Source of the DNA: Cytophagaceae bacterium
GTDB taxonomy: Bacteria; Bacteroidota; Bacteroidia; Cytophagales; Flexibacteraceae
Length of the DNA stretch: 64,000 nt
Direction: 5' to 3'
Assembly: GCA_027490155.1 (NCBI GenBank)
Contig: JAIXYP010000062.1
Location: 1-64,000 of the forward strand
In this document: one piece after another, positions 1-64,000 of the stretch
How positions within the stretch are numbered: position 1 is the first letter of the stretch
Layout: each line of letters opens with the position of its first letter
Position numbers and translations under genes: made by a program
Notes under the pieces: generated by a model
The model's input: the letters and a program-made list of their open reading frames with translations, nothing else
What the model was told of the DNA's origin: nothing
Databases searched by the model: none

Positions 1-43
1 AACTACCAACTTGGCACCACCGACCAAATAAGCCTCCCGAACT

Positions 44-3000
44 ATGTCTGCAAGACCAATACCCACTATTTGCCCGCCGGGCTACCAAGTCACAGGCCAC
101 CTCACCACCCACCAGCCTTGGCGAGGACTATCGACCCTATTTGCCCTATTGGTCTTGTTGCTAACAAGTGGGCGAGTTGCAGCGCAGATTTCCATCGCAG
201 CTGACTCTACAAAGGTCACGACGACGTTCAACCAAGCAAGTGGCAATACCTTGCCTTCTGGTTTCCGGCTCACGACAGCTCTGACCACCACCACCTCGGG
301 ATTAGTAATTTCTAGCACAACGGTGAACGTAGCCAGCACAACAGGTATTGTAGCAGGTATGGCGATGTCTGGTACGGGCGTCACAGCTGGCACCACAGTC
401 ATAAGCGTCAACTCAAGCACCCAGCTCACTGTATCGGTCAACAACTCGATATCCAGCTCCGTAACGCTAGCCTTTAGCAACGGCAATGTGCCTACCTATA
501 ACAGTACAGCCAACATTACCAGCACGATGCAGAACACCTCAACGGGCTCGGTTACTGGTCAAAGTTATGGCTATTACGTCGGCACCGACCGCGCGATTGG
601 TATGCAGAGCTCTACCTCGCACCCAACGCCACAGAGCATCATGGTGCAGTACCGCAACAACAAAACGGCCACCATCAAGGACCTCAAGATCGACTTCAAC
701 ATCGAGCGTTACCGTGTCAATAGCACGGCAGCATCTGTAGATCTTTTCTACTCATTAGATGGTACGACCTGGACAGCCTTAAGCGCAGGCAATACAGCAA
801 CAAGCGAGTTGCCAACTGCGGCCTCTTCTTTTACATTTGGGTCACCCCTTACTTTGACAAAATCTGCCACGATCACTAACCTGAACCTAGCCGTAAGTGG
901 CAACGTGTTTTTCCGTTGGGGCTTTAACCTATCCAATGCCAACTCCCAAGGTGTTGCAATTGATAATGTTGTCGTGACCCCTACATTGGTTGCTTGTACA
1001 ACCCCAGCCAATCAGCCAACTGCCTTAACCTTCCCTACATCAGGTACAGGCCAGATCACAGGCTCGTTCACCGCAGCAGCTAGCGCTCCGTCAAACTATC
1101 TAGTTGTACGTTACCCAAGTGGCAACACGGCTACCAACCCAACCAATGGAGTGGTTTATACCAACGGTGCAGCCCTTGGCACCGGTACTGTCGTTGCAAC
1201 AGGCGTAGGCACCTCCTTTATCAGCACTGGCCTCACGATCAGCACTGCATACGATTATTATGTTTATTCCTACAACCACAGCAACTGCTCTGGCGGACCG
1301 CTCTACCGTACTACATCTCCGCTAGTCGGCACCAAGTCAACAAGTGGTTGCCCTAGTTTTGGCGCCACCGTCCAGATCAACCCTGCCGCCACCCGTGTCG
1401 ATGGTAGCGTCTATAACACCCTCACCGAGGCCCTGCTAGAACTCAGCGGATGCGCCATTAGCCAGCCTACCGTCATCGAGCTTGCTTCCAACTACGTTAG
1501 CTCTGGCGAGACTTTCCCGTTGACCCTCCCAGCCATCAGTGGTGCTAGTTCAACCAACACCATCACGATCCGCCCAGCTTCTGGGGCTACTAACCTGACC
1601 ATCAGTGCTAGTAGCTTGTTGCCTGCTACAGCCGGTAGCATCTTCTTTATCAGCGATGGTGATTTCTGGCGCATTGACGGACGTGCTGGTGGTACTGGTA
1701 CAACCCGCAACCTGACGATCGAGAATACCGACAACACCACTGCAGGCTCTGCTGCCATCCGTTTCATCAACGGGGCGCAAAACAACGTCGTGACCTACTG
1801 CAACGTCAAGAGTGCTAACATTGGTGTCTCAAGCGGCTGTATTGCGTTTGCGACCTCTAGCACAACTGGTAACAGCGATAATACCATTTCGTTCTGCCAG
1901 ATTTCGGATGCCAGCACAGGCCTACCGAACGTCGGCATCGGATCCGTGGGTGCCCTTGGTTTTGCCAATGACAACAACCAGATCCTGAACAACAACATCG
2001 TCAATATTTTTGCTGCTACTGGCAATACCTACGGTGTCTACATCTCAGACCACAACAACAACTGGACGATCTCTGGTAACAGCATCTACCAGACCGCTTC
2101 TCGCAACCTGACCAGTGGTTCTGACCGTAACTATGCACCGATCGGCATCAGCCCTTCTACTTTTTCGACCGTTACTGGCCTTAACATCTTAGGCAACTTC
2201 ATCGGCGGTACGGCTCCACAATGTGGAGGTACCCCGCTAACCCTTACCAACTCTGGTGGAGGTGTGACCATTGTTTTGCGTGCCATCTTCGCACAGGTAG
2301 GTACTGCCGTGCCGACAAGTATCCAGGGCAATACCATTGCCAATATCAACATCACCACATCCAGCACCTCGGCTAACCAATCGTTGATCTCTGCAGTTAC
2401 AGGCGCCTTTAACATCGGTAACATCACCCCTAACGTTTTGGGTAGCATGTCGGCTACGGGCAGTGTTTCGCTTACCCAGACTACCAGCTCAACTTCTCCA
2501 AGGCTTAGTGGCATCCTGGCTGGTACAGGCACCCCAGGCGCTATGGTCATCAGCAACAACCAAATTGGTGGTCTTACAGCCTCTAACTCATCGTCTGGCA
2601 ATGTGGCACTAGCAGGTATCTATGCCCAAGGCGCAGCTAGTAGCTATACCATCAGCGGCAACACCATTGGCGGTACCGTTGCCGGTTCAATAACCAACAA
2701 TACGTCTACCAGTGTTACTGGGATTTACCTTTCCAACACGACATTGTCCAACACCATTAGCGGCAATACCGTCCGGAACCTAAACGCACCCGTAAACGCA
2801 GGTATCAGCACTGCGATTGGTATCCAAACCGATGGTGGTGTCAATACCATCAGTGGCAACACCATCCATAGTTTTACCTCTGCTTGTACCGGAGATGCTT
2901 GTTATGGTATCTATCAGTTCTCGACAAGCCCTGGACAGTCAGTTACAGGCAACACCATTCATAGCCTAGAAAGTACTAATGCGCTTAGCTCTTCTGGCGT

Positions 3001-5674
3001 CTATGGCATTATCTACAGAGGCGCAACCAGTGGCAGCAACCTGATTGACCGCAACTTTGTACATAGCCTCAAGCTCAACACAAGTGCTGTTGCCGGATCA
3101 GTTTATGGTATCTTTGTCCTGTCAGGTTCCTTACCTGTTACGATCCAGAACAACATGGTTCGCTTGGGCCTCGACGCTAGCGGTGCTGACTTGGCAATTG
3201 GTTACGGGATCTTCGGTATCTACAATCTGAGCTCAGGCACCATCAACCACTATTTCAATACCGTTTACATCGGTGGCACGGTTGCGTCTGGCAGCACCAG
3301 CAGCACATTTGCTTTACAAAGCACAGGCACTGGCACACGCTCGTTCCTGAACAATCTCTTCGTCAACAACCGTAATGGTGGCACCATAGGCAATCACTAC
3401 TGCCTCTCAGTTGCAGGCACTGGTGTCAACCCATCTGGCTTGACAAGTAACAACAACCTCTACCAAACGAGTGGAGACAACGGCTTCTTCCTGAGCTACA
3501 ACAGCAGCAACATCGACAACCTGCCTGGCATCACTACTGCTAATGGCCAAGATGCTGGTAGCTTCAGCTGCGACCCTAAACTAATAAACCCAACAGGTAC
3601 TGCAACTACGGTTGACCTACACATCTCTGCCCCACCAGTTGCCACCCTGATCGAAGGTAATGGCCAGCTCGTTGCTTCTGTTGCCCTAGACTTTGATGGC
3701 GAAACTCGCAGCGGCCTCACACCTACAGATATTGGTGCTGATGCTGGTACATTCACCGCCCAACTAGGTGGCTGCATTGCTACTTGGAATGGCTCGGTCA
3801 ACACCAGCTGGACTAATAAAGACAACTGGACACCAAACCAGACCCCAACCGCAAGCTCGCCAGTGATCATCCCTGGTGGCACAACTAATAACCCTATCAT
3901 TAGCGGCACCTCAAGCTGCTTGACCCTCACGCTCCAAAGTGATGCGACCCTCACGATCAACGCAAGTGCCCAACTACGGGTCAGCGGGCAGGTTATGGCT
4001 TCTAATACCAACAGCATTGTTGGCACAGGCAAGCTAGTCCTGAACGGTACCGCAGCTCAGTCTCTCATCGGTACCCTGAATCTGTCTAACCTCGAGATCA
4101 CAAACGCAACAACAGAAGGTGTTACCATCACCCCGTCAAGCAATCTTATCATGACTCCAGTCGCCGCCAATGGTAGCGGATTGCTTTCCCTAATGGCTAA
4201 TAGCAAACTCACAACCAACGGCAACCTGACCCTTAAGTCAAACGCCTTGGCGACCGCCATGGTAGGGCCAATTCCATCTACTGCAACATTGGCAGGTAAC
4301 CTAACCCTCGAGCGCCTGACCCCTGGTGTACAAGGATGGTACTTTATGGGTGCACCTTTCCGTGCAGGTACCAAGATCACCCAGTGGTCTGAGATCTTCC
4401 CGGTCATCACACCTAAGGAGAACGCTAACGTTTTCGTCTTTACTGAAGGTGATACCACAAGGTACCAGTCTGGCACCCGTGTCGTCGAAGGAAATGGCTG
4501 GAAAGTCGCTAGCTCAATCACTGGCGACATCAACCCATCCGACGCACCAAAAGGCTACCGTCTGCACCTAAGTACGAGGTTCAACACAGCCACCAGTTCG
4601 CTACTTTCGGTCACTGGCGCACCATTGACACAGAACGTTCTAGCCCCGTTTACTAAAACCATCACAGGCTTCGGCGACGGTGGCTGGAACCTGATTGCCA
4701 ACCCATACCCATGTGCCATCGACTGGAACGTCACCAAGTTTGATGCTTCCAACACCGCCCTACCGATGACCAATTCGGTCCATATCTGGAACGGAGCCAC
4801 CGCCAACTACAGCAGCTGGACAGCTCTATCCGCAGGTAGTGGTACAGGTGTCGGGATGTCATCAGGCATCATTGCCTCGTCTCAGGCCTTCTTTATCAAG
4901 GCCAATGCTGCTGGCACCCTGACCTTTAAAGAGACCTTCAAGAACACTGCTGCCACAAGCAGCTTCCTCCGTGCTGCCAGCCAGGACAACCTTGTGAAAT
5001 TTAGGCTTTCACAAGGCACCAAGTGGGACGAAGCCTCTGTCCTGTTCTATGACGGTGCAGATGATGCCGATGACCAGTTTGATGCCGATAACCTGGCTGG
5101 ATCTGCACTGGATATTGCTACCACCAATAATACAGGACGCAGCCTCGCGATCAACATCATGGCTACGCTTGCAGGCCAACAGCTGATCCCGCTAAGGGTC
5201 AGCGTACCAGCTATCGGCAACGCCACCCTCACTTTTGAGGACCTAAGCCGCTTTGCTGCCGACTATGACGTGATCCTGATCGATAACTTCGCAGGTACCC
5301 AGACAAACATCCGGACCCAACCAATGGTGAACTTTGCCGTCACCACAAGCGCAGGTAGCCAAGGCCAAGGTCGTTTCGCCCTATTGGTCAAACCAATGGT
5401 CACTAGCCTCAATACCACCCTTGCTGCACAGCCAAGCATGACCGTCTGGCCAAACCCTGCTGATGCCTCGCAAGCCATCAACGTTAGCCTTAGCAACTTT
5501 GGCAAAGGATTGCTGGATGTCCGTCTGATTGATGTAATGGGCAAAACCGCCTTGCGTCAACAAGTATCTATCAATGACTTTGGCACCGCGCAACTATCAG
5601 TTGAGGGCATCACACCTGGTATCTATACCTTGGTTGCCCCTGGTGCGCATAGCAAACAGATTGTCATAAAGTAA
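44..5674 (+). CDS. Giant secreted beta-helix surface protein with T9SS type A sorting domain
   Basis: Predicted 1876-residue exported protein. Residues about 31-48 form a hydrophobic signal segment ending VAAQ. A module with MSGTGVTAGTTV (about 105-120) resembles repeats found in large environmental adhesins. A fibronectin-like stretch (about 318-430) precedes a long Asn/Ser/Thr-rich region (about 440-1250) with many SGNTI and NNN motifs, the pattern of a right-handed parallel beta-helix. A Trp/Asn-rich surface-protein region follows (near 1290, TWNGSVNTSWTNKDNW). The last 75 residues carry WPNPAD, then LIDVMGK and GIYTLV, a T9SS type A C-terminal domain, so the protein should cross the outer membrane and be anchored or released. 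Its ligand or enzyme activity is not evident; adhesin or polysaccharide-binding roles are inference. ATG at 44 was chosen because it precedes the only signal peptide; the true start could lie just outside the window. Confidence 0.85.
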   Translation: MSARPIPTICPPGYQVTGHLTTHQPWRGLSTLFALLVLLLTSGRVAAQISIAADSTKVTTTFNQASGNTLPSGFRLTTALTTTTSGLVISSTTVNVASTTGIVAGMAMSGTGVTAGTTVISVNSSTQLTVSVNNSISSSVTLAFSNGNVPTYNSTANITSTMQNTSTGSVTGQSYGYYVGTDRAIGMQSSTSHPTPQSIMVQYRNNKTATIKDLKIDFNIERYRVNSTAASVDLFYSLDGTTWTALSAGNTATSELPTAASSFTFGSPLTLTKSATITNLNLAVSGNVFFRWGFNLSNANSQGVAIDNVVVTPTLVACTTPANQPTALTFPTSGTGQITGSFTAAASAPSNYLVVRYPSGNTATNPTNGVVYTNGAALGTGTVVATGVGTSFISTGLTISTAYDYYVYSYNHSNCSGGPLYRTTSPLVGTKSTSGCPSFGATVQINPAATRVDGSVYNTLTEALLELSGCAISQPTVIELASNYVSSGETFPLTLPAISGASSTNTITIRPASGATNLTISASSLLPATAGSIFFISDGDFWRIDGRAGGTGTTRNLTIENTDNTTAGSAAIRFINGAQNNVVTYCNVKSANIGVSSGCIAFATSSTTGNSDNTISFCQISDASTGLPNVGIGSVGALGFANDNNQILNNNIVNIFAATGNTYGVYISDHNNNWTISGNSIYQTASRNLTSGSDRNYAPIGISPSTFSTVTGLNILGNFIGGTAPQCGGTPLTLTNSGGGVTIVLRAIFAQVGTAVPTSIQGNTIANINITTSSTSANQSLISAVTGAFNIGNITPNVLGSMSATGSVSLTQTTSSTSPRLSGILAGTGTPGAMVISNNQIGGLTASNSSSGNVALAGIYAQGAASSYTISGNTIGGTVAGSITNNTSTSVTGIYLSNTTLSNTISGNTVRNLNAPVNAGISTAIGIQTDGGVNTISGNTIHSFTSACTGDACYGIYQFSTSPGQSVTGNTIHSLESTNALSSSGVYGIIYRGATSGSNLIDRNFVHSLKLNTSAVAGSVYGIFVLSGSLPVTIQNNMVRLGLDASGADLAIGYGIFGIYNLSSGTINHYFNTVYIGGTVASGSTSSTFALQSTGTGTRSFLNNLFVNNRNGGTIGNHYCLSVAGTGVNPSGLTSNNNLYQTSGDNGFFLSYNSSNIDNLPGITTANGQDAGSFSCDPKLINPTGTATTVDLHISAPPVATLIEGNGQLVASVALDFDGETRSGLTPTDIGADAGTFTAQLGGCIATWNGSVNTSWTNKDNWTPNQTPTASSPVIIPGGTTNNPIISGTSSCLTLTLQSDATLTINASAQLRVSGQVMASNTNSIVGTGKLVLNGTAAQSLIGTLNLSNLEITNATTEGVTITPSSNLIMTPVAANGSGLLSLMANSKLTTNGNLTLKSNALATAMVGPIPSTATLAGNLTLERLTPGVQGWYFMGAPFRAGTKITQWSEIFPVITPKENANVFVFTEGDTTRYQSGTRVVEGNGWKVASSITGDINPSDAPKGYRLHLSTRFNTATSSLLSVTGAPLTQNVLAPFTKTITGFGDGGWNLIANPYPCAIDWNVTKFDASNTALPMTNSVHIWNGATANYSSWTALSAGSGTGVGMSSGIIASSQAFFIKANAAGTLTFKETFKNTAATSSFLRAASQDNLVKFRLSQGTKWDEASVLFYDGADDADDQFDADNLAGSALDIATTNNTGRSLAINIMATLAGQQLIPLRVSVPAIGNATLTFEDLSRFAADYDVILIDNFAGTQTNIRTQPMVNFAVTTSAGSQGQGRFALLVKPMVTSLNTTLAAQPSMTVWPNPADASQAINVSLSNFGKGLLDVRLIDVMGKTALRQQVSINDFGTAQLSVEGITPGIYTLVAPGAHSKQIVIK

Positions 5675-5697
5675 CCTGATTAAATGTGATTCCGAGA

Positions 5698-5730
5698 AAT
5701 GGCCTCCTGTCCTGGGAGGTCATTTTTTTT
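5698..5730 (+). terminator. Intrinsic terminator of the beta-helix protein gene
   Basis: The stem ATGGCCTCC pairs with GGGAGGTCAT (one G-T pair) around a short loop and is followed by eight T. It lies 24 bp past the stop codon at 5674. Confidence 0.8.
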
Positions 5731-5832
5731 GCCCTTAAATCAATCCTAGATAAGTAAGTAGGATCAAGTAGAGGGGCCTCGAATAGAATAGCGCAAACCA
5801 ACCAACCGAAACATTCGCTTATCTTTCGGCCT

Positions 5833-6738
5833 ATGGCAGGTGTGCAATCAAATCTGGTAACCAAAGTGCTTTTGTATATTGATCGGCACCTTGACGACGA
5901 CCTTTCCCTAGAGATACTGGCAGCTCGGTTTGGCTATTCGGCTTTCCATTTTCATCGGTTGTTTAGGGCGCAGACAGCCGAAACCTTACAAGATTACATC
6001 AGGCGCATTCGGCTGGAGCGATCAGCTAAATGGCTAATCACGCAAAGGCCTTACGCCATAACGGACATGGCCTATCTCAATGGATATGGCAGCAATGCAG
6101 CCTTTACCAAAGCCTTCGCACGCCACTACGGGATAAGCCCACTCGTTTTTCGGCAGCGTAGTCTTGGGCGATTCAGCAAAATTATTTGGTCGCATAGCAA
6201 TCCCGGACAAGCCCAAGACCCAAGCCAACGATACTTTCGCTTCGGGATTAACAAACTCCCATCGTACGACATGGACCAAAACATCAAAGCAGCAGAGTTG
6301 CCAGCCCTTACCCTGGCCTCCATCATGAATATCGGGATGCAGAACCTAGGCGCCGCTTACGGAAGGCTCCTCAGCTGGGCTGGGCAGCAAGGGTTATTGA
6401 CACCCGATATGAAGGCCGTAACCGTTTTCCATGATAGCCCTAAAGTAACGCACCCCGCACAAGTGCGCCAGTCTGCCGGCATTGTTATTGATGATAAGCT
6501 AGTGTTGGGCCCAGAAGTAACCAAATTGGTTTTGCCAGCGGGCCTCTATGTAATAGGATCGTTCGAAATCACGATGGAAGAATTTGAATCAACCTGGACC
6601 AATCTGTTTGTTTGGCTGAACCAAAATGGTTTTGCTACCAGAGAGGGTTTAGTTTATGAAATCCACCATAATGATTATCGCACCCATCCAGAGCAGCACT
6701 TTATTGTTGAAATGCGGATCCCGGTCGTGAAACGATAA
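5833..6738 (+). CDS. AraC-family regulator with GyrI-like effector-binding domain
   Basis: 301 residues. The N-terminal 105 residues form a double helix-turn-helix of AraC/XylS type (YIDRHLDDDLSLEILA, then FHFHRLFRA, then GYGSNAAFTKAF and YGISPLVFR). Residues about 145-300 resemble the GyrI-like small-molecule-binding domain found in Rob/SoxS-like and BmrR-like regulators, with typical PAGLYVIGSFEI and a closing EMRIPV strand. Such proteins usually activate detoxification or efflux genes when a lipophilic compound binds; the ligand here is unknown. It converges on the MocR-like gene with only 6 bp between stops, so its target is not obvious from position. A TATCTTTC sequence just upstream is one base off the Bacteroidota -7 box. 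Confidence 0.85.
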   Translation: MAGVQSNLVTKVLLYIDRHLDDDLSLEILAARFGYSAFHFHRLFRAQTAETLQDYIRRIRLERSAKWLITQRPYAITDMAYLNGYGSNAAFTKAFARHYGISPLVFRQRSLGRFSKIIWSHSNPGQAQDPSQRYFRFGINKLPSYDMDQNIKAAELPALTLASIMNIGMQNLGAAYGRLLSWAGQQGLLTPDMKAVTVFHDSPKVTHPAQVRQSAGIVIDDKLVLGPEVTKLVLPAGLYVIGSFEITMEEFESTWTNLFVWLNQNGFATREGLVYEIHHNDYRTHPEQHFIVEMRIPVVKR

Positions 6739-6744
6739 ATACCC

Positions 6745-8385
6745 CTACCACCACTTTTTGCCTAGATACACACCCGCCATTTTTTGCAGAGTCGGTGTCA
6801 TAAAGGCTTGGTTAATGCACGAATAGCCCAATATTAAACCTTGTGGTTTGGGCTGTCGATGCGTGGATGATTCTTCTATGGTTTCATGCTGATAATGTTC
6901 GTCATGATCAAAATAACATTTGCTTAGGGCATGGGTCGCAATTCCCTTGGCATCGAGGGCGGCCACTAGTTTTTCATCTTGCCTATCGGCAGGTAGCTCG
7001 GCAACTAAGTGGAAACTAGATGTCTGGACAGGCCGAATCTGGATCTGGTCATCAAAGTGTTTCTGGAATAATGATAGGAATAAGGCCCGGCGTTCTTTAG
7101 CCTCCTCAATGGCCATCCGGATGTGTTTATAGATCAAGTTCTGACTCATGAAGTCCGTCATCACAACTTGGATCGACTGTGGCACAAACCTATGTGAGTG
7201 CATCTGCAGGGCTTTAACAGCAGGCAGTAAATGCGGTGGGACGATCATATAACCTAACCGAATTGATGGATGCAATATCCTGTTAAACGTCCCGAGATAG
7301 ATTGTCCGCTGCTCAGCATCGAGGCTATAGATAGAAGGCACTTGGTCATGCCAATTGTTGATCTCGTGTTCATAATCATTCTCGATGATCATGGCGTTGT
7401 GAGCATGGGCCCATGCTAATAGTTTGAGTCTCCGTTCTTTGCTCATCTTGCCGCCCAATGGATATTGGTTGGATGGCGTGGTATGGATTAATTTGACGGC
7501 TTGGTGCTCGTCCGAGTTGATTTGATCTACCATCAGCCCTTCGTTATCTACTTCAATTGGTACGACATCGGCTTGCAGACTTTTGAAAATAGAAATGACA
7601 TTCGGGAACGTTGGGTTCTCCATACAAACCATATCCCCTTTATTGATCAAGACACTGCCAATCAGGAACAATGATTGTAAAGATCCTGATACGATCATGA
7701 TTTGGCCTGGGTCGCAAGTGATGCCGCGACTCAGTAGTAGATAATTAGCAATGCACTTTTTGAGCGAGTCAATACCAGACGAAATCGAATAATTAAGATC
7801 AGCCGACCTAATGTTGCGCCAATACATATTGGATAATTTCTGCCATTGGCCAATCGGGAATACATCTAGCGGTGGCAACCCTGGGGTGAACGCAATGCCT
7901 TCTGCAGACGTATCGTTCAGCAGATGGATGTTATGCAAAAACGATTGCCCGAGGTCCGAAATTGCAGGGTAAGTCACCGGGTCAGTCTGGACCTTTTGGG
8001 GCATCTTGGGCAGTGCAGCCACTGCAAAGCCAGATCCCTGCTTGGCAACCAATAGTTGGTTTTCGGCAAGCAGATTATAGGCCTTAACGACCGTGCTGCG
8101 GGACAACCCAATAACCGTCATTAGCAGGCGGGTAGGCGGCATGGCCGTATGCTCGGGCAGGGCACCAGTGTCTATCGCCTCCTTAATTGCTTCATAAAGC
8201 GCCAAATAGATGCCACGCTGGGGCCTGCCCTCCGGCTTAAAGTAGGTCTTGATGATGTTGTTGACGACGGTGTACAAGGCAGGCTGACGGGGTAAAAGGC
8301 GATGGCAAAAGTTAGTTGTTTTTTGTGGTTTATCAATGGCTTTTGCACGCTGACGTACTGGTTTTGGCCATTTGGTATCGACCAA
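6745..8385 (-). CDS. MocR/PdxR-like regulator (GntR wHTH plus aminotransferase fold) lacking the PLP lysine
   Basis: 546 residues. Residues about 52-122 are a GntR winged helix (AIDTGALPEHTAMPPTR, GLSRSTVVKAYN). Residues about 160-540 follow the fold-type I aminotransferase domain of MocR proteins, with TTPSNQYPLGG, ENDYEHE (D337 for the pyridine nitrogen) and RLGYM all retained. In the family the PLP Schiff-base lysine lies in a GTFSKxxxPxxRLGY context; here it reads GTFNRILHPSIRLGY, so position 369 is Arg (codon AGG at 7279-7281) and the preceding Ser is Asn. The protein therefore probably cannot form an internal aldimine and may sense another ligand, or bind PLP non-covalently. Possible targets include its own promoter and the divergent SRPBCC gene. 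The 5' side carries a copy of the dispersed inverted-repeat element. Confidence 0.85.
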   Translation of the reverse strand: MVDTKWPKPVRQRAKAIDKPQKTTNFCHRLLPRQPALYTVVNNIIKTYFKPEGRPQRGIYLALYEAIKEAIDTGALPEHTAMPPTRLLMTVIGLSRSTVVKAYNLLAENQLLVAKQGSGFAVAALPKMPQKVQTDPVTYPAISDLGQSFLHNIHLLNDTSAEGIAFTPGLPPLDVFPIGQWQKLSNMYWRNIRSADLNYSISSGIDSLKKCIANYLLLSRGITCDPGQIMIVSGSLQSLFLIGSVLINKGDMVCMENPTFPNVISIFKSLQADVVPIEVDNEGLMVDQINSDEHQAVKLIHTTPSNQYPLGGKMSKERRLKLLAWAHAHNAMIIENDYEHEINNWHDQVPSIYSLDAEQRTIYLGTFNRILHPSIRLGYMIVPPHLLPAVKALQMHSHRFVPQSIQVVMTDFMSQNLIYKHIRMAIEEAKERRALFLSLFQKHFDDQIQIRPVQTSSFHLVAELPADRQDEKLVAALDAKGIATHALSKCYFDHDEHYQHETIEESSTHRQPKPQGLILGYSCINQAFMTPTLQKMAGVYLGKKWW

Positions 8386-8532
8386 CTGCTAGGCAATGGC
8401 TGTGAGTGGAAGGGTATAAGATGAGTTGGTATTGCTTGGCTTCTGGGGTTCGGTACAGTTTAACAGATGTCAAAATCTAACATTATCAGAGCCGTCCACT
8501 TCTCTGGGTGTTGTGGGTTGGGGAAAAACGAA

Positions 8533-8656
8533 TTGTCTGAATTAGGATTTTAGAAATAAGATTTAAAGGATAGGCTTGCAGACACTGCAAAGACATGCGT
8601 TTTGCGCAGTCGTTTTGCCTCAGGGTATTCGTAACCGTCCAATCCAAGTTCAGGCA
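8533..8656. repeat. Dispersed TIR element, copy A (in a divergent promoter region)
   Basis: Left end TTGTCTGAATTAGGATT and right end CCAATCCAAGTTCAGGCA are imperfect inverted repeats, and next to the left end is the family core TTTTAGAAATAAGATT. The copy is about 124 bp, shorter than the 140-152 bp of most others. It occupies the middle of the 378 bp gap between the MocR-like gene (minus) and the SRPBCC gene (plus), so unlike the other copies it lies in a promoter region rather than behind a stop codon. A C8A7 tract (8661-8675) follows directly. Nothing else is recognisable in the gap. Confidence 0.7.
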
Positions 8657-8763
8657 TTCACCCCCCCCAAAAAAACCTAAAAAAATTTTCACCACTCCTG
8701 TCCGGAAACAGAAACTGAGCACGTCATCAGTGCAAGAAAGCCAATCAAACCATCCCTTGGCTC

Positions 8764-9363
8764 ATGTTTCTCAAGATGAAAACCCTCACCATCATCCTCC
8801 TTGCGCTAAGCGCCCTCACCACAATCATTGGCCTAGCCATCTGGCTAATGCCCACCACCCTTGTTATCGAAACCGAAGCGACCGTCCTGGCTCCCGCACC
8901 AATGGTCTATCAAAAGGTGTCCCATCTCGGCCAGTTTCATACCTGGAGCCCATGGCTTGAAAAAGACCCCAAACAACGTCATTATGTGACAGGCACTGAT
9001 GGCTCGGTCGGAAGCCAATACCATTGGGAAGGCGTTGCCGAAAATGGAACAGGTTCGCAGACCATCACCTCCCTCAAACCAAATGAGTTGGTATTGGTTG
9101 ATTGCCACATCACGGCACCGTTCGAAAGCAAACCCCAGTTTGGCTACCATTTTGCCGCCGCTGATGGGGGTAACAAAACACAAGCTAGCATCGTCTTTAC
9201 GCTCGAAATGGGGCGTCCGTTCAACGTCATCAGCCGGCTAATTGGCCTCAGGGCAGAGATTGAGGCTAGCAATGTTTCGGCCTTACAAAATCTTAAACGT
9301 ATTTGCGAATCAGAGGCCCTAAAGGCTGCCGTCCGTCAGCCCCTAGCAGCCAACGCCCAATAA
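8764..9363 (+). CDS. Membrane-anchored SRPBCC (START-like) family protein
   Basis: 199 residues. One N-terminal membrane helix (about 8-30) is followed by a domain with the SRPBCC/polyketide-cyclase pattern: VLAPAPMVYQKVSHLGQF, then WSPWLEKDP, a beta-rich middle and a long C-terminal helix. Such domains bind hydrophobic ligands in a deep pocket; the ligand is unknown. A second ATG at 8776 (MKTLTIILL) could be the true start. It is 64 bp upstream of the YCII gene and probably shares a message with it. AHSA/SRPBCC proteins are often encoded beside YCII-ECF pairs, which supports a functional module. Confidence 0.7.
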   Translation: MFLKMKTLTIILLALSALTTIIGLAIWLMPTTLVIETEATVLAPAPMVYQKVSHLGQFHTWSPWLEKDPKQRHYVTGTDGSVGSQYHWEGVAENGTGSQTITSLKPNELVLVDCHITAPFESKPQFGYHFAAADGGNKTQASIVFTLEMGRPFNVISRLIGLRAEIEASNVSALQNLKRICESEALKAAVRQPLAANAQ

Positions 9364-9427
9364 CACATCCACTCAACCCTCTTTTTCTTAACCAATCTCG
9401 CGTACCCTTAAACCTTAATAAATTACC

Positions 9428-9790
9428 ATGGAAAAGTACATGTTATCATTCCGCATTGCAGCCGACGCTATGGCCTTCATGCAGAACCTCACGCCAGAGC
9501 AGATCACCGAGTCCATGAACCAATGGCAAGGCTGGATCATGGAGCTAGCCAGCAATGGTCACTTCGTGAGCACCGAGCAGCTACAACCAAGTGGTCGCGT
9601 ACTGACGGGCCCAACTGCGGTCATGACCGATGGCCCATTTGTCGAAGTCAAAGAGGTCCTTGGTGGCATCATCATTGTCTTGGCCAATGACCTAGACCAG
9701 GCCACCGAGTTTGCGAAAGGATGCCCAATCCTGCCAATAGGTGGCTCGGTGGAAATCCGCCCATTGGTTCCTCTTGACCTACCCGTCTAA
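9428..9790 (+). CDS. YCII-related (DGPF domain) protein
   Basis: 120 residues, the usual length of the family. The signature TDGPFVEVKEVLGG is at about 73-86, preceded by the ferredoxin-like first half (YMLSFR). Members of the DGPF group are the standard genomic partners of a class of ECF sigma factors with a C-terminal extension (ECF42 in the published classification), and here that sigma factor is the next gene. Biochemical function is unproven; roles in sensing or in catalysis related to YciI hydrolase have been proposed. A terminator lies between it and the sigma gene. Confidence 0.85.
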   Translation: MEKYMLSFRIAADAMAFMQNLTPEQITESMNQWQGWIMELASNGHFVSTEQLQPSGRVLTGPTAVMTDGPFVEVKEVLGGIIIVLANDLDQATEFAKGCPILPIGGSVEIRPLVPLDLPV

Positions 9791-9834
9791 TCAAATCATA
9801 GGCTTAGCTCCGCATACCTAATAAGCTCAAAACT

Positions 9835-9872
9835 AGCCCAGGACCAGTGATGGTTTTGGGCTTTTTGTCTTT
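9835..9872 (+). terminator. Intrinsic terminator between the YCII gene and the sigma factor
   Basis: AGCCCA pairs with TGGGCT, and inside that ACC pairs with GGT across AGTGAT; TTTTTGTCTTT follows. It overlaps the GTG at 9847 that would otherwise extend the sigma-factor frame, which argues that translation of the sigma factor starts at ATG 9901. Confidence 0.65.
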
Positions 9873-9900
9873 AGTTTGGTCGCCTAATTACACCGCATCC

Positions 9901-11199
9901 ATGGGGCAAACCGTATCATCGCTGATAGGAGAGATCTATAAAGCTGAAGCCCGCAAACTAACCTATACCATTGCCAGGGCCCAAAACCTACCCCGATATG
10001 GTGATGCCGAAGATGTGGTGCAGTTTGCCTTCGAGCGGGCACTAGAGACTTGGCAGCCCGATGCCCTACCTGCCAATCCGGTTGCTTGGCTCTATCAGGT
10101 GGCGCGCAACAAGGCAATGGACATTGGGCGAGCAAAAACCAAAACCACCTTGGTGCCAGACTACGATCTTATTGTAGAGAGTCATCAAAATGTGGGGACT
10201 AGTGCCAACCCGACAGGACTACGGCAAGGCGAGGATACAGATTTGGATGCCACCTTAGCTATGGCCTTCGTTTGTTGCCACCCAGGCCTGCCGCCAGAAA
10301 GCCAGTTGGCCCTTGCGCTGCGGACCTTGTTTTCGCTTTCGGTTGATGAGGTAGCCCGTGCCCTCTGCATCAAGTATGACAATGCCGAAAAGCGACTAAC
10401 CCGGGCACGTAAAGCAGCACAATCCCTCGGTATCATGGTCGAGCCGCCGCGGGATCTCAGCCAAAGGTTGCCGGGTGTCCTACGGATATTGTACCTCTGC
10501 TTTAACGAAGGATACTATAGCCGCAGCAAGGATCCTATTCGGTTTGACCTCTGTACCGACACCCTGGCCCTGCTCAATAACTTGGTGCAACACCCCTCCT
10601 GCCAAACGACAGAGGCTTATGCCCTACTAGCCTTGATGTGTTTTCACTGCGCAAGGCTCGGGACCAGAGTGGGGATAAAGGAAAACACATCAGAAATTGA
10701 GGCAGGGAGTGAGGTAGAAACAGCACCAGACCAAGAAGCCCTCCAGCTCCTCAGTCCTGCCGAGCAAAACCGTGCCAACTACAACGCCACCCTGATCACC
10801 TATGGCAAGTACTACCTCAACCAGGCGGCAACAGGTACCCATATCTCAGCTTACCACCTTGAGGCAGCCATTGCAGCCACCCATTGCGCCGCCCCTACTT
10901 GGGCAGAAACCGACTGGCAGTTGATAAGCAACTATTACCAACAACTGTTGCAGATTAACCCTAGCACCATGGTTCGCCTTGGCTATTGGGTTGCTCTGTG
11001 GAAGGCGGATGGGGCAGCGGCGGTTTTGCCAGAATTCTTGGCCAGCGCAACCCCAATGGCCGACAACTATTTCTACCAATCATTAGGGCAGCGCCTCATG
11101 GAAGACCTTGGCGAGCTGGACAAAGCAGAAGGTTATAAACAAGCAGCTTTCGCATTGGCCCTCACCCCAACAGAGCGGACCTTTGTCACAACCACCTGA
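9901..11199 (+). CDS. ECF RNA polymerase sigma factor of the DGPF-linked (ECF42-like) type
   Basis: 432 residues from ATG 9901 (the frame stays open back to GTG 9847, inside a terminator). Region 2 lies in the first 75 residues (DAEDVVQFAFERALETW, NPVAWLYQVARNKAMD). Region 4 is near 130-190 (HPGLPPESQLALALRTLF, SVDEVARAL). A long C-terminal extension of about 240 residues contains CFNEGYYS and ALLALMCFHCARL, typical of the SigJ-like/ECF42 group where it forms TPR-like helices that regulate activity in cis. No anti-sigma gene is nearby, as expected for this group. It probably controls a small regulon that includes the SRPBCC and YCII genes; this is inference from context. Confidence 0.85.
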   Translation: MGQTVSSLIGEIYKAEARKLTYTIARAQNLPRYGDAEDVVQFAFERALETWQPDALPANPVAWLYQVARNKAMDIGRAKTKTTLVPDYDLIVESHQNVGTSANPTGLRQGEDTDLDATLAMAFVCCHPGLPPESQLALALRTLFSLSVDEVARALCIKYDNAEKRLTRARKAAQSLGIMVEPPRDLSQRLPGVLRILYLCFNEGYYSRSKDPIRFDLCTDTLALLNNLVQHPSCQTTEAYALLALMCFHCARLGTRVGIKENTSEIEAGSEVETAPDQEALQLLSPAEQNRANYNATLITYGKYYLNQAATGTHISAYHLEAAIAATHCAAPTWAETDWQLISNYYQQLLQINPSTMVRLGYWVALWKADGAAAVLPEFLASATPMADNYFYQSLGQRLMEDLGELDKAEGYKQAAFALALTPTERTFVTTT

Positions 11200-11369
11200 C
11201 AGAAATCACTACCGACACTACCACCCAAGAGCCCTAGCCCCAGATTAGGCACAGCCTCCGATTTTGGCTAACTTGCGGCCCTTTCCATCCCTCCAAAAAT
11301 CCAACCCGAGGTAAGGCCCGACCACGTTCTGACGGATGTGGCAAGTGCATCGACCCCAGACCAATCAAT

Positions 11370-12647
11370 ATGCTTACGACTGCCCAGCTGCGCGACGACA
11401 ACCAACGGATCATCGATGGTCTCCTGAAAAAAGGCTTTACCGATGCCCCTATCGTCATTGCCCATGTCCTGACCACTGACGACAAACGCAAGGCCCTCCA
11501 AGCTCAGCGTGATACGCTTCAGGCAGAGGTCGGCACATCTTCGGCCAGCATTGCACAGTTGATGAAGTCAGGCAACAGTGCTGAGGCCGAAACTGCCAAA
11601 ACCCGTGTTGCTGTCCTTAAGGCCGAAATCAAAGGGCTCGAAACGCAGTTAGAAGCACTCGAGACCAAGATATACGAGAGCCTCGTGCGCCTGCCCAACG
11701 TACCACATAGCAGTGTGCCGGCTGGCAAATTGCCAGAGGATAACGAAGTCATCTTGACTTGGGGTACCCCACCAACACTACATGACAAAGCCCAACCACA
11801 CTGGGACTTAATCAAACAATACGACATCATCGACTTTGAGCTAGGGAACAAGGTCAGTGGTGCAGGTTTCCCGTTCTACAAAGGCAAGGGTGCAAGGCTG
11901 CAACGGGCGCTAATCAACTTTTTCTTAGATCGGGCGGGTGCTGCAGGCTACCGTGAGATCCAGGTGCCTATCCTGATCAATCGGGATTCAGGTTTTGGCA
12001 CAGGCCAGCTGCCAGACAAAGATGGCCAAATGTACCACGCCACCGAGGATGACCTATTCTTGATCCCGACGGCCGAGGTGCCATTGACCAATATGTACCG
12101 TGACGAGTTGTTACGGCCGGCTGACCTGCCGATCAAAGTGGCAGGTTATACCCCATGTTTCCGCCGCGAGGCTGGCAGCTGGGGTGCCCATGTCCGCGGG
12201 CTGAACCGCCTACACCAGTTTGACAAGATCGAGATCGTGCAAGTCCGCAAACCGGAGGAAAGCTACGCTGCGCTAGAAGAAATGAGCCTACATGTCCAGT
12301 CCTTGTTGCAAGACTTGGGTTTGCACTACCGTGTCCTACGTCTATGTGGTGGGGATATGAGCTTTGCCTCAGCCCTGACTTACGATATGGAAGTATGGTC
12401 TGGTGCCCAGCAACGTTGGCTAGAGGTCAGCTCAGTCTCTAACTTCGAGACCTTCCAGTCTTCACGGCTCAAGCTGCGCTACAAAGCCGAAGGCGACAAA
12501 AAGACTACCCTGCTCCATACCCTCAACGGTAGTGCATTGGCTTTGCCACGTATCGTTGCTTCCATCCTCGAGAACAACCAAACCCCAGAGGGAATCCTGA
12601 TCCCAGAGGTACTGGTGCCATACACTGGTTTTGACCTGATCGGCTAA
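11370..12647 (+). CDS. serS: Seryl-tRNA synthetase
   Basis: 425 residues, normal length. The enzyme charges tRNA-Ser (and the Sec tRNA where present) in the cytoplasm. The first 110 residues give the tRNA-binding coiled-coil arm (KALQAQRDTLQAEVG to KAEIKGLETQLEALETK). Class II core: motif 2 around PCFRREAGSWGAHVRGLNR with the following HQFDKIEIV, and motif 3 near the C-terminus, NGSALALPRI followed by EGILIPEVL. The TAEVPLTN serine-site motif is intact. The ATG at 11370 matches the family N-terminus. The 170 bp upstream contain no recognisable regulator. Monocistronic, judged by the 230 bp before the next gene. Confidence 0.97.
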   Translation: MLTTAQLRDDNQRIIDGLLKKGFTDAPIVIAHVLTTDDKRKALQAQRDTLQAEVGTSSASIAQLMKSGNSAEAETAKTRVAVLKAEIKGLETQLEALETKIYESLVRLPNVPHSSVPAGKLPEDNEVILTWGTPPTLHDKAQPHWDLIKQYDIIDFELGNKVSGAGFPFYKGKGARLQRALINFFLDRAGAAGYREIQVPILINRDSGFGTGQLPDKDGQMYHATEDDLFLIPTAEVPLTNMYRDELLRPADLPIKVAGYTPCFRREAGSWGAHVRGLNRLHQFDKIEIVQVRKPEESYAALEEMSLHVQSLLQDLGLHYRVLRLCGGDMSFASALTYDMEVWSGAQQRWLEVSSVSNFETFQSSRLKLRYKAEGDKKTTLLHTLNGSALALPRIVASILENNQTPEGILIPEVLVPYTGFDLIG

Positions 12648-12880
12648 GGACTGGGCAACTCGTTGGGCATTAACGGGATGCGGAATTTTTCGCATATACC
12701 GGATAACGGTCTCCATTTGGCTATCCAGAACCGAACCTTATCATGCCAGATAGGCCACTGATACAGTTTAACAATGCTAGGTGGGCAAGTCAGGATACCT
12801 TTATTCTGTCAAAAGGCCACAACGGCAAACGCAATTGTATCTCCATTGTTTGCCATCACCCCCCTAACTGACCACCGACC

Positions 12881-13669
12881 ATGCGTAACCTAACGAGCAA
12901 AACGTCCCAATTGATCCAGATCGCCCGGGTGGGTGTATGGGGTCTATGTCTAGCTGTTGGCGCCCTGAGCCCAACGATTCTACCATCAGCCAGCTATGCC
13001 AATGTGTTGGCAACCGCTGCCAGCAAACCGAATGAGGAGGTCACCCGTGAGCCTCGCAAGGTTGGCAACTTCAACCGCATTGAGGTCAGTAGTGCCATCG
13101 AAGTGCGCTTGCGCCAAGCTGCCACTAACGACGTTGCCGTCGAGGCCCGCGTCGAGATGCAACCCAAGATCGTCACTGAGGTCAGTGGCAACACCCTCAA
13201 GATCTACCAAAAGAACAGTAGCTGGTACAACTCGGGCGGCAAAGTCGTCGTCTATGTTAGCATCAAGCAGCTTGTCGGCCTTGACGTTAGCGGCGCTAGC
13301 AAACTGGTGGGCGAAACCAACTTTGATGGCGACAAACTCGTGATGGAGTCTAGTGGTGCGAGCGCTGTGAGCCTCAACCTGAACTACAATACCTTGGTGG
13401 CCGAAGTCTCAGGTGCCAGCAGTCTCAAACTTGGTGGCAAATTGGACAATCTCAGCGTCGATGGTTCAGGCGCCAGCACTTTCAAAGCCCAAGACTGCCA
13501 AGCCAGTGCTGTCACAGTCGATCTGAGTGGGGCCAGCTCAGCCTCCATCCATGCCACTAAAACCCTAGTTGCAGATGTCAGTGGGGCTAGTAGCCTTCGC
13601 TATCGCGGTAAGCCTAGCATTACCCAAGATATCAGTGGGGCTAGCAGTGTGAAAAGTCTAAACGACTAG
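12881..13669 (+). CDS. Secreted DUF2807 (head GIN domain) protein
   Basis: 262 residues. An N-terminal hydrophobic signal (about 15-42) is followed by the DUF2807 pattern: FNRIEVSSAIEVRLRQ at the start, then successive strands of a right-handed beta-solenoid marked by the repeated tetrapeptide SGAS (SGASKL, SGASAV, SGASSL, SGASTF and so on, at least eight copies spaced 18-25 residues apart). The family is widespread in Bacteroidota, exported and of unknown function; structures show a head-GIN beta-helix. No sorting domain is present, so a periplasmic location is likely. A strong terminator follows at 13854. Confidence 0.85.
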   Translation: MRNLTSKTSQLIQIARVGVWGLCLAVGALSPTILPSASYANVLATAASKPNEEVTREPRKVGNFNRIEVSSAIEVRLRQAATNDVAVEARVEMQPKIVTEVSGNTLKIYQKNSSWYNSGGKVVVYVSIKQLVGLDVSGASKLVGETNFDGDKLVMESSGASAVSLNLNYNTLVAEVSGASSLKLGGKLDNLSVDGSGASTFKAQDCQASAVTVDLSGASSASIHATKTLVADVSGASSLRYRGKPSITQDISGASSVKSLND

Positions 13670-13853
13670 TCCAATGGCATATTGTCATAGACTAAAATTA
13701 TAGTGATATAGTGACCTCATTAGGTGCAAAACAAAATTTTTGTCGACAGAAGTAAATACTTTGGCACACTTTTGGCGTTATTAGTATTAGAGTAGCGTGG
13801 CTAATTGATCCTCGGATCCTGACACGTAAACCTCTGATGGGTATAGGAAGCGC

Positions 13854-13892
13854 AATGCAGGTCTGCTTAATGTGGGCCTGTATTGTTTTTTT
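13854..13892 (+). terminator. Strong intrinsic terminator behind the DUF2807 gene
   Basis: AATGCAGGTC pairs with GGCCTGTATT over ten positions (two G-T pairs), with an 11-nt loop, followed by G and seven T. It lies 185 bp after the stop at 13669. Confidence 0.75.
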
Positions 13893-14120
13893 ATGGGGTA
13901 CCTATTTAGGTTTAGAATATGAGCCGGCTATCTGCCTCTATCTAAGGTCGAATGGAGCTGCCAAGCTGTCATAATTTTGTAAGCCGGTCCAGCAATCTGT
14001 CCATGCGGAAGTAGTGCATCGCGAGACTTACTGACCTGCCAAGCAATAATGTCCTTACCTACAAGAGCAGGTCTGGATTAGGCTAAAGCGGCTACTTTTG
14101 GGCCTATCGGACCAGATAGG
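13893..14120 (+). ncRNA. Possible small RNA between two terminators
   Basis: The 683 bp gap 13670-14352 has one intrinsic terminator at 13854-13892 and a second at 14121-14143. No open frame of more than about 20 codons lies between them, yet the second terminator must serve some transcript. The segment contains a hairpin CCTATC/GATAGG just before the terminator. I could not match it to tmRNA, SRP RNA, RNase P RNA or 6S RNA. The remaining 200 bp up to ricT contain a stable palindrome, CCATGCC to GGCATGG (about 14183-14206), and nothing else recognisable. The assignment is weak and the 5' end is unknown. Confidence 0.25.
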
Positions 14121-14143
14121 GGCTTAAGCAAGCCGTTTTTTTT
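14121..14143 (+). terminator. Orphan intrinsic terminator
   Basis: GGCTT-AAGC-AAGCC followed by G and eight T. No coding sequence precedes it for 450 bp on this strand. Confidence 0.65.
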
Positions 14144-14352
14144 GCATCTTGCCATCACGCTGCGGGTCTAGGCCCTTGTCTAGCCATGCCGATCGGCAGG
14201 CATGGGCGGGTTTGCACAGCGACAGAAAGCCTACCGTCTGGTGCCTTGACATCAGCAATAGTGCTGCCAAAGCCATTCCTAAATGGTTTCTGGTGGTTTT
14301 TGGCCCTCTCTGTGCCTAGCCCCTGTCAATATATATAGATCCACACCAACCA

Positions 14353-16236
14353 ATGGCATGTGCTAATTGTGGGCCCAATGGGTGCTCAACAAAATCAGAT
14401 AGCGGCTCAGGAGACACCAAAGTTTCTGGCTGCAGTAGTGGCGGATGTGCCACAGGCGGATGTAACCGCCTTAATAACTATGATTGGCTCCGTGACATGG
14501 AGCTCCCGGCCCTTGTTCCACGGTTCAACGTGGTCGAAATCCGCTTTAAGGGTGGCCGCAAGGAGTTTTACCGCAATCCGCAAGCACTAGACCTCATCAT
14601 CGGCGATGCCGTGCAGGTCGATGTCGGCGGAGGTTATCATATCGGGCGCATTGCGATGACGGGCGAACTCGTTCGGCTTCAGCTCAAACGCAAAGGCGTC
14701 AAAGAGGACAGCCCCGAGATCAAGAACATCTACCGGATGGCGACCCAGAAGGAGATGGAGCGTCACCAAGAGGTTGCCAACCGCGAGCTACCGACCCTTT
14801 TCCGCTGCCGCCACTTGGTCGAAGGCCTAGGCCTGAAGATGAAGGTCAGCGATGTGGAGTACCAAGCAGATGGTACAAAAGCCACCTTTTTCTACTCTGC
14901 TGAAGACCGTGTTGACTTCCGTGACCTCATCAAACAGATGGCGGCCGAGTTCAAAGTCCGGATTGATATGCGCCAGATTTCGTTACGGCAAGAAGCTGGG
15001 CGCATCGGTGGTATCGGCAGCTGTGGGCGCGAGCTTTGCTGCTCTACCTGGCTCACGGACTTCAAAGGCGTCAGTACCAGCGCCGCACGCTACCAAAACC
15101 TGAGCCTCAATCCCATTAAGCTTAGTGGTCAATGTGGTCGGCTCAAGTGCTGCCTCAACTACGAGCTCGAAACCTATATGGATGCCCTTAAGGACATCCC
15201 GAAGATCGACAAACCGATCCAGACCGTCAAGGGCGAAGCTCACCTCCAGAAGACGGATATCTTTAAGCAGATCTTGTGGTTCGGCTACAAAAACGAAACC
15301 ACTTGGCATGCACTCAGTGCCACGCGTGTCAAACAACTGATCGCCCTTAACAAGGCAGGCGAAAAGGCCATTGCCCTCACCCTTGAGGAAGAAGAGTTGA
15401 TCACCAGCCGTGAGCAGGACACTGGTCCGCTGAACGAAGACATCTATAACCTCGACAAAAAACTTGCGGATCAGCGCCGTAAGGAGCGTGATGCGCAGAA
15501 ACAACGCCAGCGCGAGCGCGAGGAGGCCCGAGGACCACGCAAAGCCATAACCAATAGTGCCGACCCAACAGCCACAACTGACGAGCTGGCAGTAGGTAGG
15601 CCGATGCGATCAGATCGCCCTGATAGGGGTGATAGACCAGACAGGGGACAACGACTTGACAGAAACAAAACGCGTGATGGCCGTAGTGATCAACCACGAG
15701 ACCATGCACGTGATCAAAATAGGGGACCTAAGCCAGACCAACAAAGGAACCGCCCCACAACGCCAGCTGGTGAGGCGGACGGCAACAACCAACCCAAACC
15801 AAGTGTAGGTATTGATGGTCAGCCACCAGCGCACGGACGGTTCACGGCTCGGCCACAACGTCAGAATCCCGACAGTAGTTCAGCCGCACCAAGCGCAGAA
15901 GGTGTAGAGCCTAACGATAACGTCCGTACACCACGGACAGATAGGCCAGACCGACCACGTAATGAGCGCAACAACCGTGGGGACCGTAATGATCGCAACA
16001 ATAGGGGTGATCGAGGTGATCGCAACAACCGCCCACCACGCGCCGACATCGATGGCAACCCGATCGTCAATTCGGATACGGATGGAAGCCCTAAAGACCC
16101 AGCAGCCCCTAGGCCAGAAGGTGCAGGAGGCAACCGCAATAACCGCAATCGGGGTCGGAATCATGGCCGTGATCGCCGCCGTGGCGAAGGTGGTGCTGGA
16201 GATACCGGACCCAAAACCCCACCAACCGCTGAATAG
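14353..16236 (+). CDS. ricT: RicT-family PSP1-domain protein with Cys-rich head and long charged tail
   Basis: 627 residues. The N-terminus carries six cysteines (3, 6, 11, 27, 32, 37), three in a CSSGGCATGGC pattern. The PSP1 domain (about 55-300) contains the two signature motifs CGRELCC and CGRLKCC. In Firmicutes RicT joins RicA and RicF in an Fe-S complex that stimulates RNase Y-dependent mRNA maturation; Bacteroidota carry a RicT homologue of unproven role. Residues about 370-627 are low complexity, dominated by Arg, Asp, Asn and Pro with repeated RPDRG and RNNRGDR units, suggesting an RNA- or nucleic-acid-contacting disordered tail. The upstream gap is unusually long. A bidirectional terminator follows 25 bp after the stop. 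Confidence 0.85.
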   Translation: MACANCGPNGCSTKSDSGSGDTKVSGCSSGGCATGGCNRLNNYDWLRDMELPALVPRFNVVEIRFKGGRKEFYRNPQALDLIIGDAVQVDVGGGYHIGRIAMTGELVRLQLKRKGVKEDSPEIKNIYRMATQKEMERHQEVANRELPTLFRCRHLVEGLGLKMKVSDVEYQADGTKATFFYSAEDRVDFRDLIKQMAAEFKVRIDMRQISLRQEAGRIGGIGSCGRELCCSTWLTDFKGVSTSAARYQNLSLNPIKLSGQCGRLKCCLNYELETYMDALKDIPKIDKPIQTVKGEAHLQKTDIFKQILWFGYKNETTWHALSATRVKQLIALNKAGEKAIALTLEEEELITSREQDTGPLNEDIYNLDKKLADQRRKERDAQKQRQREREEARGPRKAITNSADPTATTDELAVGRPMRSDRPDRGDRPDRGQRLDRNKTRDGRSDQPRDHARDQNRGPKPDQQRNRPTTPAGEADGNNQPKPSVGIDGQPPAHGRFTARPQRQNPDSSSAAPSAEGVEPNDNVRTPRTDRPDRPRNERNNRGDRNDRNNRGDRGDRNNRPPRADIDGNPIVNSDTDGSPKDPAAPRPEGAGGNRNNRNRGRNHGRDRRRGEGGAGDTGPKTPPTAE

Positions 16237-16261
16237 CTACCGCAAACCATATTAATTACCC

Positions 16262-16304
16262 AAACGCCACCTCTAGGATTGACCTTATGAGGTGGCGTTT
16301 TGGC
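16262..16304. terminator. Terminator behind ricT, with T runs on both strands
   Basis: AACGCCACCTC pairs perfectly with GAGGTGGCGTT around a 15-nt loop, with TTTT on the plus side and AAA (T on the minus strand) on the other side. Confidence 0.75.
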
Positions 16305-16378
16305 ATCTTGTGAATAGGGTTCGTTGATCTTGTTTAGGCCACCTACCTCTACAAGCAAACCAAACGACTAGCAACTAG

Positions 16379-16386
16379 TATATTTG
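16379..16386 (+). promoter_or_regulatory. Bacteroidota -7 promoter box (TATATTTG)
   Basis: TATATTTG fits TAnnTTTG and lies 20 bp before the ATG at 16407. No TTTG is seen at the -33 position. Confidence 0.35.
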
Positions 16387-16406
16387 ATCTTTCAAACGCT
16401 TTAATA

Positions 16407-17222
16407 ATGTACCAAAGTCTAATCAAAAAAGGCCTCTTGGCGCTCTTGCTGACCTCATTGGCAATGAGCACCATAGCTGCCAAACCACCTCGTGGCCGCA
16501 GTTGTTGGGCCTTCCGCTGTGTGCTGGACACCAAACCCCGAGTTTTGGTTCTGGCCCTCGCACCCAATGTCTGGGCTGCCTACGATACCCCAAACGGCCA
16601 CCTCTGGAAGGTATGGTCTGGCGGCATCAAGTTTGACGGTACCATCTATACCACCAAACATGGTCCACAACCCACCACCCGTGGCGATATGTTGCAGGAC
16701 GATGACAATAAGGACGCACAGCCTTGGGTCATCCTGAAGGGAGGCCAACCAGTACCGTTCACGGTGCAGTACCGTGGCCATCGGTTTGAGGGTCCCGACC
16801 TGCAGACAATTGTGCTGACAACCGAGCTCAAGATCAAAGATGGCCCAGTCATCACGGTCGAAGAGCGACCAGATGTGCAAGTAACCACAACAAGTGTCAA
16901 CACTGTCAAAACCAAAAAGGAGACAACCATAACTCCTTCGGGCAACGGTTGCCTGAGCCTAACCCGTCAAATAACGATCAGATCAGCGTCCTCATTGGCG
17001 GACTACGAAATCAAACAATACCTAAGCAGCGGCAGCCAAAGGCAAGAAGATGACCTGCAGGTAACAGGTGGCACATTCGTTAAAGCGGCCCGGAAGGAAA
17101 CTTATGGTGCAGCAACAGGAACCACCACTGGCACCACGCACTTTGGCTACCAAGGTTGGCTAAGCCTCAGCGCAACAGCACCAACCGTGATCACCCATCG
17201 GTATCCCGATCTGCAACCATAA
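16407..17222 (+). CDS. Secreted protein resembling the N-terminal module of large cytochrome c proteins
   Basis: 271 residues with a signal peptide (about 1-25, ending TIAA). The core PRVLVLALAPNVWAAYD, LWKVWSGGIKFDG and YTTKHGPQPTT matches, from memory, a module that in many Bacteroidota and Planctomycetota proteins is fused upstream of PA14/propeller/cytochrome c domains. Here it is a separate gene 26 bp upstream of exactly such a protein, so the pair looks like a split version of that fusion acting together in the periplasm. Catalytic residues cannot be assigned. Two cysteines at about 33 and 37 follow the signal (SCWAFRC). Function unknown. Confidence 0.6.
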   Translation: MYQSLIKKGLLALLLTSLAMSTIAAKPPRGRSCWAFRCVLDTKPRVLVLALAPNVWAAYDTPNGHLWKVWSGGIKFDGTIYTTKHGPQPTTRGDMLQDDDNKDAQPWVILKGGQPVPFTVQYRGHRFEGPDLQTIVLTTELKIKDGPVITVEERPDVQVTTTSVNTVKTKKETTITPSGNGCLSLTRQITIRSASSLADYEIKQYLSSGSQRQEDDLQVTGGTFVKAARKETYGAATGTTTGTTHFGYQGWLSLSATAPTVITHRYPDLQP

Positions 17223-17248
17223 CCTCCACCCTTTCGCTTTAACAAGAC

Positions 17249-19687
17249 ATGTACAGGAACTCAACGTTCTGGCTGGTGGTGGCTATCGTCTGCACCACAG
17301 TCTTCATTACTGGCCCTCAGGTTGTATCCTTGGCCCAAACACCGACTAAATCAAACAACAAATCTGTCGGTACGAAAACTGCTGCCCCTACTGCCACCCG
17401 CCCAACCCTAACAGGTCAAGCCGAGCTACCTAAGGGTGCTATCCCTGGCCTTGAGGTGCGTTATTATTCGTTGGGAACCTTGGTGCCGAACGACGTGCCA
17501 ACACTGGCAGACAATCAGCTACCCCAAAAGATTGGCATCATCCCTCAGATGGTGATGGCAGACTACCTCAAAAGTTTTGATTGGCGCAAGGACGAAGGGG
17601 TATTGCTTAATGCCACAGGCTACCTCAAAATCACTGAGGCCCGGTCCTACAACCTCACGGTGCGTGGCTCTGGCTATCTATCCCTCAAGGTGGATGGTAA
17701 GGATATGCTAACCCTCAAGGCCGTTGACAATGTCTTCGAAAAGGATGCCGAAGTCTATCTTGAAGTCGGATACCACAAGGTCGAGCTGCAACATGCCACT
17801 AAGGTGGCTAGCTATCGGGAGGCAACATTGTGGTGGTTCAACAACGACACCAAAACCAAGGAGTACATCCCTGCCAGCTACTTCTATTACGTCCCAACTA
17901 CCGACCCTGCCATCAGCAAAACTAAACCCAAGATAAAACTAGGGACCATAACTCTTCGGCCTGGCGATGCCGCACCATTGGAGGCCCTTCACCCTTCAGT
18001 TGATGCACAGATACTTCACAAACAAAATCTTGAGCCTGCCGTTGGTGGGCTTGACTTCATGACCAATGGGGATATGATTGTCTCCACTTGGGACTCGTTG
18101 GGGCAGATTTATCGATTCAAGAATGTGGCCAGTGGCGACACCAACAAAATTGTGGTCAAACGCATCGCTATGGGCCTTGCCGAGCCATTAGGCCTCAAAG
18201 TTGTTGCCGACCGCATCTTCGTCCTGCAGAAACAAGAGCTCACCGAGCTAGTGGACCGTGATGGCGATGAGGTGATCGATGAGTACAAAACCATCTGCAA
18301 CGCATGGGGCGTGACCGGTAACTTCCATGAGTTTGCGTTTGGCTTGGTGTATCAGGATGGGTTTTTCTATGCTACACTAGCGATAGGCATTATGCCTGGT
18401 GGCAAAAGTGCCAACCCGCAAAACAAGGACCGTGGCAAAGTGATCAAAATAGGGCTGAATGGCAATTACGAAACGATCGCGAGCGGCTTACGGACACCAA
18501 ACAGCATTGGTGTGGGACCTGACCATGAGCTATTTGTGGCAGACAACCAAGGCGATTGGCTGCCGGCTTGTAAAGTGGTTCATGTCAAGAAAAACGCCTT
18601 CTATGGCAACTATTCGGTCGATATCACCCGCTGGGGCCGCACTGAGGTCACCCAACCGCTCGCCTGGCTACCCCAAGGTGAGATCGGCAACTCGACCTCC
18701 CAACCAGCTGTCCTGAACTGGGGACCCTACCAAAACCAAATGGTAGTCGGCGACGTGCATTATGGAGGCCTCCAACGCATTGCGGTCGAAAAAGTCAATG
18801 GCGAATACCAAGGGGCTGCATTCCGGTTCTCGCAAGGGTTGATGGGCGGTACCAATCGCCTAGCTTATGGGCCTGATGGTGGTCTATACATCGGTATGGT
18901 TGGCAGCACTGGCAACTGGGGCCAGTATGGTAAAAAGTGGTTTGGCCTCCAACGCATGGTCTATAACAAGGCCTCGACCTTCGAGATGCTGACCATCAGC
19001 GCCCGCACAGACGGCTTCGAGATCACTTTTACAGAACCACTTAAGGCTGGGTTTGGCAACAAAGTAGCCGACTATCAGGTCGAGCAATGGCGTTACGTCC
19101 CGACCCCGCAATACGGAGGTCCTAAAGTCGATCAGGTGACATTAACGCCGACAGCGGTGGTGATATCTGCCGACAGGCGCAAGGTTTTCCTTGCCCTCGA
19201 CGGACTGAAAGAAGGCCATGTGGTCTATTTCCGTGCCTTGCCAGCCCGCGTCCTGAGCGAAACTGGGGCGGAGCTCTGGACCACGGAGTCTTGGTACACC
19301 CTCAATGCCATCCCGAAGGATCTACCTGGCCCAGTATCAAAAGCTAGTCTTGCAGCCAAAGCCCAAAAAGCTAAGGCTGAGTCAGTGTTAGCCTTGGCTA
19401 ATACTAAGCCAACCAAGGCACCAACTGCTGCCGTGCTGGACGGTGGTGCGCTCATTGAGTCTACCGGATGCCGTGGCTGCCATGCCAATGACAAAAATGG
19501 CCTAGGACCAGCCTTAAGGTCTATCTCTGCCAAGTACAAGGGCGAAAAGAAAGCCCAAGATGTCCTGACCGAAAAGGTCTTGAACGGTGGTAGTGGCGTT
19601 TGGGGCGAGCAAGCAATGCCGACCCATCACCATATTGGCAAAGCAAAAGTGGCCGCCATGGTCAAGTTTGTTTTAGCGATGCCATAG
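17249..19687 (+). CDS. Periplasmic PA14-like / beta-propeller (PQQ-type sugar dehydrogenase-like) / cytochrome c protein
   Basis: 812 residues. A signal peptide (about 8-29) is followed by a PA14-like carbohydrate-binding stretch (about 65-215; GYLSLKVDGKDML, YLEVGYHKVELQH). A six-bladed propeller resembling soluble glucose dehydrogenases follows (about 250-590; GLDFMTNGDMIVSTW, GLRTPNSIGVGPDHELFVAD, NRLAYGPDGGLYIGM). The C-terminal class I cytochrome c domain has haem-binding C741-R-G-C744-H745 and probable distal ligand M790 (EQAMPTHHH). This architecture suggests oxidation of a sugar or alcohol with electrons passed to the attached haem. Whether it binds PQQ or only Ca cannot be judged from sequence. 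It is co-transcribed with the preceding gene and ends at a good terminator. Confidence 0.8.
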   Translation: MYRNSTFWLVVAIVCTTVFITGPQVVSLAQTPTKSNNKSVGTKTAAPTATRPTLTGQAELPKGAIPGLEVRYYSLGTLVPNDVPTLADNQLPQKIGIIPQMVMADYLKSFDWRKDEGVLLNATGYLKITEARSYNLTVRGSGYLSLKVDGKDMLTLKAVDNVFEKDAEVYLEVGYHKVELQHATKVASYREATLWWFNNDTKTKEYIPASYFYYVPTTDPAISKTKPKIKLGTITLRPGDAAPLEALHPSVDAQILHKQNLEPAVGGLDFMTNGDMIVSTWDSLGQIYRFKNVASGDTNKIVVKRIAMGLAEPLGLKVVADRIFVLQKQELTELVDRDGDEVIDEYKTICNAWGVTGNFHEFAFGLVYQDGFFYATLAIGIMPGGKSANPQNKDRGKVIKIGLNGNYETIASGLRTPNSIGVGPDHELFVADNQGDWLPACKVVHVKKNAFYGNYSVDITRWGRTEVTQPLAWLPQGEIGNSTSQPAVLNWGPYQNQMVVGDVHYGGLQRIAVEKVNGEYQGAAFRFSQGLMGGTNRLAYGPDGGLYIGMVGSTGNWGQYGKKWFGLQRMVYNKASTFEMLTISARTDGFEITFTEPLKAGFGNKVADYQVEQWRYVPTPQYGGPKVDQVTLTPTAVVISADRRKVFLALDGLKEGHVVYFRALPARVLSETGAELWTTESWYTLNAIPKDLPGPVSKASLAAKAQKAKAESVLALANTKPTKAPTAAVLDGGALIESTGCRGCHANDKNGLGPALRSISAKYKGEKKAQDVLTEKVLNGGSGVWGEQAMPTHHHIGKAKVAAMVKFVLAMP

Positions 19688-19710
19688 GGCAGCCGATTTG
19701 ATGTAGCATC

Positions 19711-19756
19711 TGCCCCGCCATCCTTCTATCCAGTAGGCTGGTGGGGCTTTTTGCTT
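19711..19756 (+). terminator. Intrinsic terminator behind the cytochrome c gene
   Basis: GCCCCGCCA pairs with TGGTGGGGC around an 18-nt loop and is followed by TTTTTGC. Confidence 0.75.
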
Positions 19757-19921
19757 TAGCACTGATTGCGACACTTTGCGCACGGTATTGGCTTATACCG
19801 ACCTTGCCTAGTGCCTGTTTTCTGCTTGTATTCTCCCCAGCTCCATCTGTTGCCAGCACACACGCTGTCAGTTGGTCCATCACCTTAGCGGATTAAGCAC
19901 TCAAACAAGGCAGTAAAGCAT

Positions 19922-19929
19922 TATATTTG
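19922..19929 (+). promoter_or_regulatory. Bacteroidota -7 promoter box (TATATTTG) for the GH3 gene
   Basis: TATATTTG lies 11 bp before the ATG at 19941, implying a very short or nearly leaderless mRNA. No clear -33 element. Confidence 0.35.
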
Positions 19930-19940
19930 CCTGATAGGCC

Positions 19941-21464
19941 ATGTTACACGCAGTCATCAAGCGCATATTAGCTTCGCGCTACAACAAGTTTGCCCAATCG
20001 CACTACCAAGTGCCACTGGCAACCCAGCAAGCCGTCTATCGGCAGTTGCTGGTGCGTGGTCATAAGTCAATTTATGGGCAAGACCATGGCCTCAAGGCTG
20101 ACACCTCCTTGGCTGATTTCAAACGCCAAGTACCAATCGTCAGTTACGAAGAGTTGTTCCCCTATATTCAGCGGGGCCTGCGTGGCGAGGCCAATGTGCT
20201 CTGGCCAGGCTTCACCCATTGGTATAGCAAAAGTAGCGGCACCACCAATGCCCGCAGCAAATACATCCCGATCACGACCGATAGCCTCCAGGGATGCCAC
20301 TTCAAGGCTGGGCGTGATGTGCTGGCGCTCTATCAGCATCAGGTGCCTGAAAGCAAGTTGTTACTCAGGCCCAACATAGCATTGGGTGGCAGCCTCCAGC
20401 CCAACCCCGAAGGCGGACCAGCCAAGTGTGGCGACATATCTGCTGTCATGATGCACAACCTGCCATGGTGGGCTCAGTATCTGCGACGCCCTAAGCTAGA
20501 TGTGGCTCTAATGTCCGAGTTTGAACAAAAGTTGGAGCTCATTGCAAAGGCCGCCATCAAGCTGGACCTTGCCGCTATTAGTGGGGTGCCAACTTGGAAC
20601 GTAGTCTTGCTTCGGCGTGTGCTAGAGCTCACAGGTAAATCGCACCTGCGCGAAGTTTGGCCTAACCTAGAGTTGTTTTTCCACGGCGCAGTATCCTTCG
20701 GGCCGTATCGCCGCATCTTTGATGAGTTGATCCAGGGGCCAGGTATGCACTACTTTGAGCTCTACAACGCTAGTGAGGGCTTTTTTGGCGCACAGGACGA
20801 CATGTCCCTCAATGACGAGATGCTCCTGATGCTGGACCACGGCATCTACTACGAGTTTATGCCGATTGACGAGCTGGACAGCCAACAGCCCATTACAGTT
20901 GGTCTAGAGGATGTAGAACTTGGCCGCAATTATGCGCTAGTCATCAGCACCAATGGTGGTCTCTGGCGCTATCTGATTGGTGATACCATTAGGTTCACAA
21001 GCAAAGCCCCCTATCGGTTCAAGATCACTGGCCGGACCCGCAGCTTCATCAACGTATTTGGCGAGGAGCTCATGGTCGAGAATGCCGAAGCTGCCCTCAC
21101 CAAAGCCTGCCAACAGACTGGTGCGGTGGCGAGCAACTTCACTGCCGCACCCGTCTTTATGCAGGCCAGTGACGCCCAACAAAAAGGGGGGCATGAGTGG
21201 ATCATCGAGTTTGAGCGACCACCACAAGATGCCGAGCTATTTGCCCAGATCCTTGACGATGCCCTGCGCCAAGTCAATAGCGACTATGACGCCAAACGGT
21301 ATAGGGATATGGCCCTCAAACGGCTCAAGTTGCACATTGCACCACAAGGCACGTTCTACCACTGGCTCAAGTACAAAGGCAAATTGGGCGGTCAGCACAA
21401 GGTACCACGCCTAAGCAACGATCGCCTCTTGCTAGAAGAAATATATAACCTCATCGCGGGTTAA
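19941..21464 (+). CDS. GH3-family acyl-adenylating ligase
   Basis: 507 residues over the whole length of the family known in plants as GH3 auxin/jasmonate-amido synthetases and widely present in Bacteroidota with unknown substrates. The ATP-binding motif is YSKSSGTTNARSKYIP (about 92-107). The second adenylation motif is LYNASEGFFG (about 273-282), and YLIGDTIRFT (about 343-352) supplies the conserved Asp. The enzyme should adenylate a carboxylic acid and transfer it to an amine, probably an amino acid. The acid is not predictable. It is preceded by its own -7 box. The next gene is 114 bp away and unrelated in pathway. Confidence 0.85.
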   Translation: MLHAVIKRILASRYNKFAQSHYQVPLATQQAVYRQLLVRGHKSIYGQDHGLKADTSLADFKRQVPIVSYEELFPYIQRGLRGEANVLWPGFTHWYSKSSGTTNARSKYIPITTDSLQGCHFKAGRDVLALYQHQVPESKLLLRPNIALGGSLQPNPEGGPAKCGDISAVMMHNLPWWAQYLRRPKLDVALMSEFEQKLELIAKAAIKLDLAAISGVPTWNVVLLRRVLELTGKSHLREVWPNLELFFHGAVSFGPYRRIFDELIQGPGMHYFELYNASEGFFGAQDDMSLNDEMLLMLDHGIYYEFMPIDELDSQQPITVGLEDVELGRNYALVISTNGGLWRYLIGDTIRFTSKAPYRFKITGRTRSFINVFGEELMVENAEAALTKACQQTGAVASNFTAAPVFMQASDAQQKGGHEWIIEFERPPQDAELFAQILDDALRQVNSDYDAKRYRDMALKRLKLHIAPQGTFYHWLKYKGKLGGQHKVPRLSNDRLLLEEIYNLIAG

Positions 21465-21578
21465 CACATAGGGGATGGCTTTTACCAGCCTGACACAAGC
21501 ATGCACTTGCTTTTAGTATGGTGACGGATGTACATTGGGGTGTTTTCTGATCAATTAACCAAACCCCCTGGAGCCTCC

Positions 21579-22154
21579 ATGTCCTACTTCGCACACGAAA
21601 CCGCCGTCATCGACCAAGGCTGTACCATTGGTGATGGCAGCAAGATCTGGCACTTCAGCCACATCATGCCGGGTGCCGTCCTTGGCGAGCGTTGTAACCT
21701 AGGCCAGAATGTCGTCGTAAGCCCGGGTGTGGTACTCGGCAACAACGTCAAGGTCCAGAACAATGTCTCAATCTACAGTGGCGTCACCTGCGACGATGAT
21801 GTTTTCCTGGGCCCCAGCATGGTCTTCACCAATGTGCTCAACCCGCGCTCTGCCGTCCCCCGTCGTGATCAGTACCTCCATACCCATGTCGGCCAAGGGG
21901 CCACCATCGGCGCCAATGCCACCATCGTCTGTGGGCATAACATTGGGCGATTTGCCTTTATCGGTGCGGGGGCCGTTATCACCAAACACGTCGGCGCTTA
22001 TGAGCTTTGGCTCGGCAACCCAGCCCGCCATGTGGGCTACATGAGCCAGTTTGGGCATCGCCTTCGGTTTGATGACCAAGGCCTTGCGACCTGCCCAGAA
22101 AGCCAGCAGCGGTACCAGTTGCAGGACGGTGTCGTTGACATATTGCCAGACTAG
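21579..22154 (+). CDS. WbpD/WlbB-like N-acetyltransferase (left-handed beta-helix)
   Basis: 191 residues from the ATG at 21579; an upstream in-frame start at 21528 adds 17 residues with no family counterpart. Hexapeptide repeats (IGDGSKIWHFSHI, LGQNVVVSPGVVLG, VQNNVSIYSGV) and GPSMVFTNVLNPRSA match WbpD/WlbB, which acetylates UDP-2-acetamido-3-amino-2,3-dideoxy-glucuronate using acetyl-CoA for O-antigen sugars. The catalytic His that follows the second coil region is compatible (GHNIG). No other nucleotide-sugar gene of that pathway lies in the window, so the substrate is uncertain. It is 53 bp upstream of the DPP III gene and possibly co-transcribed. Confidence 0.8.
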   Translation: MSYFAHETAVIDQGCTIGDGSKIWHFSHIMPGAVLGERCNLGQNVVVSPGVVLGNNVKVQNNVSIYSGVTCDDDVFLGPSMVFTNVLNPRSAVPRRDQYLHTHVGQGATIGANATIVCGHNIGRFAFIGAGAVITKHVGAYELWLGNPARHVGYMSQFGHRLRFDDQGLATCPESQQRYQLQDGVVDILPD

Positions 22155-22207
22155 CGGAAACACCCCAAAACACCTTTACCTAAAAGCCATATCAACACAC
22201 CAAAACA

Positions 22208-24307
22208 ATGAAAATCAACCCACGCCTTCTGTCTGGCGCCACAGCCACTACCCTGGCCCTTTTGGTACTGGCAACCGCCTGCACCAAACCAGCCTCCGAA
22301 AACGGTGCCGCTAAGTCCGACTCAACCCAGACTGCTGCCCTTGCTGATACATTTGCCTATGAGGCCGATCGCTTTGCCGACATCTCCGTTCTGCGTTATC
22401 AGGTCCCGGGCTTTACCGAGCTATCTGACCAGCAAAAGGAGCTTTTGTTTTACCTCAGCGAGGCAGCCCGTGCTGGGCGTGACATCCTTTGGGACCAAAA
22501 CTACCGCCACAATATCCGGATTCGGAAGGTGCTAGAGACCATCTTGGAGCACTATGCTGGGCCTAAAGACAGCCCCGACTGGAAAGCCTTTGAGACTTAC
22601 GCCAAGCGGGTGTTCTTCAGCAACGGTATCCACCACCATTATAGCACCAAAAAGATCGAGCCCGGGTTCAAGGCTGATTACTTCAAAACACTAGTGGCCG
22701 ATGCTGGCAAGGCTGCAGGTGCCCAATGGCCGCTGGACAAAGGCCAGTCTGTTGACCAACTAGTCACCATGCTGACTCCCATCTTGTTTGATCCTAAGGT
22801 GGATGCCAAACGTGTCAATGTGGACAAGGATATCGACCACGTGGCCCAGTCGGCTAATAACTTCTACCAAGGGCTAACCGAGGCCGAAGTCAAAGCCTAT
22901 TATGATGCCAAACAAAAGGCCGACCCTAAAAGCCAAGTGTCTTGGGGACTAAACTCTACCTTGGTCAAAGGCGCCAAAGGCATCACCGAGGAGGTCTGGA
23001 AAGTGGGTGGCCGTTATGATGCTGCCATCCAACAAATCGTCCTGAATCTCAAGAAGGCCGTCAACGTGGCCGAAAACGACAAACAACGCAAAGCCCTAGA
23101 GGCCCTTGTCAAGTTCTACGAAACAGGCGACCTCAAAGCTTGGGATGACTATAACGTCGCCTGGGTGCAGGACACCGACAGCCGTATCGATGTGGTTAAT
23201 GGCTTCATTGAGGTCTATGGTGACGCCATCGGCATGCGGGGCACTTACGAAAGTGTCGTCAGCATCAAGGACATGGAAGCCACCAAACGCATTGCAGCCA
23301 TCGGCAAGGAGGCCCAATGGTTTGAGGACAATAGCCCCATCGCGGCCGAGTTCAAGAAGAAGAAGGTCACGGGTATTTCGGCCAAGGTCATTACCGTGGT
23401 GCAGGAAGCTGGCGATGCCGCCCCGGCCACACCTATCGGCATCAATCTGCCCAATGCCAACTGGATCCGGGAGACACACGGTAGCAAGTCGGTATCACTT
23501 GGCAACATCGTCTCGGCTTATGACATCGTCAAAAGTGGCGGCTCTAGCCTTACTGAGTTCTGTTATGACGAGGCGGAAGTAAACCGTGCCAAAGCACATG
23601 GTGTATTAGCAGGCCACCTCCACACCGATATGCACGAGGTCATCGGCCATGCTAGTGGGCAACTTAATCCCGGCATCAGCAAGGATATGCTCAAAAACTA
23701 TGGCTCTTGCCTCGAAGAAGCCCGTGCCGACCTTGTCGCCTTGTATTACCTAGGCGACAAAAAACTGGTTGACATTGGCGTGATGCCATCGCTTGAGGTG
23801 GGCCTTGCTGCCTACGACAACTACATCCGGAACGGCCTGATGCAGCAGCTTAACCGCATCGAGCTTGGCGAAAACCTAGAAGAAAGCCACATGCGGAACC
23901 GCCAATTGGTGGCCGCTTGGGCCTTCGAAAAAGGAGCCAAAGAGGGCGTCATCATCCGTGAGGTGCGCAACAACAAAACCTACTTCAAGGTCAAGGACTA
24001 CGAAAAACTGCGCAAGCTATTTGGTCAGCTGCTGGCCGAGATTCAGGGCATCATCAGCACTGGCAACTTCAAAGCCGGCATGGCCTTGGTGGAAGGTTAT
24101 GGCGTCAAGGTGGATCAGGCCTTACTCAAAGAGGTGCGTGATCGCTATGCAGCCCTTAACACCGCACCTTATTATGGCTTTATCCAGCCAGAGATTGCTG
24201 CAACCCTCGCAGGCGAAAAAGCCACTGCCGTGCAGCTCAGCTACCCCAAGGATTTCTTGGCCCAGCAGCTCATGTTCGGCAAACGCTATGGCTACTTACA
24301 TTGGTAG
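22208..24307 (+). CDS. Lipoprotein dipeptidyl-peptidase III (M49 zinc peptidase)
   Basis: 699 residues. The N-terminus has a lipoprotein-like signal with candidate acylated C25 (LATAC). The M49 zinc motif HEVIGH (about 476) is followed by EEARAD (about 504), the two hallmark motifs of DPP III. The middle sequence GINLPNANWIRETHGSKSV is also typical of the family and forms part of the substrate cleft. The enzyme removes dipeptides from the N-terminus of short peptides. Bacteroides homologues use a HECLGH form, so the hexapeptide agrees with the family. Lipidation suggests a periplasmic or surface location, useful for peptide scavenging. A clean terminator follows at 24345. Confidence 0.92.
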   Translation: MKINPRLLSGATATTLALLVLATACTKPASENGAAKSDSTQTAALADTFAYEADRFADISVLRYQVPGFTELSDQQKELLFYLSEAARAGRDILWDQNYRHNIRIRKVLETILEHYAGPKDSPDWKAFETYAKRVFFSNGIHHHYSTKKIEPGFKADYFKTLVADAGKAAGAQWPLDKGQSVDQLVTMLTPILFDPKVDAKRVNVDKDIDHVAQSANNFYQGLTEAEVKAYYDAKQKADPKSQVSWGLNSTLVKGAKGITEEVWKVGGRYDAAIQQIVLNLKKAVNVAENDKQRKALEALVKFYETGDLKAWDDYNVAWVQDTDSRIDVVNGFIEVYGDAIGMRGTYESVVSIKDMEATKRIAAIGKEAQWFEDNSPIAAEFKKKKVTGISAKVITVVQEAGDAAPATPIGINLPNANWIRETHGSKSVSLGNIVSAYDIVKSGGSSLTEFCYDEAEVNRAKAHGVLAGHLHTDMHEVIGHASGQLNPGISKDMLKNYGSCLEEARADLVALYYLGDKKLVDIGVMPSLEVGLAAYDNYIRNGLMQQLNRIELGENLEESHMRNRQLVAAWAFEKGAKEGVIIREVRNNKTYFKVKDYEKLRKLFGQLLAEIQGIISTGNFKAGMALVEGYGVKVDQALLKEVRDRYAALNTAPYYGFIQPEIAATLAGEKATAVQLSYPKDFLAQQLMFGKRYGYLHW

Positions 24308-24344
24308 ACCATTGCGTACTTAACCCTAGTTAGTTATTATGATG

Positions 24345-24371
24345 AAAGCCACCTTCGGGTGGCTTTTTTAT
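24345..24371 (+). terminator. Intrinsic terminator of the DPP III gene
   Basis: AAAGCCACC-TTCG-GGTGGCTTTTTTA is a perfect stem with a stable UUCG tetraloop and a run of six T. Confidence 0.9.
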
Positions 24372-24502
24372 TTGATTGAACTAGGTTTGATTGGATTAAT
24401 TGGCATTCATTCGCATTGGAGTGATAGGTGTCTGTCTTTTAGGTATGCAAGGCAGTCTCCATAATCTTATTTCTGGAATCTGAGTTCGGACAGAATCTGA
24501 TG
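24372..24502. repeat. Dispersed TIR element, copy F (degenerate left end)
   Basis: The right end contains the exact family core ATCTTATTTCTGGAATC followed by TGAGTTCGGACAG. TGATAGGTGT in the middle is shared with copy B. The left end TTGATTGAACTAGG is a weak match to the TTGTCTGAAC terminus. It fills the gap between convergent genes and ends 19 bp from the stop codon of the minus-strand gene at 24522. Confidence 0.6.
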
Positions 24503-24521
24503 GGTAAGGTGCCCAGCGCAA

Positions 24522-25250
24522 TTACTCCGTCTTCTGATACTCCTTCTTCTTCAGATCACCTCTACGTACAGATTTGATGAAGCGGTTCCAAGCAAAGGGA
24601 TTGAGCAGCTGCAGGCTGGGGGCATTATAGCGGGTTTCTTGCCGCAAGATCTCCTGGCTCATGTAGCTGCGGTAGTTTTCGTTGCTGCTCATGCGGGCGT
24701 TGTACCGGATGCTGTTGAGCATGCCAGGGTCAAGGTTGCGGTGCATGTTGGCCAGCTCGGCTTCTGGCAACTTGAGCGATAGTACTGCCTGTTTGAATAG
24801 CTCTTCAGTAGGGTAGGGAAAGATCTCAATTTCGGGCAGTAGCAAGGTGTCTGCTTTTAAGTAGATAATGACCGATATGGCTTGGCGACCGTCATCAGGG
24901 ATAAAGTAGTATTGCTTGCGGAACCCCGTAGCCGAAACCACGGCACTATCGCCAGCCAAGGTCGCGATCGAAAAATAGCCGTAGAGGTTTGTGCTGGTGC
25001 CACGGCCTGCCTTCGGGATAAAGATGTTGACCCCCGGCACGCCCACTTGGTCATCCCCACTGACGACGAGGCCACTAACCTGTACGATGCGCTTGTTGAG
25101 CCTCTGTGGCTGGACGTCCTCTGGTTTGGTGGTGGTTTTGGCAGGTGGGCTGCTAGGTTTGGGCTGAACTTGTGCACTAAGGTCAAAGCTCAGGAGCAGA
25201 CCCAAAAGGCAAATCAAGGTGCTGGATAAAAGGCGTTGGGCGATGGTCAT
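24522..25250 (-). CDS. Exported carboxypeptidase-regulatory-like domain protein
   Basis: 242 residues from the ATG at 25250; upstream in-frame ATGs to 25343 precede the signal peptide and overlap a likely promoter. A signal peptide (MTIAQRLLSSTLICLLGLL, cleaved near SAQ) is followed by a CarboxypepD_reg-like beta-sandwich (QVSGLVVSGDDQVGVPGVNIF, GTSTNLYGYFSI, VVSATGFRKQYY). The C-terminal 100 residues include YRSYMSQEILRQETRYNAP and LLNPFAWNRFI. This form, without a TonB receptor domain, is common in Bacteroidota and of unknown function, usually cell envelope. A dispersed repeat lies directly behind the stop. Confidence 0.75.
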   Translation of the reverse strand: MTIAQRLLSSTLICLLGLLLSFDLSAQVQPKPSSPPAKTTTKPEDVQPQRLNKRIVQVSGLVVSGDDQVGVPGVNIFIPKAGRGTSTNLYGYFSIATLAGDSAVVSATGFRKQYYFIPDDGRQAISVIIYLKADTLLLPEIEIFPYPTEELFKQAVLSLKLPEAELANMHRNLDPGMLNSIRYNARMSSNENYRSYMSQEILRQETRYNAPSLQLLNPFAWNRFIKSVRRGDLKKKEYQKTE

Positions 25251-25340
25251 CAACTGCTGGTAGGGTTTTGGGTAGCTGGTGTTTGCTGCGTTAGGGCAGG
25301 CTGCTAATCTACTTACGTTTAGCGTCATCAGATATCCTGA

Positions 25341-25348
25341 CAAAGGTA
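25341..25348 (-). promoter_or_regulatory. Bacteroidota -7 promoter box (TACCTTTG, minus strand)
   Basis: CAAAGGTA on the plus strand reads TACCTTTG on the minus strand, a perfect TAnnTTTG. It lies about 90 bp upstream of the ATG at 25250 and overlaps the alternative start at 25343, favouring the downstream start. Confidence 0.4.
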
Positions 25349-25480
25349 AATCTGGATCAGGAACTCAAGGTCGCAAATATCAGGCTTCTGATCCTAATCC
25401 TACGTTAAAGTCAGCTTGCTATTCGTAGCCTTGGGTGGGCAAACCTATAACAGGAATTGTGCCAATCTGCTGATCGCCCT

Positions 25481-27559
25481 TTAGCGGATCAGGGTAACCA
25501 TCTGGGTTTGCGAAATGGCCTTGCCGAACTCGTCCTTACCCGTCACGATCGCAACATAAACATCAATGGGCGCGCGGCTGCCACCCACCAATCCATCCCA
25601 TCCCAGGTTTGGGTCCGACCCTTCGTACACCACCAATCCCCAGCGGTTCATGATCCTGATAGAGAACTCGGACATAAACTGCGCCTGTACCAAATAGAGG
25701 TCATTGATTTTGTCATCATTCGGCGAGAAGGCGTTCGGCATCAGGATCCCCGATACTTGGCGCACCTCGTCTATGTTGCTGTAGGCAGTATCCACAATAT
25801 TGGTGTCTGGCACAATCTTGATCCGGAACCGCAGCAGTTGGCTACTCTCTATCCGCTCCCTAAGTTCGTACACGTTAGTATCCCTAGGCAAGGCAAAGGT
25901 CTTGATCACCTCATCAGTCATCTTGTTAAGCAACTGAAGCTCATAGCGTTGTGGGACCTTAGGCCAGCCTAGGTACTCTGACCATTTGATAAAAGTATAG
26001 GCCGGGTTGACGCCCGTCGAAGTCAGCACAGTGCCAGCCACACGGTTACTTTCAGCCGACACATTACCACATGAGTCCGAATACTGGAGGGTATAGAAAT
26101 GGCGCCGCAGGGTGGTTTCGTTTAGCTCATCAAAGTAGGTCAGGCGACTAGTAGTATCAGTGCGTGAGGCCACAGTAGAGGCATTCAGATAACGCCGGAT
26201 GGTGTAGTATTTAACGGCAAAGTTGGTAGGCGGTCGCCAAGTTAGGCGCGACAACATACCAATTTTGGTCACCGTCAGGGTCTGAAGCCGCGGCGGGATC
26301 TTGGCACTACGGCCTAGGGTGCATGCCCGCAAGGACGTGATCCGGAGCTGCGTCGATTGGCCAGATCCGTAGGGATAGCTATAGCCATAGGTCAGCGCAT
26401 AGCAGAACTGTTTTTTGCAAGTGATGGCCGAGTCACGAAGGGTAAGCCCCGCCACCAAGGACCCCGTCGGCATCGTGGTACGGAGCAATGCTACTTGGTT
26501 TTTGGTTAGGAGTACCTCCACTGGGCGGCTTGCAACGGTCTGGGGCGTGCTCGAGGCACCATATTGCAGCTGGATGTACTCGTTCTGGCTATTGGTCCGG
26601 ACAAAAGACATACAAAACGGAATCACCGCGATCGTCGTGCCACATTCGTCTTGGCAGGTCAGGCGGAAACACCTAGTGCCAGTCGGCACATTCGTGATCC
26701 GGATATTGTTTGAGTCTATGGAACTGAAGGGATGTGTCTGGTAGGTTGTACCTACCCAAATGTCGAGTTTGTACACATAGCCGATCCTGCTTCGGAGCCT
26801 GACGTCAATTTCGGTCTGCCCACGCTGATTGACGATCACAGAGTCTGGTCCTAAAAGGGCCGACCTCAGCGGAACAGTTAGTGTCGTGTCCTGCCCACAG
26901 TTATAGAGGCTCCGGACATTGATGCGCGCGGGGTTAGCTGCCAATCCGTTGTACCGATGGGATAGGCTCGCAACCGAGGCCATGCTGTTGGCAGTGGTGT
27001 CCTGCTTGCCATCACCATAAGTGATGATAAAACGCTCGCCCTCAATCTTCGGGATCTGGACCTGCACCAAGAAGTTGTCACATGCTCGGACGCTAGGCTC
27101 AGGTTTGCGAGGCTGCAGGATGTAGATCGTCTTGTAGGTATAGAGATTGGTGCCACCCACCAAGATGCCCTGCCCTAGGCGGTATTTGCCAGGCTGGGTA
27201 TAACGGATGGTATCGACCCCTGGCCTTCCGTTGATGATGAAACGCTGGTTGCTACTGTCAGGGATATAATAGACATTGGTCCCGACCACGCAGTTCCGGA
27301 CCGTGATTTTGCCTGGGGCGCATTGTGCCTCCGAACCTACGATACTGAAACAGGGGACTTGTGCCAAACTAGACCTTAGGGTGGCCAAAACCACTAGGCA
27401 GATGATCATCACCTTCAATAACCACGAGGCTGTCTTTGCCTTGCCCCGACCGATAGGGGGCGGTGTGGATCGGGGCAAATGGTCACGTTGGTCCTGACAT
27501 CGTCGGATGCTGGGGCCGGCCAATTGCCACTGTGATGGTTTCGTTTCTGCTGGAGACAT
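25481..27559 (-). CDS. Secreted protein with T9SS type B (gliding-associated) C-terminal domain
   Basis: 692 residues. The hydrophobic segment at about 51-66 (MIICLVVLATLRSSLAQ) is a signal peptide; the real start could be the ATG at 27409, since the preceding 50 residues are polar and atypical. The body is beta-rich with several immunoglobulin/FN3-like units (KIGMLSRLTWRPPTNFAVKYYTIRR). The last 85 residues are a type B sorting domain: MPNAFSPNDDKINDLY, FSIRIMNRWGLVVYEG, GWDG. Such proteins are surface-exposed or released by the T9SS and in gliding species often work in adhesion. Specific ligand unknown. The 137 bp upstream of the next gene on this strand hold no terminator that I can see. 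Confidence 0.85.
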   Translation of the reverse strand: MSPAETKPSQWQLAGPSIRRCQDQRDHLPRSTPPPIGRGKAKTASWLLKVMIICLVVLATLRSSLAQVPCFSIVGSEAQCAPGKITVRNCVVGTNVYYIPDSSNQRFIINGRPGVDTIRYTQPGKYRLGQGILVGGTNLYTYKTIYILQPRKPEPSVRACDNFLVQVQIPKIEGERFIITYGDGKQDTTANSMASVASLSHRYNGLAANPARINVRSLYNCGQDTTLTVPLRSALLGPDSVIVNQRGQTEIDVRLRSRIGYVYKLDIWVGTTYQTHPFSSIDSNNIRITNVPTGTRCFRLTCQDECGTTIAVIPFCMSFVRTNSQNEYIQLQYGASSTPQTVASRPVEVLLTKNQVALLRTTMPTGSLVAGLTLRDSAITCKKQFCYALTYGYSYPYGSGQSTQLRITSLRACTLGRSAKIPPRLQTLTVTKIGMLSRLTWRPPTNFAVKYYTIRRYLNASTVASRTDTTSRLTYFDELNETTLRRHFYTLQYSDSCGNVSAESNRVAGTVLTSTGVNPAYTFIKWSEYLGWPKVPQRYELQLLNKMTDEVIKTFALPRDTNVYELRERIESSQLLRFRIKIVPDTNIVDTAYSNIDEVRQVSGILMPNAFSPNDDKINDLYLVQAQFMSEFSIRIMNRWGLVVYEGSDPNLGWDGLVGGSRAPIDVYVAIVTGKDEFGKAISQTQMVTLIR

Positions 27560-27792
27560 AGCTAGGATGGCTTTCTGGCCAGTAGTTGACCGCTATGGGC
27601 AGTCAGATAGGGTCAGCGGGCCGAAGTAATACGGTCGGTCACCTTTTAGGTTAAGAACCATTATACTGTCGTAAAATTGTACAGACTAGGCCTCAAATGC
27701 AAGACCTGCCATCAAGATCCTACCAATGCTGGGTTTAGGCCAATCCCATAGTTGACATATTTAGGACCAAAACCAAGAGGTAGGATGGGCCT
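27560..27792. other. Gap with no recognised feature
   Basis: Together with the terminator at 27793-27831 this makes up most of the 330 bp gap between the T9SS type B gene and ilvE. No open frame, repeat-family copy or promoter box was found. Confidence 0.5.
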
Positions 27793-27831
27793 AAAAAGCA
27801 CCCAGCCTCGGTTGATGGCCAAGGCTGGGTG
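27793..27831 (-). terminator. Intrinsic terminator of ilvE (minus strand)
   Basis: Read on the minus strand, CACCCAGCCT pairs with AGGCTGGGTG around a 13-nt loop and is followed by CTTTTT. It lies about 60 bp beyond the ilvE stop. Confidence 0.8.
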
Positions 27832-27889
27832 ATCGTCGGACCAGCTAGTGCTAGTCCCATTTGTGTAAATCTGGTATCACTAATGGTAT

Positions 27890-28963
27890 CTAGACCGTCA
27901 GGTTCCAGCCGTGTTCGTCAGCGATGCGGCCATACTTCAGGTCGTCCATGTACTTACGGACTTTGGCGCTGAACTCACGGGTTTCGATGGCTGGGAGTTC
28001 GTGGTCGATGCCGTCACAGCTGATGGCCTTGATGGCGGCAATGGTGGCGGCGGTGCCAGCACCAAAGGCCTCTTGCAGGCGCCCAGTTTGGTTCGCCTCG
28101 ATGACCTCCGTGACAGATACACGACGCTCCTCGACCTGCATACCCCAATGGCGTGCGATCTTGAGAATGCTATCACGGGTGATGCCACTCAGGACCGAAG
28201 TGCCAAGCTGTGGGGTCACTAGTTTACCGTCGATGACGAACATGACGTTCATCGTGCCGCTTTCTTCGATGTACTCATGCTCGACATGGTCCGTCCAGAG
28301 AAGCTGATGATAACCTTCTTGCTGGGCTAGTTTGCTCGGGAGCATGGCACCGGCATAATTGCCAGCACACTTAGCGAAGCCTGTGCCACCTTCGGCAGCA
28401 CGGGTATAATGGCGCTCGACCTTAACCTTGACAGGCTCCGAATAATAGGCCCCTACTGGGCAACAGAAGATCACAAAACGATAGGTCTCGGACGGACGCA
28501 CACCGACAAAACTATCTGTGGCGTACATAAAAGGGCGGATATACAAGGAGCTACCATCGGCCCCAGGCACCCAAGCCCGGTCCATATCCACCAAGACGCG
28601 CAGTGCGTTGATGAACATCTCCTCAGTGACCGCAGGCATACACATCCTGAGGGCACTCTCGTTAAACCGCGAAAAATTTTCGTGTGGGCGGAAAATGTTA
28701 ACCTCACCTTCAGCAGATCGATAGGCCTTGAGGCCCTCGAAGATCGCCTGACCATAGTGCAAGGAGCTCATGGCTGGCATCATCTCCAACGGTCCGTACG
28801 GCACGATCCTGAGGTCTTGCCATTGGCCATCATAATAGTCTGCCACAACCATGTGGTCGGCAAAATGCTGGCCGAACTTCAGATGCTCGAAGTCAACTTC
28901 GTTGATCCGGGAAACGGGTGCCGCATTGATAGGGAAGGTAGTAGAGGCGACTGATAGACTCAT
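27890..28963 (-). CDS. ilvE: Branched-chain amino acid aminotransferase
   Basis: 357 residues, a fold-type IV PLP enzyme that interconverts Leu, Ile and Val with their 2-oxo acids using glutamate/2-oxoglutarate. The PLP lysine is K198 within GTGFAKCAGNYAGAM. Other family landmarks are HYGQAIFEGLKAYR, YIRPFMYAT, EESGTMNVMFV and LSGITRDSIL. The length and the N-terminal MSLSV...INEVDFEHLKFGQHFADHM region fit the eukaryote-like/Bacteroidota BCAT group. The upstream gap (28964-29223) contains a 16 bp palindrome AGACCCAAATGGGTCT at 29041-29056 and a short stretch near 29090-29112 weakly resembling the flank of the dispersed repeats. No other ilv/leu gene is adjacent. Confidence 0.95.
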   Translation of the reverse strand: MSLSVASTTFPINAAPVSRINEVDFEHLKFGQHFADHMVVADYYDGQWQDLRIVPYGPLEMMPAMSSLHYGQAIFEGLKAYRSAEGEVNIFRPHENFSRFNESALRMCMPAVTEEMFINALRVLVDMDRAWVPGADGSSLYIRPFMYATDSFVGVRPSETYRFVIFCCPVGAYYSEPVKVKVERHYTRAAEGGTGFAKCAGNYAGAMLPSKLAQQEGYHQLLWTDHVEHEYIEESGTMNVMFVIDGKLVTPQLGTSVLSGITRDSILKIARHWGMQVEERRVSVTEVIEANQTGRLQEAFGAGTAATIAAIKAISCDGIDHELPAIETREFSAKVRKYMDDLKYGRIADEHGWNLTV

Positions 28964-29223
28964 GGCTGGCTTGTAAGGCGTTTGTCTGACTGAAGTTTGG
29001 TGTATGCCAACGTGCTGCCGCCTGCGCCCTGATCCTACCTAGACCCAAATGGGTCTCAAGGAATTGTCATAAGCCTGCCGAACGACAAGTTAGCAAGACA
29101 AAGATTGCCTTTTTGTTCCAGATTGTTGCTGCCAACTGCTCTTATATGACCCCAATGGTAGACAAATCGACCTTCATTCGACCCAAAGGGGGCCTTGCAT
29201 TGCCCGCGAGTCTTGTTTTGGGC

Positions 29224-30153
29224 TTATTCCCAGAGGCGATAGTGCTCTAGGCTTACGGACTGGCGGAAAAACAACTCGGTGCTGGCCACAAAGCTGTCGG
29301 TATAGTCGCTAACGTAGAAATGATGTTTGGGCCTGGTACTCTGATCGCCTCCTGCTAAAACCCGGTTTAGCAAATTGTGGGTTACTAGCAAGGACTTCAT
29401 AGCCTCGGCGACAATCATGCTGCTATCGATCACGGCAACGGACTGGCCTTTGCGTGCATAATAGTCCTGTATCTGGGGCAGGATTAGCGGATAGTGCGTA
29501 CAGCCCAAAATCAGCGCCTTGATGCCCTGCAAACTAGGGTGATCTAGGTAGTTGTCGATGATCGTCTGGCTGATCTGGTTGTTATAGAACCCCTCCTCGA
29601 TCATCGGTGCCAGCAGAGGAGTAGCGACTTCAGCCAGCTGCACACCAGCCCCTGACAGCTGCACTTTGTCCTGATAGACATGGCTGCCGACGGTCTTTTT
29701 TGTCCCGATCAGGCCAACGGACTGTCCCGCAAAAGCCGTTGTGATGTAGGCCACAACAGGGTCGATGACGTTCAGGACCTGCGCTCGGGTTCCGACGTAT
29801 GCCTTTACTAAATCAAACGCTGCCGCCGAGGCCGAGTTGCACGCAATCAGGATGGTCTTGACATTTTGACGCAGCAACACATCACAGATTTTGACGCTAT
29901 ACGCCTGGATGGCAGCCGTGCTTTTGTCGCCGTAGGGCAGGTGGGCCGTGTCCCCAAAGTAGATCATACGCTCAGATGGCAGCACTTGGCTCAGGGCGTA
30001 GGCCACCGTCAGCCCGCCGATCCCACTATCGAAAACCCCAATCGGATCTGAAGCTCCCACCACGTGCGCTAGGTGTGCCTCTGCTGCCGGGACCGATGGC
30101 TCAATGCTATGTTCTCTGGTTGGCTGATTGAGTTGTGTCGAGGCTATGGACAT
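29224..30153 (-). CDS. murI: Glutamate racemase
   Basis: 309 residues from the ATG at 30153; a frame extension to 30219 overlaps a probable promoter. It converts L- to D-glutamate for peptidoglycan. The two catalytic cysteines sit in ACNSASA and GCTHYPL, and the N-terminal VFDSGIGGLTV and YFGDTAHLPYG motifs are intact. About 44 polar residues precede the conserved start, longer than usual, so the true start may be further downstream. In many Bacteroidota murI follows bam/skp genes, but here it stands alone between ilvE and an intergenic region. Confidence 0.95.
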   Translation of the reverse strand: MSIASTQLNQPTREHSIEPSVPAAEAHLAHVVGASDPIGVFDSGIGGLTVAYALSQVLPSERMIYFGDTAHLPYGDKSTAAIQAYSVKICDVLLRQNVKTILIACNSASAAAFDLVKAYVGTRAQVLNVIDPVVAYITTAFAGQSVGLIGTKKTVGSHVYQDKVQLSGAGVQLAEVATPLLAPMIEEGFYNNQISQTIIDNYLDHPSLQGIKALILGCTHYPLILPQIQDYYARKGQSVAVIDSSMIVAEAMKSLLVTHNLLNRVLAGGDQSTRPKHHFYVSDYTDSFVASTELFFRQSVSLEHYRLWE

Positions 30154-30216
30154 GAGGGTGGTGGCGGTGTATTGGTCTCTTAATATGGGACTGAAAGCAA
30201 AACAACAATAGGCAAG

Positions 30217-30224
30217 CAAAGGTA
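30217..30224 (-). promoter_or_regulatory. Bacteroidota -7 promoter box (TACCTTTG, minus strand) for murI
   Basis: CAAAGGTA on the plus strand gives a perfect TAnnTTTG on the minus strand, 63 bp before the murI ATG. No -33 TTTG at the standard distance. The remaining gap up to copy B (30225-30640) holds no supported gene. Confidence 0.4.
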
Positions 30225-30640
30225 TGGGTTTGGCCTATTAGTGGTGCTAGGGCCAAATCAGCCACTAGGCTAGTCGATCCCTACCGATTAGGTGCAAAAC
30301 AACGGACATAGTCCACTACTATCTTGAGCATCAGGTGCATTGGCAGATCAAATGGCCAGATTGGGGGTTGCCTTTGCCATCGTTGCAGAGCTCCCAACAA
30401 CAGGTCATCCACAAAGAACTTGACTGCCCATGGGCCAATATATAAAGCTTAGACATAGAAGGCCCAGAACTAGACTGGTTTGGGCCACCTTGCTCAATGG
30501 TCTAGTTTGGGTGATCTTTCCCGCATCTGCAAGACAACCCAAGACGGTGAATGTCATCAAGGACTTGTGTTACCCCAAGGATATGATCAATCCTAACTTA
30601 TACCGCAGTTATAGACAAAGGCGTTAGAGAACACGCGTTT

Positions 30641-30782
30641 CTGTCTGAACTCAGATTCCAGAAATAAGATCTGACGGATTAGTGAGATAGACTTGTAAAC
30701 ACCTATCAATCAGGCTGCTACTCCCCATTTAGTTAACACCACACACAAATCCCAAAAAATCCGTTCAATTATAGTTCAGACA
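30641..30782. repeat. Dispersed TIR element, copy B
   Basis: About 142 bp. The left end is CTGTCTGAACTCAGATTCC and the right end AATTATAGTTCAGACA; the outer TGTCTGAACT and AGTTCAGACA are exact inverted repeats. The family core CCAGAAATAAGAT adjoins the left end and ACACACAAATCCC lies towards the right. It ends 5 bp from the stop codon of the minus-strand T9SS gene at 30788, and has the same orientation as copy C on the other side of that gene. Confidence 0.8.
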
Positions 30783-30787
30783 ATAAA

Positions 30788-32371
30788 CTACCGCACAACA
30801 ACCCGCCCGGCCATGACACCGGCATAATTTGTAGCCCGCCAAAAGTAGAGGCCAGGGGATGTGTTTTGGAGCTGGACCTGCTGCCCCGGCATGATGCCGG
30901 TCTCGAACAAAAGCTGACCAGTGGTGGTATAGACCTGCAAATTAGCCTCTTGGGTTAGCCCTCGTAGCTGGATAGTGCCATCTGTGGTAGGGTTGGGATA
31001 GGCCACGACGTCTGCCAGATCTGCCCGAGGACCACCAGCCAATGACAAGGGGCTATATGGCCGACCGATATTGCTTAGCCTTGCTAGGTAGAAACTGCGG
31101 GCGTTTTGGCCGCCGAGCTGCGTAAACCCTACCATCACTGCCGAGCTGTCGGACTCGTAATAACAATCATAAAAGGCAAAAGGACTATTGGGGACAGTAG
31201 TATTGATAGGTACTTGCCAAATGATAGTGCTATCAGGTGCTGTTTTGCGAATGTTATTGGTATATGGATTTGGTCTTGAGGCAAGGTCAAAAATACTGCC
31301 GTCTGAATTGATCTTGGGCCTAAAACTAAAACCACTAACAACGGTCCGTTGCCAAAGCAATTGATTGGATGTATTAATCATCCCCAATGTATTTTGGCTA
31401 CTATTCGAAGTGATAGGGGTAACTGTAAAAACCAGGTTTCCCGATGGATGTTGATAAATACCCGCATTATACGCCGCCCCTCGATTCAGCGCCTGGAAGG
31501 CATACTGAACCCTGCCCGTACTATCGCCAAGGCTATCAAGGCGTTGGTAGGCCACTTTATTATCTGCTGTGCCACTGATGAGGTAGCCTTTGTCGGGCGT
31601 TTGCTCGGCATAACAGCCACAAGCGAAACTCGCACTTGGGTTGTAAAAACGCTCAAACTCCGTGATGCTGGTACGGGGATTAAACTTGAGCAAAAACCAG
31701 TCACATTGCCGCCCTCGCCGTACCATACTTGGGGTAATGTCACCATAGACAACATAACAACTATCTGAACTTATGAACATCCCCGAAGGGCCATAGCGGT
31801 ATTGGCTTGCATTATAGGGTATGCGTCTTAGGAGGGTGCCAGCTGTGTCGAGTTCGAGGATTTCGATAGCAGATGTGTTCTGGTTGGAAATAGTTGAGTA
31901 GGTAGTACCTACAGTTAATACCAGTTTATTCCCAAATTTGACAAGCTTGATGGAATAACCATACGCCTCAATATTGCGGCGCCATACGGTATCAAGATTT
32001 TTATTGAGACGATATAGCAAAACGGTACGTGCAAAAGTACTTGATTGTTGATGCCAATAACCGTATTTATTGGAGAACCCAGTTGCAAAATAGGTACTGG
32101 TGTCCCATTTCATAATATTGCTAAGTCCATCAAAGGTAGTGTAGGACCAATACTTTTGACTGATTACACCTTGTCCATTGGTCGGTAAAGTGTAGAAGAA
32201 CGTAATCAAGGTTAGGAAAACAAGTGAGCCAATGTTAAGGCCCCTCAAAGTGTTGTAAAACTTGTTCTCGGTGACGGTTGGGTTGCGAGCGTAGGTAACG
32301 ATGCCATGACCTTTCAGCCCGACTATAGGGTCGCATTGCCGTAGTTTCGATATGTAGGAATAATGCCTCAT
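30788..32371 (-). CDS. Secreted T9SS type A protein, repeat-bounded paralogue 1
   Basis: About 527 residues from the ATG at 32371. The frame stays open to 32479, but those codons lie in repeat copy C. The only good signal peptide (RGLNIGSLVFLTLITFFYT, cleaved near NGQG) begins at a TTG at 32248, a likelier true start. The body has beta-propeller-like strands (GYLISGTADNKVAYQRLDS, ISSDSCYVVYGDITPS). The end carries VVAYPNPTTDG and GLYFWRA, a T9SS type A domain. Residues before it (SFYLARLSNIGRPYSPLSL) match the paralogue at 55459 (DFYFTKIANFGRPFDPLTE), as do the last bases of the gene. Codon use is more AT-rich than that of neighbouring housekeeping genes. Function unknown; the cargo is exported to the surface. 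Confidence 0.8.
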   Translation of the reverse strand: MRHYSYISKLRQCDPIVGLKGHGIVTYARNPTVTENKFYNTLRGLNIGSLVFLTLITFFYTLPTNGQGVISQKYWSYTTFDGLSNIMKWDTSTYFATGFSNKYGYWHQQSSTFARTVLLYRLNKNLDTVWRRNIEAYGYSIKLVKFGNKLVLTVGTTYSTISNQNTSAIEILELDTAGTLLRRIPYNASQYRYGPSGMFISSDSCYVVYGDITPSMVRRGRQCDWFLLKFNPRTSITEFERFYNPSASFACGCYAEQTPDKGYLISGTADNKVAYQRLDSLGDSTGRVQYAFQALNRGAAYNAGIYQHPSGNLVFTVTPITSNSSQNTLGMINTSNQLLWQRTVVSGFSFRPKINSDGSIFDLASRPNPYTNNIRKTAPDSTIIWQVPINTTVPNSPFAFYDCYYESDSSAVMVGFTQLGGQNARSFYLARLSNIGRPYSPLSLAGGPRADLADVVAYPNPTTDGTIQLRGLTQEANLQVYTTTGQLLFETGIMPGQQVQLQNTSPGLYFWRATNYAGVMAGRVVVR

Positions 32372-32415
32372 CGTTAGCAAGACCAAGATAGGCAAGAAAA
32401 GGTTGCCTTTGGGTT

Positions 32416-32567
32416 CTGTCTGAACTGGGATTTTAGAAATAAGATTGAAAGGAATATAGTGATATGCTTGCAAAGGCATGCTATTGCTTGCGGCTCGTTC
32501 ACATGGGTAGATGAGTACACACGAATCTCTTACATCCTTACAATCTGGTGAATCTCAGTTCAGACAA
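32416..32567. repeat. Dispersed TIR element, copy C (best-preserved ends)
   Basis: About 152 bp. Left TIR TGTCTGAACTGGGATT at 32417-32432 and right TIR AATCTCAGTTCAGACA at 32551-32566 match in 15 of 16 positions. Internal landmarks are AGAAATAAGATT on the left and GTACACACGAATC on the right. A second ACACACGAATCC follows just outside. About 37 bp outside the left end (32372-32416) are also shared with the flank of copy D. It lies 18 bp behind the stop codon of the gene at 32586 and overlaps the extended 5' frame of the T9SS gene. Confidence 0.85.
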
Positions 32568-32585
32568 AACACACACGAATCCCCC

Positions 32586-33158
32586 CTAACTCGGGAATTG
32601 ATTAATATAATCCCACACATCACTCACATATTCTTTCCGGAGGGTGGGGCTTAGGATAACATTACCAGAGGTGTCTTCAGGGAACTTAAAATTGCGTTTG
32701 TCCACAGGCAATAGGCGCGAGGCCCGCTCGACAGGCGCATATGCTTGGTACTTGAGCTCATTGCCGTCAACATCTTCGGTATCCTGCCAGGCAGTGACCA
32801 GGGTGGCATTCTTGTACCAACCAACGATGTAATGTTGCGAAGTCTGTGGTTTGCGGGCCACTAGCACAATACAGATCGGATGGATGCGGGCACGGTCTGG
32901 GTCCACCTTAAGTTTCAGCAGATTTAAACGGCGTGTATGGATGCCACAATAATCAATATAATATCGCTCATACTCAGGTTCGGCAGCCGATTTGGTCGGC
33001 AGAAAATTAAATCCATCACTACCGTCGTGTCGCTCGAACAAATTGACTTGTGTTTCGTCCTCGGTCAGGACTGCTTCGTCATCTTCGCCTCCTTGGTAGG
33101 ATTGTAGCCATGCGACCTTAAAAAAAACAATTGGCTTCTGAATGATTGTTGACTTCAT
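32586..33158 (-). CDS. Small protein with a possible modified-DNA-reader-like domain
   Basis: 190 residues from the ATG at 33158; the frame runs on to 33458, but those codons look non-coding. KPIVFFKVAWLQSYQGG (about 9-24), then GFNFLPT, and ICIVLVARKPQTSQHYIVG with WYKNATLVTAWQ (about 100-125) recall, from memory, an N-terminal domain often fused to HNH or other restriction endonucleases, where the motif reads roughly VVWVATRP...VVGWYKNATVY. Here no nuclease domain is attached, so the protein would be a stand-alone reader or regulator. The family match is not certain and function is unknown. It lies beside repeat copy C. Confidence 0.5.
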   Translation of the reverse strand: MKSTIIQKPIVFFKVAWLQSYQGGEDDEAVLTEDETQVNLFERHDGSDGFNFLPTKSAAEPEYERYYIDYCGIHTRRLNLLKLKVDPDRARIHPICIVLVARKPQTSQHYIVGWYKNATLVTAWQDTEDVDGNELKYQAYAPVERASRLLPVDKRNFKFPEDTSGNVILSPTLRKEYVSDVWDYINQFPS

Positions 33159-33470
33159 TGTTGGTTGCCACTTGGTGGCGAGTGGTCTAAAAAATGAGGC
33201 ATTGCTGTCGCCAAACTGACCACAAGCTAAGCACCATTGTTTGCCAAGGAAATCCTGAGCTGATGCACAAATATAGACAGAAACCCTATTGGTGGCATCT
33301 GGTGCCGCTTCCTGTGATTTTTTGAGCGATGCCGGGCCAGATTTAGCTTTGCTTAGCCGTTGCTGAAATGGCCGAATACCAATGCCAATATTTGGACTGG
33401 ATGGCAGGAGAGCTAACGGGCGTTCCGTACTTGGCCATCCATTTGCTGGACCCAACAACCCCCATCAATG

Positions 33471-33505
33471 CCCAAAGGCCGCCAACAGATTTGGCGGCCT
33501 TTGGG
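33471..33505. terminator. Perfect 13-bp hairpin in an otherwise empty gap
   Basis: CCCAAAGGCCGCC (33471-33483) and GGCGGCCTTTGGG (33493-33505) are perfect inverted repeats with a 9-nt loop. It lies between two minus-strand genes, 66 bp behind the ROK gene stop. Neither strand has a strong T run, so it may be a terminator aided by Rho or an RNA-stability hairpin. The rest of 33159-33571 shows nothing else. Confidence 0.5.
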
Positions 33506-33571
33506 GTATTGCGCTTGATTACGAACTGATGGCTAGTATTGGCAGGGAAGTACCCATTATCGCCCCTATGT

Positions 33572-34528
33572 CTAGGCGCTGGTTAGGCTGCTCATGCAGA
33601 GGCTAGCAGCCCCGAGCAGACCAGCGTCGTTGCCGAGCGTGGCCCTTGAGATCGAGAGCTTGGAGGTGTAATAAGGTGTCAACTCCTTTTCTAGCACCCG
33701 CAGGATCGCCGGCTTGATGTAATCAAAACTAGCTGAAAGTCCTCCACCAATCACGATGGCCTTGATGTCCATAATCCGGACACAGGCCACTAGACCTTCG
33801 CCCAGGATCTCGCCCACCTCGTCAAAAATCTGGCGGCTAAAATCATCACCTTGTTCGGCTGAAATTACCATCCGTGTTGCTGAGATCGGCTCGTCCCGCG
33901 GGATGACGGTATCCATGCGGTACTCTGCCAAGCGCTCGGCACCTAGGTTGAGCACCCCTTGTTTGCCGATGTTCTGCTCTAGTTTGCGGCCATGGCGGCT
34001 CAGGATGTGGCCCAGCTCTAGGCCATTGCCATCCCCACCTGTGAAGATCTTGCCCTCAATCACAGCTGCTGACCCAATGCCAGTACCTAGGGTAATGAAC
34101 AAGAAATTCGTTGGCATCAGCTCTTTCGAGAAGTAGAACTCACCAAGGGCGGCAGCGTTGGCATCGTTCTCGAGCTCAATCCGTGTTGTTGGGAAGGCCT
34201 CGTGCAACTCCTGCCAGAGCTGATAGTCATTAAGCTCGGGGATAGCAGTGATCTCGAGCGGTGTACGCCTGTCTTTAGAGATCATACCCGGCAGGCCGAT
34301 GCCGATTTTGCGGACGTCTTTATGGGCAATAAGTTTGAACGCAATCGTTTCGCGCAGGCGGCGGACAAAATCATGTGTCTCGCGCCAGTCGGCCGTCGCA
34401 TAGCTCTGGAACTCGGTGATGTGGCCAGCGGTATCCACCAGCCCCATCTTGACATGGTTGCCACCGATGTCGATACCTAAAATTTGTTCTGGTTTTTGAT
34501 CTGCCATTGGGTCTTGGTCTGCCTTCAT
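33572..34528 (-). CDS. ROK-family sugar kinase (glucokinase-like) without the zinc motif
   Basis: 318 residues from the ATG at 34528; the frame continues to a TTG at 34753 but the added residues do not fit the family (ATG 34507 is another option). The phosphate-binding motif LGIDIGGNHVKMGLVD starts the domain, with GIGLPGM and ENDANAAALGE following. LELGH matches the ExGH substrate motif. The usual ROK zinc motif (CGCGxxGCxE) should follow, but here the stretch reads GRKLEQNIGKQGVLNL with no cysteine. The enzyme is probably a cytosolic kinase for glucose or a related hexose, folded without zinc. Resemblance to polyphosphate glucokinases (also zinc-free ROK members) is worth testing. Confidence 0.85.
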   Translation of the reverse strand: MKADQDPMADQKPEQILGIDIGGNHVKMGLVDTAGHITEFQSYATADWRETHDFVRRLRETIAFKLIAHKDVRKIGIGLPGMISKDRRTPLEITAIPELNDYQLWQELHEAFPTTRIELENDANAAALGEFYFSKELMPTNFLFITLGTGIGSAAVIEGKIFTGGDGNGLELGHILSRHGRKLEQNIGKQGVLNLGAERLAEYRMDTVIPRDEPISATRMVISAEQGDDFSRQIFDEVGEILGEGLVACVRIMDIKAIVIGGGLSASFDYIKPAILRVLEKELTPYYTSKLSISRATLGNDAGLLGAASLCMSSLTSA

Positions 34529-34802
34529 GGTGGGTTGTTGTTCGTGAGTTGGGTTGGTCAATTCGGTTTTGCTATCAATCCAGAAATGCGTGTCTTCAGG
34601 ATCCTGTTGGGCATATTGGCCCCTCCGATCCGTAAGGCCAGCAATTTGCGTTTTCGTAACCAAAAAAACTACTGTCGTGGCCTGATTTACTTTTTTGGTA
34701 GAATCAGGTTTTGGTTGCCTTGGTGGTGTTAGGTCTTGCCTGATCCCGAACAATTGCTAAACCTGTACCCATAAGCGTAGAGTAGGAGCATGTGGTTTGC
34801 GC
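34529..34802. other. Divergent intergenic region, no gene recognised
   Basis: Most of the 332 bp between the ROK kinase (minus) and the ABC ATPase (plus). It carries frame extensions of both neighbours but no family-like sequence; only the promoter box at 34803 stands out. Confidence 0.5.
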
Positions 34803-34810
34803 TACCTTTG
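34803..34810 (+). promoter_or_regulatory. Bacteroidota -7 promoter box (TACCTTTG)
   Basis: A perfect TAnnTTTG, 50 bp before the ATG at 34861 and inside the frame extension of that gene, supporting the downstream start. Confidence 0.4.
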
Positions 34811-34860
34811 CAGGCAGGTATGCCCCCATCCGTCGATGTGCAAGGTATACTGCGCCCCGC

Positions 34861-35541
34861 ATGGCCATCATCACAACAGAAAACCTTACCAAGACGTTCC
34901 GGAGCAATGGCAATGACTTTCAGGTCTTGCGCGGCATCAACCTGGCCATAGAGCCCGCCAAGCTGATCGCGATCGTTGGTAGCAGCGGCAGTGGCAAAAG
35001 CACCTTGTTATATGTCCTGAGTACCTTGGACACTAGTTATGAAGGGAAGATCATCATCAATGATACCAACCTCAAAAGCCTGTCAGCAAACCAACTGTCT
35101 GACTTCCGGAACCGTGAGATCGGCTTCGTGTTTCAGTTTCATTACCTGTTGCCCGAGTTCACGGTGCTGGAAAATGTCAGCCTGCCTGCCCTTAAATTAG
35201 GGCGATTGTCTGCCGAAGAGGTAGAGCAGGCCGGCCTTGACGAGCTAGACCGCCTTGGGCTTAAAGACCAAGCCTACAAAAAAGCTAGCCAACTATCCGG
35301 TGGGCAGATGCAGCGAGTGGCCATTGCCCGCGCGCTGATCAACCGGCCTCGCATCATCTTTGGGGATGAGCCGACCGGTAACCTCGACAGTGTCAATGGG
35401 CGCTTGGTGTTTGACATCTTTAAGGACTTGGTCCGGACCACTGGCCAAACGATCATCGTCGTTACCCATGATAGTGCCTTGGCCAAGGAGGCGGACCAAA
35501 TCATTATGCTCAAAGATGGGCTAGTGGTCTCGGAGCTTTAA
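34861..35541 (+). CDS. LolD-like ABC transporter ATP-binding protein
   Basis: 226 residues from the ATG at 34861. Walker A GSSGSGKST, Q-loop VFQFHYLLPEF, signature LSGGQMQR, Walker B IIFGDEPTGNLD and the H-loop VTHD are all intact. The QFHYLLPEFTVLENV stretch and the length are typical of LolD/MacB-type ATPases that pull lipoproteins or other substrates from the inner membrane. The permease partner (LolC/E or FtsX-like) is not in this neighbourhood, as is common in Bacteroidota. Its convergent neighbour is a saccharopine dehydrogenase, with 39 bp between stops. Confidence 0.9.
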   Translation: MAIITTENLTKTFRSNGNDFQVLRGINLAIEPAKLIAIVGSSGSGKSTLLYVLSTLDTSYEGKIIINDTNLKSLSANQLSDFRNREIGFVFQFHYLLPEFTVLENVSLPALKLGRLSAEEVEQAGLDELDRLGLKDQAYKKASQLSGGQMQRVAIARALINRPRIIFGDEPTGNLDSVNGRLVFDIFKDLVRTTGQTIIVVTHDSALAKEADQIIMLKDGLVVSEL

Positions 35542-35580
35542 GGCCCTTGCACCTTGATACGTTCTTCTAGAGTGCCTAGC

Positions 35581-36939
35581 CTAGACTTCGTATTCATCAA
35601 AGGTGATACCCAAGGTCATAAGCTCAGCCAAGATCGGCTCATAATAGTCAGGGCTCAGTGGGATCTGAACCCCCGTTTGTTTGAGCTGCCCTAGGCCTAT
35701 GAGTTTTGCTGCAATCCCTATCGGGTAGCCGACGCCCATGGCCATAGCTGTCATTTCCTGGGTCTGCCCCACAAAGGCAAGATCTGCATGGCGGGTATGG
35801 CGTGATCCGTCTGCCTTGGTGTAGTCGAACTGGTGTTGCATCACGACCAAGTCTTTGTCGTATGGTGCCAAAACCCACTTGGCCTCGATCCGTGCGAGCA
35901 ACAACTTAGCAGGGGTATCTGCTAGTAGGCGGACTGGTGTGTCCTCAAACAGACCAAGCCATGCCAACTTGTCCAGCACAATATCATCCGCGGGCAGGCC
36001 TAGGTATTGGGCAGTTGTTTGTCGCAGGTCGGTACCGAGGCCTGCCTTAGGCACAAAGCTGGCCGTGACCTCAGCCCAAGTAGTTGTCTCGGTTAGGGGC
36101 CAAGTGTATGTGTTGTCCGTATAGCCTAGTGTGACCAATGCCTGCCAAGCAGTGCAATAGCCTTGGCGACGTAGCGTCCCACGTATAAATGTCTGGATAC
36201 CCTCGAGGCCATAAGTCCTGACATAACCAACCGAATCGCGATTAGGGTAGGCATCAAACAGGCCCAATCCTTTGACGGAAACCGCTGTGGCTTGGCCAAA
36301 TAGCTTGGCATAAGGCATGTATTTGAGCTGGCCTTGATCCAGAAACTTCGTGATGCCCCCTTGGCCAGCCAAGACGACGTTCATCGGGTTCCAGGTGATT
36401 TTGTAGTTCCAAGGATTGTTGTCGCTCTCTGGGGCGATTAGGCCACCGCAATAGCTAGCAAAACGGGTGATGGTTGCACCCTCGGCCTTAAGCTCGTCAA
36501 TGACCTTCATGGCCGACAGGTGATCGATGCCCGGGTCCAGTCCGCACTCATTCAGGAACAAGACACCAGCATCTTTGGCCGCTTGGTCGAATGCCGACAT
36601 GGCCTCAGATAAATAGCTGGCAGTAATCAGGTGTTTTTGGTGTTGGAGGCACCAGCCAGCTACCATCGGGTGCATCGGTGGTGGCAAAAGACTGATGACC
36701 AACTGGTGGTCCTTGATCAGGGCTTGCGCGGCCTCGGCATTGTTAACGTCTAGCGCGGCTGCTTTGATACCTGGGTACTGAACTGTTTTGTGGATGGCGA
36801 GGTCTTCCGAAGCATCTGCCACCGTTACAGGCCAGCCATGTTGTTGGTGCAGGTCTGCCAAGTACCCAATCAGGGCTGTAGCCGAGCGGCCCGCCCCTAA
36901 TAACAAAATCGAAAATGATGGATTGGTGGCGGTAGCCAT
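35581..36939 (-). CDS. Saccharopine dehydrogenase-family protein
   Basis: 452 residues from the ATG at 36939; an extension to 37095 overlaps a promoter-like box and has no family features. The Rossmann nucleotide motif LLGAGRSATALIGYL opens the protein. ADASEDLAIH ends the second strand, SLLPPPMHPMVAGWCL and NECGLDPGIDHLSAM are diagnostic of the glutamate-forming saccharopine reductase (Lys9-like) domain, and ASYCGGLIAPESDNNPW follows. It probably oxidises saccharopine or a related secondary amine in lysine metabolism. No lysine-ketoglutarate reductase lies next to it, so direction and substrate are inferred. Confidence 0.85.
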   Translation of the reverse strand: MATATNPSFSILLLGAGRSATALIGYLADLHQQHGWPVTVADASEDLAIHKTVQYPGIKAAALDVNNAEAAQALIKDHQLVISLLPPPMHPMVAGWCLQHQKHLITASYLSEAMSAFDQAAKDAGVLFLNECGLDPGIDHLSAMKVIDELKAEGATITRFASYCGGLIAPESDNNPWNYKITWNPMNVVLAGQGGITKFLDQGQLKYMPYAKLFGQATAVSVKGLGLFDAYPNRDSVGYVRTYGLEGIQTFIRGTLRRQGYCTAWQALVTLGYTDNTYTWPLTETTTWAEVTASFVPKAGLGTDLRQTTAQYLGLPADDIVLDKLAWLGLFEDTPVRLLADTPAKLLLARIEAKWVLAPYDKDLVVMQHQFDYTKADGSRHTRHADLAFVGQTQEMTAMAMGVGYPIGIAAKLIGLGQLKQTGVQIPLSPDYYEPILAELMTLGITFDEYEV

Positions 36940-37071
36940 GTAGTTTTGGTTTGGTGTAGTGTAGTGGGCTTGCCTGCACCCATCGAAGCTGGATATAGAC
37001 CAAGATATCGACCTGAACTTCATCAAGATCAACAATTGGGTTCCGCAGGGTGTGCACTTGGCAAGCGTTGA

Positions 37072-37079
37072 CAAAGATA
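37072..37079 (-). promoter_or_regulatory. Bacteroidota -7 promoter box (TATCTTTG, minus strand)
   Basis: CAAAGATA on the plus strand is a perfect TAnnTTTG on the minus strand, about 130 bp before the saccharopine dehydrogenase ATG. No -33 element. Confidence 0.3.
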
Positions 37080-37224
37080 TGGCCCTATAAGGCATCTTTT
37101 GTAGCTAGTTGCCCATCTATCGGCCTCATGTGGGCCTATTGTTGGCTATATCCGCTAATATTGTCTCCAGAACTTTAGTCCTACGCGCTGACAACAGACT
37201 CAATGAGGTCATGATCGCGAAAAG

Positions 37225-38577
37225 ATGGGGCATTTCGGTATTGTCAATATCATGAATCTATCGTCGTATCTGGACCCTGTTAGCATCACACTGCTAAGCC
37301 GACTTGATAATCCCAATTTGTTGGGGCACAACATCCTGATTCATACAGAAGAGCAGCTGCCCGACTATTATGCAGCCCAGATCTGCCTAGTTGGCCTACC
37401 CGAAGAGGCCTTTGTCGAACAAGGATTTTCGGATAATGGCAAGCTTGGCGCTAGTTTGGTCAACAGTTCGTTTTTTATGGACGAAGACCCTGCCGAAAGC
37501 CAGATCAAGATCGGCAGCAAGTCCTCAAACGGTGCCGACAACATCCGGGCCGAGCTATACCAGTTATATAAAGGACAAGGGGATCTAGTTTTGGCTGATA
37601 TGGGCAACCTGCGCCCTGGGCCCACTGCCGCCCAGACCGCAATCCGGATTACCCAAGTCTGTGACATGTTACACCATGCCGGTGCCAAAGTCATCCTGAT
37701 CGGACCTAACCAGGCAGCTACCATCCAGCAGGTAGAGGGCTTATGTCAATATCGGGACAAACAAGAGCAACCTAAAGCACTGTCATTAACAGTAGTCGAT
37801 CATCAGCTGGACATGGACTACCGACCAAGTGGGCAGGACGAACACAACTTCCTCAATAGTTTGTTTTTGGCGACCGAGCCCATCTTGTTTGACTTTGCCC
37901 TACTTGGGCACCAGAACTATTTGTCGGACGCCAGCCAGCTTGCCTTTCTGGACCAAGCCAGTTTTGTCTCGCGTCGTCTTGGCCAGCACCGCGATAACCC
38001 CCAACTGTCAGAGCTCTATATGCGTCAGGCCGACTGTATTAGTATGGACCTAGGCAGTATCAATGGGCACGAAATGAGGGCCGTTCGTGATCCCAAACCA
38101 TTTGGCCTCAAGGGCGAAGAGTGGTGCCAACTTTGTTGGTATGCTGGGCATAGCACTAAGCTCCGGAGTGTTGGTATCTATGGCTACCTGCCTGACGAAG
38201 ATCGGAACGGAATGGCCGCTAAACTTGTGGCTGTAGGCCTATGGCATCTGCTCGAGGGTATGGCACATAGCGCTCATAGTCAGCCAATTACGCAATATCG
38301 GGTTGCCAGCCCAGGCCTCGAAGACGTAGTTTTTGTCAACCAATCTTCAGAAAACCGTTGGTGGGTCACCCAGCAGAGGAACAATATCAAATCCCTAGAC
38401 GACGACGCCTTGCTATTTGCCTGTGACGCGTCAGTATATCAAGAGGTATTGGCGGGCGAGGTACCCCAAACCTTAGTCCGGATGATGAATCGGTTATCCC
38501 TACATGACAAACAGGTCAGAAAAGCGAAAAAGGCACGAAGCCGTACGAAGACAAAACCTATCAGTCCGACCGAGTAG
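37225..38577 (+). CDS. Degenerate arginase/ureohydrolase-superfamily protein
   Basis: 450 residues from the ATG at 37225; the ATG at 37252 (MNLSSYLDPVS) is an equally good start. The overall pattern follows the formimidoylglutamase/arginase family of Bacteroidota, but the Mn-binding motifs are eroded. GGDHS is represented by GPNQ (160-163), DAHxD by DHQLD (192-196, His replaced by Gln), and SxDxDxxDP by SMDLGSIN (273-280, second and third Asp lost). At most two or three of the six usual ligands remain, so hydrolase activity is unlikely. The last 25 residues are a basic tail (KKARSRTKTK). The protein may have a structural or regulatory role, possibly linked to surface or gliding genes as in some relatives; that link is inference. 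Confidence 0.75.
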   Translation: MGHFGIVNIMNLSSYLDPVSITLLSRLDNPNLLGHNILIHTEEQLPDYYAAQICLVGLPEEAFVEQGFSDNGKLGASLVNSSFFMDEDPAESQIKIGSKSSNGADNIRAELYQLYKGQGDLVLADMGNLRPGPTAAQTAIRITQVCDMLHHAGAKVILIGPNQAATIQQVEGLCQYRDKQEQPKALSLTVVDHQLDMDYRPSGQDEHNFLNSLFLATEPILFDFALLGHQNYLSDASQLAFLDQASFVSRRLGQHRDNPQLSELYMRQADCISMDLGSINGHEMRAVRDPKPFGLKGEEWCQLCWYAGHSTKLRSVGIYGYLPDEDRNGMAAKLVAVGLWHLLEGMAHSAHSQPITQYRVASPGLEDVVFVNQSSENRWWVTQQRNNIKSLDDDALLFACDASVYQEVLAGEVPQTLVRMMNRLSLHDKQVRKAKKARSRTKTKPISPTE

Positions 38578-38610
38578 TGTCATCAATTGTAAGTCTATAT
38601 TAAATAAGAG

Positions 38611-38815
38611 GTGTCGCCCAGGGTGGCCTGTATCTATCTTCAGTTGCATTATCCTATAATTTTTCCCTGCCAGCCCCACCAGCCCCTGCTCGTGACTTTA
38701 GGAATTTAGTTGATGAAAGTGCGCTTGTTGCCGACGAATCATTACCTATAATCACTGGTATGGTATGACTTACACAATTGGATTGCGAACTTAGTATCAT
38801 CTATCTGGGCGACAC
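38611..38815. repeat. 11-bp inverted repeat pair bounding about 205 bp
   Basis: GTGTCGCCCAG at 38611-38621 and CTGGGCGACAC at 38805-38815 are exact inverted complements. The segment has no open frame. It could be a decayed miniature inverted-repeat element; no clean target duplication is visible. Confidence 0.4.
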
Positions 38816-39078
38816 ATAAATCGATACAATAATTTGATTATCAACAATTTAACGCCATTTACTTCCTACTTGCTGATGTCCGTAGATCAGGGCTAGATAG
38901 TAGAATCAGGTCGTGCTGAGCACGAGGGCAACTAAACCTCTTCGTTGAATGCTGACTATGGCAGACCTAAAGTCAAAAAGTATATAGATCAAATAGGGCA
39001 AACAAAACCCAGTGGCTATGCACAAGGCAGCCAAACTTGCAGCTAGGCCCCTGCTATGCGCATGCAGCAAAGTAATCA

Positions 39079-39240
39079 TCAATCTCTGTCCGATCGGCTA
39101 GTTTGTATGGCCTCAATACGGGCTTCAGTAGCTTTGGACATCTTGTCAGCCATTGGTTTGCGTACACAAAGCCCAAAATAGATGGTTGGCTTACCGGACT
39201 CCAAAGACCGAAAAAAAGTGTGGCGATTATCCAGTTGCAT
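39079..39240 (-). CDS. Possible 53-residue protein
   Basis: The frame starts at an ATG preceded by an AT-rich stretch (TAATATATAAAAAAT) that could be a promoter or leader, and ends in TGA. The product is polar, with two short basic-rich halves (MQLDNRHTFFRSLESGKPT and RKPMADKMSKATEARIEA). No family is recognised. Its only support is the long non-coding surroundings and the plausible start; it may be chance. Confidence 0.25.
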   Translation of the reverse strand: MQLDNRHTFFRSLESGKPTIYFGLCVRKPMADKMSKATEARIEAIQTSRSDRD

Positions 39241-40529
39241 ATTTTTTATATATTAAATTGACTATCAACGCAAAAAATTTCTAAATATTGAGCCAGCAGA
39301 TGCCAATGCCATTGGCAACATTGTGCTGAGATGGATCCTAAGATAGCACAACCAAGATCTAATACCAGGCTGTAGTCCATTCGTTATCAGGTTGATCAAA
39401 TAGCCCGTACTGCCCAGTTGCTAACATCTTGAAACAGCCTTGTTGCAAGGTCAACCAAAAATGAACCTCGAGTTATAGGCATGGCCAAAACAGAGGCAAA
39501 TGTTTCGAATCCTGAGTGCCAGATCATGTACTGATTACATACAATTCAGCTCTCATCAATGCCAACGGCCATAAGGTATCGCTGGCAATGTCCTTGGGAA
39601 TAAATAATCTAAAACCCCTCTGCATGAACCCTAAATTCGCTTTTTTAGGTTTCGGCTAGTTTATATTTATGGGCAGCAACTATGCAATCCGATCTATCGA
39701 GCCATGGAATAAGGCACGGTCATGGGGCTAAATATTGGCCTAGATAGATGCGCGGGATAATGTACTGAAGCTGTATGGCTTGCGCGGTTTTTGGTTTGGA
39801 TCTTACGGCAAATTCCATAGACCTTTCCGGACTTCCATTGGTTGTAAATTGGTCTTCAGCAGTCCAGCCATGCTTTGCAATTTGATATTAAGCCCCAAGG
39901 GTTGACGGCTGCTGATGGTTGGTGCCTGTGTAGCTGTTAGCCTTGCCTAGTCCGGATCGTTTTGCAATCATGATTGAGGGTTAGTTCATAGGACTATACC
40001 GATAAATGCAGATTTGAGGATTGGGCCTATCCTCTAGTTTTCATGGTCTGGACAACAATATTTGGTTAGAACAGGATTTAAATCTGGATTTGCTTTTCGT
40101 GATCTGATTGTTTGGCTGTATTATTGCATCGCAAATGACAAATCGCTCAGTCTGCTAGACGCTACTTTTATGAGTTTCCGTCTCCCTTACAATCTATGTC
40201 CGAAAATGTGGATACTGCTTGCTAGAACTAGTCATGACGAAGCCGAAAGGCAGAGCTTATGACCAACGCTGCTAGTGGCGCCCCGTTACTTGTATTACTG
40301 TTTAAGCTTTACTTTTTCTAGACTGACCAAACCTCGGTTCAATCAGTCTAGATAAGGGGCAGTCTTTCTAGTAATGCTACTGATCGTCCATGCATGAGGT
40401 GGATCAGAAAGTAGAAGCAGGACATAACAATTGAGTCAAGATTGACGTTAGGGATCGTTAAACCATTGAGCCAGTATTTAGTCGAACCGGGCAACCGAAA
40501 AACCACAATTTAAACACCCCTCACACATT

Positions 40530-41084
40530 ATGGCATCTATTCAGGATGTTTTGGCTACCCTAGCCGAAAAAGAAGCAGAGCTTCAAGGTCAACTTACGGC
40601 AATCCGCACTGCCATCAGTGCACTCGGAGGCTCAGTTGCATCTGCCGCCCCTGCTGCCCCTGCTGTTGCTACAGCCGCGCCAGTTGTCGCTAAACCTGCA
40701 CCTACAGGTGCCAAGCGCGGACGCAAACCAAAAAGTGCCCTTGTTGCTGCTGCAGTAGCTGCACCAGCCGCAAAACCTGCTAAAGTTGCGAAGGCAGCTA
40801 AAGAATCTAAAACAGGTAAAGGTGGTCGTCCACCTAAGGAAGTGACTTTGGTTGACCAATATGCTGATGCCAAAAGCTGGAATCAGAAAGTCGTTTGGGC
40901 TCTTTCGAAAGCCGAAAAACTGACTGCCGATCAAATCACTGAGCATCTGCACAAGTTCGAAACATCGTACGAGTTTGCTGCCCTCAAGACGATGGTATCA
41001 AGTACTGCCAGCACACTAGCCAAAAAAGGTGGCATCAATGCTGTCCGTAATGGCCGTGGTTTTGAGTATTCACTCAAAGGTTAA
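40530..41084 (+). CDS. Histone-like protein with AT-hook-like motifs and C-terminal winged-helix-like domain
   Basis: 184 residues. A short helical head (MASIQDVLATLAEKEAELQ) is followed by an Ala/Pro/Lys-rich linker (about 35-100) containing two AT-hook-like motifs, KRGRKPK (about 62-68) and GGRPPKE (about 98-104). The C-terminal 80 residues (about 105-184) look like a winged helix (QKVVWALSKAEKLTADQI, TLAKKGGINAVRNGRGF). The layout recalls histone H1-like bacterial proteins. It probably binds AT-rich DNA and shapes the nucleoid or regulates genes. It follows a 1.95 kb non-coding stretch. A strong hairpin lies 120 bp downstream. Confidence 0.75.
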   Translation: MASIQDVLATLAEKEAELQGQLTAIRTAISALGGSVASAAPAAPAVATAAPVVAKPAPTGAKRGRKPKSALVAAAVAAPAAKPAKVAKAAKESKTGKGGRPPKEVTLVDQYADAKSWNQKVVWALSKAEKLTADQITEHLHKFETSYEFAALKTMVSSTASTLAKKGGINAVRNGRGFEYSLKG

Positions 41085-41204
41085 TCAAACCAACCTTTCG
41101 TTTATCTGTCAGTTGTCAATCCTTAATACCTGCTTAGGTGCCATTCGGATGACACAATTTTAGGTAGGCTACGCATTTGTTTCCCGAAATAGTATCGATA
41201 ATAG

Positions 41205-41245
41205 CACTGACCATCAAACAACTGTTTGGTGGTCAGTGTCGTTTT
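41205..41245 (+). terminator. Long hairpin behind the AT-hook-like gene
   Basis: CACTGACCATCAAACA (41205-41220) pairs with TGTTTGGTGGTCAGTG (41223-41238) in a 16-bp stem with one G-T pair, followed by TCGTTTTG. It is strong enough to be a terminator although the T run is short. The gap 41085-41431 otherwise holds only a TTG-started frame that spans the hairpin and is not supported. Confidence 0.6.
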
Positions 41246-41431
41246 GTAGGAATGGTATTGGATGGTAGTGACCTTATTGCGTTCCATGGCCAAAGCCTTC
41301 TTACAAAGCAGCCATCTATCAATGTGTTTGGGGACAAGGCCGATCTTATGGATAGATCTGGTGGGTTTGTCGTAATTTCGCCGGCTTACCTGTCATAACA
41401 GTACGGTCAGGAATCAACATCAATCTAGGTT

Positions 41432-42649
41432 ATGAAAACCCATCAGCGCATCCAAAAATTCATATTGGCAAGCATTCTGTCTCTAGGCCTCGGCCTAGGG
41501 TGGTCCATGGCAGGTGCACAGTCCTGCAATGGCGGCCGATATCAGGACTCTACCTTTGCATTAGTTGACACAATGACGGTGACTTATGGTGCCAACACCA
41601 TAATAAACGGCACCCCAATTGATCTAAAAGCGATCATTTATAGCCCTAACGGAGACACAGCCACCCAGCGACCAATAGTCTTGGTTTTATTTGGTGGCAG
41701 TTTTGTATCAGGCAGTCGTTTCGAGTCGTACGTCACCCAGACCTGCACCGAGCTCGCTAAACGAGGCTATGTAGCCGCTGCGATCGACTACCGCATAGGT
41801 GTTGCAGGCTTTTCGGCCAACGAGCTTTACAAGACAGTCTATCGAGCTCAGCAAGATGCGCTTTCGGCTGTTAGGTACATGCGCCGCAACGCGACTGCAC
41901 TAGGTATTCGCCCGGATTTGGTCTATTTATGGGGCTTTTCGGCAGGTGCCATTTGCAGCCTGCAATGTGCTTACCTTCAGCCCAACGAGTTGCCTAGTGC
42001 CATCGATACGACCGTCATGGGCAATTTGTCATCAGGCAGTGGCAACCCTGGCTATAGCAACATGATTCGTGGCGTTATCTCGAACGCTGGCGGGCTTGGT
42101 GATACCAACTGGATCAAGGGCCCCGAGGCGGTGCAGGTTGCGAGTATCCATAACCTGACCGACCCTACAGTCCCTTATAACAGTGCCCCATTACCCTTCC
42201 CCGGTGCAATGCTCTATGGCAGTAATTCGGTCCATAAACGCCTGACCCGTTTCGGGATACCGAACAGCCTACATACCACCAACTCACAAGGTATGCACCT
42301 ACCCCAAGCTGGCAGCCCATACATTGACACCTTTGCAATCAGGAGCCTTGCCGCCCTCTACGGAATGGTATGCCGCGATTTTGGCACCATTATCCCTACC
42401 TCGTTGCCAGATGGTTCAGGCCAAATTGTGGCACGACCCTATCCCAATCCCACTTCGGGTTTAGTCCAGTTTGCCGGGCTTGATCAACTAGCTCAGTGCG
42501 AGGTTTATGACGCACGCGCGCAGCTTGTGCTTGATCAATCCACTGGGCCAGACCAACCACTAGACCTAGGCAGTCTCAGGGCAGGTATCTATCATTATCA
42601 AATACGGATAGGTAACAAAGTCCGTCAAGGGCAATTGGTCAAACAATAG
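41432..42649 (+). CDS. T9SS-exported alpha/beta-hydrolase (esterase/lipase-like)
   Basis: 405 residues. Signal peptide about 1-29 (ending AGAQ). The hydrolase fold has oxyanion-hole motif VLFGGSF (about 85-91), nucleophile elbow WGFSAGA with Ser170, probable acid D244 (NLTDPTVPY) and His289 (NSQGMHLP). These features fit carboxylesterases or BD-FAE-like esterases acting on acylated sugars, polyesters or lipids. The last 75 residues are a T9SS type A sorting domain (RPYPNPTSGLVQFAG, LRAGIYHYQI, ending LVKQ), so the enzyme is surface-bound or secreted. Its tail closely resembles the sorting-domain fragment at 55263. Confidence 0.85.
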   Translation: MKTHQRIQKFILASILSLGLGLGWSMAGAQSCNGGRYQDSTFALVDTMTVTYGANTIINGTPIDLKAIIYSPNGDTATQRPIVLVLFGGSFVSGSRFESYVTQTCTELAKRGYVAAAIDYRIGVAGFSANELYKTVYRAQQDALSAVRYMRRNATALGIRPDLVYLWGFSAGAICSLQCAYLQPNELPSAIDTTVMGNLSSGSGNPGYSNMIRGVISNAGGLGDTNWIKGPEAVQVASIHNLTDPTVPYNSAPLPFPGAMLYGSNSVHKRLTRFGIPNSLHTTNSQGMHLPQAGSPYIDTFAIRSLAALYGMVCRDFGTIIPTSLPDGSGQIVARPYPNPTSGLVQFAGLDQLAQCEVYDARAQLVLDQSTGPDQPLDLGSLRAGIYHYQIRIGNKVRQGQLVKQ

Positions 42650-42738
42650 AGCTAATCTGTCGTTAGTTGAGGTGGTAATAATGTATGGCTAGGGCTTGTT
42701 TACATCTGCAATGTCCTTTGGCTTAACTTGCAGCTGCT

Positions 42739-43503
42739 ATGTCAGATACACCAACGACACGTCTATCAGTCAATATCAACAAAATCGCTACGCTGCGGAA
42801 TGCGCGTGGTGGTAGTGTGCCAAACGTCTTACAAACGGCCCTTGATCTTGAAGTTTTTGGGGCACAGGGCATCACGGTACATCCCCGACCAGACGAACGC
42901 CACATCACCTTTCAGGATGTGATGGACCTCTACCCACGGCTGACGACGGAGTTTAACATCGAGGGTTATCCTGACGATCGGTTTTTTGAGATGGTCCGGA
43001 TCAGCAAACCTGGGCAAGCCACCTTGGTGCCTGATGGCCCGCATGTACTGACAAGCAATGCAGGCTGGGATACGATTACGCACCATGACTTCTTGGTGGA
43101 TGTTGTGCAACGGCTCAAGGTTATCGGTACCCGTGTTTCCATCTTTGTAGATGCCGACCCCAAAATGGTAGAGGGTGCTAAAGCCGTTGGTGCCGATCGG
43201 ATTGAATTATACACCGAGCCTTATGCCGCTAATTACGCTATTGACCCTAGCGCTGCCGTGGCACCATTTATCAAGGCTGCCGAATTGGCCCACCAACTTG
43301 GCTTAGGGCTTAATGCAGGCCACGACCTTAGCCTACGGAACCTTGCCTATTTTGTACAGCAGGTGCCCCACTTGCTAGAGGTTTCCATAGGCCATGCACT
43401 GATTGCGGATGCACTATACTACGGCCTGGAGAATGTAGTCAATATATACTTGCAACAAATCAGGATTGGGGCTGGGTTGGTTAAGGGTATGCGGTATGTA
43501 TAA
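42739..43503 (+). CDS. pdxJ: Pyridoxine 5'-phosphate synthase
   Basis: 254 residues, normal length. It condenses 1-deoxy-D-xylulose 5-phosphate with 3-amino-2-oxopropyl phosphate to form PNP, the last step of the DXP-dependent vitamin B6 pathway. Diagnostic motifs are [17 protein letters not shown] at the start, [52 protein letters not shown] and [13 protein letters not shown]. The other DXP-pathway genes are not in the window. Curiously, the window also encodes a MocR-like regulator that has lost its PLP-binding lysine, far from this gene. Confidence 0.97.
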
Positions 43504-43573
43504 CCGACCTACTTTATTAGCCGTTGCGGGGGCCATATCCCCTTGTAACAAAAAACCACTAACAGATCACAAT

Positions 43574-43596
43574 ATGTACGGTGATTTACCGTACGT
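43574..43596. promoter_or_regulatory. Palindromic operator upstream of the RHH gene
   Basis: GTACGGT-GATTT-ACCGTAC (43576-43594) is a perfect inverted repeat with 7-bp arms; with one mismatch the arms extend to nine. It lies 33 bp before the ATG of the antitoxin-like gene, a typical place for autorepression by ribbon-helix-helix dimers. Confidence 0.6.
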
Positions 43597-43627
43597 TTGT
43601 ATTGTCAACTGAAATAAACGAAAGACC

Positions 43628-43933
43628 ATGGCAACCCTAGTACACAAAAAGACCGCCCGCATCGAGATCCGCCTCACAGAGGAGGAGAAGGACATCATCA
43701 TGCGTGCAGCCAAGGCATTGGGCCAAGACATTAGTAGCTTCTTCTTGGGCCAAATGTTGCCTAAAGCCAAGGAGACGATCATGTTTGATGAAGCATGGAT
43801 GAAAAATGAGGAAAGTGTGGCCGACCTGATCCGGATCATCACCGCCGAGCCGAAGGAGGTGCCTAAGCTGCGGGAGTTGTTAACGAAAACTATTCAAGAT
43901 AAAAAAATCACTCATCCTTTTAGTACCGAATAA
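43628..43933 (+). CDS. Orphan RHH (DUF1778/TacA-like) antitoxin-like protein
   Basis: 101 residues. HKKTARIEIRLTEEEKDII followed by AAKALGQDISSFFLG matches the ribbon-helix-helix of DUF1778/TacA antitoxins, which normally pair with a GNAT acetyltransferase toxin encoded directly downstream. Here the next 110 bp are non-coding and then a LytTR regulator converges on the other strand, so no toxin partner exists in cis. The tail (about 60-101) is charged and would be where a toxin binds. A perfect palindrome lies in front of the gene. It may act in trans, be a remnant of a lost TA pair, or be a free transcription factor. Confidence 0.7.
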   Translation: MATLVHKKTARIEIRLTEEEKDIIMRAAKALGQDISSFFLGQMLPKAKETIMFDEAWMKNEESVADLIRIITAEPKEVPKLRELLTKTIQDKKITHPFSTE

Positions 43934-44044
43934 GGCCTCATACTCCACCATCGGGTCAGGCAATCAGTCAGTTGATAATTTCTTTCATAACCTTTCGTCA
44001 CAACTTGATAAGGATAACCAAGCAATGACTACGATCAGGGGAAT

Positions 44045-44821
44045 CTACAACCCCTCTAGCCATTGCCTCAGTTGCGGGCTGCGCTCCCTGCTTACGAGGG
44101 CAGGCTCTGGCCAATTGATAAGTTCTAGCGCTAGTTTTCCATTAAAGTGCTTATGCAGATTGTTTATGGCCTCACGACGGGCAAGCAATTGTCTGTTTAG
44201 CCTAAAAAATACAGATGTGTCTAACTCTGCCTCGGCTTGGTCGAGGGTTCCGTCCAAGGTTAAGGTTTTACCCTGGCGGGTATAGGCTTGCAGCAGACGG
44301 CCTTCCACATGAAGGTACAAGATGTCATCGGTTTCCAGCAATAGATAGGCATCACGGTATTCGACCATATATCTAAGTCGATAGGCCCTGGTTTTTGACG
44401 TAGCAGATTGTAGTAGTGCATCCGCAGTACTAGGTGGTAAATGCGGTGGTTGGACACGTATAAACTTGTCCATACTTTGTTGTAATGCAATCTGGCTTAC
44501 TGGTTTGAGCAGATAATCGATTGCATTTAGCTTAAAAGCATCAAGCATAAACTGATCATAAGCAGTCGTGAAAATGACTGGAGCCTCAACCCCCATGGAT
44601 TTGAAAAACTCAAAACTAAGTCCATCGGTTAGATTGATGTCCGAAAGGATCAGGTTGGGTTTATCATTGGCAAGCGACCACCAATGGCAGGCAGCCTCTA
44701 CACTCTCTGCCACGTGCAAAACAGTAACAGACTGTGTTAGCCCTTGTAACCGACTTATCAGGAGGTTAGCTGCTGGGTCTTCGTCTTCAAGAATGAGTAC
44801 TGAAATTGGGTTGGCCTTCAT
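44045..44821 (-). CDS. LytTR-family response regulator of the efflux operon
   Basis: 258 residues. The receiver domain has the acidic pair at 12-14, phosphoacceptor D61 (LILSDINLTDG), T/Y switch residues in FTTAYD and the lysine in DYLLKP. A linker leads to a LytTR DNA-binding domain (about 145-255; DDILYLHVEGRLLQAYTRQ, VFFRLNRQLLARREAIN). It is the last gene of the minus-strand operon adaptor, pump/OMF, kinase, regulator, 108 bp downstream of the kinase. It probably activates the efflux genes in response to a signal sensed by the kinase. Confidence 0.93.
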   Translation of the reverse strand: MKANPISVLILEDEDPAANLLISRLQGLTQSVTVLHVAESVEAACHWWSLANDKPNLILSDINLTDGLSFEFFKSMGVEAPVIFTTAYDQFMLDAFKLNAIDYLLKPVSQIALQQSMDKFIRVQPPHLPPSTADALLQSATSKTRAYRLRYMVEYRDAYLLLETDDILYLHVEGRLLQAYTRQGKTLTLDGTLDQAEAELDTSVFFRLNRQLLARREAINNLHKHFNGKLALELINWPEPALVSRERSPQLRQWLEGL

Positions 44822-44929
44822 GGGTACTTAACTAGTTTGATGTGGGATATTTACATTGTTTTGGTCCATGCTGTAGTCCGCAAAACTGAGCATCATCGAC
44901 ACATTAAGCCTAAATACTTGCCTGCATCG

Positions 44930-45991
44930 CTATGCCAACAATGGCACCTTAACACAAAATACATTGCCGTCCTGGGTATAGGTTAGGTTCTTGGGGCTCA
45001 GTTTATGGTACCGATCACTCAGGTTCTCTAGCCCCATGCCTGTGCTAGCCTCTTTTGAGGAACGGGGCGTGATGGGGTTGCTAACCAATAGTGTGTTACC
45101 ATCAATCATGATGGTAATAATCAGGGGTTTGGCTGCCGAAAATCCGTTGTGTTTTACAGCGTTCTCCAACAATAGCTGTAGGGTCATTGGCGCAAGCAAT
45201 ACGGGTGGCCAAGGCGTAAGTGGTAGCTCAACATGAATCCTGTCTCCATGCCTGATTTTTAGCATCTGGATATAGTCCTGAGCGATGGCCATTTCATCAG
45301 CAAGTGGTATGGTGTCCTGGCTACGGGTCTCCAATACGTAACGATAGACTCGGCTCATTTGCTCAACAAACGCTGTTGCTTTTTCCGTATCTGTCGCAAT
45401 GAGTGCAACCAAGGTATTAAAAGAGTTGAACAGAAAATGAGGATCAATCTGAGCTTTCAATGCCTCAAATTGTGCCTTGGCTGTTTGGGCCTTGAGCTCT
45501 TGCGCCTCCAGCGAACTAGCAATCCACTCTTCGAACAGCATGATACCGATAAACACGCCATTAAACCCCAGACCCATTATAACAGAATAAAGCACAAAAT
45601 CATCAAATAGGGCCGAAGGATCTGCCTTTGATGGTGCTGCCGGTGTCAAATTATAACAGACATAGACAACAATGTAGGACAAGACAACAGTAGCCATCAA
45701 CTGGACAACGAGCCGCCAAGCAGGGTGTCTTCTCCAGGATATGATGTGCTCTAGGGCAAACATAAGGCGCAGGATCAGCTCTGAGATTAGGACCGAGCCA
45801 ATAATGGCAACAACGATGTCCAGCACATAATTAGTCCAGATAGGCCATCCCTCTATCAGTGGTGCTAGGTACAGGTATTCGTCTGGCAGGGACCAGAAAA
45901 ACAACAGGTAGAAGAGGATGGCCGCAATAGGGATACCGATAAAGCGGAGCCAAACGATGGCTTTTTTCCTGAAGAATTCTGCACTGTTCAT
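44930..45991 (-). CDS. LytS/YehU-type membrane sensor histidine kinase
   Basis: 353 residues. Four hydrophobic membrane segments occupy the first 155 residues, with no extracellular sensor domain. The His-kinase motif is QIDPHFLFNSFN with H185, followed by the ATPase part (LQLLLENAVKHNG as the N box, STGMGLENL as the G box). It pairs with the LytTR regulator encoded next. The gene starts only 15 bp after the stop of the RND-OMF fusion gene, so expression is coupled to the pump. The sensed signal is probably membrane stress or a pump substrate. Confidence 0.93.
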   Translation of the reverse strand: MNSAEFFRKKAIVWLRFIGIPIAAILFYLLFFWSLPDEYLYLAPLIEGWPIWTNYVLDIVVAIIGSVLISELILRLMFALEHIISWRRHPAWRLVVQLMATVVLSYIVVYVCYNLTPAAPSKADPSALFDDFVLYSVIMGLGFNGVFIGIMLFEEWIASSLEAQELKAQTAKAQFEALKAQIDPHFLFNSFNTLVALIATDTEKATAFVEQMSRVYRYVLETRSQDTIPLADEMAIAQDYIQMLKIRHGDRIHVELPLTPWPPVLLAPMTLQLLLENAVKHNGFSAAKPLIITIMIDGNTLLVSNPITPRSSKEASTGMGLENLSDRYHKLSPKNLTYTQDGNVFCVKVPLLA

Positions 45992-46005
45992 AGTTGGTTT
46001 GCAAG

Positions 46006-49000
46006 TTAGAAACTTCCGGATACACCTTCAATGTCAGCTAGGGCTTGGGCGGCATCGTGCCAGGCCAAGGCAAGGATTTGCTCTGCCTTCCGTATTTCCA
46101 GAGAGGCTTCAGACAGATCTGTTGCAAGCAAGGCACCCTGGGCAAAGAGGTCTTTTTTGCGGGCATATTGTGCTCGGGTGATAGCAACTTGTGTCTTTGT
46201 GGTCTGCACCCGCTGCATGTGTATAAGGTATTGTTTTTTGGCGAGAGCGAGGTTGTTTTTTGCCTCCGTTTGGGCTTGTGCCAGTTGGCTTCGGCGTTGG
46301 TCCTGCTCTGTTTGGGCTATTTTTTGGTTGCGGATGGCCCGGCCACCATTAAATATCGGAATCGAAAGCTCCAGACCTACAAAATATCCACCCGTAAATC
46401 TGTATTTATTGAGGTCCAGATTTTCATCCTGCGCCAGGCGCTGGTATTGCGCAATGGCAGATATCCGAGGCAGGCCTTGGCTCAGGGCCACTTGTTTCTG
46501 GTATTGCGCAGCGGTGATATCTGCTTCCATTGCTCTTAGGTCCGGGCGGCTCATGGGGTTGATTTGTTGGGATAATGATGGCATATCCGAAAAAGTCTCA
46601 AGACTGCCGATAAGGGTATAGGTCGTATCGGCCGAGAAAGCCATAAGGGCATTGAGCTGAGTTTGGGTTTGTGCCTTGGCCACCTGTGCTTGCCAAAGTC
46701 CATCTTGTGCTATGGCCTTGCCTGCTGCTGTTGCTAGCGTATCAAGCGGACGGAGTGCCCCTGCCTCGAGCATTTGGCGGCAGCGAGTGTGCAGGTCAAC
46801 TGCCCGTTCGACAGCAGCCTCTGCGGTTTGATAAGTCGTTTGGGCCAAGAGGGCAGCCAAATAAGTCTTTTTGACCATCAGGGCTATATTTTGCTGCTGC
46901 GCTTGTGTTTGCAAGCTTGCAGCCTGATACTGAGCCCGGGCAGCTTGTCTTTGGGCATCAATGCCAAAGTCGAGGATGGGGACGGAGGCATTAATGGTTG
47001 CGGTAATCAGGTTCTTTTCAACGGCATTGACCGGCACCAACTTATCACTAAAGGCCAAGTTGCCGTTGGCATCTATGCCAAACTCTGGTATAAAGAATTT
47101 CTGAGGCTCGATGTTGCGGTTATAACTCCCGGTCAGGTTTATACTAGGTAGGCGCGCCGCACGTGCATCCTGCAGGACAAGTCTCGCTCTTTCCTCTGCA
47201 AATCGGCTGGTTTGGGCCAAGCCATTACGGCTTTGTGCTAGGCGTATGGCTTCTGGCAAGGTTAGCGTCTGGCCATCGTTGAGCAAAGGCGTCATAAACA
47301 AGAACAGCCCTACACCTACCTTGGCGGCAACTGTTAGGCCATTTGTAATCGTACCTTCCGGTTGGCTGCCAACCACATTTTTAGACCTTGTTTTAAAGAA
47401 CAATAGATAAACAGCAGGTACCAGCACCAGTGTTAACAGCAACGACGAGCTAAGCCCACCTATCAGCACCCAAGCGAGTGGCGCATTCAGCTCTGAGCCT
47501 GCCCCAGTGCCGAGGGCTAAGGGCAGCATACCAATCACCATGGCCAAGGTGGTCATCAGGATGGGGCGTAGGCGGGTTTGGCCAGCTTCTAACAAAGCAT
47601 AGCCGATGTTACGGCCACTCTGCCGCAGTTCGTTGGCTCTATCCACTAGCAGAATGGCGTTTTTGGCTACAAGCCCCACCAACATGATGAGCCCAAATAG
47701 GGAAAAGATATTTAGGGTTTGATGCGCCAAGGCTAGGGCAAGCAAAGCACCTATCAAGGCCATGGGTACCGAAAAGAGCACGACAAAAGGGCTACCCCAG
47801 TGGTTGTACAAACTCACCATAATTAGGTACACCAGCACGATGGAAGCGATTAGGGCAAGGCCAAGTTTATCAAACGAGTCATCTTGAAGCTCGAGGTCTC
47901 CTTCGTAGGATACTTTTACGTTTGTGGATAGGCCTAATGCTTCAATTGCGGCTTTGATATCTTGGCCTAACTCGCCTACTGGGCGACCTGCAGACTGTGC
48001 CAAGACCATGACTGAGGCGCTTTTGTTGCGCCTATCAAGCAGCGTGGCACCTGTTCCATGTACAAGCTCCGCCACCTGACCTAGCTCTACGGTTTGGCCA
48101 ACAGGGGTAGGTATCCGGAGGTGGGCCAGTCGCTCGGGTTGGTTGCGGGCGGCACTGTCTAGCCGGAGCCTGATGGGCATCTCGCCAGTCGGTGTGTTAA
48201 GCTTGGCGTCGGTATAGCCATTGATGGCAAGGCGCATGGTGGTGCCCAAGGCCTCTGCGGTCAGTCCCACTCTGGATAGCTCAGTTGGCTTGGGCAGCAG
48301 ATTCAGCTCGGGTTTATCCTGCTGAGCCGATAGGCGTGCCGAGCCTATGCCGGGAAGCTTTTCTACCCTTGCCAAGATGGCTTTAGCTGCCGAAAGGGCA
48401 TCCTTGCGGTCTGGCGCACTGACGACTAGTTGTATCGGCTCTGCCTCGGCCCCCATGATACCCACTGTGCCTACCCGTACCTGCGCACCGGGCACTTGCA
48501 GGGCCATTTTTTTGACTTCGAACGCTAGCTCCTTGATGTCTTTTTGGCGCTCCGTGGCTGGTACCGCAAGCAAAGCCAATTGGGCTATATTGGGTGCTAC
48601 CTGCTCGCCATAACTGTCATTCTGGTACCCAATCTGGGTATAAATGCGGTCTAGCTCCGGTACTTTCTTGAGGCGAAGTTCCAGCTCCCGGATCCGTATT
48701 TCGGTCTCTGCCAAAGGGGTGCCAGGGGCTAGGCTGACTTTTAAAGCGATCTCTCCTTTGTCTGTAGAGGGCACAAACTCGCTACCAACGAAACCTTCCG
48801 TTATCAACAAAAAAGAAGAAATCAACAACCCAAAGCTGAGCACCACTACCAGGACGGGACGCCGCAATGCTCCCTTCAGAATCACCAAATATCCACGAGT
48901 TAGGGCCTGAATACCCCCTTCTATGCCTAGTAATATACGATCCCAAAACTTGGCTCTTGTAAGGTGAGTCAACCGTGCAAACCGGCTGGCCAGCATGGGC

Positions 49001-50445
49001 GTGAGCGTAAAGGAAACCACCAGCGAGCTAAGCGTTGAGGCCACCACAACGAGCGAGAACTCTTTGACAATAGACCCTATCAGCCCAGGTACAAAAGCCA
49101 TAGGCAGAAAAACCACCACATCTACCAAGGTTATGGATAGGGCACTAAAGCCAATCTCGTTACGACCTTCTAGCGCAGCTTGAGTTGGGTTTTTTCCCAT
49201 CTCGAGGTAGCGATAGATGTTCTCTAGCACTACGATAGAGTCATCCACCAAAATGCCGATCACCAAGGACATTGCTAGTAGGGTCATCAGGTTGAGGCTA
49301 TAGTCTAGGGCATACATCATGATCAATGCAGTTGCCAATGACGTTGGTATGGCAAGCATGACAATGGCCGCATTGCGCACACTATGCAGAAAAACCAACA
49401 TCACAAGTGCTACTAGTCCCAGCGCAATCAGGAGGTCTTTGGCCACGGTCTGTGCCGCTCGTAGGGTGAAGGTGCTGCTGTCTTGGGCGATCGAAAACCG
49501 CAGATCTTGTGCTTTATACTCTGCTTCGATCTTGGCCAGCTCCGCACGTACAAGGGCCGCAAGCTGGACCGCATTGGCGCCCGTTTGCTTCTGGACATTG
49601 ATACCGAGGGCGGCTTTCTGATTGAGGGTCGATGCAATTTCTCGTGGGGTTCGGCTCATGGCAATGCTTGCCACATCACCAAGGAGCACCTTGCTGCCAT
49701 CTGAGTTCTGGACTACCGGGATTTCAGCAAGGGCTTGATGGTTCTTAACCTTGCCATCTAGCCGCAGTCCGAGGTCTTGGGTTGGCGTTATGACATTGCC
49801 CGCAGGTACATTTTGGTTTGCACCCTCGAGTGCTGCCACCAGATTTGCCAGGGATATCCCTAGCACTTCTAGTTTTTCTGGATCTGCTTCTAGTTGCACC
49901 TCTGGCTCCTGAAGTCCTAATAAAGTGATCCGACCCATTCCCTTTATGCGGCCAAGGCGAGGTTTAATTTGCTCTTTGATCAGCTTCCCTAGCTCTGCTT
50001 CAGACATAGTGGACGTTGCAGCCAATTGGAGCACGGGCAAATCCGAAAGCGAATATCGATCTACAGAAGGCGCCTTGGCACCAGCCGGAAACGACGGCTG
50101 CACCTGTGATACGGCCCGCTGTACCTCAGAGGTGGCGTCTTGCACATTGGTGCCAGCCAGAAACTCGATTGTGATAATGCTCACGTTATCGGCAGACTGT
50201 GCGCTGAGTCGTTTGAGGCCAGCAAGTCCGCCCAAGCCATCCTCTAGCTTTTTGGTGATCCCTGTTTCTACTTCTGTGGGGCCAGCACCCGGATATACCG
50301 TCGCAACAGTAACAAAGGGGGTGTCTAGCGTAGGAAGCAACTCGTAACGCAGCTGGGTAAAAGAGAAAACCCCGCCTCCCAATAGCAAAATGAAGAACAC
50401 AATAAAGAGGATGGGCCGCTTAATGGCCAATTCTGTAACTGACAT
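46006..50445 (-). CDS. RND efflux pump fused to a TolC-like outer-membrane factor
   Basis: 1479 residues in a single open frame. Residues 1-1035 are a complete AcrB-like (HAE1) RND transporter: 12 membrane segments, two periplasmic porter domains, proton-relay LVDDSIVVLENIYR near 400. Residues 1038-1058 form an extra hydrophobic segment (AAKVGVGLFLFM) ending in NDGQT, resembling an internal signal peptide. Residues about 1060-1479 are a TolC-type outer-membrane factor with two similar halves (LPEAIRLAQSRN, then RISAIAQYQRLAQ and a coiled-coil of KNNLALAKKQYL). In other phyla these two proteins come from separate genes. The RND C-terminus is cytoplasmic, so the added helix is needed to send the OMF across; cleavage there is plausible. 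The adaptor is 49 bp upstream. Confidence 0.9.
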   Translation of the reverse strand: MSVTELAIKRPILFIVFFILLLGGGVFSFTQLRYELLPTLDTPFVTVATVYPGAGPTEVETGITKKLEDGLGGLAGLKRLSAQSADNVSIITIEFLAGTNVQDATSEVQRAVSQVQPSFPAGAKAPSVDRYSLSDLPVLQLAATSTMSEAELGKLIKEQIKPRLGRIKGMGRITLLGLQEPEVQLEADPEKLEVLGISLANLVAALEGANQNVPAGNVITPTQDLGLRLDGKVKNHQALAEIPVVQNSDGSKVLLGDVASIAMSRTPREIASTLNQKAALGINVQKQTGANAVQLAALVRAELAKIEAEYKAQDLRFSIAQDSSTFTLRAAQTVAKDLLIALGLVALVMLVFLHSVRNAAIVMLAIPTSLATALIMMYALDYSLNLMTLLAMSLVIGILVDDSIVVLENIYRYLEMGKNPTQAALEGRNEIGFSALSITLVDVVVFLPMAFVPGLIGSIVKEFSLVVVASTLSSLVVSFTLTPMLASRFARLTHLTRAKFWDRILLGIEGGIQALTRGYLVILKGALRRPVLVVVLSFGLLISSFLLITEGFVGSEFVPSTDKGEIALKVSLAPGTPLAETEIRIRELELRLKKVPELDRIYTQIGYQNDSYGEQVAPNIAQLALLAVPATERQKDIKELAFEVKKMALQVPGAQVRVGTVGIMGAEAEPIQLVVSAPDRKDALSAAKAILARVEKLPGIGSARLSAQQDKPELNLLPKPTELSRVGLTAEALGTTMRLAINGYTDAKLNTPTGEMPIRLRLDSAARNQPERLAHLRIPTPVGQTVELGQVAELVHGTGATLLDRRNKSASVMVLAQSAGRPVGELGQDIKAAIEALGLSTNVKVSYEGDLELQDDSFDKLGLALIASIVLVYLIMVSLYNHWGSPFVVLFSVPMALIGALLALALAHQTLNIFSLFGLIMLVGLVAKNAILLVDRANELRQSGRNIGYALLEAGQTRLRPILMTTLAMVIGMLPLALGTGAGSELNAPLAWVLIGGLSSSLLLTLVLVPAVYLLFFKTRSKNVVGSQPEGTITNGLTVAAKVGVGLFLFMTPLLNDGQTLTLPEAIRLAQSRNGLAQTSRFAEERARLVLQDARAARLPSINLTGSYNRNIEPQKFFIPEFGIDANGNLAFSDKLVPVNAVEKNLITATINASVPILDFGIDAQRQAARAQYQAASLQTQAQQQNIALMVKKTYLAALLAQTTYQTAEAAVERAVDLHTRCRQMLEAGALRPLDTLATAAGKAIAQDGLWQAQVAKAQTQTQLNALMAFSADTTYTLIGSLETFSDMPSLSQQINPMSRPDLRAMEADITAAQYQKQVALSQGLPRISAIAQYQRLAQDENLDLNKYRFTGGYFVGLELSIPIFNGGRAIRNQKIAQTEQDQRRSQLAQAQTEAKNNLALAKKQYLIHMQRVQTTKTQVAITRAQYARKKDLFAQGALLATDLSEASLEIRKAEQILALAWHDAAQALADIEGVSGSF

Positions 50446-50494
50446 ACGATGTTATTTTAATGTTGATGAATCAAGTTTCTTAGATCCGATTTCC

Positions 50495-51553
50495 TTACCT
50501 GACCCAAACCAAACGGCCAGGGGTAGCGCCTTCTGCTAATAGATGTTGGCCAGAAATAAGGAGGGTATCTCCACCTGATATGGGTGCCTTGCACCAGACC
50601 GATTGGGTGTTTCTGCCAACTACTTGTGCTGGTATTTTGTGTGCTGTGCCCTTATGCAATTGTGTCAAAACAAAGGCCTGCTCTGTGCCAGATAGGGCAG
50701 TGCTAGGTAGTTGCCATACGTTTGCTGTGCGGTGTTGCTGGCTTTGGAGCGTAACGGCCATGCCCGGTAGCCAACCTTTAGGCGCTGGGCTGGCAGACCA
50801 GGTGACCTTATAGGTGCGCGCAGCAGAGGGCTCGGGGTTGAGGCTTGCCACCGCTACGGAGAAGGTGTGGGCGTTACCAGCAAGCCGTGCGGTCCAGTGT
50901 TGGCCAATGGTAACACTGGGAAGCTGATCAGCCGAGACGTAGGCCTCGATTTTTAGTTTATCAACAACGGATAGCTGTAACAGCTCGGTACCGGGCTGTA
51001 CATAGACCCCATTCTGTACCTTTTTGGCGATGAGTACGCCAGCAACTGATGCCACAATCCTAGACTCGGCTTGCTGCTTTTCCAGATTGGCAAGGGTGAT
51101 GGTTGCAGCCTCATGGGCTAGGGTTGCAGTTTGTAAGTCTGCCTTTGTGGTGTTCTCTGCAGCGGCCAGTGCTTGTTGGCGGCTAAGATCGTATGCGGCC
51201 TTTTTGAGGGCTATTTGCGCCTGCGCTAGGTCTGCATTGCGCATTGGGGCATATAGAGTGGCTAGTACTTGTCCTTTGTCCACGGTGGCACCCTCCTCTA
51301 CTGACAGTCCCTGCAAACGTCCATCTAGGGCCGCCGAAATGGTGCTGCGCTCCCAAGGCTGAAGCGTGGCGGATAGCTTTAGCGTATCCTGCCATGTGCT
51401 GGGTTTGGCAATCATGGCCTCTACAGTCGGGCTAATGCGTTCACTCAATTTTTGGGTAGTCTGTTCTTGCTTTTCTTTTGTGTGCAAAAGCGAGACTATG
51501 ATACCTCCTGCTAGTACGCCAAGGATGAGTATGGTGATGACAATTTGCTTCAT
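50495..51553 (-). CDS. Membrane fusion protein (periplasmic adaptor) of the efflux system
   Basis: 352 residues. An N-terminal membrane anchor or uncleaved signal (about 4-22; ILILGVLAGGIIVSLL) precedes the HlyD/AcrA layout. The lipoyl halves are ERSTISAALDGRLQGLSVEEGATVDKGQ and SRIVASVAGVLIAKKVQNGVYVQPG, with an alpha-helical hairpin between them (DLAQAQIALKKAAYDLSR). Beta-barrel and membrane-proximal domains complete it. It is the first gene of the operon and should link the pump and OMF parts of the downstream fusion protein across the periplasm. A -7 promoter box lies 58 bp upstream. Confidence 0.93.
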   Translation of the reverse strand: MKQIVITILILGVLAGGIIVSLLHTKEKQEQTTQKLSERISPTVEAMIAKPSTWQDTLKLSATLQPWERSTISAALDGRLQGLSVEEGATVDKGQVLATLYAPMRNADLAQAQIALKKAAYDLSRQQALAAAENTTKADLQTATLAHEAATITLANLEKQQAESRIVASVAGVLIAKKVQNGVYVQPGTELLQLSVVDKLKIEAYVSADQLPSVTIGQHWTARLAGNAHTFSVAVASLNPEPSAARTYKVTWSASPAPKGWLPGMAVTLQSQQHRTANVWQLPSTALSGTEQAFVLTQLHKGTAHKIPAQVVGRNTQSVWCKAPISGGDTLLISGQHLLAEGATPGRLVWVR

Positions 51554-51610
51554 GGTTTTTAATCGGGATTAGTCCTTAACTAACCCTGTTACTGGGTCAG
51601 ATTTGTATCC

Positions 51611-51618
51611 CAAAACTA
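51611..51618 (-). promoter_or_regulatory. Bacteroidota -7 promoter box (TAGTTTTG, minus strand) for the efflux operon
   Basis: CAAAACTA on the plus strand is a perfect TAnnTTTG on the minus strand, 58 bp before the adaptor ATG. No -33 TTTG at standard spacing. Confidence 0.4.
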
Positions 51619-51803
51619 GATTGATGCTTTTGCCGCCTGCCTGAGAAAGGACATGAAACAACCGAATAGGCGCACGAAGCGTAGCAAGCCCGACAGGAAC
51701 AAAATGTCGCACTTTGGCCGTCATCAACTTTCCTAATCATGGCAACTTGCTAGTTGGCTAGGCCCTATTTAACCGCTCGGATAAAGATCTGGAACGCAAA
51801 CCC

Positions 51804-51811
51804 TAGCTTTG
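51804..51811 (+). promoter_or_regulatory. Bacteroidota -7 promoter box (TAGCTTTG)
   Basis: A perfect TAnnTTTG that overlaps the TTG at 51809, the farthest upstream start of the next gene. Translation therefore probably begins further in, for example at the TTG at 51851. Confidence 0.4.
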
Positions 51812-51850
51812 TGGCCACATAAAGAGTGCCTTCCTGAAACGGAACTGATT

Positions 51851-52795
51851 TTGAGCGCAAAGACAACCTTAGGGCAATTGTATGCATGGCTTAGCCGCCC
51901 CTATCCATTGATCGAAGGACTGGCGACCAAGTCCCTTATGGCCTTGGGGTTTGGCTTGTTTACCTACTTGTTCCTGCTACTTTTCCAGCCCTTTGGTGGC
52001 CAAGCCATTCAGGACAAAGTGGTAGTTTTGGCTGGGTTCGGGCTATCAGTTACAGGATGCCTGACCTTTTCGTACCTGATATTGCCAAAACTGGTCCCTC
52101 AGTGGTTTAGGCCAGCTAGTTGGCAAATCAAGAACGAAGTGTTGTTCTTGGTCTTTAACCTGTTGCTGACTTCTGTCGCCAACTACTACTACAACCTTTC
52201 GGTGGACGATATTGGCATCTCGAGGCATAGCCTGTTTGGGTTCGTCGGGATTACATCGGCGGTTGGGTTTTTCCCGATTCTGATCATGTTGTTTTTGGTT
52301 GAGCTATTGCTCAGCAGATCCAATGGTCAGCTGGCTTTTGATAACAACCGTGACCTTATCGTCAGAATCAAGCAGCCTGAGGAAGGCAAACTTCTCCAGC
52401 CATTAGAGGGCGTCCCTGTGGATAATGGGCCCCCGCAACGCCTCACGATCAACGGAGAAGGTAGCAAAACACGACCTTTCGAGATTTTGGTGCAGGACTT
52501 TCTGTATGCCGTGTCGGATGGCAACTATATGACGTTCTATTACCTAGACAAAACCCGGGAGGCCATCAAGTCCCATTTGGTCAGGATCACGATTAAGGAT
52601 GCACTTGACCAGACTAAGGGCATCGAGTCTGTATACCGATGTCATAAGTCTTATTTGGTGAACCTGATCCAGGCCAAACGTTTCGAGGGTAATGCCCGCT
52701 CGATGTATATCGTCCTTCGTCAACAACAAAAGCAGGTCCCGGTGTCCCGATCATTGGTTGCTGAGCTAAAAGATCGGCTGGCGGGCCTCGCCTGA
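51851..52795 (+). CDS. Membrane-bound LytTR-domain transcription factor
   Basis: About 314 residues from TTG 51851 (frame open from 51809; no upstream ATG). Four membrane segments occupy about residues 25-160 (LMALGFGLFTYLFLLL, AGFGLSVTGCLTFSYLI and others). A linker leads to a C-terminal LytTR DNA-binding domain (FLYAVSDGNYMTFYYLDK, VYRCHKSYLVNL, VPVSRSL). There is no receiver or kinase domain, so it is a one-component regulator that must bind DNA while in the membrane. It is divergent from the efflux operon and may co-regulate it. Start codon uncertain. Confidence 0.8.
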   Translation: MSAKTTLGQLYAWLSRPYPLIEGLATKSLMALGFGLFTYLFLLLFQPFGGQAIQDKVVVLAGFGLSVTGCLTFSYLILPKLVPQWFRPASWQIKNEVLFLVFNLLLTSVANYYYNLSVDDIGISRHSLFGFVGITSAVGFFPILIMLFLVELLLSRSNGQLAFDNNRDLIVRIKQPEEGKLLQPLEGVPVDNGPPQRLTINGEGSKTRPFEILVQDFLYAVSDGNYMTFYYLDKTREAIKSHLVRITIKDALDQTKGIESVYRCHKSYLVNLIQAKRFEGNARSMYIVLRQQQKQVPVSRSLVAELKDRLAGLA

Positions 52796-52899
52796 TCTCG
52801 GCAATCTGTCGCGTTTTTGCTCCAAAAGTTGGGACTGTGACCTTCCCGTTCGCCCCCAAAGGCCATTTGATCACAAATCAGGCCTGTTTATCCCTCATG

Positions 52900-52931
52900 T
52901 TTGAGGGCAGGGATATGTACCCATAGGTTTG
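52900..52931 (+). promoter_or_regulatory. Complete Bacteroidota promoter (TTTG-N20-TAGGTTTG)
   Basis: TTTG at 52900-52903 and TAGGTTTG at 52924-52931, separated by 20 bp, match both halves of the Bacteroidota sigma consensus. It lies 45 bp before the ATG at 52976 and probably drives the three-gene operon DUF2141, SDR, membrane protein. Confidence 0.6.
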
Positions 52932-52975
52932 CATCAAGCTCAGGGACAACTACTATCCCCCCTTGGCGACATAAC

Positions 52976-53401
52976 ATGTATAAACCACTCCTTATTACAT
53001 TGCTGATCCTGCTCCCGGCCTACCTATTTGGTCAGGGCAAAGTTGTGATCACGGTCACGAATGTTAACCTCAAAGCTGGTGGCGATCTCTCGGCTGGGAT
53101 ATTTGTCAAGGCCAACTTCCCGAAGCCAGGCCAACAACTGATCGGCAAGTTCGAGCCAGTCAAGTCTGCAACACAGACAATCACGTTTACGGACGTACCA
53201 GCTGGTAGGTATGGCCTGGTTGTGTTTCAGGATATCGATCGGAACAAGGACCTCAAGACCAATTTTATCGGTTTTCCGAAAGAGCCTATTGGTTTTTCGC
53301 GAGATGCCAAAATCAAGATGGGGCCACCCGACTTTGACGATGCCGTTGTGTCTGTCGAAGCCAACAAAACACTGAACCTTACGATCCAACTCAAAGACTA
53401 G
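52976..53401 (+). CDS. DUF2141 secreted protein
   Basis: 141 residues from the ATG at 52976; the frame is open from 52901, inside the promoter. Signal peptide about 1-20 (LLILLPAYLFGQ). The DUF2141 pattern is visible: KVVITVTNVN, GKFEPVKSATQTITFTDVPAGRYGLVVFQDIDRNKDLKTN, GFPKEPIGFS. The family is a small exported beta-sandwich, common in Bacteroidota and Proteobacteria, of unknown function. The gene is 34 bp upstream of an SDR and shares its promoter with it. Confidence 0.88.
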   Translation: MYKPLLITLLILLPAYLFGQGKVVITVTNVNLKAGGDLSAGIFVKANFPKPGQQLIGKFEPVKSATQTITFTDVPAGRYGLVVFQDIDRNKDLKTNFIGFPKEPIGFSRDAKIKMGPPDFDDAVVSVEANKTLNLTIQLKD

Positions 53402-53435
53402 GCCATCCTTCCCCCATCACCTTTTCTAATTCAAA

Positions 53436-54212
53436 ATGGAAACTTATACCCTCATCACTGGGGCCAGCTCGGGCATCGGCCTAGAGATCGCACGCCAGTT
53501 AGCCGCCCAACAGAAACCCTTGATCTTGGTCGCCCGGTCAGGTGACAAACTACGGACTATTGCGGCCGAACTAGTTACGAATCATCAATGCCTTGTTGAA
53601 ATCATCGTGGCAGACCTTGCCAACCCTGACCAAGTCTGGAATGTATTTGCGACGGTCAAGGAGCGTGGGCTCGAAGTGTCGACCCTAATCAACAACGCTG
53701 GGGTTGGGTGCTACGGAGACTTTGACGTGATCAACCTTCAGCAACAGCTGGATATGTTGTCGCTCAACATCCAGGCGCTTGTTGCATTGACGCACCTCTT
53801 CTTGCCAGATATGCGCGAGCGGAACGCTGGTCATATCCTCAATATCGGATCCTTGCTGAGCTTCTTCCCGTTTCCGTATTTTTCGGCCTATGCAGCGTCT
53901 AAGGCCTTTGTCCTTTCGTTTTCGGAGGCCCTTGGTGCTGAGCTATCCGACACTAATATCAAGGTCACGGTCTATTGCCCAGGCCAAACCGAGTCTGCTT
54001 TTGCCTCAACCAAGATGCTGACAACAAAGGCTTATAAAGACATGAAAATGGCCTCTGCTAGCCATGTTGCCACTGGTGCTATTAAGGCGATGAACGCTGG
54101 CCGCGCCACAGTGATCCATGGTTTCATGAACAACTTTTTGGTCTTCATCACAAGGTTCAATCCACGAGCGATCCATGTCAAGATCATGAAGGGTATGGCG
54201 AGCCAGATATAA
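53436..54212 (+). CDS. Short-chain dehydrogenase/reductase (DltE-like)
   Basis: 258 residues, a classical SDR. The nucleotide motif is TGASSGIG (8-15), the structural NNAG at 86-89, and the catalytic Ser139, Tyr152 and Lys156 (SAYAASK). Arg34 after the second strand (LVARSGDKL) favours NADP(H). Substrate is not predictable. A C-terminal extension with FMNNFLVFITRFNPRA is hydrophobic and may associate with membrane. It sits in an operon with DUF2141 upstream and a polytopic membrane protein 27 bp downstream. Confidence 0.92.
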   Translation: METYTLITGASSGIGLEIARQLAAQQKPLILVARSGDKLRTIAAELVTNHQCLVEIIVADLANPDQVWNVFATVKERGLEVSTLINNAGVGCYGDFDVINLQQQLDMLSLNIQALVALTHLFLPDMRERNAGHILNIGSLLSFFPFPYFSAYAASKAFVLSFSEALGAELSDTNIKVTVYCPGQTESAFASTKMLTTKAYKDMKMASASHVATGAIKAMNAGRATVIHGFMNNFLVFITRFNPRAIHVKIMKGMASQI

Positions 54213-54239
54213 ACCTACATTAGCCCTATCTTGGCATCT

Positions 54240-55043
54240 ATGTTCCGCAACCCATCCGCATTTCTGACCGAAATGATGACCCGTAACCCGGTCCTGACTT
54301 GGGTAACGATTGGCCATGTCGTTTTATCTCTTGTCCTCATAGTCCTGTTGATTTTAGATCAGGACACGATGATCCTGGGCATTAACCGCTGGATTAAGCC
54401 GCTCAAGTTTGCGGTCTCGATCGCGATCTTCACGGGCACAATGGCTTGGCTTTTACCCGACTGTGTGCCACCAAGCTCAGCACGGCTTTACGGCTGGATT
54501 TTGTCCCTGATGATGATTATCGAGATTGGGCTTATCACGATGCAGGCGGCGCGGGGTGTCCGCTCCCACAACAATATAGCTACAGGGTTTGATGCTGCCG
54601 TCTTTGGACTGATGGGCACCGCCATCCTGATCAACACCTTGGCGATGGCAGCACTTATGTTACAAGTAATCGTGTCTCGACCCATGGCCAGCATAGCAGA
54701 GGCACCCAGCTATCAGGAGGCCATCATTTGGGGATTAGGTATCTTTTTGTTTGCGAGCTATGTAGGCTTTTATATGGCAGGGGTCGCCCGCCAACCGATT
54801 GTCGGTGGGCCAGCAGGCGGACCTGGCCTACCCTTCCTGAACTGGAGCCTTCAGTTTGGGGACCTGAGGATAGCGCATTTTGTAGGGCTCCATGCCTTGC
54901 AGCTCATCCCTTTATTTGCAGCCTTTTTGCTGAGCCAAGGGATCACGAGCAGTACTTGGACCCGTGTTTTGGGTGTTGCCTTCAGTGTATTGGTGCTGCT
55001 GGCCTTTTTGCAAGCAAAGGCTGGGCGGCCGCTGGGTGGGTGA
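54240..55043 (+). CDS. Seven-helix membrane protein of unknown function
   Basis: 267 residues from the ATG at 54240 (a TTG at 54231 is in frame). About seven hydrophobic helices: TWVTIGHVVLSLVLIVLLI, KFAVSIAIFTGTMAWLL, LYGWILSLMMIIEIGLITM, GLMGTAILINTLAMAALML, AIIWGLGIFLFASYVGFYM, FVGLHALQLIPLFAAFLL and ARVLGVAFSVLVLLAFLQ-like. Conserved-looking polar spots inside membranes are GINRWIKPLKF, ARGVRSHNN and H in FVGLHALQ, which could hold a cofactor such as haem. I do not recognise a named family. It is last in the operon; a dispersed repeat copy begins 12 bp behind its stop. Confidence 0.75.
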   Translation: MFRNPSAFLTEMMTRNPVLTWVTIGHVVLSLVLIVLLILDQDTMILGINRWIKPLKFAVSIAIFTGTMAWLLPDCVPPSSARLYGWILSLMMIIEIGLITMQAARGVRSHNNIATGFDAAVFGLMGTAILINTLAMAALMLQVIVSRPMASIAEAPSYQEAIIWGLGIFLFASYVGFYMAGVARQPIVGGPAGGPGLPFLNWSLQFGDLRIAHFVGLHALQLIPLFAAFLLSQGITSSTWTRVLGVAFSVLVLLAFLQAKAGRPLGG

Positions 55044-55054
55044 GGGATTGTGAA

Positions 55055-55205
55055 TTGACTAAACCATGTTTAGACAGATTGTAAGAATTAAAGGGATTCG
55101 TGTGTACCCATCCCCACATGTTAGCTTGCTGCCTAACCTTGAGGTGTTGGCAAGCCTATCCCACCAATCCGTCAAATCGTATTTCTGGAATCCGAGTTCA
55201 CATAG
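55055..55205. repeat. Dispersed TIR element, copy D
   Basis: About 151 bp. Left TTGACTAAACCATGTTTAGACAG, then CAGATTGTAAG and GGGATTCGTGTGTAC. The right end is CAAATCGTATTTCTGGAATC followed by CGAGTTCACATA. The outer ends have diverged more than in copy C. About 37 bp beyond the right end (AGGCAACCTTTTCTT...TATCTTGGTCTTG) are shared with the flank of copy C. It is 12 bp behind the stop of the membrane-protein gene and upstream of the T9SS paralogue, with the same orientation as copy E. Confidence 0.75.
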
Positions 55206-55262
55206 ATCCAGTAGGCAACCTTTTCTTTCTTATCTTGGTCTTGTTACAAAAGTCGCAGCCTT

Positions 55263-55454
55263 ATGATACAGCACGTTTCGCCTCAATTCCGCCAATTGCT
55301 AGTGTGGGGTGGCCTAATCTCAATCCAAGGCTGTACTATATGGGCCAACCCTTTAGGCACCAAACTGGATCTTGACCTATCCAGTGTTGCCTCTGGTCTT
55401 TATCTCCTGCATTTTGACCAAGTAGCCACACCATACAAGTTGATCAAACAATAA
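55263..55454 (+). pseudogene. Truncated T9SS type A sorting-domain remnant
   Basis: In-frame end GTKLDLDLSSVASGLYLLHF followed by ATPYKLIKQ and stop looks exactly like the last 40 residues of a type A sorting domain (compare the tail LDLGSLRAGIYHYQI...LVKQ of the hydrolase at 41432). No upstream body, signal peptide or continuation is present between copy D and this fragment. It ends 4 bp before the ATG of the next T9SS gene. Probably the 3' relic of a gene deleted between repeat copies. Confidence 0.55.
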
Positions 55455-55458
55455 GGTC

Positions 55459-56922
55459 ATGAAATACTTCGTTGCTCTTTTGTTGACACTGTTAGGTTAC
55501 CAAGCAACTTGTCAACAAGTTGTCTGGACGCGCATTCATTCTGTAACGATCAACTCAGATCGCTTATATTCAATCACAAGTTTAGATACATCGGGCTATT
55601 ATGCTGTGGGTGGAGGCCGATTGTTTACGGTTAATGTTTCGACTTATGATTATGATGGGACACACATTGTCAAAATTGGCAGTGATGGTCGCTTGCTTTG
55701 GACACGTCCACTGGGATTGGCGGGTAATGGTAAAGGGGTAGTACCAATTGATGGACGCACATTAGCGGAGGTGACAGAGGCCTTAACTTTTGTTAATCCG
55801 TCTGATCGTGGTGGTTTTGCCTTACAGATAGTTGACTCAACAGGCAGCGTCATACGTACTACAATTGTGAAGGAGCCTGGTTATTCCACCCAACCATTTG
55901 GTATGTTCAAGGCCAAGAATGGTGACCTAATTGTTTATGGAAGGTCTAGTTTCGGCCGTATCTACCCAAATACCTACCTTGATTGGTTTTTAGCTCGATT
56001 CACCCCTCAAGGTTACCTTGATTGGCTAAAAGTTTATAATCCAGGTTCAACTAGTCCAATAGAGTTTGCTGCCTTTAACGATGCCGATGGCAAACTCATT
56101 TTAGGGGGTTCAGTGTCCAATCGGTTGGTGCGTATGGTGGTTGACTCCAATGGGGTGATTGTGGATAGTACTCGCAACTTATTTGTGCCGCCGACAGCAG
56201 GTGGGCCTTACTTTAACTTTGTGCAAAGGTGCCCTGATGGTGGTTTGATTGTACAAACAAGTCCTGAGCCCAGTTTATCTATTCCGCCTACTCTTCATAT
56301 TGTTAAACTACGATCAGACTATAGTCAGGAATGGATAATATCACACCCATCTTCCAATTCCATAATCCCAATTAGGATTATGGCAGATGGCACTTTTATT
56401 GTTGTAAGGCTAGACTGGGCCAGTAATACCTACTTAATGACCAAGTATGACGCCCAAAGTAATGTACTCTGGGAAATTCCAATTGCTAATTTGCCAAGTT
56501 CAATTAGTAATTTGTGGCTTTATGGTATCACCTACAACCCTGATCAAAGTGCGGTTTTATGTGGTTTTGTCTCTAATGGAACACGTGTACCATCAACTGG
56601 TCAAGATTTTTACTTTACCAAAATCGCCAACTTCGGTCGGCCTTTTGACCCGCTTACAGAGCTGGGTGGTCCTCGGGAGTTAACGCAATCGGTAGCCCCA
56701 GTTGCATTCCCCAATCCTACCTCAGGGCAGGTGCAGTTCCGCGGCTTAGATCGGCCAGGGCAATTGCGGTTATTCACTACAGCTGGCTCCGTAGCCCTAG
56801 ATGCGCCTATCTTGCCAGACCAAGCCCTAGACCTTACTGGGTTGGTGCCAGGGTTATATCTCTATCGCCTCACCGTGGCAGATGGCAAAGTGCCTTTTGT
56901 TGGGCGGGTTGTGGTGCGGTAG
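55459..56922 (+). CDS. Secreted T9SS type A protein, repeat-bounded paralogue 2
   Basis: 487 residues. Signal peptide about 1-18 (FVALLLTLLGYQATCQ). The body consists of repeated short beta-strand units (HIVKIGSDGRLLWTRPLG, LHIVKLRSDYSQEWII, YLMTKYDAQSNVLWEIPI) suggesting a beta-propeller. The end carries VAPVAFPNPTSGQVQFRGL and PGLYLYRLTV, a T9SS type A domain ending VGRVVVR, nearly the same as in the protein at 30788 (AGRVVVR). Codon usage is visibly more AT-rich than that of the surrounding operons. Repeat copies D and E flank it in direct orientation. Function unknown; the two paralogues are diverged over most of their length. Confidence 0.85.
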   Translation: MKYFVALLLTLLGYQATCQQVVWTRIHSVTINSDRLYSITSLDTSGYYAVGGGRLFTVNVSTYDYDGTHIVKIGSDGRLLWTRPLGLAGNGKGVVPIDGRTLAEVTEALTFVNPSDRGGFALQIVDSTGSVIRTTIVKEPGYSTQPFGMFKAKNGDLIVYGRSSFGRIYPNTYLDWFLARFTPQGYLDWLKVYNPGSTSPIEFAAFNDADGKLILGGSVSNRLVRMVVDSNGVIVDSTRNLFVPPTAGGPYFNFVQRCPDGGLIVQTSPEPSLSIPPTLHIVKLRSDYSQEWIISHPSSNSIIPIRIMADGTFIVVRLDWASNTYLMTKYDAQSNVLWEIPIANLPSSISNLWLYGITYNPDQSAVLCGFVSNGTRVPSTGQDFYFTKIANFGRPFDPLTELGGPRELTQSVAPVAFPNPTSGQVQFRGLDRPGQLRLFTTAGSVALDAPILPDQALDLTGLVPGLYLYRLTVADGKVPFVGRVVVR

Positions 56923-56934
56923 GAGTATTTTCTT

Positions 56935-57086
56935 TTGTCTAAACCATGATTAAACAGATTGTAAGGATGAAAGGGATTCGTGTGTGCTCATTCCTAAATA
57001 GGTACAAGCCACAAGTAATAGCAGGACTTTATAAGCTCAACCCATCAATCCGTTGAATCTTATTTCTGGAATCCGAGATCAGATAA
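56935..57086. repeat. Dispersed TIR element, copy E
   Basis: About 152 bp: TTGTCTAAACCATGATT, CAGATTGTAAGGATG and GGGATTCGTGTGTGC on the left; TTGAATCTTATTTCTGGAATC and CGAGATCAGATAA on the right. It starts 12 bp after the stop of the T9SS paralogue (plus strand) and ends 2 bp before the stop of the methyltransferase gene (minus strand), so it fills the whole gap between two convergent genes. Confidence 0.8.
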
Positions 57087-57088
57087 AC

Positions 57089-57973
57089 CTATCCCCCCAT
57101 CACCAAACTATATACCAACGGCAATCGACCCGCATGGGCTGCGGGTTGGAAGCGCCCTGGACTCACCTCGACAGATTGGGCAAATATGCCGTAGGGAGAG
57201 TAGTTGTATTCCTGAAAGTTGCGGAGCGGTAGGTGTTTACCAAGGGCGGTGATGACCTCAGCTAGGCCGTGATTCCAGGTCATGGCGGGGAGGTTGATCT
57301 GGGCTGCATTGTCGGCATAGGTCGCCTCTTCGGTCTCGACAATGGGGTCAGATTTGTGGTAAGTATAGATGACCTTTTCTAGGTTATCATCAAACATCCA
57401 GACCACGGGGTGGAACTCCACAAAGACAAAATGCCCCCCAGGCCGTAATAATGCCGCTACTTGTGCTGCCCAACGGTCAAGGTCCGGCAGCCAACCAATG
57501 GTGCCATAACTGCTGAAGACCACATCATATTGCCCATAGTGCTCGGCAGGAATATCACAAACATCAGCTTCAACAAATGTGGCTTTGACGCCTAGAATAT
57601 CGGCAGCTCGACGGGCTTCGGTGATCGCTTCTGGCGAAAAGTCTAGGCCTGTAACCTTGGATCCCAGTTTGGTTAGCGATAGAGTATCCTGCCCAAAATG
57701 GCATTGTAGGTGCATCACATCCTTACCATCAAGCCCGCCAATTTGGGCAAATAAGGCCAGTTCGATTTCACGAAGGGAGTTGTAGCCGTTGTGGAATTCG
57801 GCCAAGAAGCGGCCATGTTCGTAAAACCCAGACTGCAAATGCACTTGGGTACGAGCCGCCCATAGGGCCTTGTTGATGGCAATATAGTTTTCCAATTGGT
57901 TTGGTGTAAAGAGGTGGTAGATGAATTGAATTAGTAAAATTGAATCTAGGCCTTGGACTAACGATAGCATCAA
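57089..57973 (-). CDS. Class I SAM-dependent methyltransferase
   Basis: 294 residues as an open frame from 57973; family resemblance begins at ENYIAINKALWAARTQVH, so the true start is probably the TTG at 57895. The SAM motif I is VMHLQCHFGQDTLSL, then VTGLDFSPEAI (motif with acidic D for the ribose) and DVVFSSYGTIGWLPD. GGHFVFVEFHP forms the later strands. Substrate is unknown; this group is usually annotated as UbiE/small-molecule methyltransferases. It starts 8 bp after the DUF2238 gene and is likely co-transcribed with it. Confidence 0.85.
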   Translation of the reverse strand: MMLSLVQGLDSILLIQFIYHLFTPNQLENYIAINKALWAARTQVHLQSGFYEHGRFLAEFHNGYNSLREIELALFAQIGGLDGKDVMHLQCHFGQDTLSLTKLGSKVTGLDFSPEAITEARRAADILGVKATFVEADVCDIPAEHYGQYDVVFSSYGTIGWLPDLDRWAAQVAALLRPGGHFVFVEFHPVVWMFDDNLEKVIYTYHKSDPIVETEEATYADNAAQINLPAMTWNHGLAEVITALGKHLPLRNFQEYNYSPYGIFAQSVEVSPGRFQPAAHAGRLPLVYSLVMGG

Positions 57974-57981
57974 GGCACTCG

Positions 57982-58641
57982 TTATGTGGTTGATGGATTG
58001 GCATTCCTAGGCCTACCTATTCCACATAGCCAGACAAAAAACATCAGCAACACCGCGCCGACTGTGGCAATAAACATATCCTTCTGCGCATCCCAAGGGT
58101 CTCCTTGGTGGCCGAGGTATTCGGGGCCCAGCTCGGGGTAGGCAGTGCTAGCCCAAAGCCACTCTACCAGCTCAAAACCTGCACTGATACTCAGGGTCAG
58201 CTCGATGGGCATCAGCAGGGCCCAATAATAGGGTAGTTTGAGATAGCTACGGCCGAAGTCAAAGAGGGCATAGCTCGCCAAGAACCCCAGCGAAAAGTGC
58301 ACAATCCGATCATAATAGTTGCGGTCCGTTTCCAGCACACGCATCAGCCAAAGTCCTAGACTATTTTCGACATAGCTATTCATCGCCCCGTAGATATGCA
58401 GCAGCATAAAGGATGTCAGCATCAGGTAGCTCAGGTCACCGAGGGGTTTCTGCCGATAACTCATGCCCAAGATGATGATCAGCAAGGTGGACAGGGCATT
58501 TTCGACCAGCCAGTTGGGCCCGTTAACGGTCAGGACGGCGGTGGTACCGAAGGCTACTAGGTAGCCAATGACCAATGCTTGTAGGACATAGTTGCGCCTA
58601 AAGGGTGTTGGGGTTTGTTGGCCTAAAGTGGTGAAGTGCAT
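57982..58641 (-). CDS. DUF2238 (YjdF-like) membrane protein
   Basis: 219 residues with about six membrane helices. The DUF2238 pattern is evident: LLHIYGAMNSYV, DRIVHFSLGFLASY, AGFELVEWLWA, YLGHQGDPWDAQKDM and a last helix FIATVGAVLLMFFV. Conserved His, Glu and Asp residues in or near the membrane suggest metal or substrate binding, but no function is established for the family. It lies directly upstream of a methyltransferase gene in the same operon. Confidence 0.88.
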   Translation of the reverse strand: MHFTTLGQQTPTPFRRNYVLQALVIGYLVAFGTTAVLTVNGPNWLVENALSTLLIIILGMSYRQKPLGDLSYLMLTSFMLLHIYGAMNSYVENSLGLWLMRVLETDRNYYDRIVHFSLGFLASYALFDFGRSYLKLPYYWALLMPIELTLSISAGFELVEWLWASTAYPELGPEYLGHQGDPWDAQKDMFIATVGAVLLMFFVWLCGIGRPRNANPSTT

Positions 58642-58769
58642 AGCTCAGTTTTAGATATGGGCTTGGGCGAACCATCAATACAATTGGTCCGCCATGACTG
58701 CCAAACTAGTGCATTTAAATCAAGACGTGCATGCCATTCCTGATTCTGGTCTGCTATTTGTGGCCTTGA

Positions 58770-59315
58770 ATGTACCCAGGTTGCCCTAATTACGGGCACC
58801 TAATACCATTTAGCCTGCATCAATTGACCTATCTCGTACATCCTGACCAACAAGCAGCACTAAGGCGCTGGATCGGCAGCACACCTGTTTTGGTTTATGA
58901 TGGCCCCTGCCCACTCTGTAATCGGGTTGTCAAGTTTCTGCTTTGGGCAGACACCAAACAGCGGTTACTATATACCACCCAGCAAATGGATGCAGGACAG
59001 GCGTTGCTGCGCTATTATGACTTGGGTCTTACTAAAGTAGATGACCAACAAGACCAAGCAATCCAGCCCACCCTAACAAACGAAGTCTGGCTTGCAACCG
59101 ATGGTAGGCTATATACAGGTGCTGATGCAGCCCTCCAAACCCTGATAAGCATAGGTGGATTTTGGGCATTGATGGGGCGTGTTGGCTTGTGGTTCCCGAC
59201 CCGATTTAGGGATTGGGTCTATGCCTGGATTAGTCGAAATCGGTATGACCTCCTAAGCCCTTTTACGTGTGAGCTGCCAAACCACAAACGCTTACAGTTT
59301 CCCCCTGCCAGTTAA
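58770..59315 (+). CDS. DCC-family (DUF393) thiol-disulfide oxidoreductase-like protein
   Basis: 181 residues. The family hallmark DxxCPLC appears as YDGPCPLCNRVVKFLLWAD, with C47 and C50 as the putative redox pair. GADAALQTLISIGGFWALM and WISRNRYDLL are also typical. A terminal Cys (SPFTCELP) takes the place of the usual C-terminal cysteine motif. About 39 residues precede the domain, longer than normal; the ATG at 58770 is the only upstream start. Predicted thioredoxin-like disulfide exchange; partner unknown. Confidence 0.85.
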   Translation: MYPGCPNYGHLIPFSLHQLTYLVHPDQQAALRRWIGSTPVLVYDGPCPLCNRVVKFLLWADTKQRLLYTTQQMDAGQALLRYYDLGLTKVDDQQDQAIQPTLTNEVWLATDGRLYTGADAALQTLISIGGFWALMGRVGLWFPTRFRDWVYAWISRNRYDLLSPFTCELPNHKRLQFPPAS

Positions 59316-59578
59316 CGCTGCGTTTGCCAGATTGATAGATCCGAATGGGCTTTCACGCTAAATCCTAGACAATTTTGGCCCCTAGATTTGCGTTCGGGCC
59401 TTAGTGCTTGTATTTTAGTGCTATTGACGCCGCCATCCTAAGCGGTTCTGAATTGTTTGAGCTGATCAAGATTCGTTAACCACATACCCCTCCAGCCAGC
59501 TATACCGATTTTCACAGCCAGACCTCGACATCAAGTAGAGGTAAACTGCAGCACAAAAGGATAGACTGGTTTGCCACT

Positions 59579-60286
59579 ATGGCTCCACAGGACAAAAAAT
59601 ATTGGCATTTGCACAACCATCGGCTGTTTAACCAGCTCAACGATGAGGAGATCAATGGCCTCTGCATCATCTCCCGATACCGTGAGGCGAATAAGGGTGA
59701 GATGATCTTCTTCACGGGTGAGTCCAGCAACAGGATCTTTATCCTAAAGCGTGGTGTCGTCAAGATCATGCAGACCGATGCCAACGGCAACGAGGTAGTT
59801 AAGGACGTCCTGCACGAACATGACCTCTTTGGCCATATCCCCGGTACGGGGGGTGCCAGTAGCTATCAGGACGAATATGCCCTTGCTGCAAGCGAGACGG
59901 TCTCAATTTGCACCTTCCTTAAGGAGGACTTTGAAAAGGTCCTGAGCCAGAATCCGCAGGTGTCATTGCGGTTTGCCACCCACATCGGCGACAAGATGCG
60001 GACCTTAGAGCAGAAGTATAATAGTTTGATCTTTAAAGATGTCCGGACCCGCTTATTAGAGTTTCTGGTGCGTTATGTGCGTGAGTTTAACGAGCTAGGC
60101 CGTGAGCCTCATAAGGCCCCTAACCACCTAACCCAAGAGGATATCTCCCAGCTTATTGGTAGCAGCCGTCAGTCCGTTGCTACCCTCCTGAACGAGCTGC
60201 AAAAAGAGGGCACCCTGGACTACTCGCGCAAGCTGATCAGCCTCAAACCAGAAATTTTTCAGCAAATGTTGAAGACTGTCGCCTAG
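59579..60286 (+). CDS. Crp/Fnr-family transcription regulator (Crp-like, no Fe-S cysteines)
   Basis: 235 residues. Cyclic-nucleotide-binding-like beta-roll (about 20-130; GEMIFFTGESSNRIFILKRG, LFGHIPGTGG), dimer helix (about 135-160) and C-terminal Crp-type winged helix (about 165-230; LTQEDISQLIGSSRQSVATLL). There is no N-terminal CxxCxxC set, so it is not an oxygen-sensing Fe-S Fnr. It lies directly upstream of YHS, DoxX, DM13 and YceI genes. A short palindrome TCAC-CTTT-GTGA occurs in the 81 bp between it and the YHS gene. It probably controls that cluster in response to a redox or metabolite signal. Confidence 0.92.
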   Translation: MAPQDKKYWHLHNHRLFNQLNDEEINGLCIISRYREANKGEMIFFTGESSNRIFILKRGVVKIMQTDANGNEVVKDVLHEHDLFGHIPGTGGASSYQDEYALAASETVSICTFLKEDFEKVLSQNPQVSLRFATHIGDKMRTLEQKYNSLIFKDVRTRLLEFLVRYVREFNELGREPHKAPNHLTQEDISQLIGSSRQSVATLLNELQKEGTLDYSRKLISLKPEIFQQMLKTVA

Positions 60287-60312
60287 CTGACAAACGACCG
60301 CTAGGCATTAGG

Positions 60313-60324
60313 TCACCTTTGTGA
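60313..60324. promoter_or_regulatory. Short palindrome, possible Crp-family operator
   Basis: TCAC-CTTT-GTGA in the 81-bp gap between the Crp-like gene and the YHS gene. The half-sites resemble Crp-type sequences but the spacing and order differ, so this is a weak call. Confidence 0.2.
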
Positions 60325-60367
60325 TGTAGAAGGCGCAAAACATTCACCGCCCTTACTATCCATCATC

Positions 60368-60853
60368 ATGAAGACCCGCCTAACCACTTTGATCCTGACC
60401 TGCACCTTAGGTCTTATTGTTTCGTTTTTTGCCCCATCTGCCTCCGCCCAAGACCTCAAGCCCTACTATAACGTAGATGATAAAGGCGTTTGGGTCGATG
60501 GTTATGACCCTGTGGCATACCTTCAGGATGGCAAAGCCGTCAAAGGAAGCCCTGCCTTCACTGTCCTGTACAAGGGAGCTAAGTTCCAGCTAGCATCAAA
60601 GGCACACCAAGAGGCCTTCAAGAAAGAGCCAGAGAAGTACCTGCCCGAATATGGTGGCTATTGCGCCTATGCCGTAGGGTCGTATGGCGAAAAAGTCGAA
60701 GTCGATCCAGAGACCTTTAGCGTCAAGGATGGTAAGGTGTTCTTGTTCTACAACAAGTACTTCAACAACACCCTCAAGGACTGGAACAAGGACATGGCCA
60801 AACTCCACACCAATGCCGATAAAAACTGGGCCAAGTTCAAACACGCCAAATAA
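60368..60853 (+). CDS. Exported YHS-domain protein
   Basis: 161 residues. Signal peptide about 1-27 (ending SASAQ). The YHS-like core reads VWVDGYDPVAYLQDGKAVKGSPAF and YKGAKFQLASKAHQEAFKKEPEKYLPEYGGYCAYAV, a frequent exported form whose function is unknown but which is thought to bind metal (Cys and His in GGYCAYAV). The tail (WNKDMAKLHTNADKNWAKF) is helical. First gene of a run including DoxX, DM13, barrel and YceI. Confidence 0.9.
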   Translation: MKTRLTTLILTCTLGLIVSFFAPSASAQDLKPYYNVDDKGVWVDGYDPVAYLQDGKAVKGSPAFTVLYKGAKFQLASKAHQEAFKKEPEKYLPEYGGYCAYAVGSYGEKVEVDPETFSVKDGKVFLFYNKYFNNTLKDWNKDMAKLHTNADKNWAKFKHAK

Positions 60854-60961
60854 CTGGCCGATCGGCAGCCAAACCAGTTCCTATACCCACATCCATCCTA
60901 AGGCCAGATCCGTTATAGGTATCTGGGCCACAATCCCTTCATCACGCATCCTTCCCAGACC

Positions 60962-61387
60962 ATGACAACGACACACGCCCAGCCGACCACCGCCCTAGCA
61001 TCCATCAAGTTAGCTTGGTGGCAATACGTGCCTAACTTTTTGGCCGCCATCATCCTTGCCCAAACCTTGTTCTTCAAGTTCACAGGGGCTGAAGAGTCCG
61101 TCTGGATCTTCACCCAAGTTGGAGCTGAGCCCGTAGGCCGCATTGGCTCTGGCATTGTTGAGCTGATTGCCGCCATTCTATTGTTATGGCCAGCACGTGC
61201 ATGGATGGGCGCCGTTTTGGCAGCAGGCACCATGTCTGGCGCCATCATGAGCCATCTATTAATCTTGGGCATTGAGGTCAAGGGAGACGGTGGGGAGCTA
61301 TTTGCCCTAGCCGTTGTGGTCTTGGTGTCTTGCCTTTACATCCTCTGGCGTGACCGTGCCAAACTCTTGGCCCTAATCGGTCGGTAG
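60962..61387 (+). CDS. DoxX-like membrane protein
   Basis: 141 residues with four membrane helices. FLAAIILAQTLFFKFTGAEESVWIFTQVGAEPVGRIGSG and IVELIAAILLLWPARAWMGAV have the DoxX/DUF-like layout with the conserved F-K-x-x-G and E in helix two (shown here in two parts). Family members accompany thiol redox or quinone-linked processes and often sit beside YHS or YceI genes. It is 108 bp after the YHS gene and in the same orientation. Confidence 0.85.
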   Translation: MTTTHAQPTTALASIKLAWWQYVPNFLAAIILAQTLFFKFTGAEESVWIFTQVGAEPVGRIGSGIVELIAAILLLWPARAWMGAVLAAGTMSGAIMSHLLILGIEVKGDGGELFALAVVVLVSCLYILWRDRAKLLALIGR

Positions 61388-61487
61388 ACGAATCTGGCTC
61401 AGCGCTTTTGCAACACAATACAAACCACCGAAACACCCACATCAACCCATCTCCACTTCTTTAACTCCTTCTCCACCAATACCTGCT

Positions 61488-62411
61488 ATGAAAATCCACT
61501 TCCTGACACCAATCCTTGGCCTGCTAGCTTTCAGCCAATGTACCCCCAAGAAGGACCCAGCCCCTGATGCCGTCCCGACAGCGGCCTCCTATCGCCTAAG
61601 CCCCCGTACCCAGTCAGTGGGTGTCAATGGCGTCGTGACCTATTGCGCCAGCTACACTAACACCATGGGCGAGGTTAGCAACTTGGTGCCAGATTTGGTT
61701 GTGGTCAATAGCAACATCGGGACCACCATAGAGGCTGGCAAAGTCAAAGGCATAGCCGCAGGTACCACCTTGCTCATCAGTAGCTATCGTGGCCTGAGCG
61801 ATACTGTCAACCTCAATGTAGTGGCAGACACCAATGCCCTTGCCAGCCTTTACCTCAGCCCTGATACGGCAGAGGTCCAGATCAATACCCCATTCAGCTT
61901 TAACATTCAGGGACGTGACTTGTTAGGCCGGACGGTCACCTTGCCACCCTTTAACCTCAGCGCGGCTGACCCAGCACTTGGCACCTTCAATACCGCTGGT
62001 GGACTGACCTATACGGGCACAGCCTACGGTACCACCCGCCTGACAGCCACAGCTGCTGGAGTCGTTTCTAATCCGCTTGAGGTTGCCGTCATCCGCAAAG
62101 GTTCGTTCCGTGGGGCCGAAGGCCATTATGGCAATGGTACAATCGTCACCAAGGTCCGGAACGGGCAAGTCGTTATCCGATTTGAGTCCGATTTCTTGTG
62201 CCAGTCAGCCCCTGACCTACGGGTCTATTTATCCAACTCTGCTGAGACAGGCGCCGTCTTCACCAACGGCATCGAGATCGCACTTTTGCGCAGCCTGCAA
62301 GGTCGTCAGTCTTATGTGGTGCCTGCCTCCGTCAACATCAATACCTATCGCCACTGTGTGGTCTATTGTCGCCAGTTCAGCCAAGCTGTCCTGACTACTC
62401 CAATCAACTAG
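61488..62411 (+). CDS. Lipoprotein with Ig-like domain and DM13 electron-transfer-like domain
   Basis: 307 residues. Lipoprotein signal with probable acylated C18 (FSQC). A first Ig/BIG2-like part (about 35-205) is followed by a C-terminal DM13 domain (about 205-303; SFRGAEGHYGNGTIVTK, APDLRVYLSN, HCVVYCRQFSQAVL) with the Cys in VVYC that the family uses as putative redox site. DM13 is proposed to transfer electrons in periplasmic reactions. It is 100 bp after the DoxX gene and 33 bp before the barrel gene. Confidence 0.8.
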   Translation: MKIHFLTPILGLLAFSQCTPKKDPAPDAVPTAASYRLSPRTQSVGVNGVVTYCASYTNTMGEVSNLVPDLVVVNSNIGTTIEAGKVKGIAAGTTLLISSYRGLSDTVNLNVVADTNALASLYLSPDTAEVQINTPFSFNIQGRDLLGRTVTLPPFNLSAADPALGTFNTAGGLTYTGTAYGTTRLTATAAGVVSNPLEVAVIRKGSFRGAEGHYGNGTIVTKVRNGQVVIRFESDFLCQSAPDLRVYLSNSAETGAVFTNGIEIALLRSLQGRQSYVVPASVNINTYRHCVVYCRQFSQAVLTTPIN

Positions 62412-62444
62412 GCCCAGCCCGTCAACGGAACACCACCATCACAG

Positions 62445-63284
62445 ATGAACACTCCAGAACAGATTGGCTTCGGATTGATAAGCAAGGCCCAACGCCTGCA
62501 GTATTGCCTCATGCCCCGTGTGATGGGCCTATTGGTTGGGCTAACAATGTCCTTGTTGCTAAGCACAATTGCCATAGCTCAAACCAGCAAAGCACCAGTA
62601 GCCGCTCCTAAACCACCTGCCCAATGGCCTAAGGGTATCTCTTTTACTGCCAATGGGTCGGTTGGTGGGTCAGAACAGGCCTTGGCCATTAGTGGTCTCT
62701 ACAATTTCAATATCGCCTTTCATAAGCGGTTCAAGATTGGCTTAGGCCTGCGCTCTAGCAGCTACTGGGGCCAAGGCAAATATTTTGAGACCGCACCTGC
62801 CTCGCTGACCACCAATCAAGAAGGCCCACAGGTCATTTTCGTCCCGAGTATCCCCCAAAACATTGACTCCATCAAGGTGGGGCAGGCCTATACCCAGTCG
62901 ATCAATGCCTACCTGAATCTGGAGTATGCCATCAGCCCCAAGTTTGACATCGGCTTCAATATCGATCTAGCAGGCATCACCATCGGTTCGGCATCGGACA
63001 TTTCCTTGGTCTCGAGCTATGTGACCAATACCTCCTCAATCAGCCTAAGCGCCAAACCGACATTTGACAACCTCCTGCTGATTTCGGACAATGACAAAGG
63101 CTCCCTAAATTCCGAAATCTATGCCCGCTACCACGTCAACGACCGTTGGGCCATTGTGGGCGGGGCTTCGTTTCTGTTCTCCGAGCTCAAGACCGACCAG
63201 AAGAACTACAACTTCGGCAATGATCGCTTCCGCCGGAAGGCCTTGTTAGGCACCATTGGCGTCACTTGGTATCCATTTCGGTAG
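62445..63284 (+). CDS. Probable outer-membrane beta-barrel protein
   Basis: 279 residues. A signal peptide spans about 28-45 (LVGLTMSLLLSTIAIAQ); the true start may be the ATG at 62514 (MPRVMGLL). Amphipathic strands end in aromatic residues (GSEQALAISGLYNFNIAF, INAYLNLEYAISPKFDIGF, WAIVGGASFLFSEL) and the protein finishes with VTWYPFR, a C-terminal aromatic typical of barrels. It resembles uncharacterised Bacteroidota barrels found beside YceI and YHS genes. Function unknown; perhaps a small pore or ligand binder. Confidence 0.7.
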   Translation: MNTPEQIGFGLISKAQRLQYCLMPRVMGLLVGLTMSLLLSTIAIAQTSKAPVAAPKPPAQWPKGISFTANGSVGGSEQALAISGLYNFNIAFHKRFKIGLGLRSSSYWGQGKYFETAPASLTTNQEGPQVIFVPSIPQNIDSIKVGQAYTQSINAYLNLEYAISPKFDIGFNIDLAGITIGSASDISLVSSYVTNTSSISLSAKPTFDNLLLISDNDKGSLNSEIYARYHVNDRWAIVGGASFLFSELKTDQKNYNFGNDRFRRKALLGTIGVTWYPFR

Positions 63285-63335
63285 CCGCAAAAGTCTCAAC
63301 TAGGCTTTTTTAACAAACTCCAATCTCCACTACTT

Positions 63336-63884
63336 ATGTTATCCTTTATCCAGCTGCTAACGACCACCCTAATTCCCTTGCTTACTGCTTGGCAGGTCCA
63401 GACCTATGGGGTTGATTTTAGCATCAAACACGGTGTTGGTGGGCGGGCTAATGGCAGCCTCAAGGGGTTAGTAGCCAACATCCAGTTTGACGAGGCCCAC
63501 CCTGAGCTTACCGACATCAGCGCCACCGTCCTGACCAGTACCATCACGACAGGGCTTGGTATCCGGGATAGCAAAATCAAGGGTGATGAATACCTTGATG
63601 TAGTTCGTTTTCCGAAAATCAGCCTTCGGATAAAGGGGGGCACACTAGTTGCACCGAGTCTCTATCGTGCGGTCGGGACATTACAGATAAAGGGCAAGGA
63701 CCAACAAATACCCCTTACCTTTAGATGTAACAAGAAGCCTTTTGTTCCTGGTCAGGCCAATCAGTCGGCCAAGTTCAGCACCCAGTTCACAATCAGTAGG
63801 CTAGACTTTGGGGTTGGTTCCAGCTCCTGGATCTTGGCAGATAGTCTAACAGTAACAGTTGGCGTGACGGCAAACCTGCCCTAG
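63336..63884 (+). CDS. YceI-family secreted lipid-binding-like protein
   Basis: 182 residues. Short signal (about 1-18). The lipocalin-like YceI pattern is clear: VDFSIKHGVGG, GLVANIQFDEAHPELTDISATV, SKIKGDEYLDVVRFPKISL, TLQIKGKDQQIPLTF. Family members bind polyprenyl or other hydrophobic molecules in the periplasm. It is the last complete gene of the YHS-DoxX-DM13-barrel cluster, 51 bp after the barrel gene. Confidence 0.9.
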   Translation: MLSFIQLLTTTLIPLLTAWQVQTYGVDFSIKHGVGGRANGSLKGLVANIQFDEAHPELTDISATVLTSTITTGLGIRDSKIKGDEYLDVVRFPKISLRIKGGTLVAPSLYRAVGTLQIKGKDQQIPLTFRCNKKPFVPGQANQSAKFSTQFTISRLDFGVGSSSWILADSLTVTVGVTANLP

Positions 63885-63960
63885 CGGAGTCCAATAGCCA
63901 AATGCCTTCCACTCCCCATCAAAAAAAAATCACCTCCCTCTATATTACCTCCAGATCACG

Positions 63961-64000
63961 ATGACCGAACTATTAGACTACAACATCGAGGTCCTGCACC
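63961..64000 (+). CDS. 5' end of a further gene, cut by the window edge
   Basis: ATG at 63961 followed by 13 codons (MTELLDYNIEVLH) that stay open to the end. It lies 76 bp behind the YceI gene on the same strand. Too short to identify. Confidence 0.4.
   Translation, partial: MTELLDYNIEVLH

Follow-up and report, generated by a model that had tools for sequence, protein, structure and literature searches.

Two repeat-bounded T9SS gene units in the window

The window (the whole stretch of 64,000 nucleotides analyzed here, G000:C7:1-64000) is part of the host genome G000, an assembly of 3.99 Mb in 69 contigs from a genus of freshwater Bacteroidota, and it contains two units, U1 and U2, in each of which a gene for a T9SS-secreted protein lies between two copies of a non-coding repeat (Table 1). 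The preliminary description had placed these genes between direct copies B and C and direct copies D and E, respectively, and the coordinates obtained with our repeat model, R1, agree with that placement: each of the four copies is oriented like the gene that it bounds, and both pairs are direct. The designation of both genes as T9SS genes held with the NCBIfam model of the T9SS type A sorting domain (TIGR04183), for which their scores of 33.6 and 28.2 bits exceed the cut-off of 23, but not with the Pfam sorting-domain model, which gave the U1 gene 24.5 bits against a cut-off of 27 and did not have the U2 gene among the matches listed. The last codons reported as common to both genes are real and represent the end of the sorting domain (GRVVVR*). 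Overall the two genes are distant paralogs (28% amino acid identity, E 2.2e-42), and the N-termini of the unit proteins resemble signal peptides, as judged by eye. An AlphaFold2 model of the U2 protein was all-beta and propeller-like, at modest confidence (mean pLDDT 67); a Foldseek search with it returned assorted propellers, with the T9SS protein PorZ at rank 7, and no function was derived from it.

Table 1. Repeat copies, unit genes and associated features in the window
Feature	Position	Strand	Remarks
Weak repeat copy	8534..8655	-	R1 match, E 3.6e-8; outside any unit
Weak repeat copy A	24370..24491	+	R1 match, E 4.1e-8; outside any unit
Repeat copy B	30642..30782	-	R1 match, E 2.3e-24; 3' of gene 30788-32371
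U1 gene, T9SS-secreted protein	30788..32371	-	527-aa ORF; TIGR04183 33.6 bits; G001 homolog
U1 leader motif	32375..32406	-	Pattern match, 0 mismatches
Repeat copy C	32417..32566	-	R1 match, E 2.8e-27; 5' of U1; 19 bp past stop of 290-aa gene 32586-33458
Repeat copy D	55057..55202	+	R1 match, E 3.6e-28; 13 bp past stop of gene 54231-55043
U2 leader motif	55215..55246	+	Pattern match, 1 mismatch
U2 mini-ORF	55263..55454	+	63 codons; signal-peptide-like start joined to T9SS sorting-domain end
U2 gene, T9SS-secreted protein	55459..56922	+	487 aa; TIGR04183 28.2 bits
Repeat copy E	56936..57084	+	R1 match, E 1.3e-27; 13 bp past U2 gene stop

Comparisons between species were made with G001, a Cytophagaceae MAG that was the sole congener of G000 among the 39 genomes compared, and the tests described below therefore rest on two species, both represented by fragmented assemblies. 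The U1 gene has a homolog in G001 (C107:7912-9387, 86% amino acid identity), where two genes are found at that place, the homolog being preceded by a 301-aa T9SS gene. About the first 43 codons of that preceding gene survive in the window, fused in frame to the U1 gene, and the first ~43 codons of the U1 ORF as read from the ATG at 32371 are thus a remnant of another gene. Just 3' of copy E, window positions 57086-58904 carry a methyltransferase gene and a 219-aa gene, for which there was no G001 match at E 1e-15 among the matches listed (40/60 candidates scored), while both sides of the stretch match; the lack of a match may be lineage-specific or due to an assembly gap.

The repeat and its association with T9SS genes

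With 79 candidates scored per genome on both strands, model R1 gave at least 68 matches in G000 and at least 55 in G001, and hand-merging of the matches listed yielded at least 43 and 31 repeat places, or 40 and 28 loci, respectively. The repeat is an element of ~149 bp with 16-bp terminal inverted repeats and a mean column identity of 72% over 36 aligned copies from the two genomes. When viewed against the attC-like folded sites of integron cassettes, its consensus showed only a 7-pair terminal stem, without covariation, and an RNA structure was dropped as a candidate on these grounds. No excess of target-site duplications over shuffles was found in the 36 copies for lengths of 2-9. MITE and REP-type repeats are short, dispersed, non-coding, intergenic sequences with terminal inverted repeats; the element resembles them in each of these respects and differs in its length, in showing no excess of target-site duplications, and in its strong link to the ends of T9SS genes. 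Weak matches were also present in 9 of the 37 other genomes (among the matches listed, best E 1.3e-5), which may mean that this class of repeats predates the unit system. Inspection of the 36 copies by eye showed a T in front of the element in nearly every case and, in many left flanks, a remnant of the left half of another copy (GTGTGTGCTT), so that repeats are apt to lie stacked in tandem.

Gene calling followed a longest-ORF rule, and a local HMM built from 28 sorting domains picked out the T9SS genes; the G000 genome as a whole has at least 150 such domains. In the 466 kb of G000 fetched around repeats (304 called genes of at least 100 aa), T9SS genes made up 17 of the 43 genes ending within 100 bp of a repeat versus 13 of the 244 with none near (Fisher 1.4e-8), and 2 of the 17 that only start near one, the regions having been chosen for holding repeats and related units not being independent. 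The corresponding numbers for G001 were 8 of 24 ending beside a repeat, 3 of 14 only starting near and 11 of 93 with none near (p 0.017). Where the gene was a T9SS gene, the repeat lay in its orientation in 14 of 17 cases in G000 and 6 of 8 in G001; for other genes this was so in 13 of 26 and 9 of 16. Among successive direct copies, intervals no longer than 6.2 kb held T9SS genes in eight of ten instances (5/7 in G000, 3/3 in G001), a count that omits a 10.25-kb direct interval without a T9SS gene (8/11 with it) and an inverted interval, also without one, and that includes the B-C interval by hand, since the called ORF overlaps the repeat there and the automatic listing was therefore empty. 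Eleven of the 12 listed intervals were direct and one was inverted. Random genes, then, are found beside the repeats less often than T9SS genes are; an equal frequency was what the preliminary description had named as counting against it.

The bounded appearance of these genes must be read with some care, as 20 of the 40 G000 repeat loci (among the matches listed) begin 0-25 bp past a stop codon on their own strand (11 at T9SS genes, 9 at others), so that it partly reflects a preference for gene ends. The repeat might accordingly be a MITE/REP-like 3' element that settles past stops, with T9SS genes turning over rapidly for reasons of their own and repeats marking tolerant intergenic positions; a gene would then look bounded when it and its upstream neighbor each carry a repeat. 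The 26 non-T9SS genes among the 43 that end beside a repeat fit this explanation, as do units at four sites and single repeats elsewhere that are old and common to both species. We nevertheless consider it unlikely, given the excess of T9SS genes at repeats and in short direct intervals, the finding that at one swap site (C7:70-76k and its G001 counterpart, below) collinearity breaks at the repeats, and the invariable position of the leader beside a repeat.

Leader and mini-ORF

The preliminary description had noted about 37 bp of homology outside the upstream repeat copy, and this was borne out as a leader of ~32-37 bp, placed 9-15 bases after the upstream repeat, in which U1 and U2 match at 29 of 31 bases. 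At up to three mismatches the motif occurs eight times in G000, in every case just 3' of a repeat, and six times in G001, and all 14 copies abut a repeat. It was not found in the other 37 of the 39 genomes searched with this pattern, which was derived from copies already known and which more diverged leaders would escape.

In ten copies the leader is followed by a mini-ORF (D, C52, C54, C55 and C57 in G000; C138, C345, C115, C298 and C48 in G001), in which a signal-peptide-like start is joined to a sorting-domain end, with the start of a T9SS gene next where the contig continues. The exceptions are C57, which is cut by the contig end, C298, which has a stop, and C48, which has a different tail. 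All ten of these copies have their own leader, which would make a single expression site with silent copies less likely. On G000 contig C31, a 2053-aa ORF ending in the same sorting-domain tail as the mini-ORFs directly precedes a gene of the unit family, and in view of this shared tail the mini-ORFs can be read as the probable collapsed remains of an upstream gene. The mean dN/dS of the mini-ORFs was 0.58, with values of 0.117/0.474 for the tail and 0.324/0.258 for the signal-peptide part, in the seven of ten copies that remained when C57 (contig-end cut), C298 (stop) and C48 (rearranged) were left out. A selected gene was rejected as an identity for the mini-ORF, because signs of constraint are limited to the tail, where conversion could account for them. 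The leader was likewise rejected as a coding signal peptide because of in-frame stops, seen by eye, in some copies (C3, G001 C115 and G001 C48), and inspection by eye against the Bacteroidota promoter motif gave no convincing pair of boxes in the leader.

At two further G000 sites, C3 (L012:9752-10000) and C43 (L006:6951-7150), this leader is found in front of another short ORF, or of what is left of one, a stretch resembling the end of a tail-fiber-type protein; at C3 it is followed by a lipoprotein-like gene. These cases indicate that the leader can accompany more than one gene family. On G001 C48, leader and cut mini-ORF precede a T9SS gene of a different family, which would suit a portable module. 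It is conceivable, if doubtful, that repeat, leader and mini-ORF form a dedicated portable 5' module, such that a T9SS gene joined behind it would become an expressed, exchangeable surface cassette and the population would keep reshuffling the gene at each site.

Comparison of unit sites between the two species

Units have turned over between the two species, as was apparent at the following sites. The flanks of U1 (window positions 25179-30569 and 32551-33272) match G001 C208 at 91% and 90%, and the 1981 bp between them correspond in G001 to 129 bp with one partial repeat, U1 being absent. The U1-homologous unit of G001 instead resides at C107, where the homologous stretch opens with the upstream repeat and extends through the gene into the repeat on the other side, and the outer flanks differ. 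In G000 the place corresponding to C107, C10:5557-6554, has no unit and no repeat was detected in it (right flank 88%, left only 75%); C14 was rejected as the counterpart because it is only 70% alike and C10 fits better. A further G000 unit, on C55 and C49, is missing from G001 C62, on which ~440 bp, with no repeat detected, separate its flanks (88% and 92.5%); from this proximity we infer that C55 and C49 each carry half of a single unit. At C7:70-76k, G000 has T9SS genes of 975 and 656 aa between two repeat positions, and G001 C83 has, between the same two positions, a single T9SS gene, of 849 aa, on the opposite strand. The latter matches the 975-aa gene over ~70 sorting-domain residues (E 4e-5) and the 656-aa gene not significantly (E 0.04), and collinearity (87% and 91%) breaks and resumes at the repeats. 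In total, two G000 units are missing from the G001 sites, one G001 unit is missing from the G000 site, and at one site unrelated T9SS genes replace each other, so that the identical cassette content in relatives that would have spoken against the preliminary description was not what we found.

All checked non-T9SS content at repeats, in contrast, stayed collinear between the species. This included C49:731-7534 (two genes and a repeat), collinear with G001 C62, and C40:26895-35284, whose collinearity with G001 C148 extends through one of the two repeats it contains; the control repeats at C14:37931 and C22:55803 also sit in collinear stretches. The collinearity check covered a subset of G001 contigs, in which no long match was found for C25, C15 and C43.

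The presence of whole units, including both repeats, in one species and not in the other, the different sites of the U1-type unit in G000 and G001, and the 16-bp terminal inverted repeats might all be expected of a composite mobile element, that is, two repeats and a gene moved by a transposase acting on the inverted repeats. The lack of excess target-site duplications in the 36 copies lowers the standing of this explanation, and the mosaic genes described below require recombination anyway; we therefore regard it as very unlikely. Errors of assembly or binning in these metagenome-derived genomes are an even less probable source of the differences, and an extremely improbable one overall. Five G000 contig ends do fall inside unit genes or a mini-ORF (C49, C52, C54, C55 and C57), an identical 111-bp end occurs on C54 and C52, and two G001 contigs, C48 and C368, have a gene end in common and then diverge, but G001 C83, C208 and C62 and G000 C7 span their sites with flanks that are collinear on both sides, and wrong joins would not produce mosaic genes and raised dS within contigs.

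Mosaicism and divergence of unit genes

The unit genes are mosaic between the two species. At the four shared sites (D/C115, C54/C138, C57/C345 and C52a/C298+C192) the coding flanks are mostly 83-99% alike, whereas identity within the three comparable genes falls to 56%, 72% and 61% in 150-bp windows and rises at the ends to as much as 91-96%. The dS of these three genes was 1.03, 0.74 and 1.13, and that of the U1 gene versus its G001 homolog 1.04, compared with a baseline median of 0.40 (5-95% range 0.23-0.70) in 59 other ortholog pairs, which are those above 75% amino acid identity; at a mean of 0.74, the synonymous divergence for C54/C138 only just exceeds that range. Six T9SS genes outside leader units had dS values of 0.40-0.68, within that range.

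Supporting recombination among paralogs was that the nearest relative of the D unit gene changes along its length, being the positional partner over the first 300 alignment columns (91%) and G000 C31 over the next 300 (83% versus 72%). PHI gave z of -15.7 to -18.4 at three window sizes, against -2.8 to 2.1 in 20 recombination-free simulations, on nine of the 13 family rows (C49, C55 and C325 were dropped as partial and C52b was merged with C54). Of the four positional pairs, C52a/C192 came out as sister in the whole-gene tree and C31/C242 clearly did not; the other two are separated by weak branches, several with support <51, so that non-sisterhood is firm only for C31/C242. The nearest-relative shifts, PHI and the simulations together place the unit genes among mosaic paralogs of the kind seen in gene-conversion surface-variation families.

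Probable recombination of surface-protein gene units

Taken together, the best explanation, which we hold to be probable, is that these are surface-protein gene units that recombine, with turnover of units at repeat-marked sites. A typical unit consists of the repeat, the leader, a short or remnant ORF, the T9SS gene and a second repeat, and such units are dispersed over about nine genome sites. Mosaic genes with conserved ends and breakpoints at repeats point to general (RecA-type) homologous recombination, which presumably acts on the units through gene conversion driven by long similar family stretches (gene start, sorting domain, leader and mini-ORF). The repeats may provide extra, poorer homology at the unit edges, leading to deletion, insertion or replacement of whole units, and the outcome would be diversification of exposed secreted proteins.

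The preliminary description had proposed an exchange of cassettes by homologous recombination between repeat-gene-repeat units. Recombination among units is shown by the mosaic genes and PHI, but a leading role of the repeats, with exchange from repeat to repeat, is disfavored by their low identity, their preference for stop codons, the changes inside genes, and the two sites at which unit and repeat are both lacking. The wording we favor is that T9SS units turn over by recombination at sites marked by repeats; to speak of a switching system would be premature.

Several known systems are similar in part. The opa and pilin genes of Neisseria and tprK of Treponema undergo surface variation by gene conversion among dispersed, mosaic paralogs with conserved ends and variable middles. 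The units studied here share these features; a probable difference is that a single expression site with silent copies was not seen, each leader-type unit having its own leader. In Bacteroides fragilis, invertible promoters and shufflons alter surface molecules by recombination. That recombination changes surface molecules in Bacteroidota is common to both cases, while the copies around the window genes are direct and not inverted. Surface virulence factors of Porphyromonas gingivalis are reported to have mosaic variants that are unrelated to strain phylogeny and are attributed to allelic exchange and domain rearrangement (PMC5266723). The likeness is in the mosaic variation of Bacteroidota surface proteins; the difference is that variants and domains of named proteins are concerned there (PMC5266723), whereas the gains, losses and replacements described here affect entire dispersed units flanked by a non-coding repeat, and the genus is an environmental one. 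Repeat-bounded T9SS cassettes appeared in none of the titles listed by literature searches that covered few subscription journals, and searching for the repeat sequence as text gave only unrelated papers among the matches listed.

Diversification of such surface repertoires in environmental Bacteroidota is, to our knowledge, little known. Repeat-marked swap sites with fixed neighbors provide specific loci and junctions that can be tracked in lake metagenomes or cultures, and rapid surface variation in non-pathogenic bacteria thereby becomes testable.

Further arrangements at repeat sites

Three other stretches differ between the assemblies. Between the flanks of the G000 C40 site (C40:95000-105066), G001 C48:5302-13611 carries genes that in G000 are located at C7:101114-107211, together with a repeat, a leader, a cut mini-ORF and a second gene copy. 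It shares a gene end and the start of a repeat with G001 C368 (C368:2986-3247), beyond which the two diverge; possible causes are a mixture of arrangements in the sample, the presence of a second copy, rearrangement or misassembly. At G000 C30:2647-2883, ~236 bp of repeat remnants lie between the end of a T9SS gene and a 334-aa gene, and the same gap in G001 (C189:520-2173) is 1.65 kb long and contains ORFs of 246 and 79 aa as well as two tandem repeats. Finally, a 9-kb stretch of G000 (C53:32687-41846), whose matches to G001 are confined to the repeat and to a piece of 126 bp, has two T9SS genes, of 976 and 690 aa; the former lies between direct repeats and encodes a protein that is 68% identical to the 975-aa protein at C7:70520.
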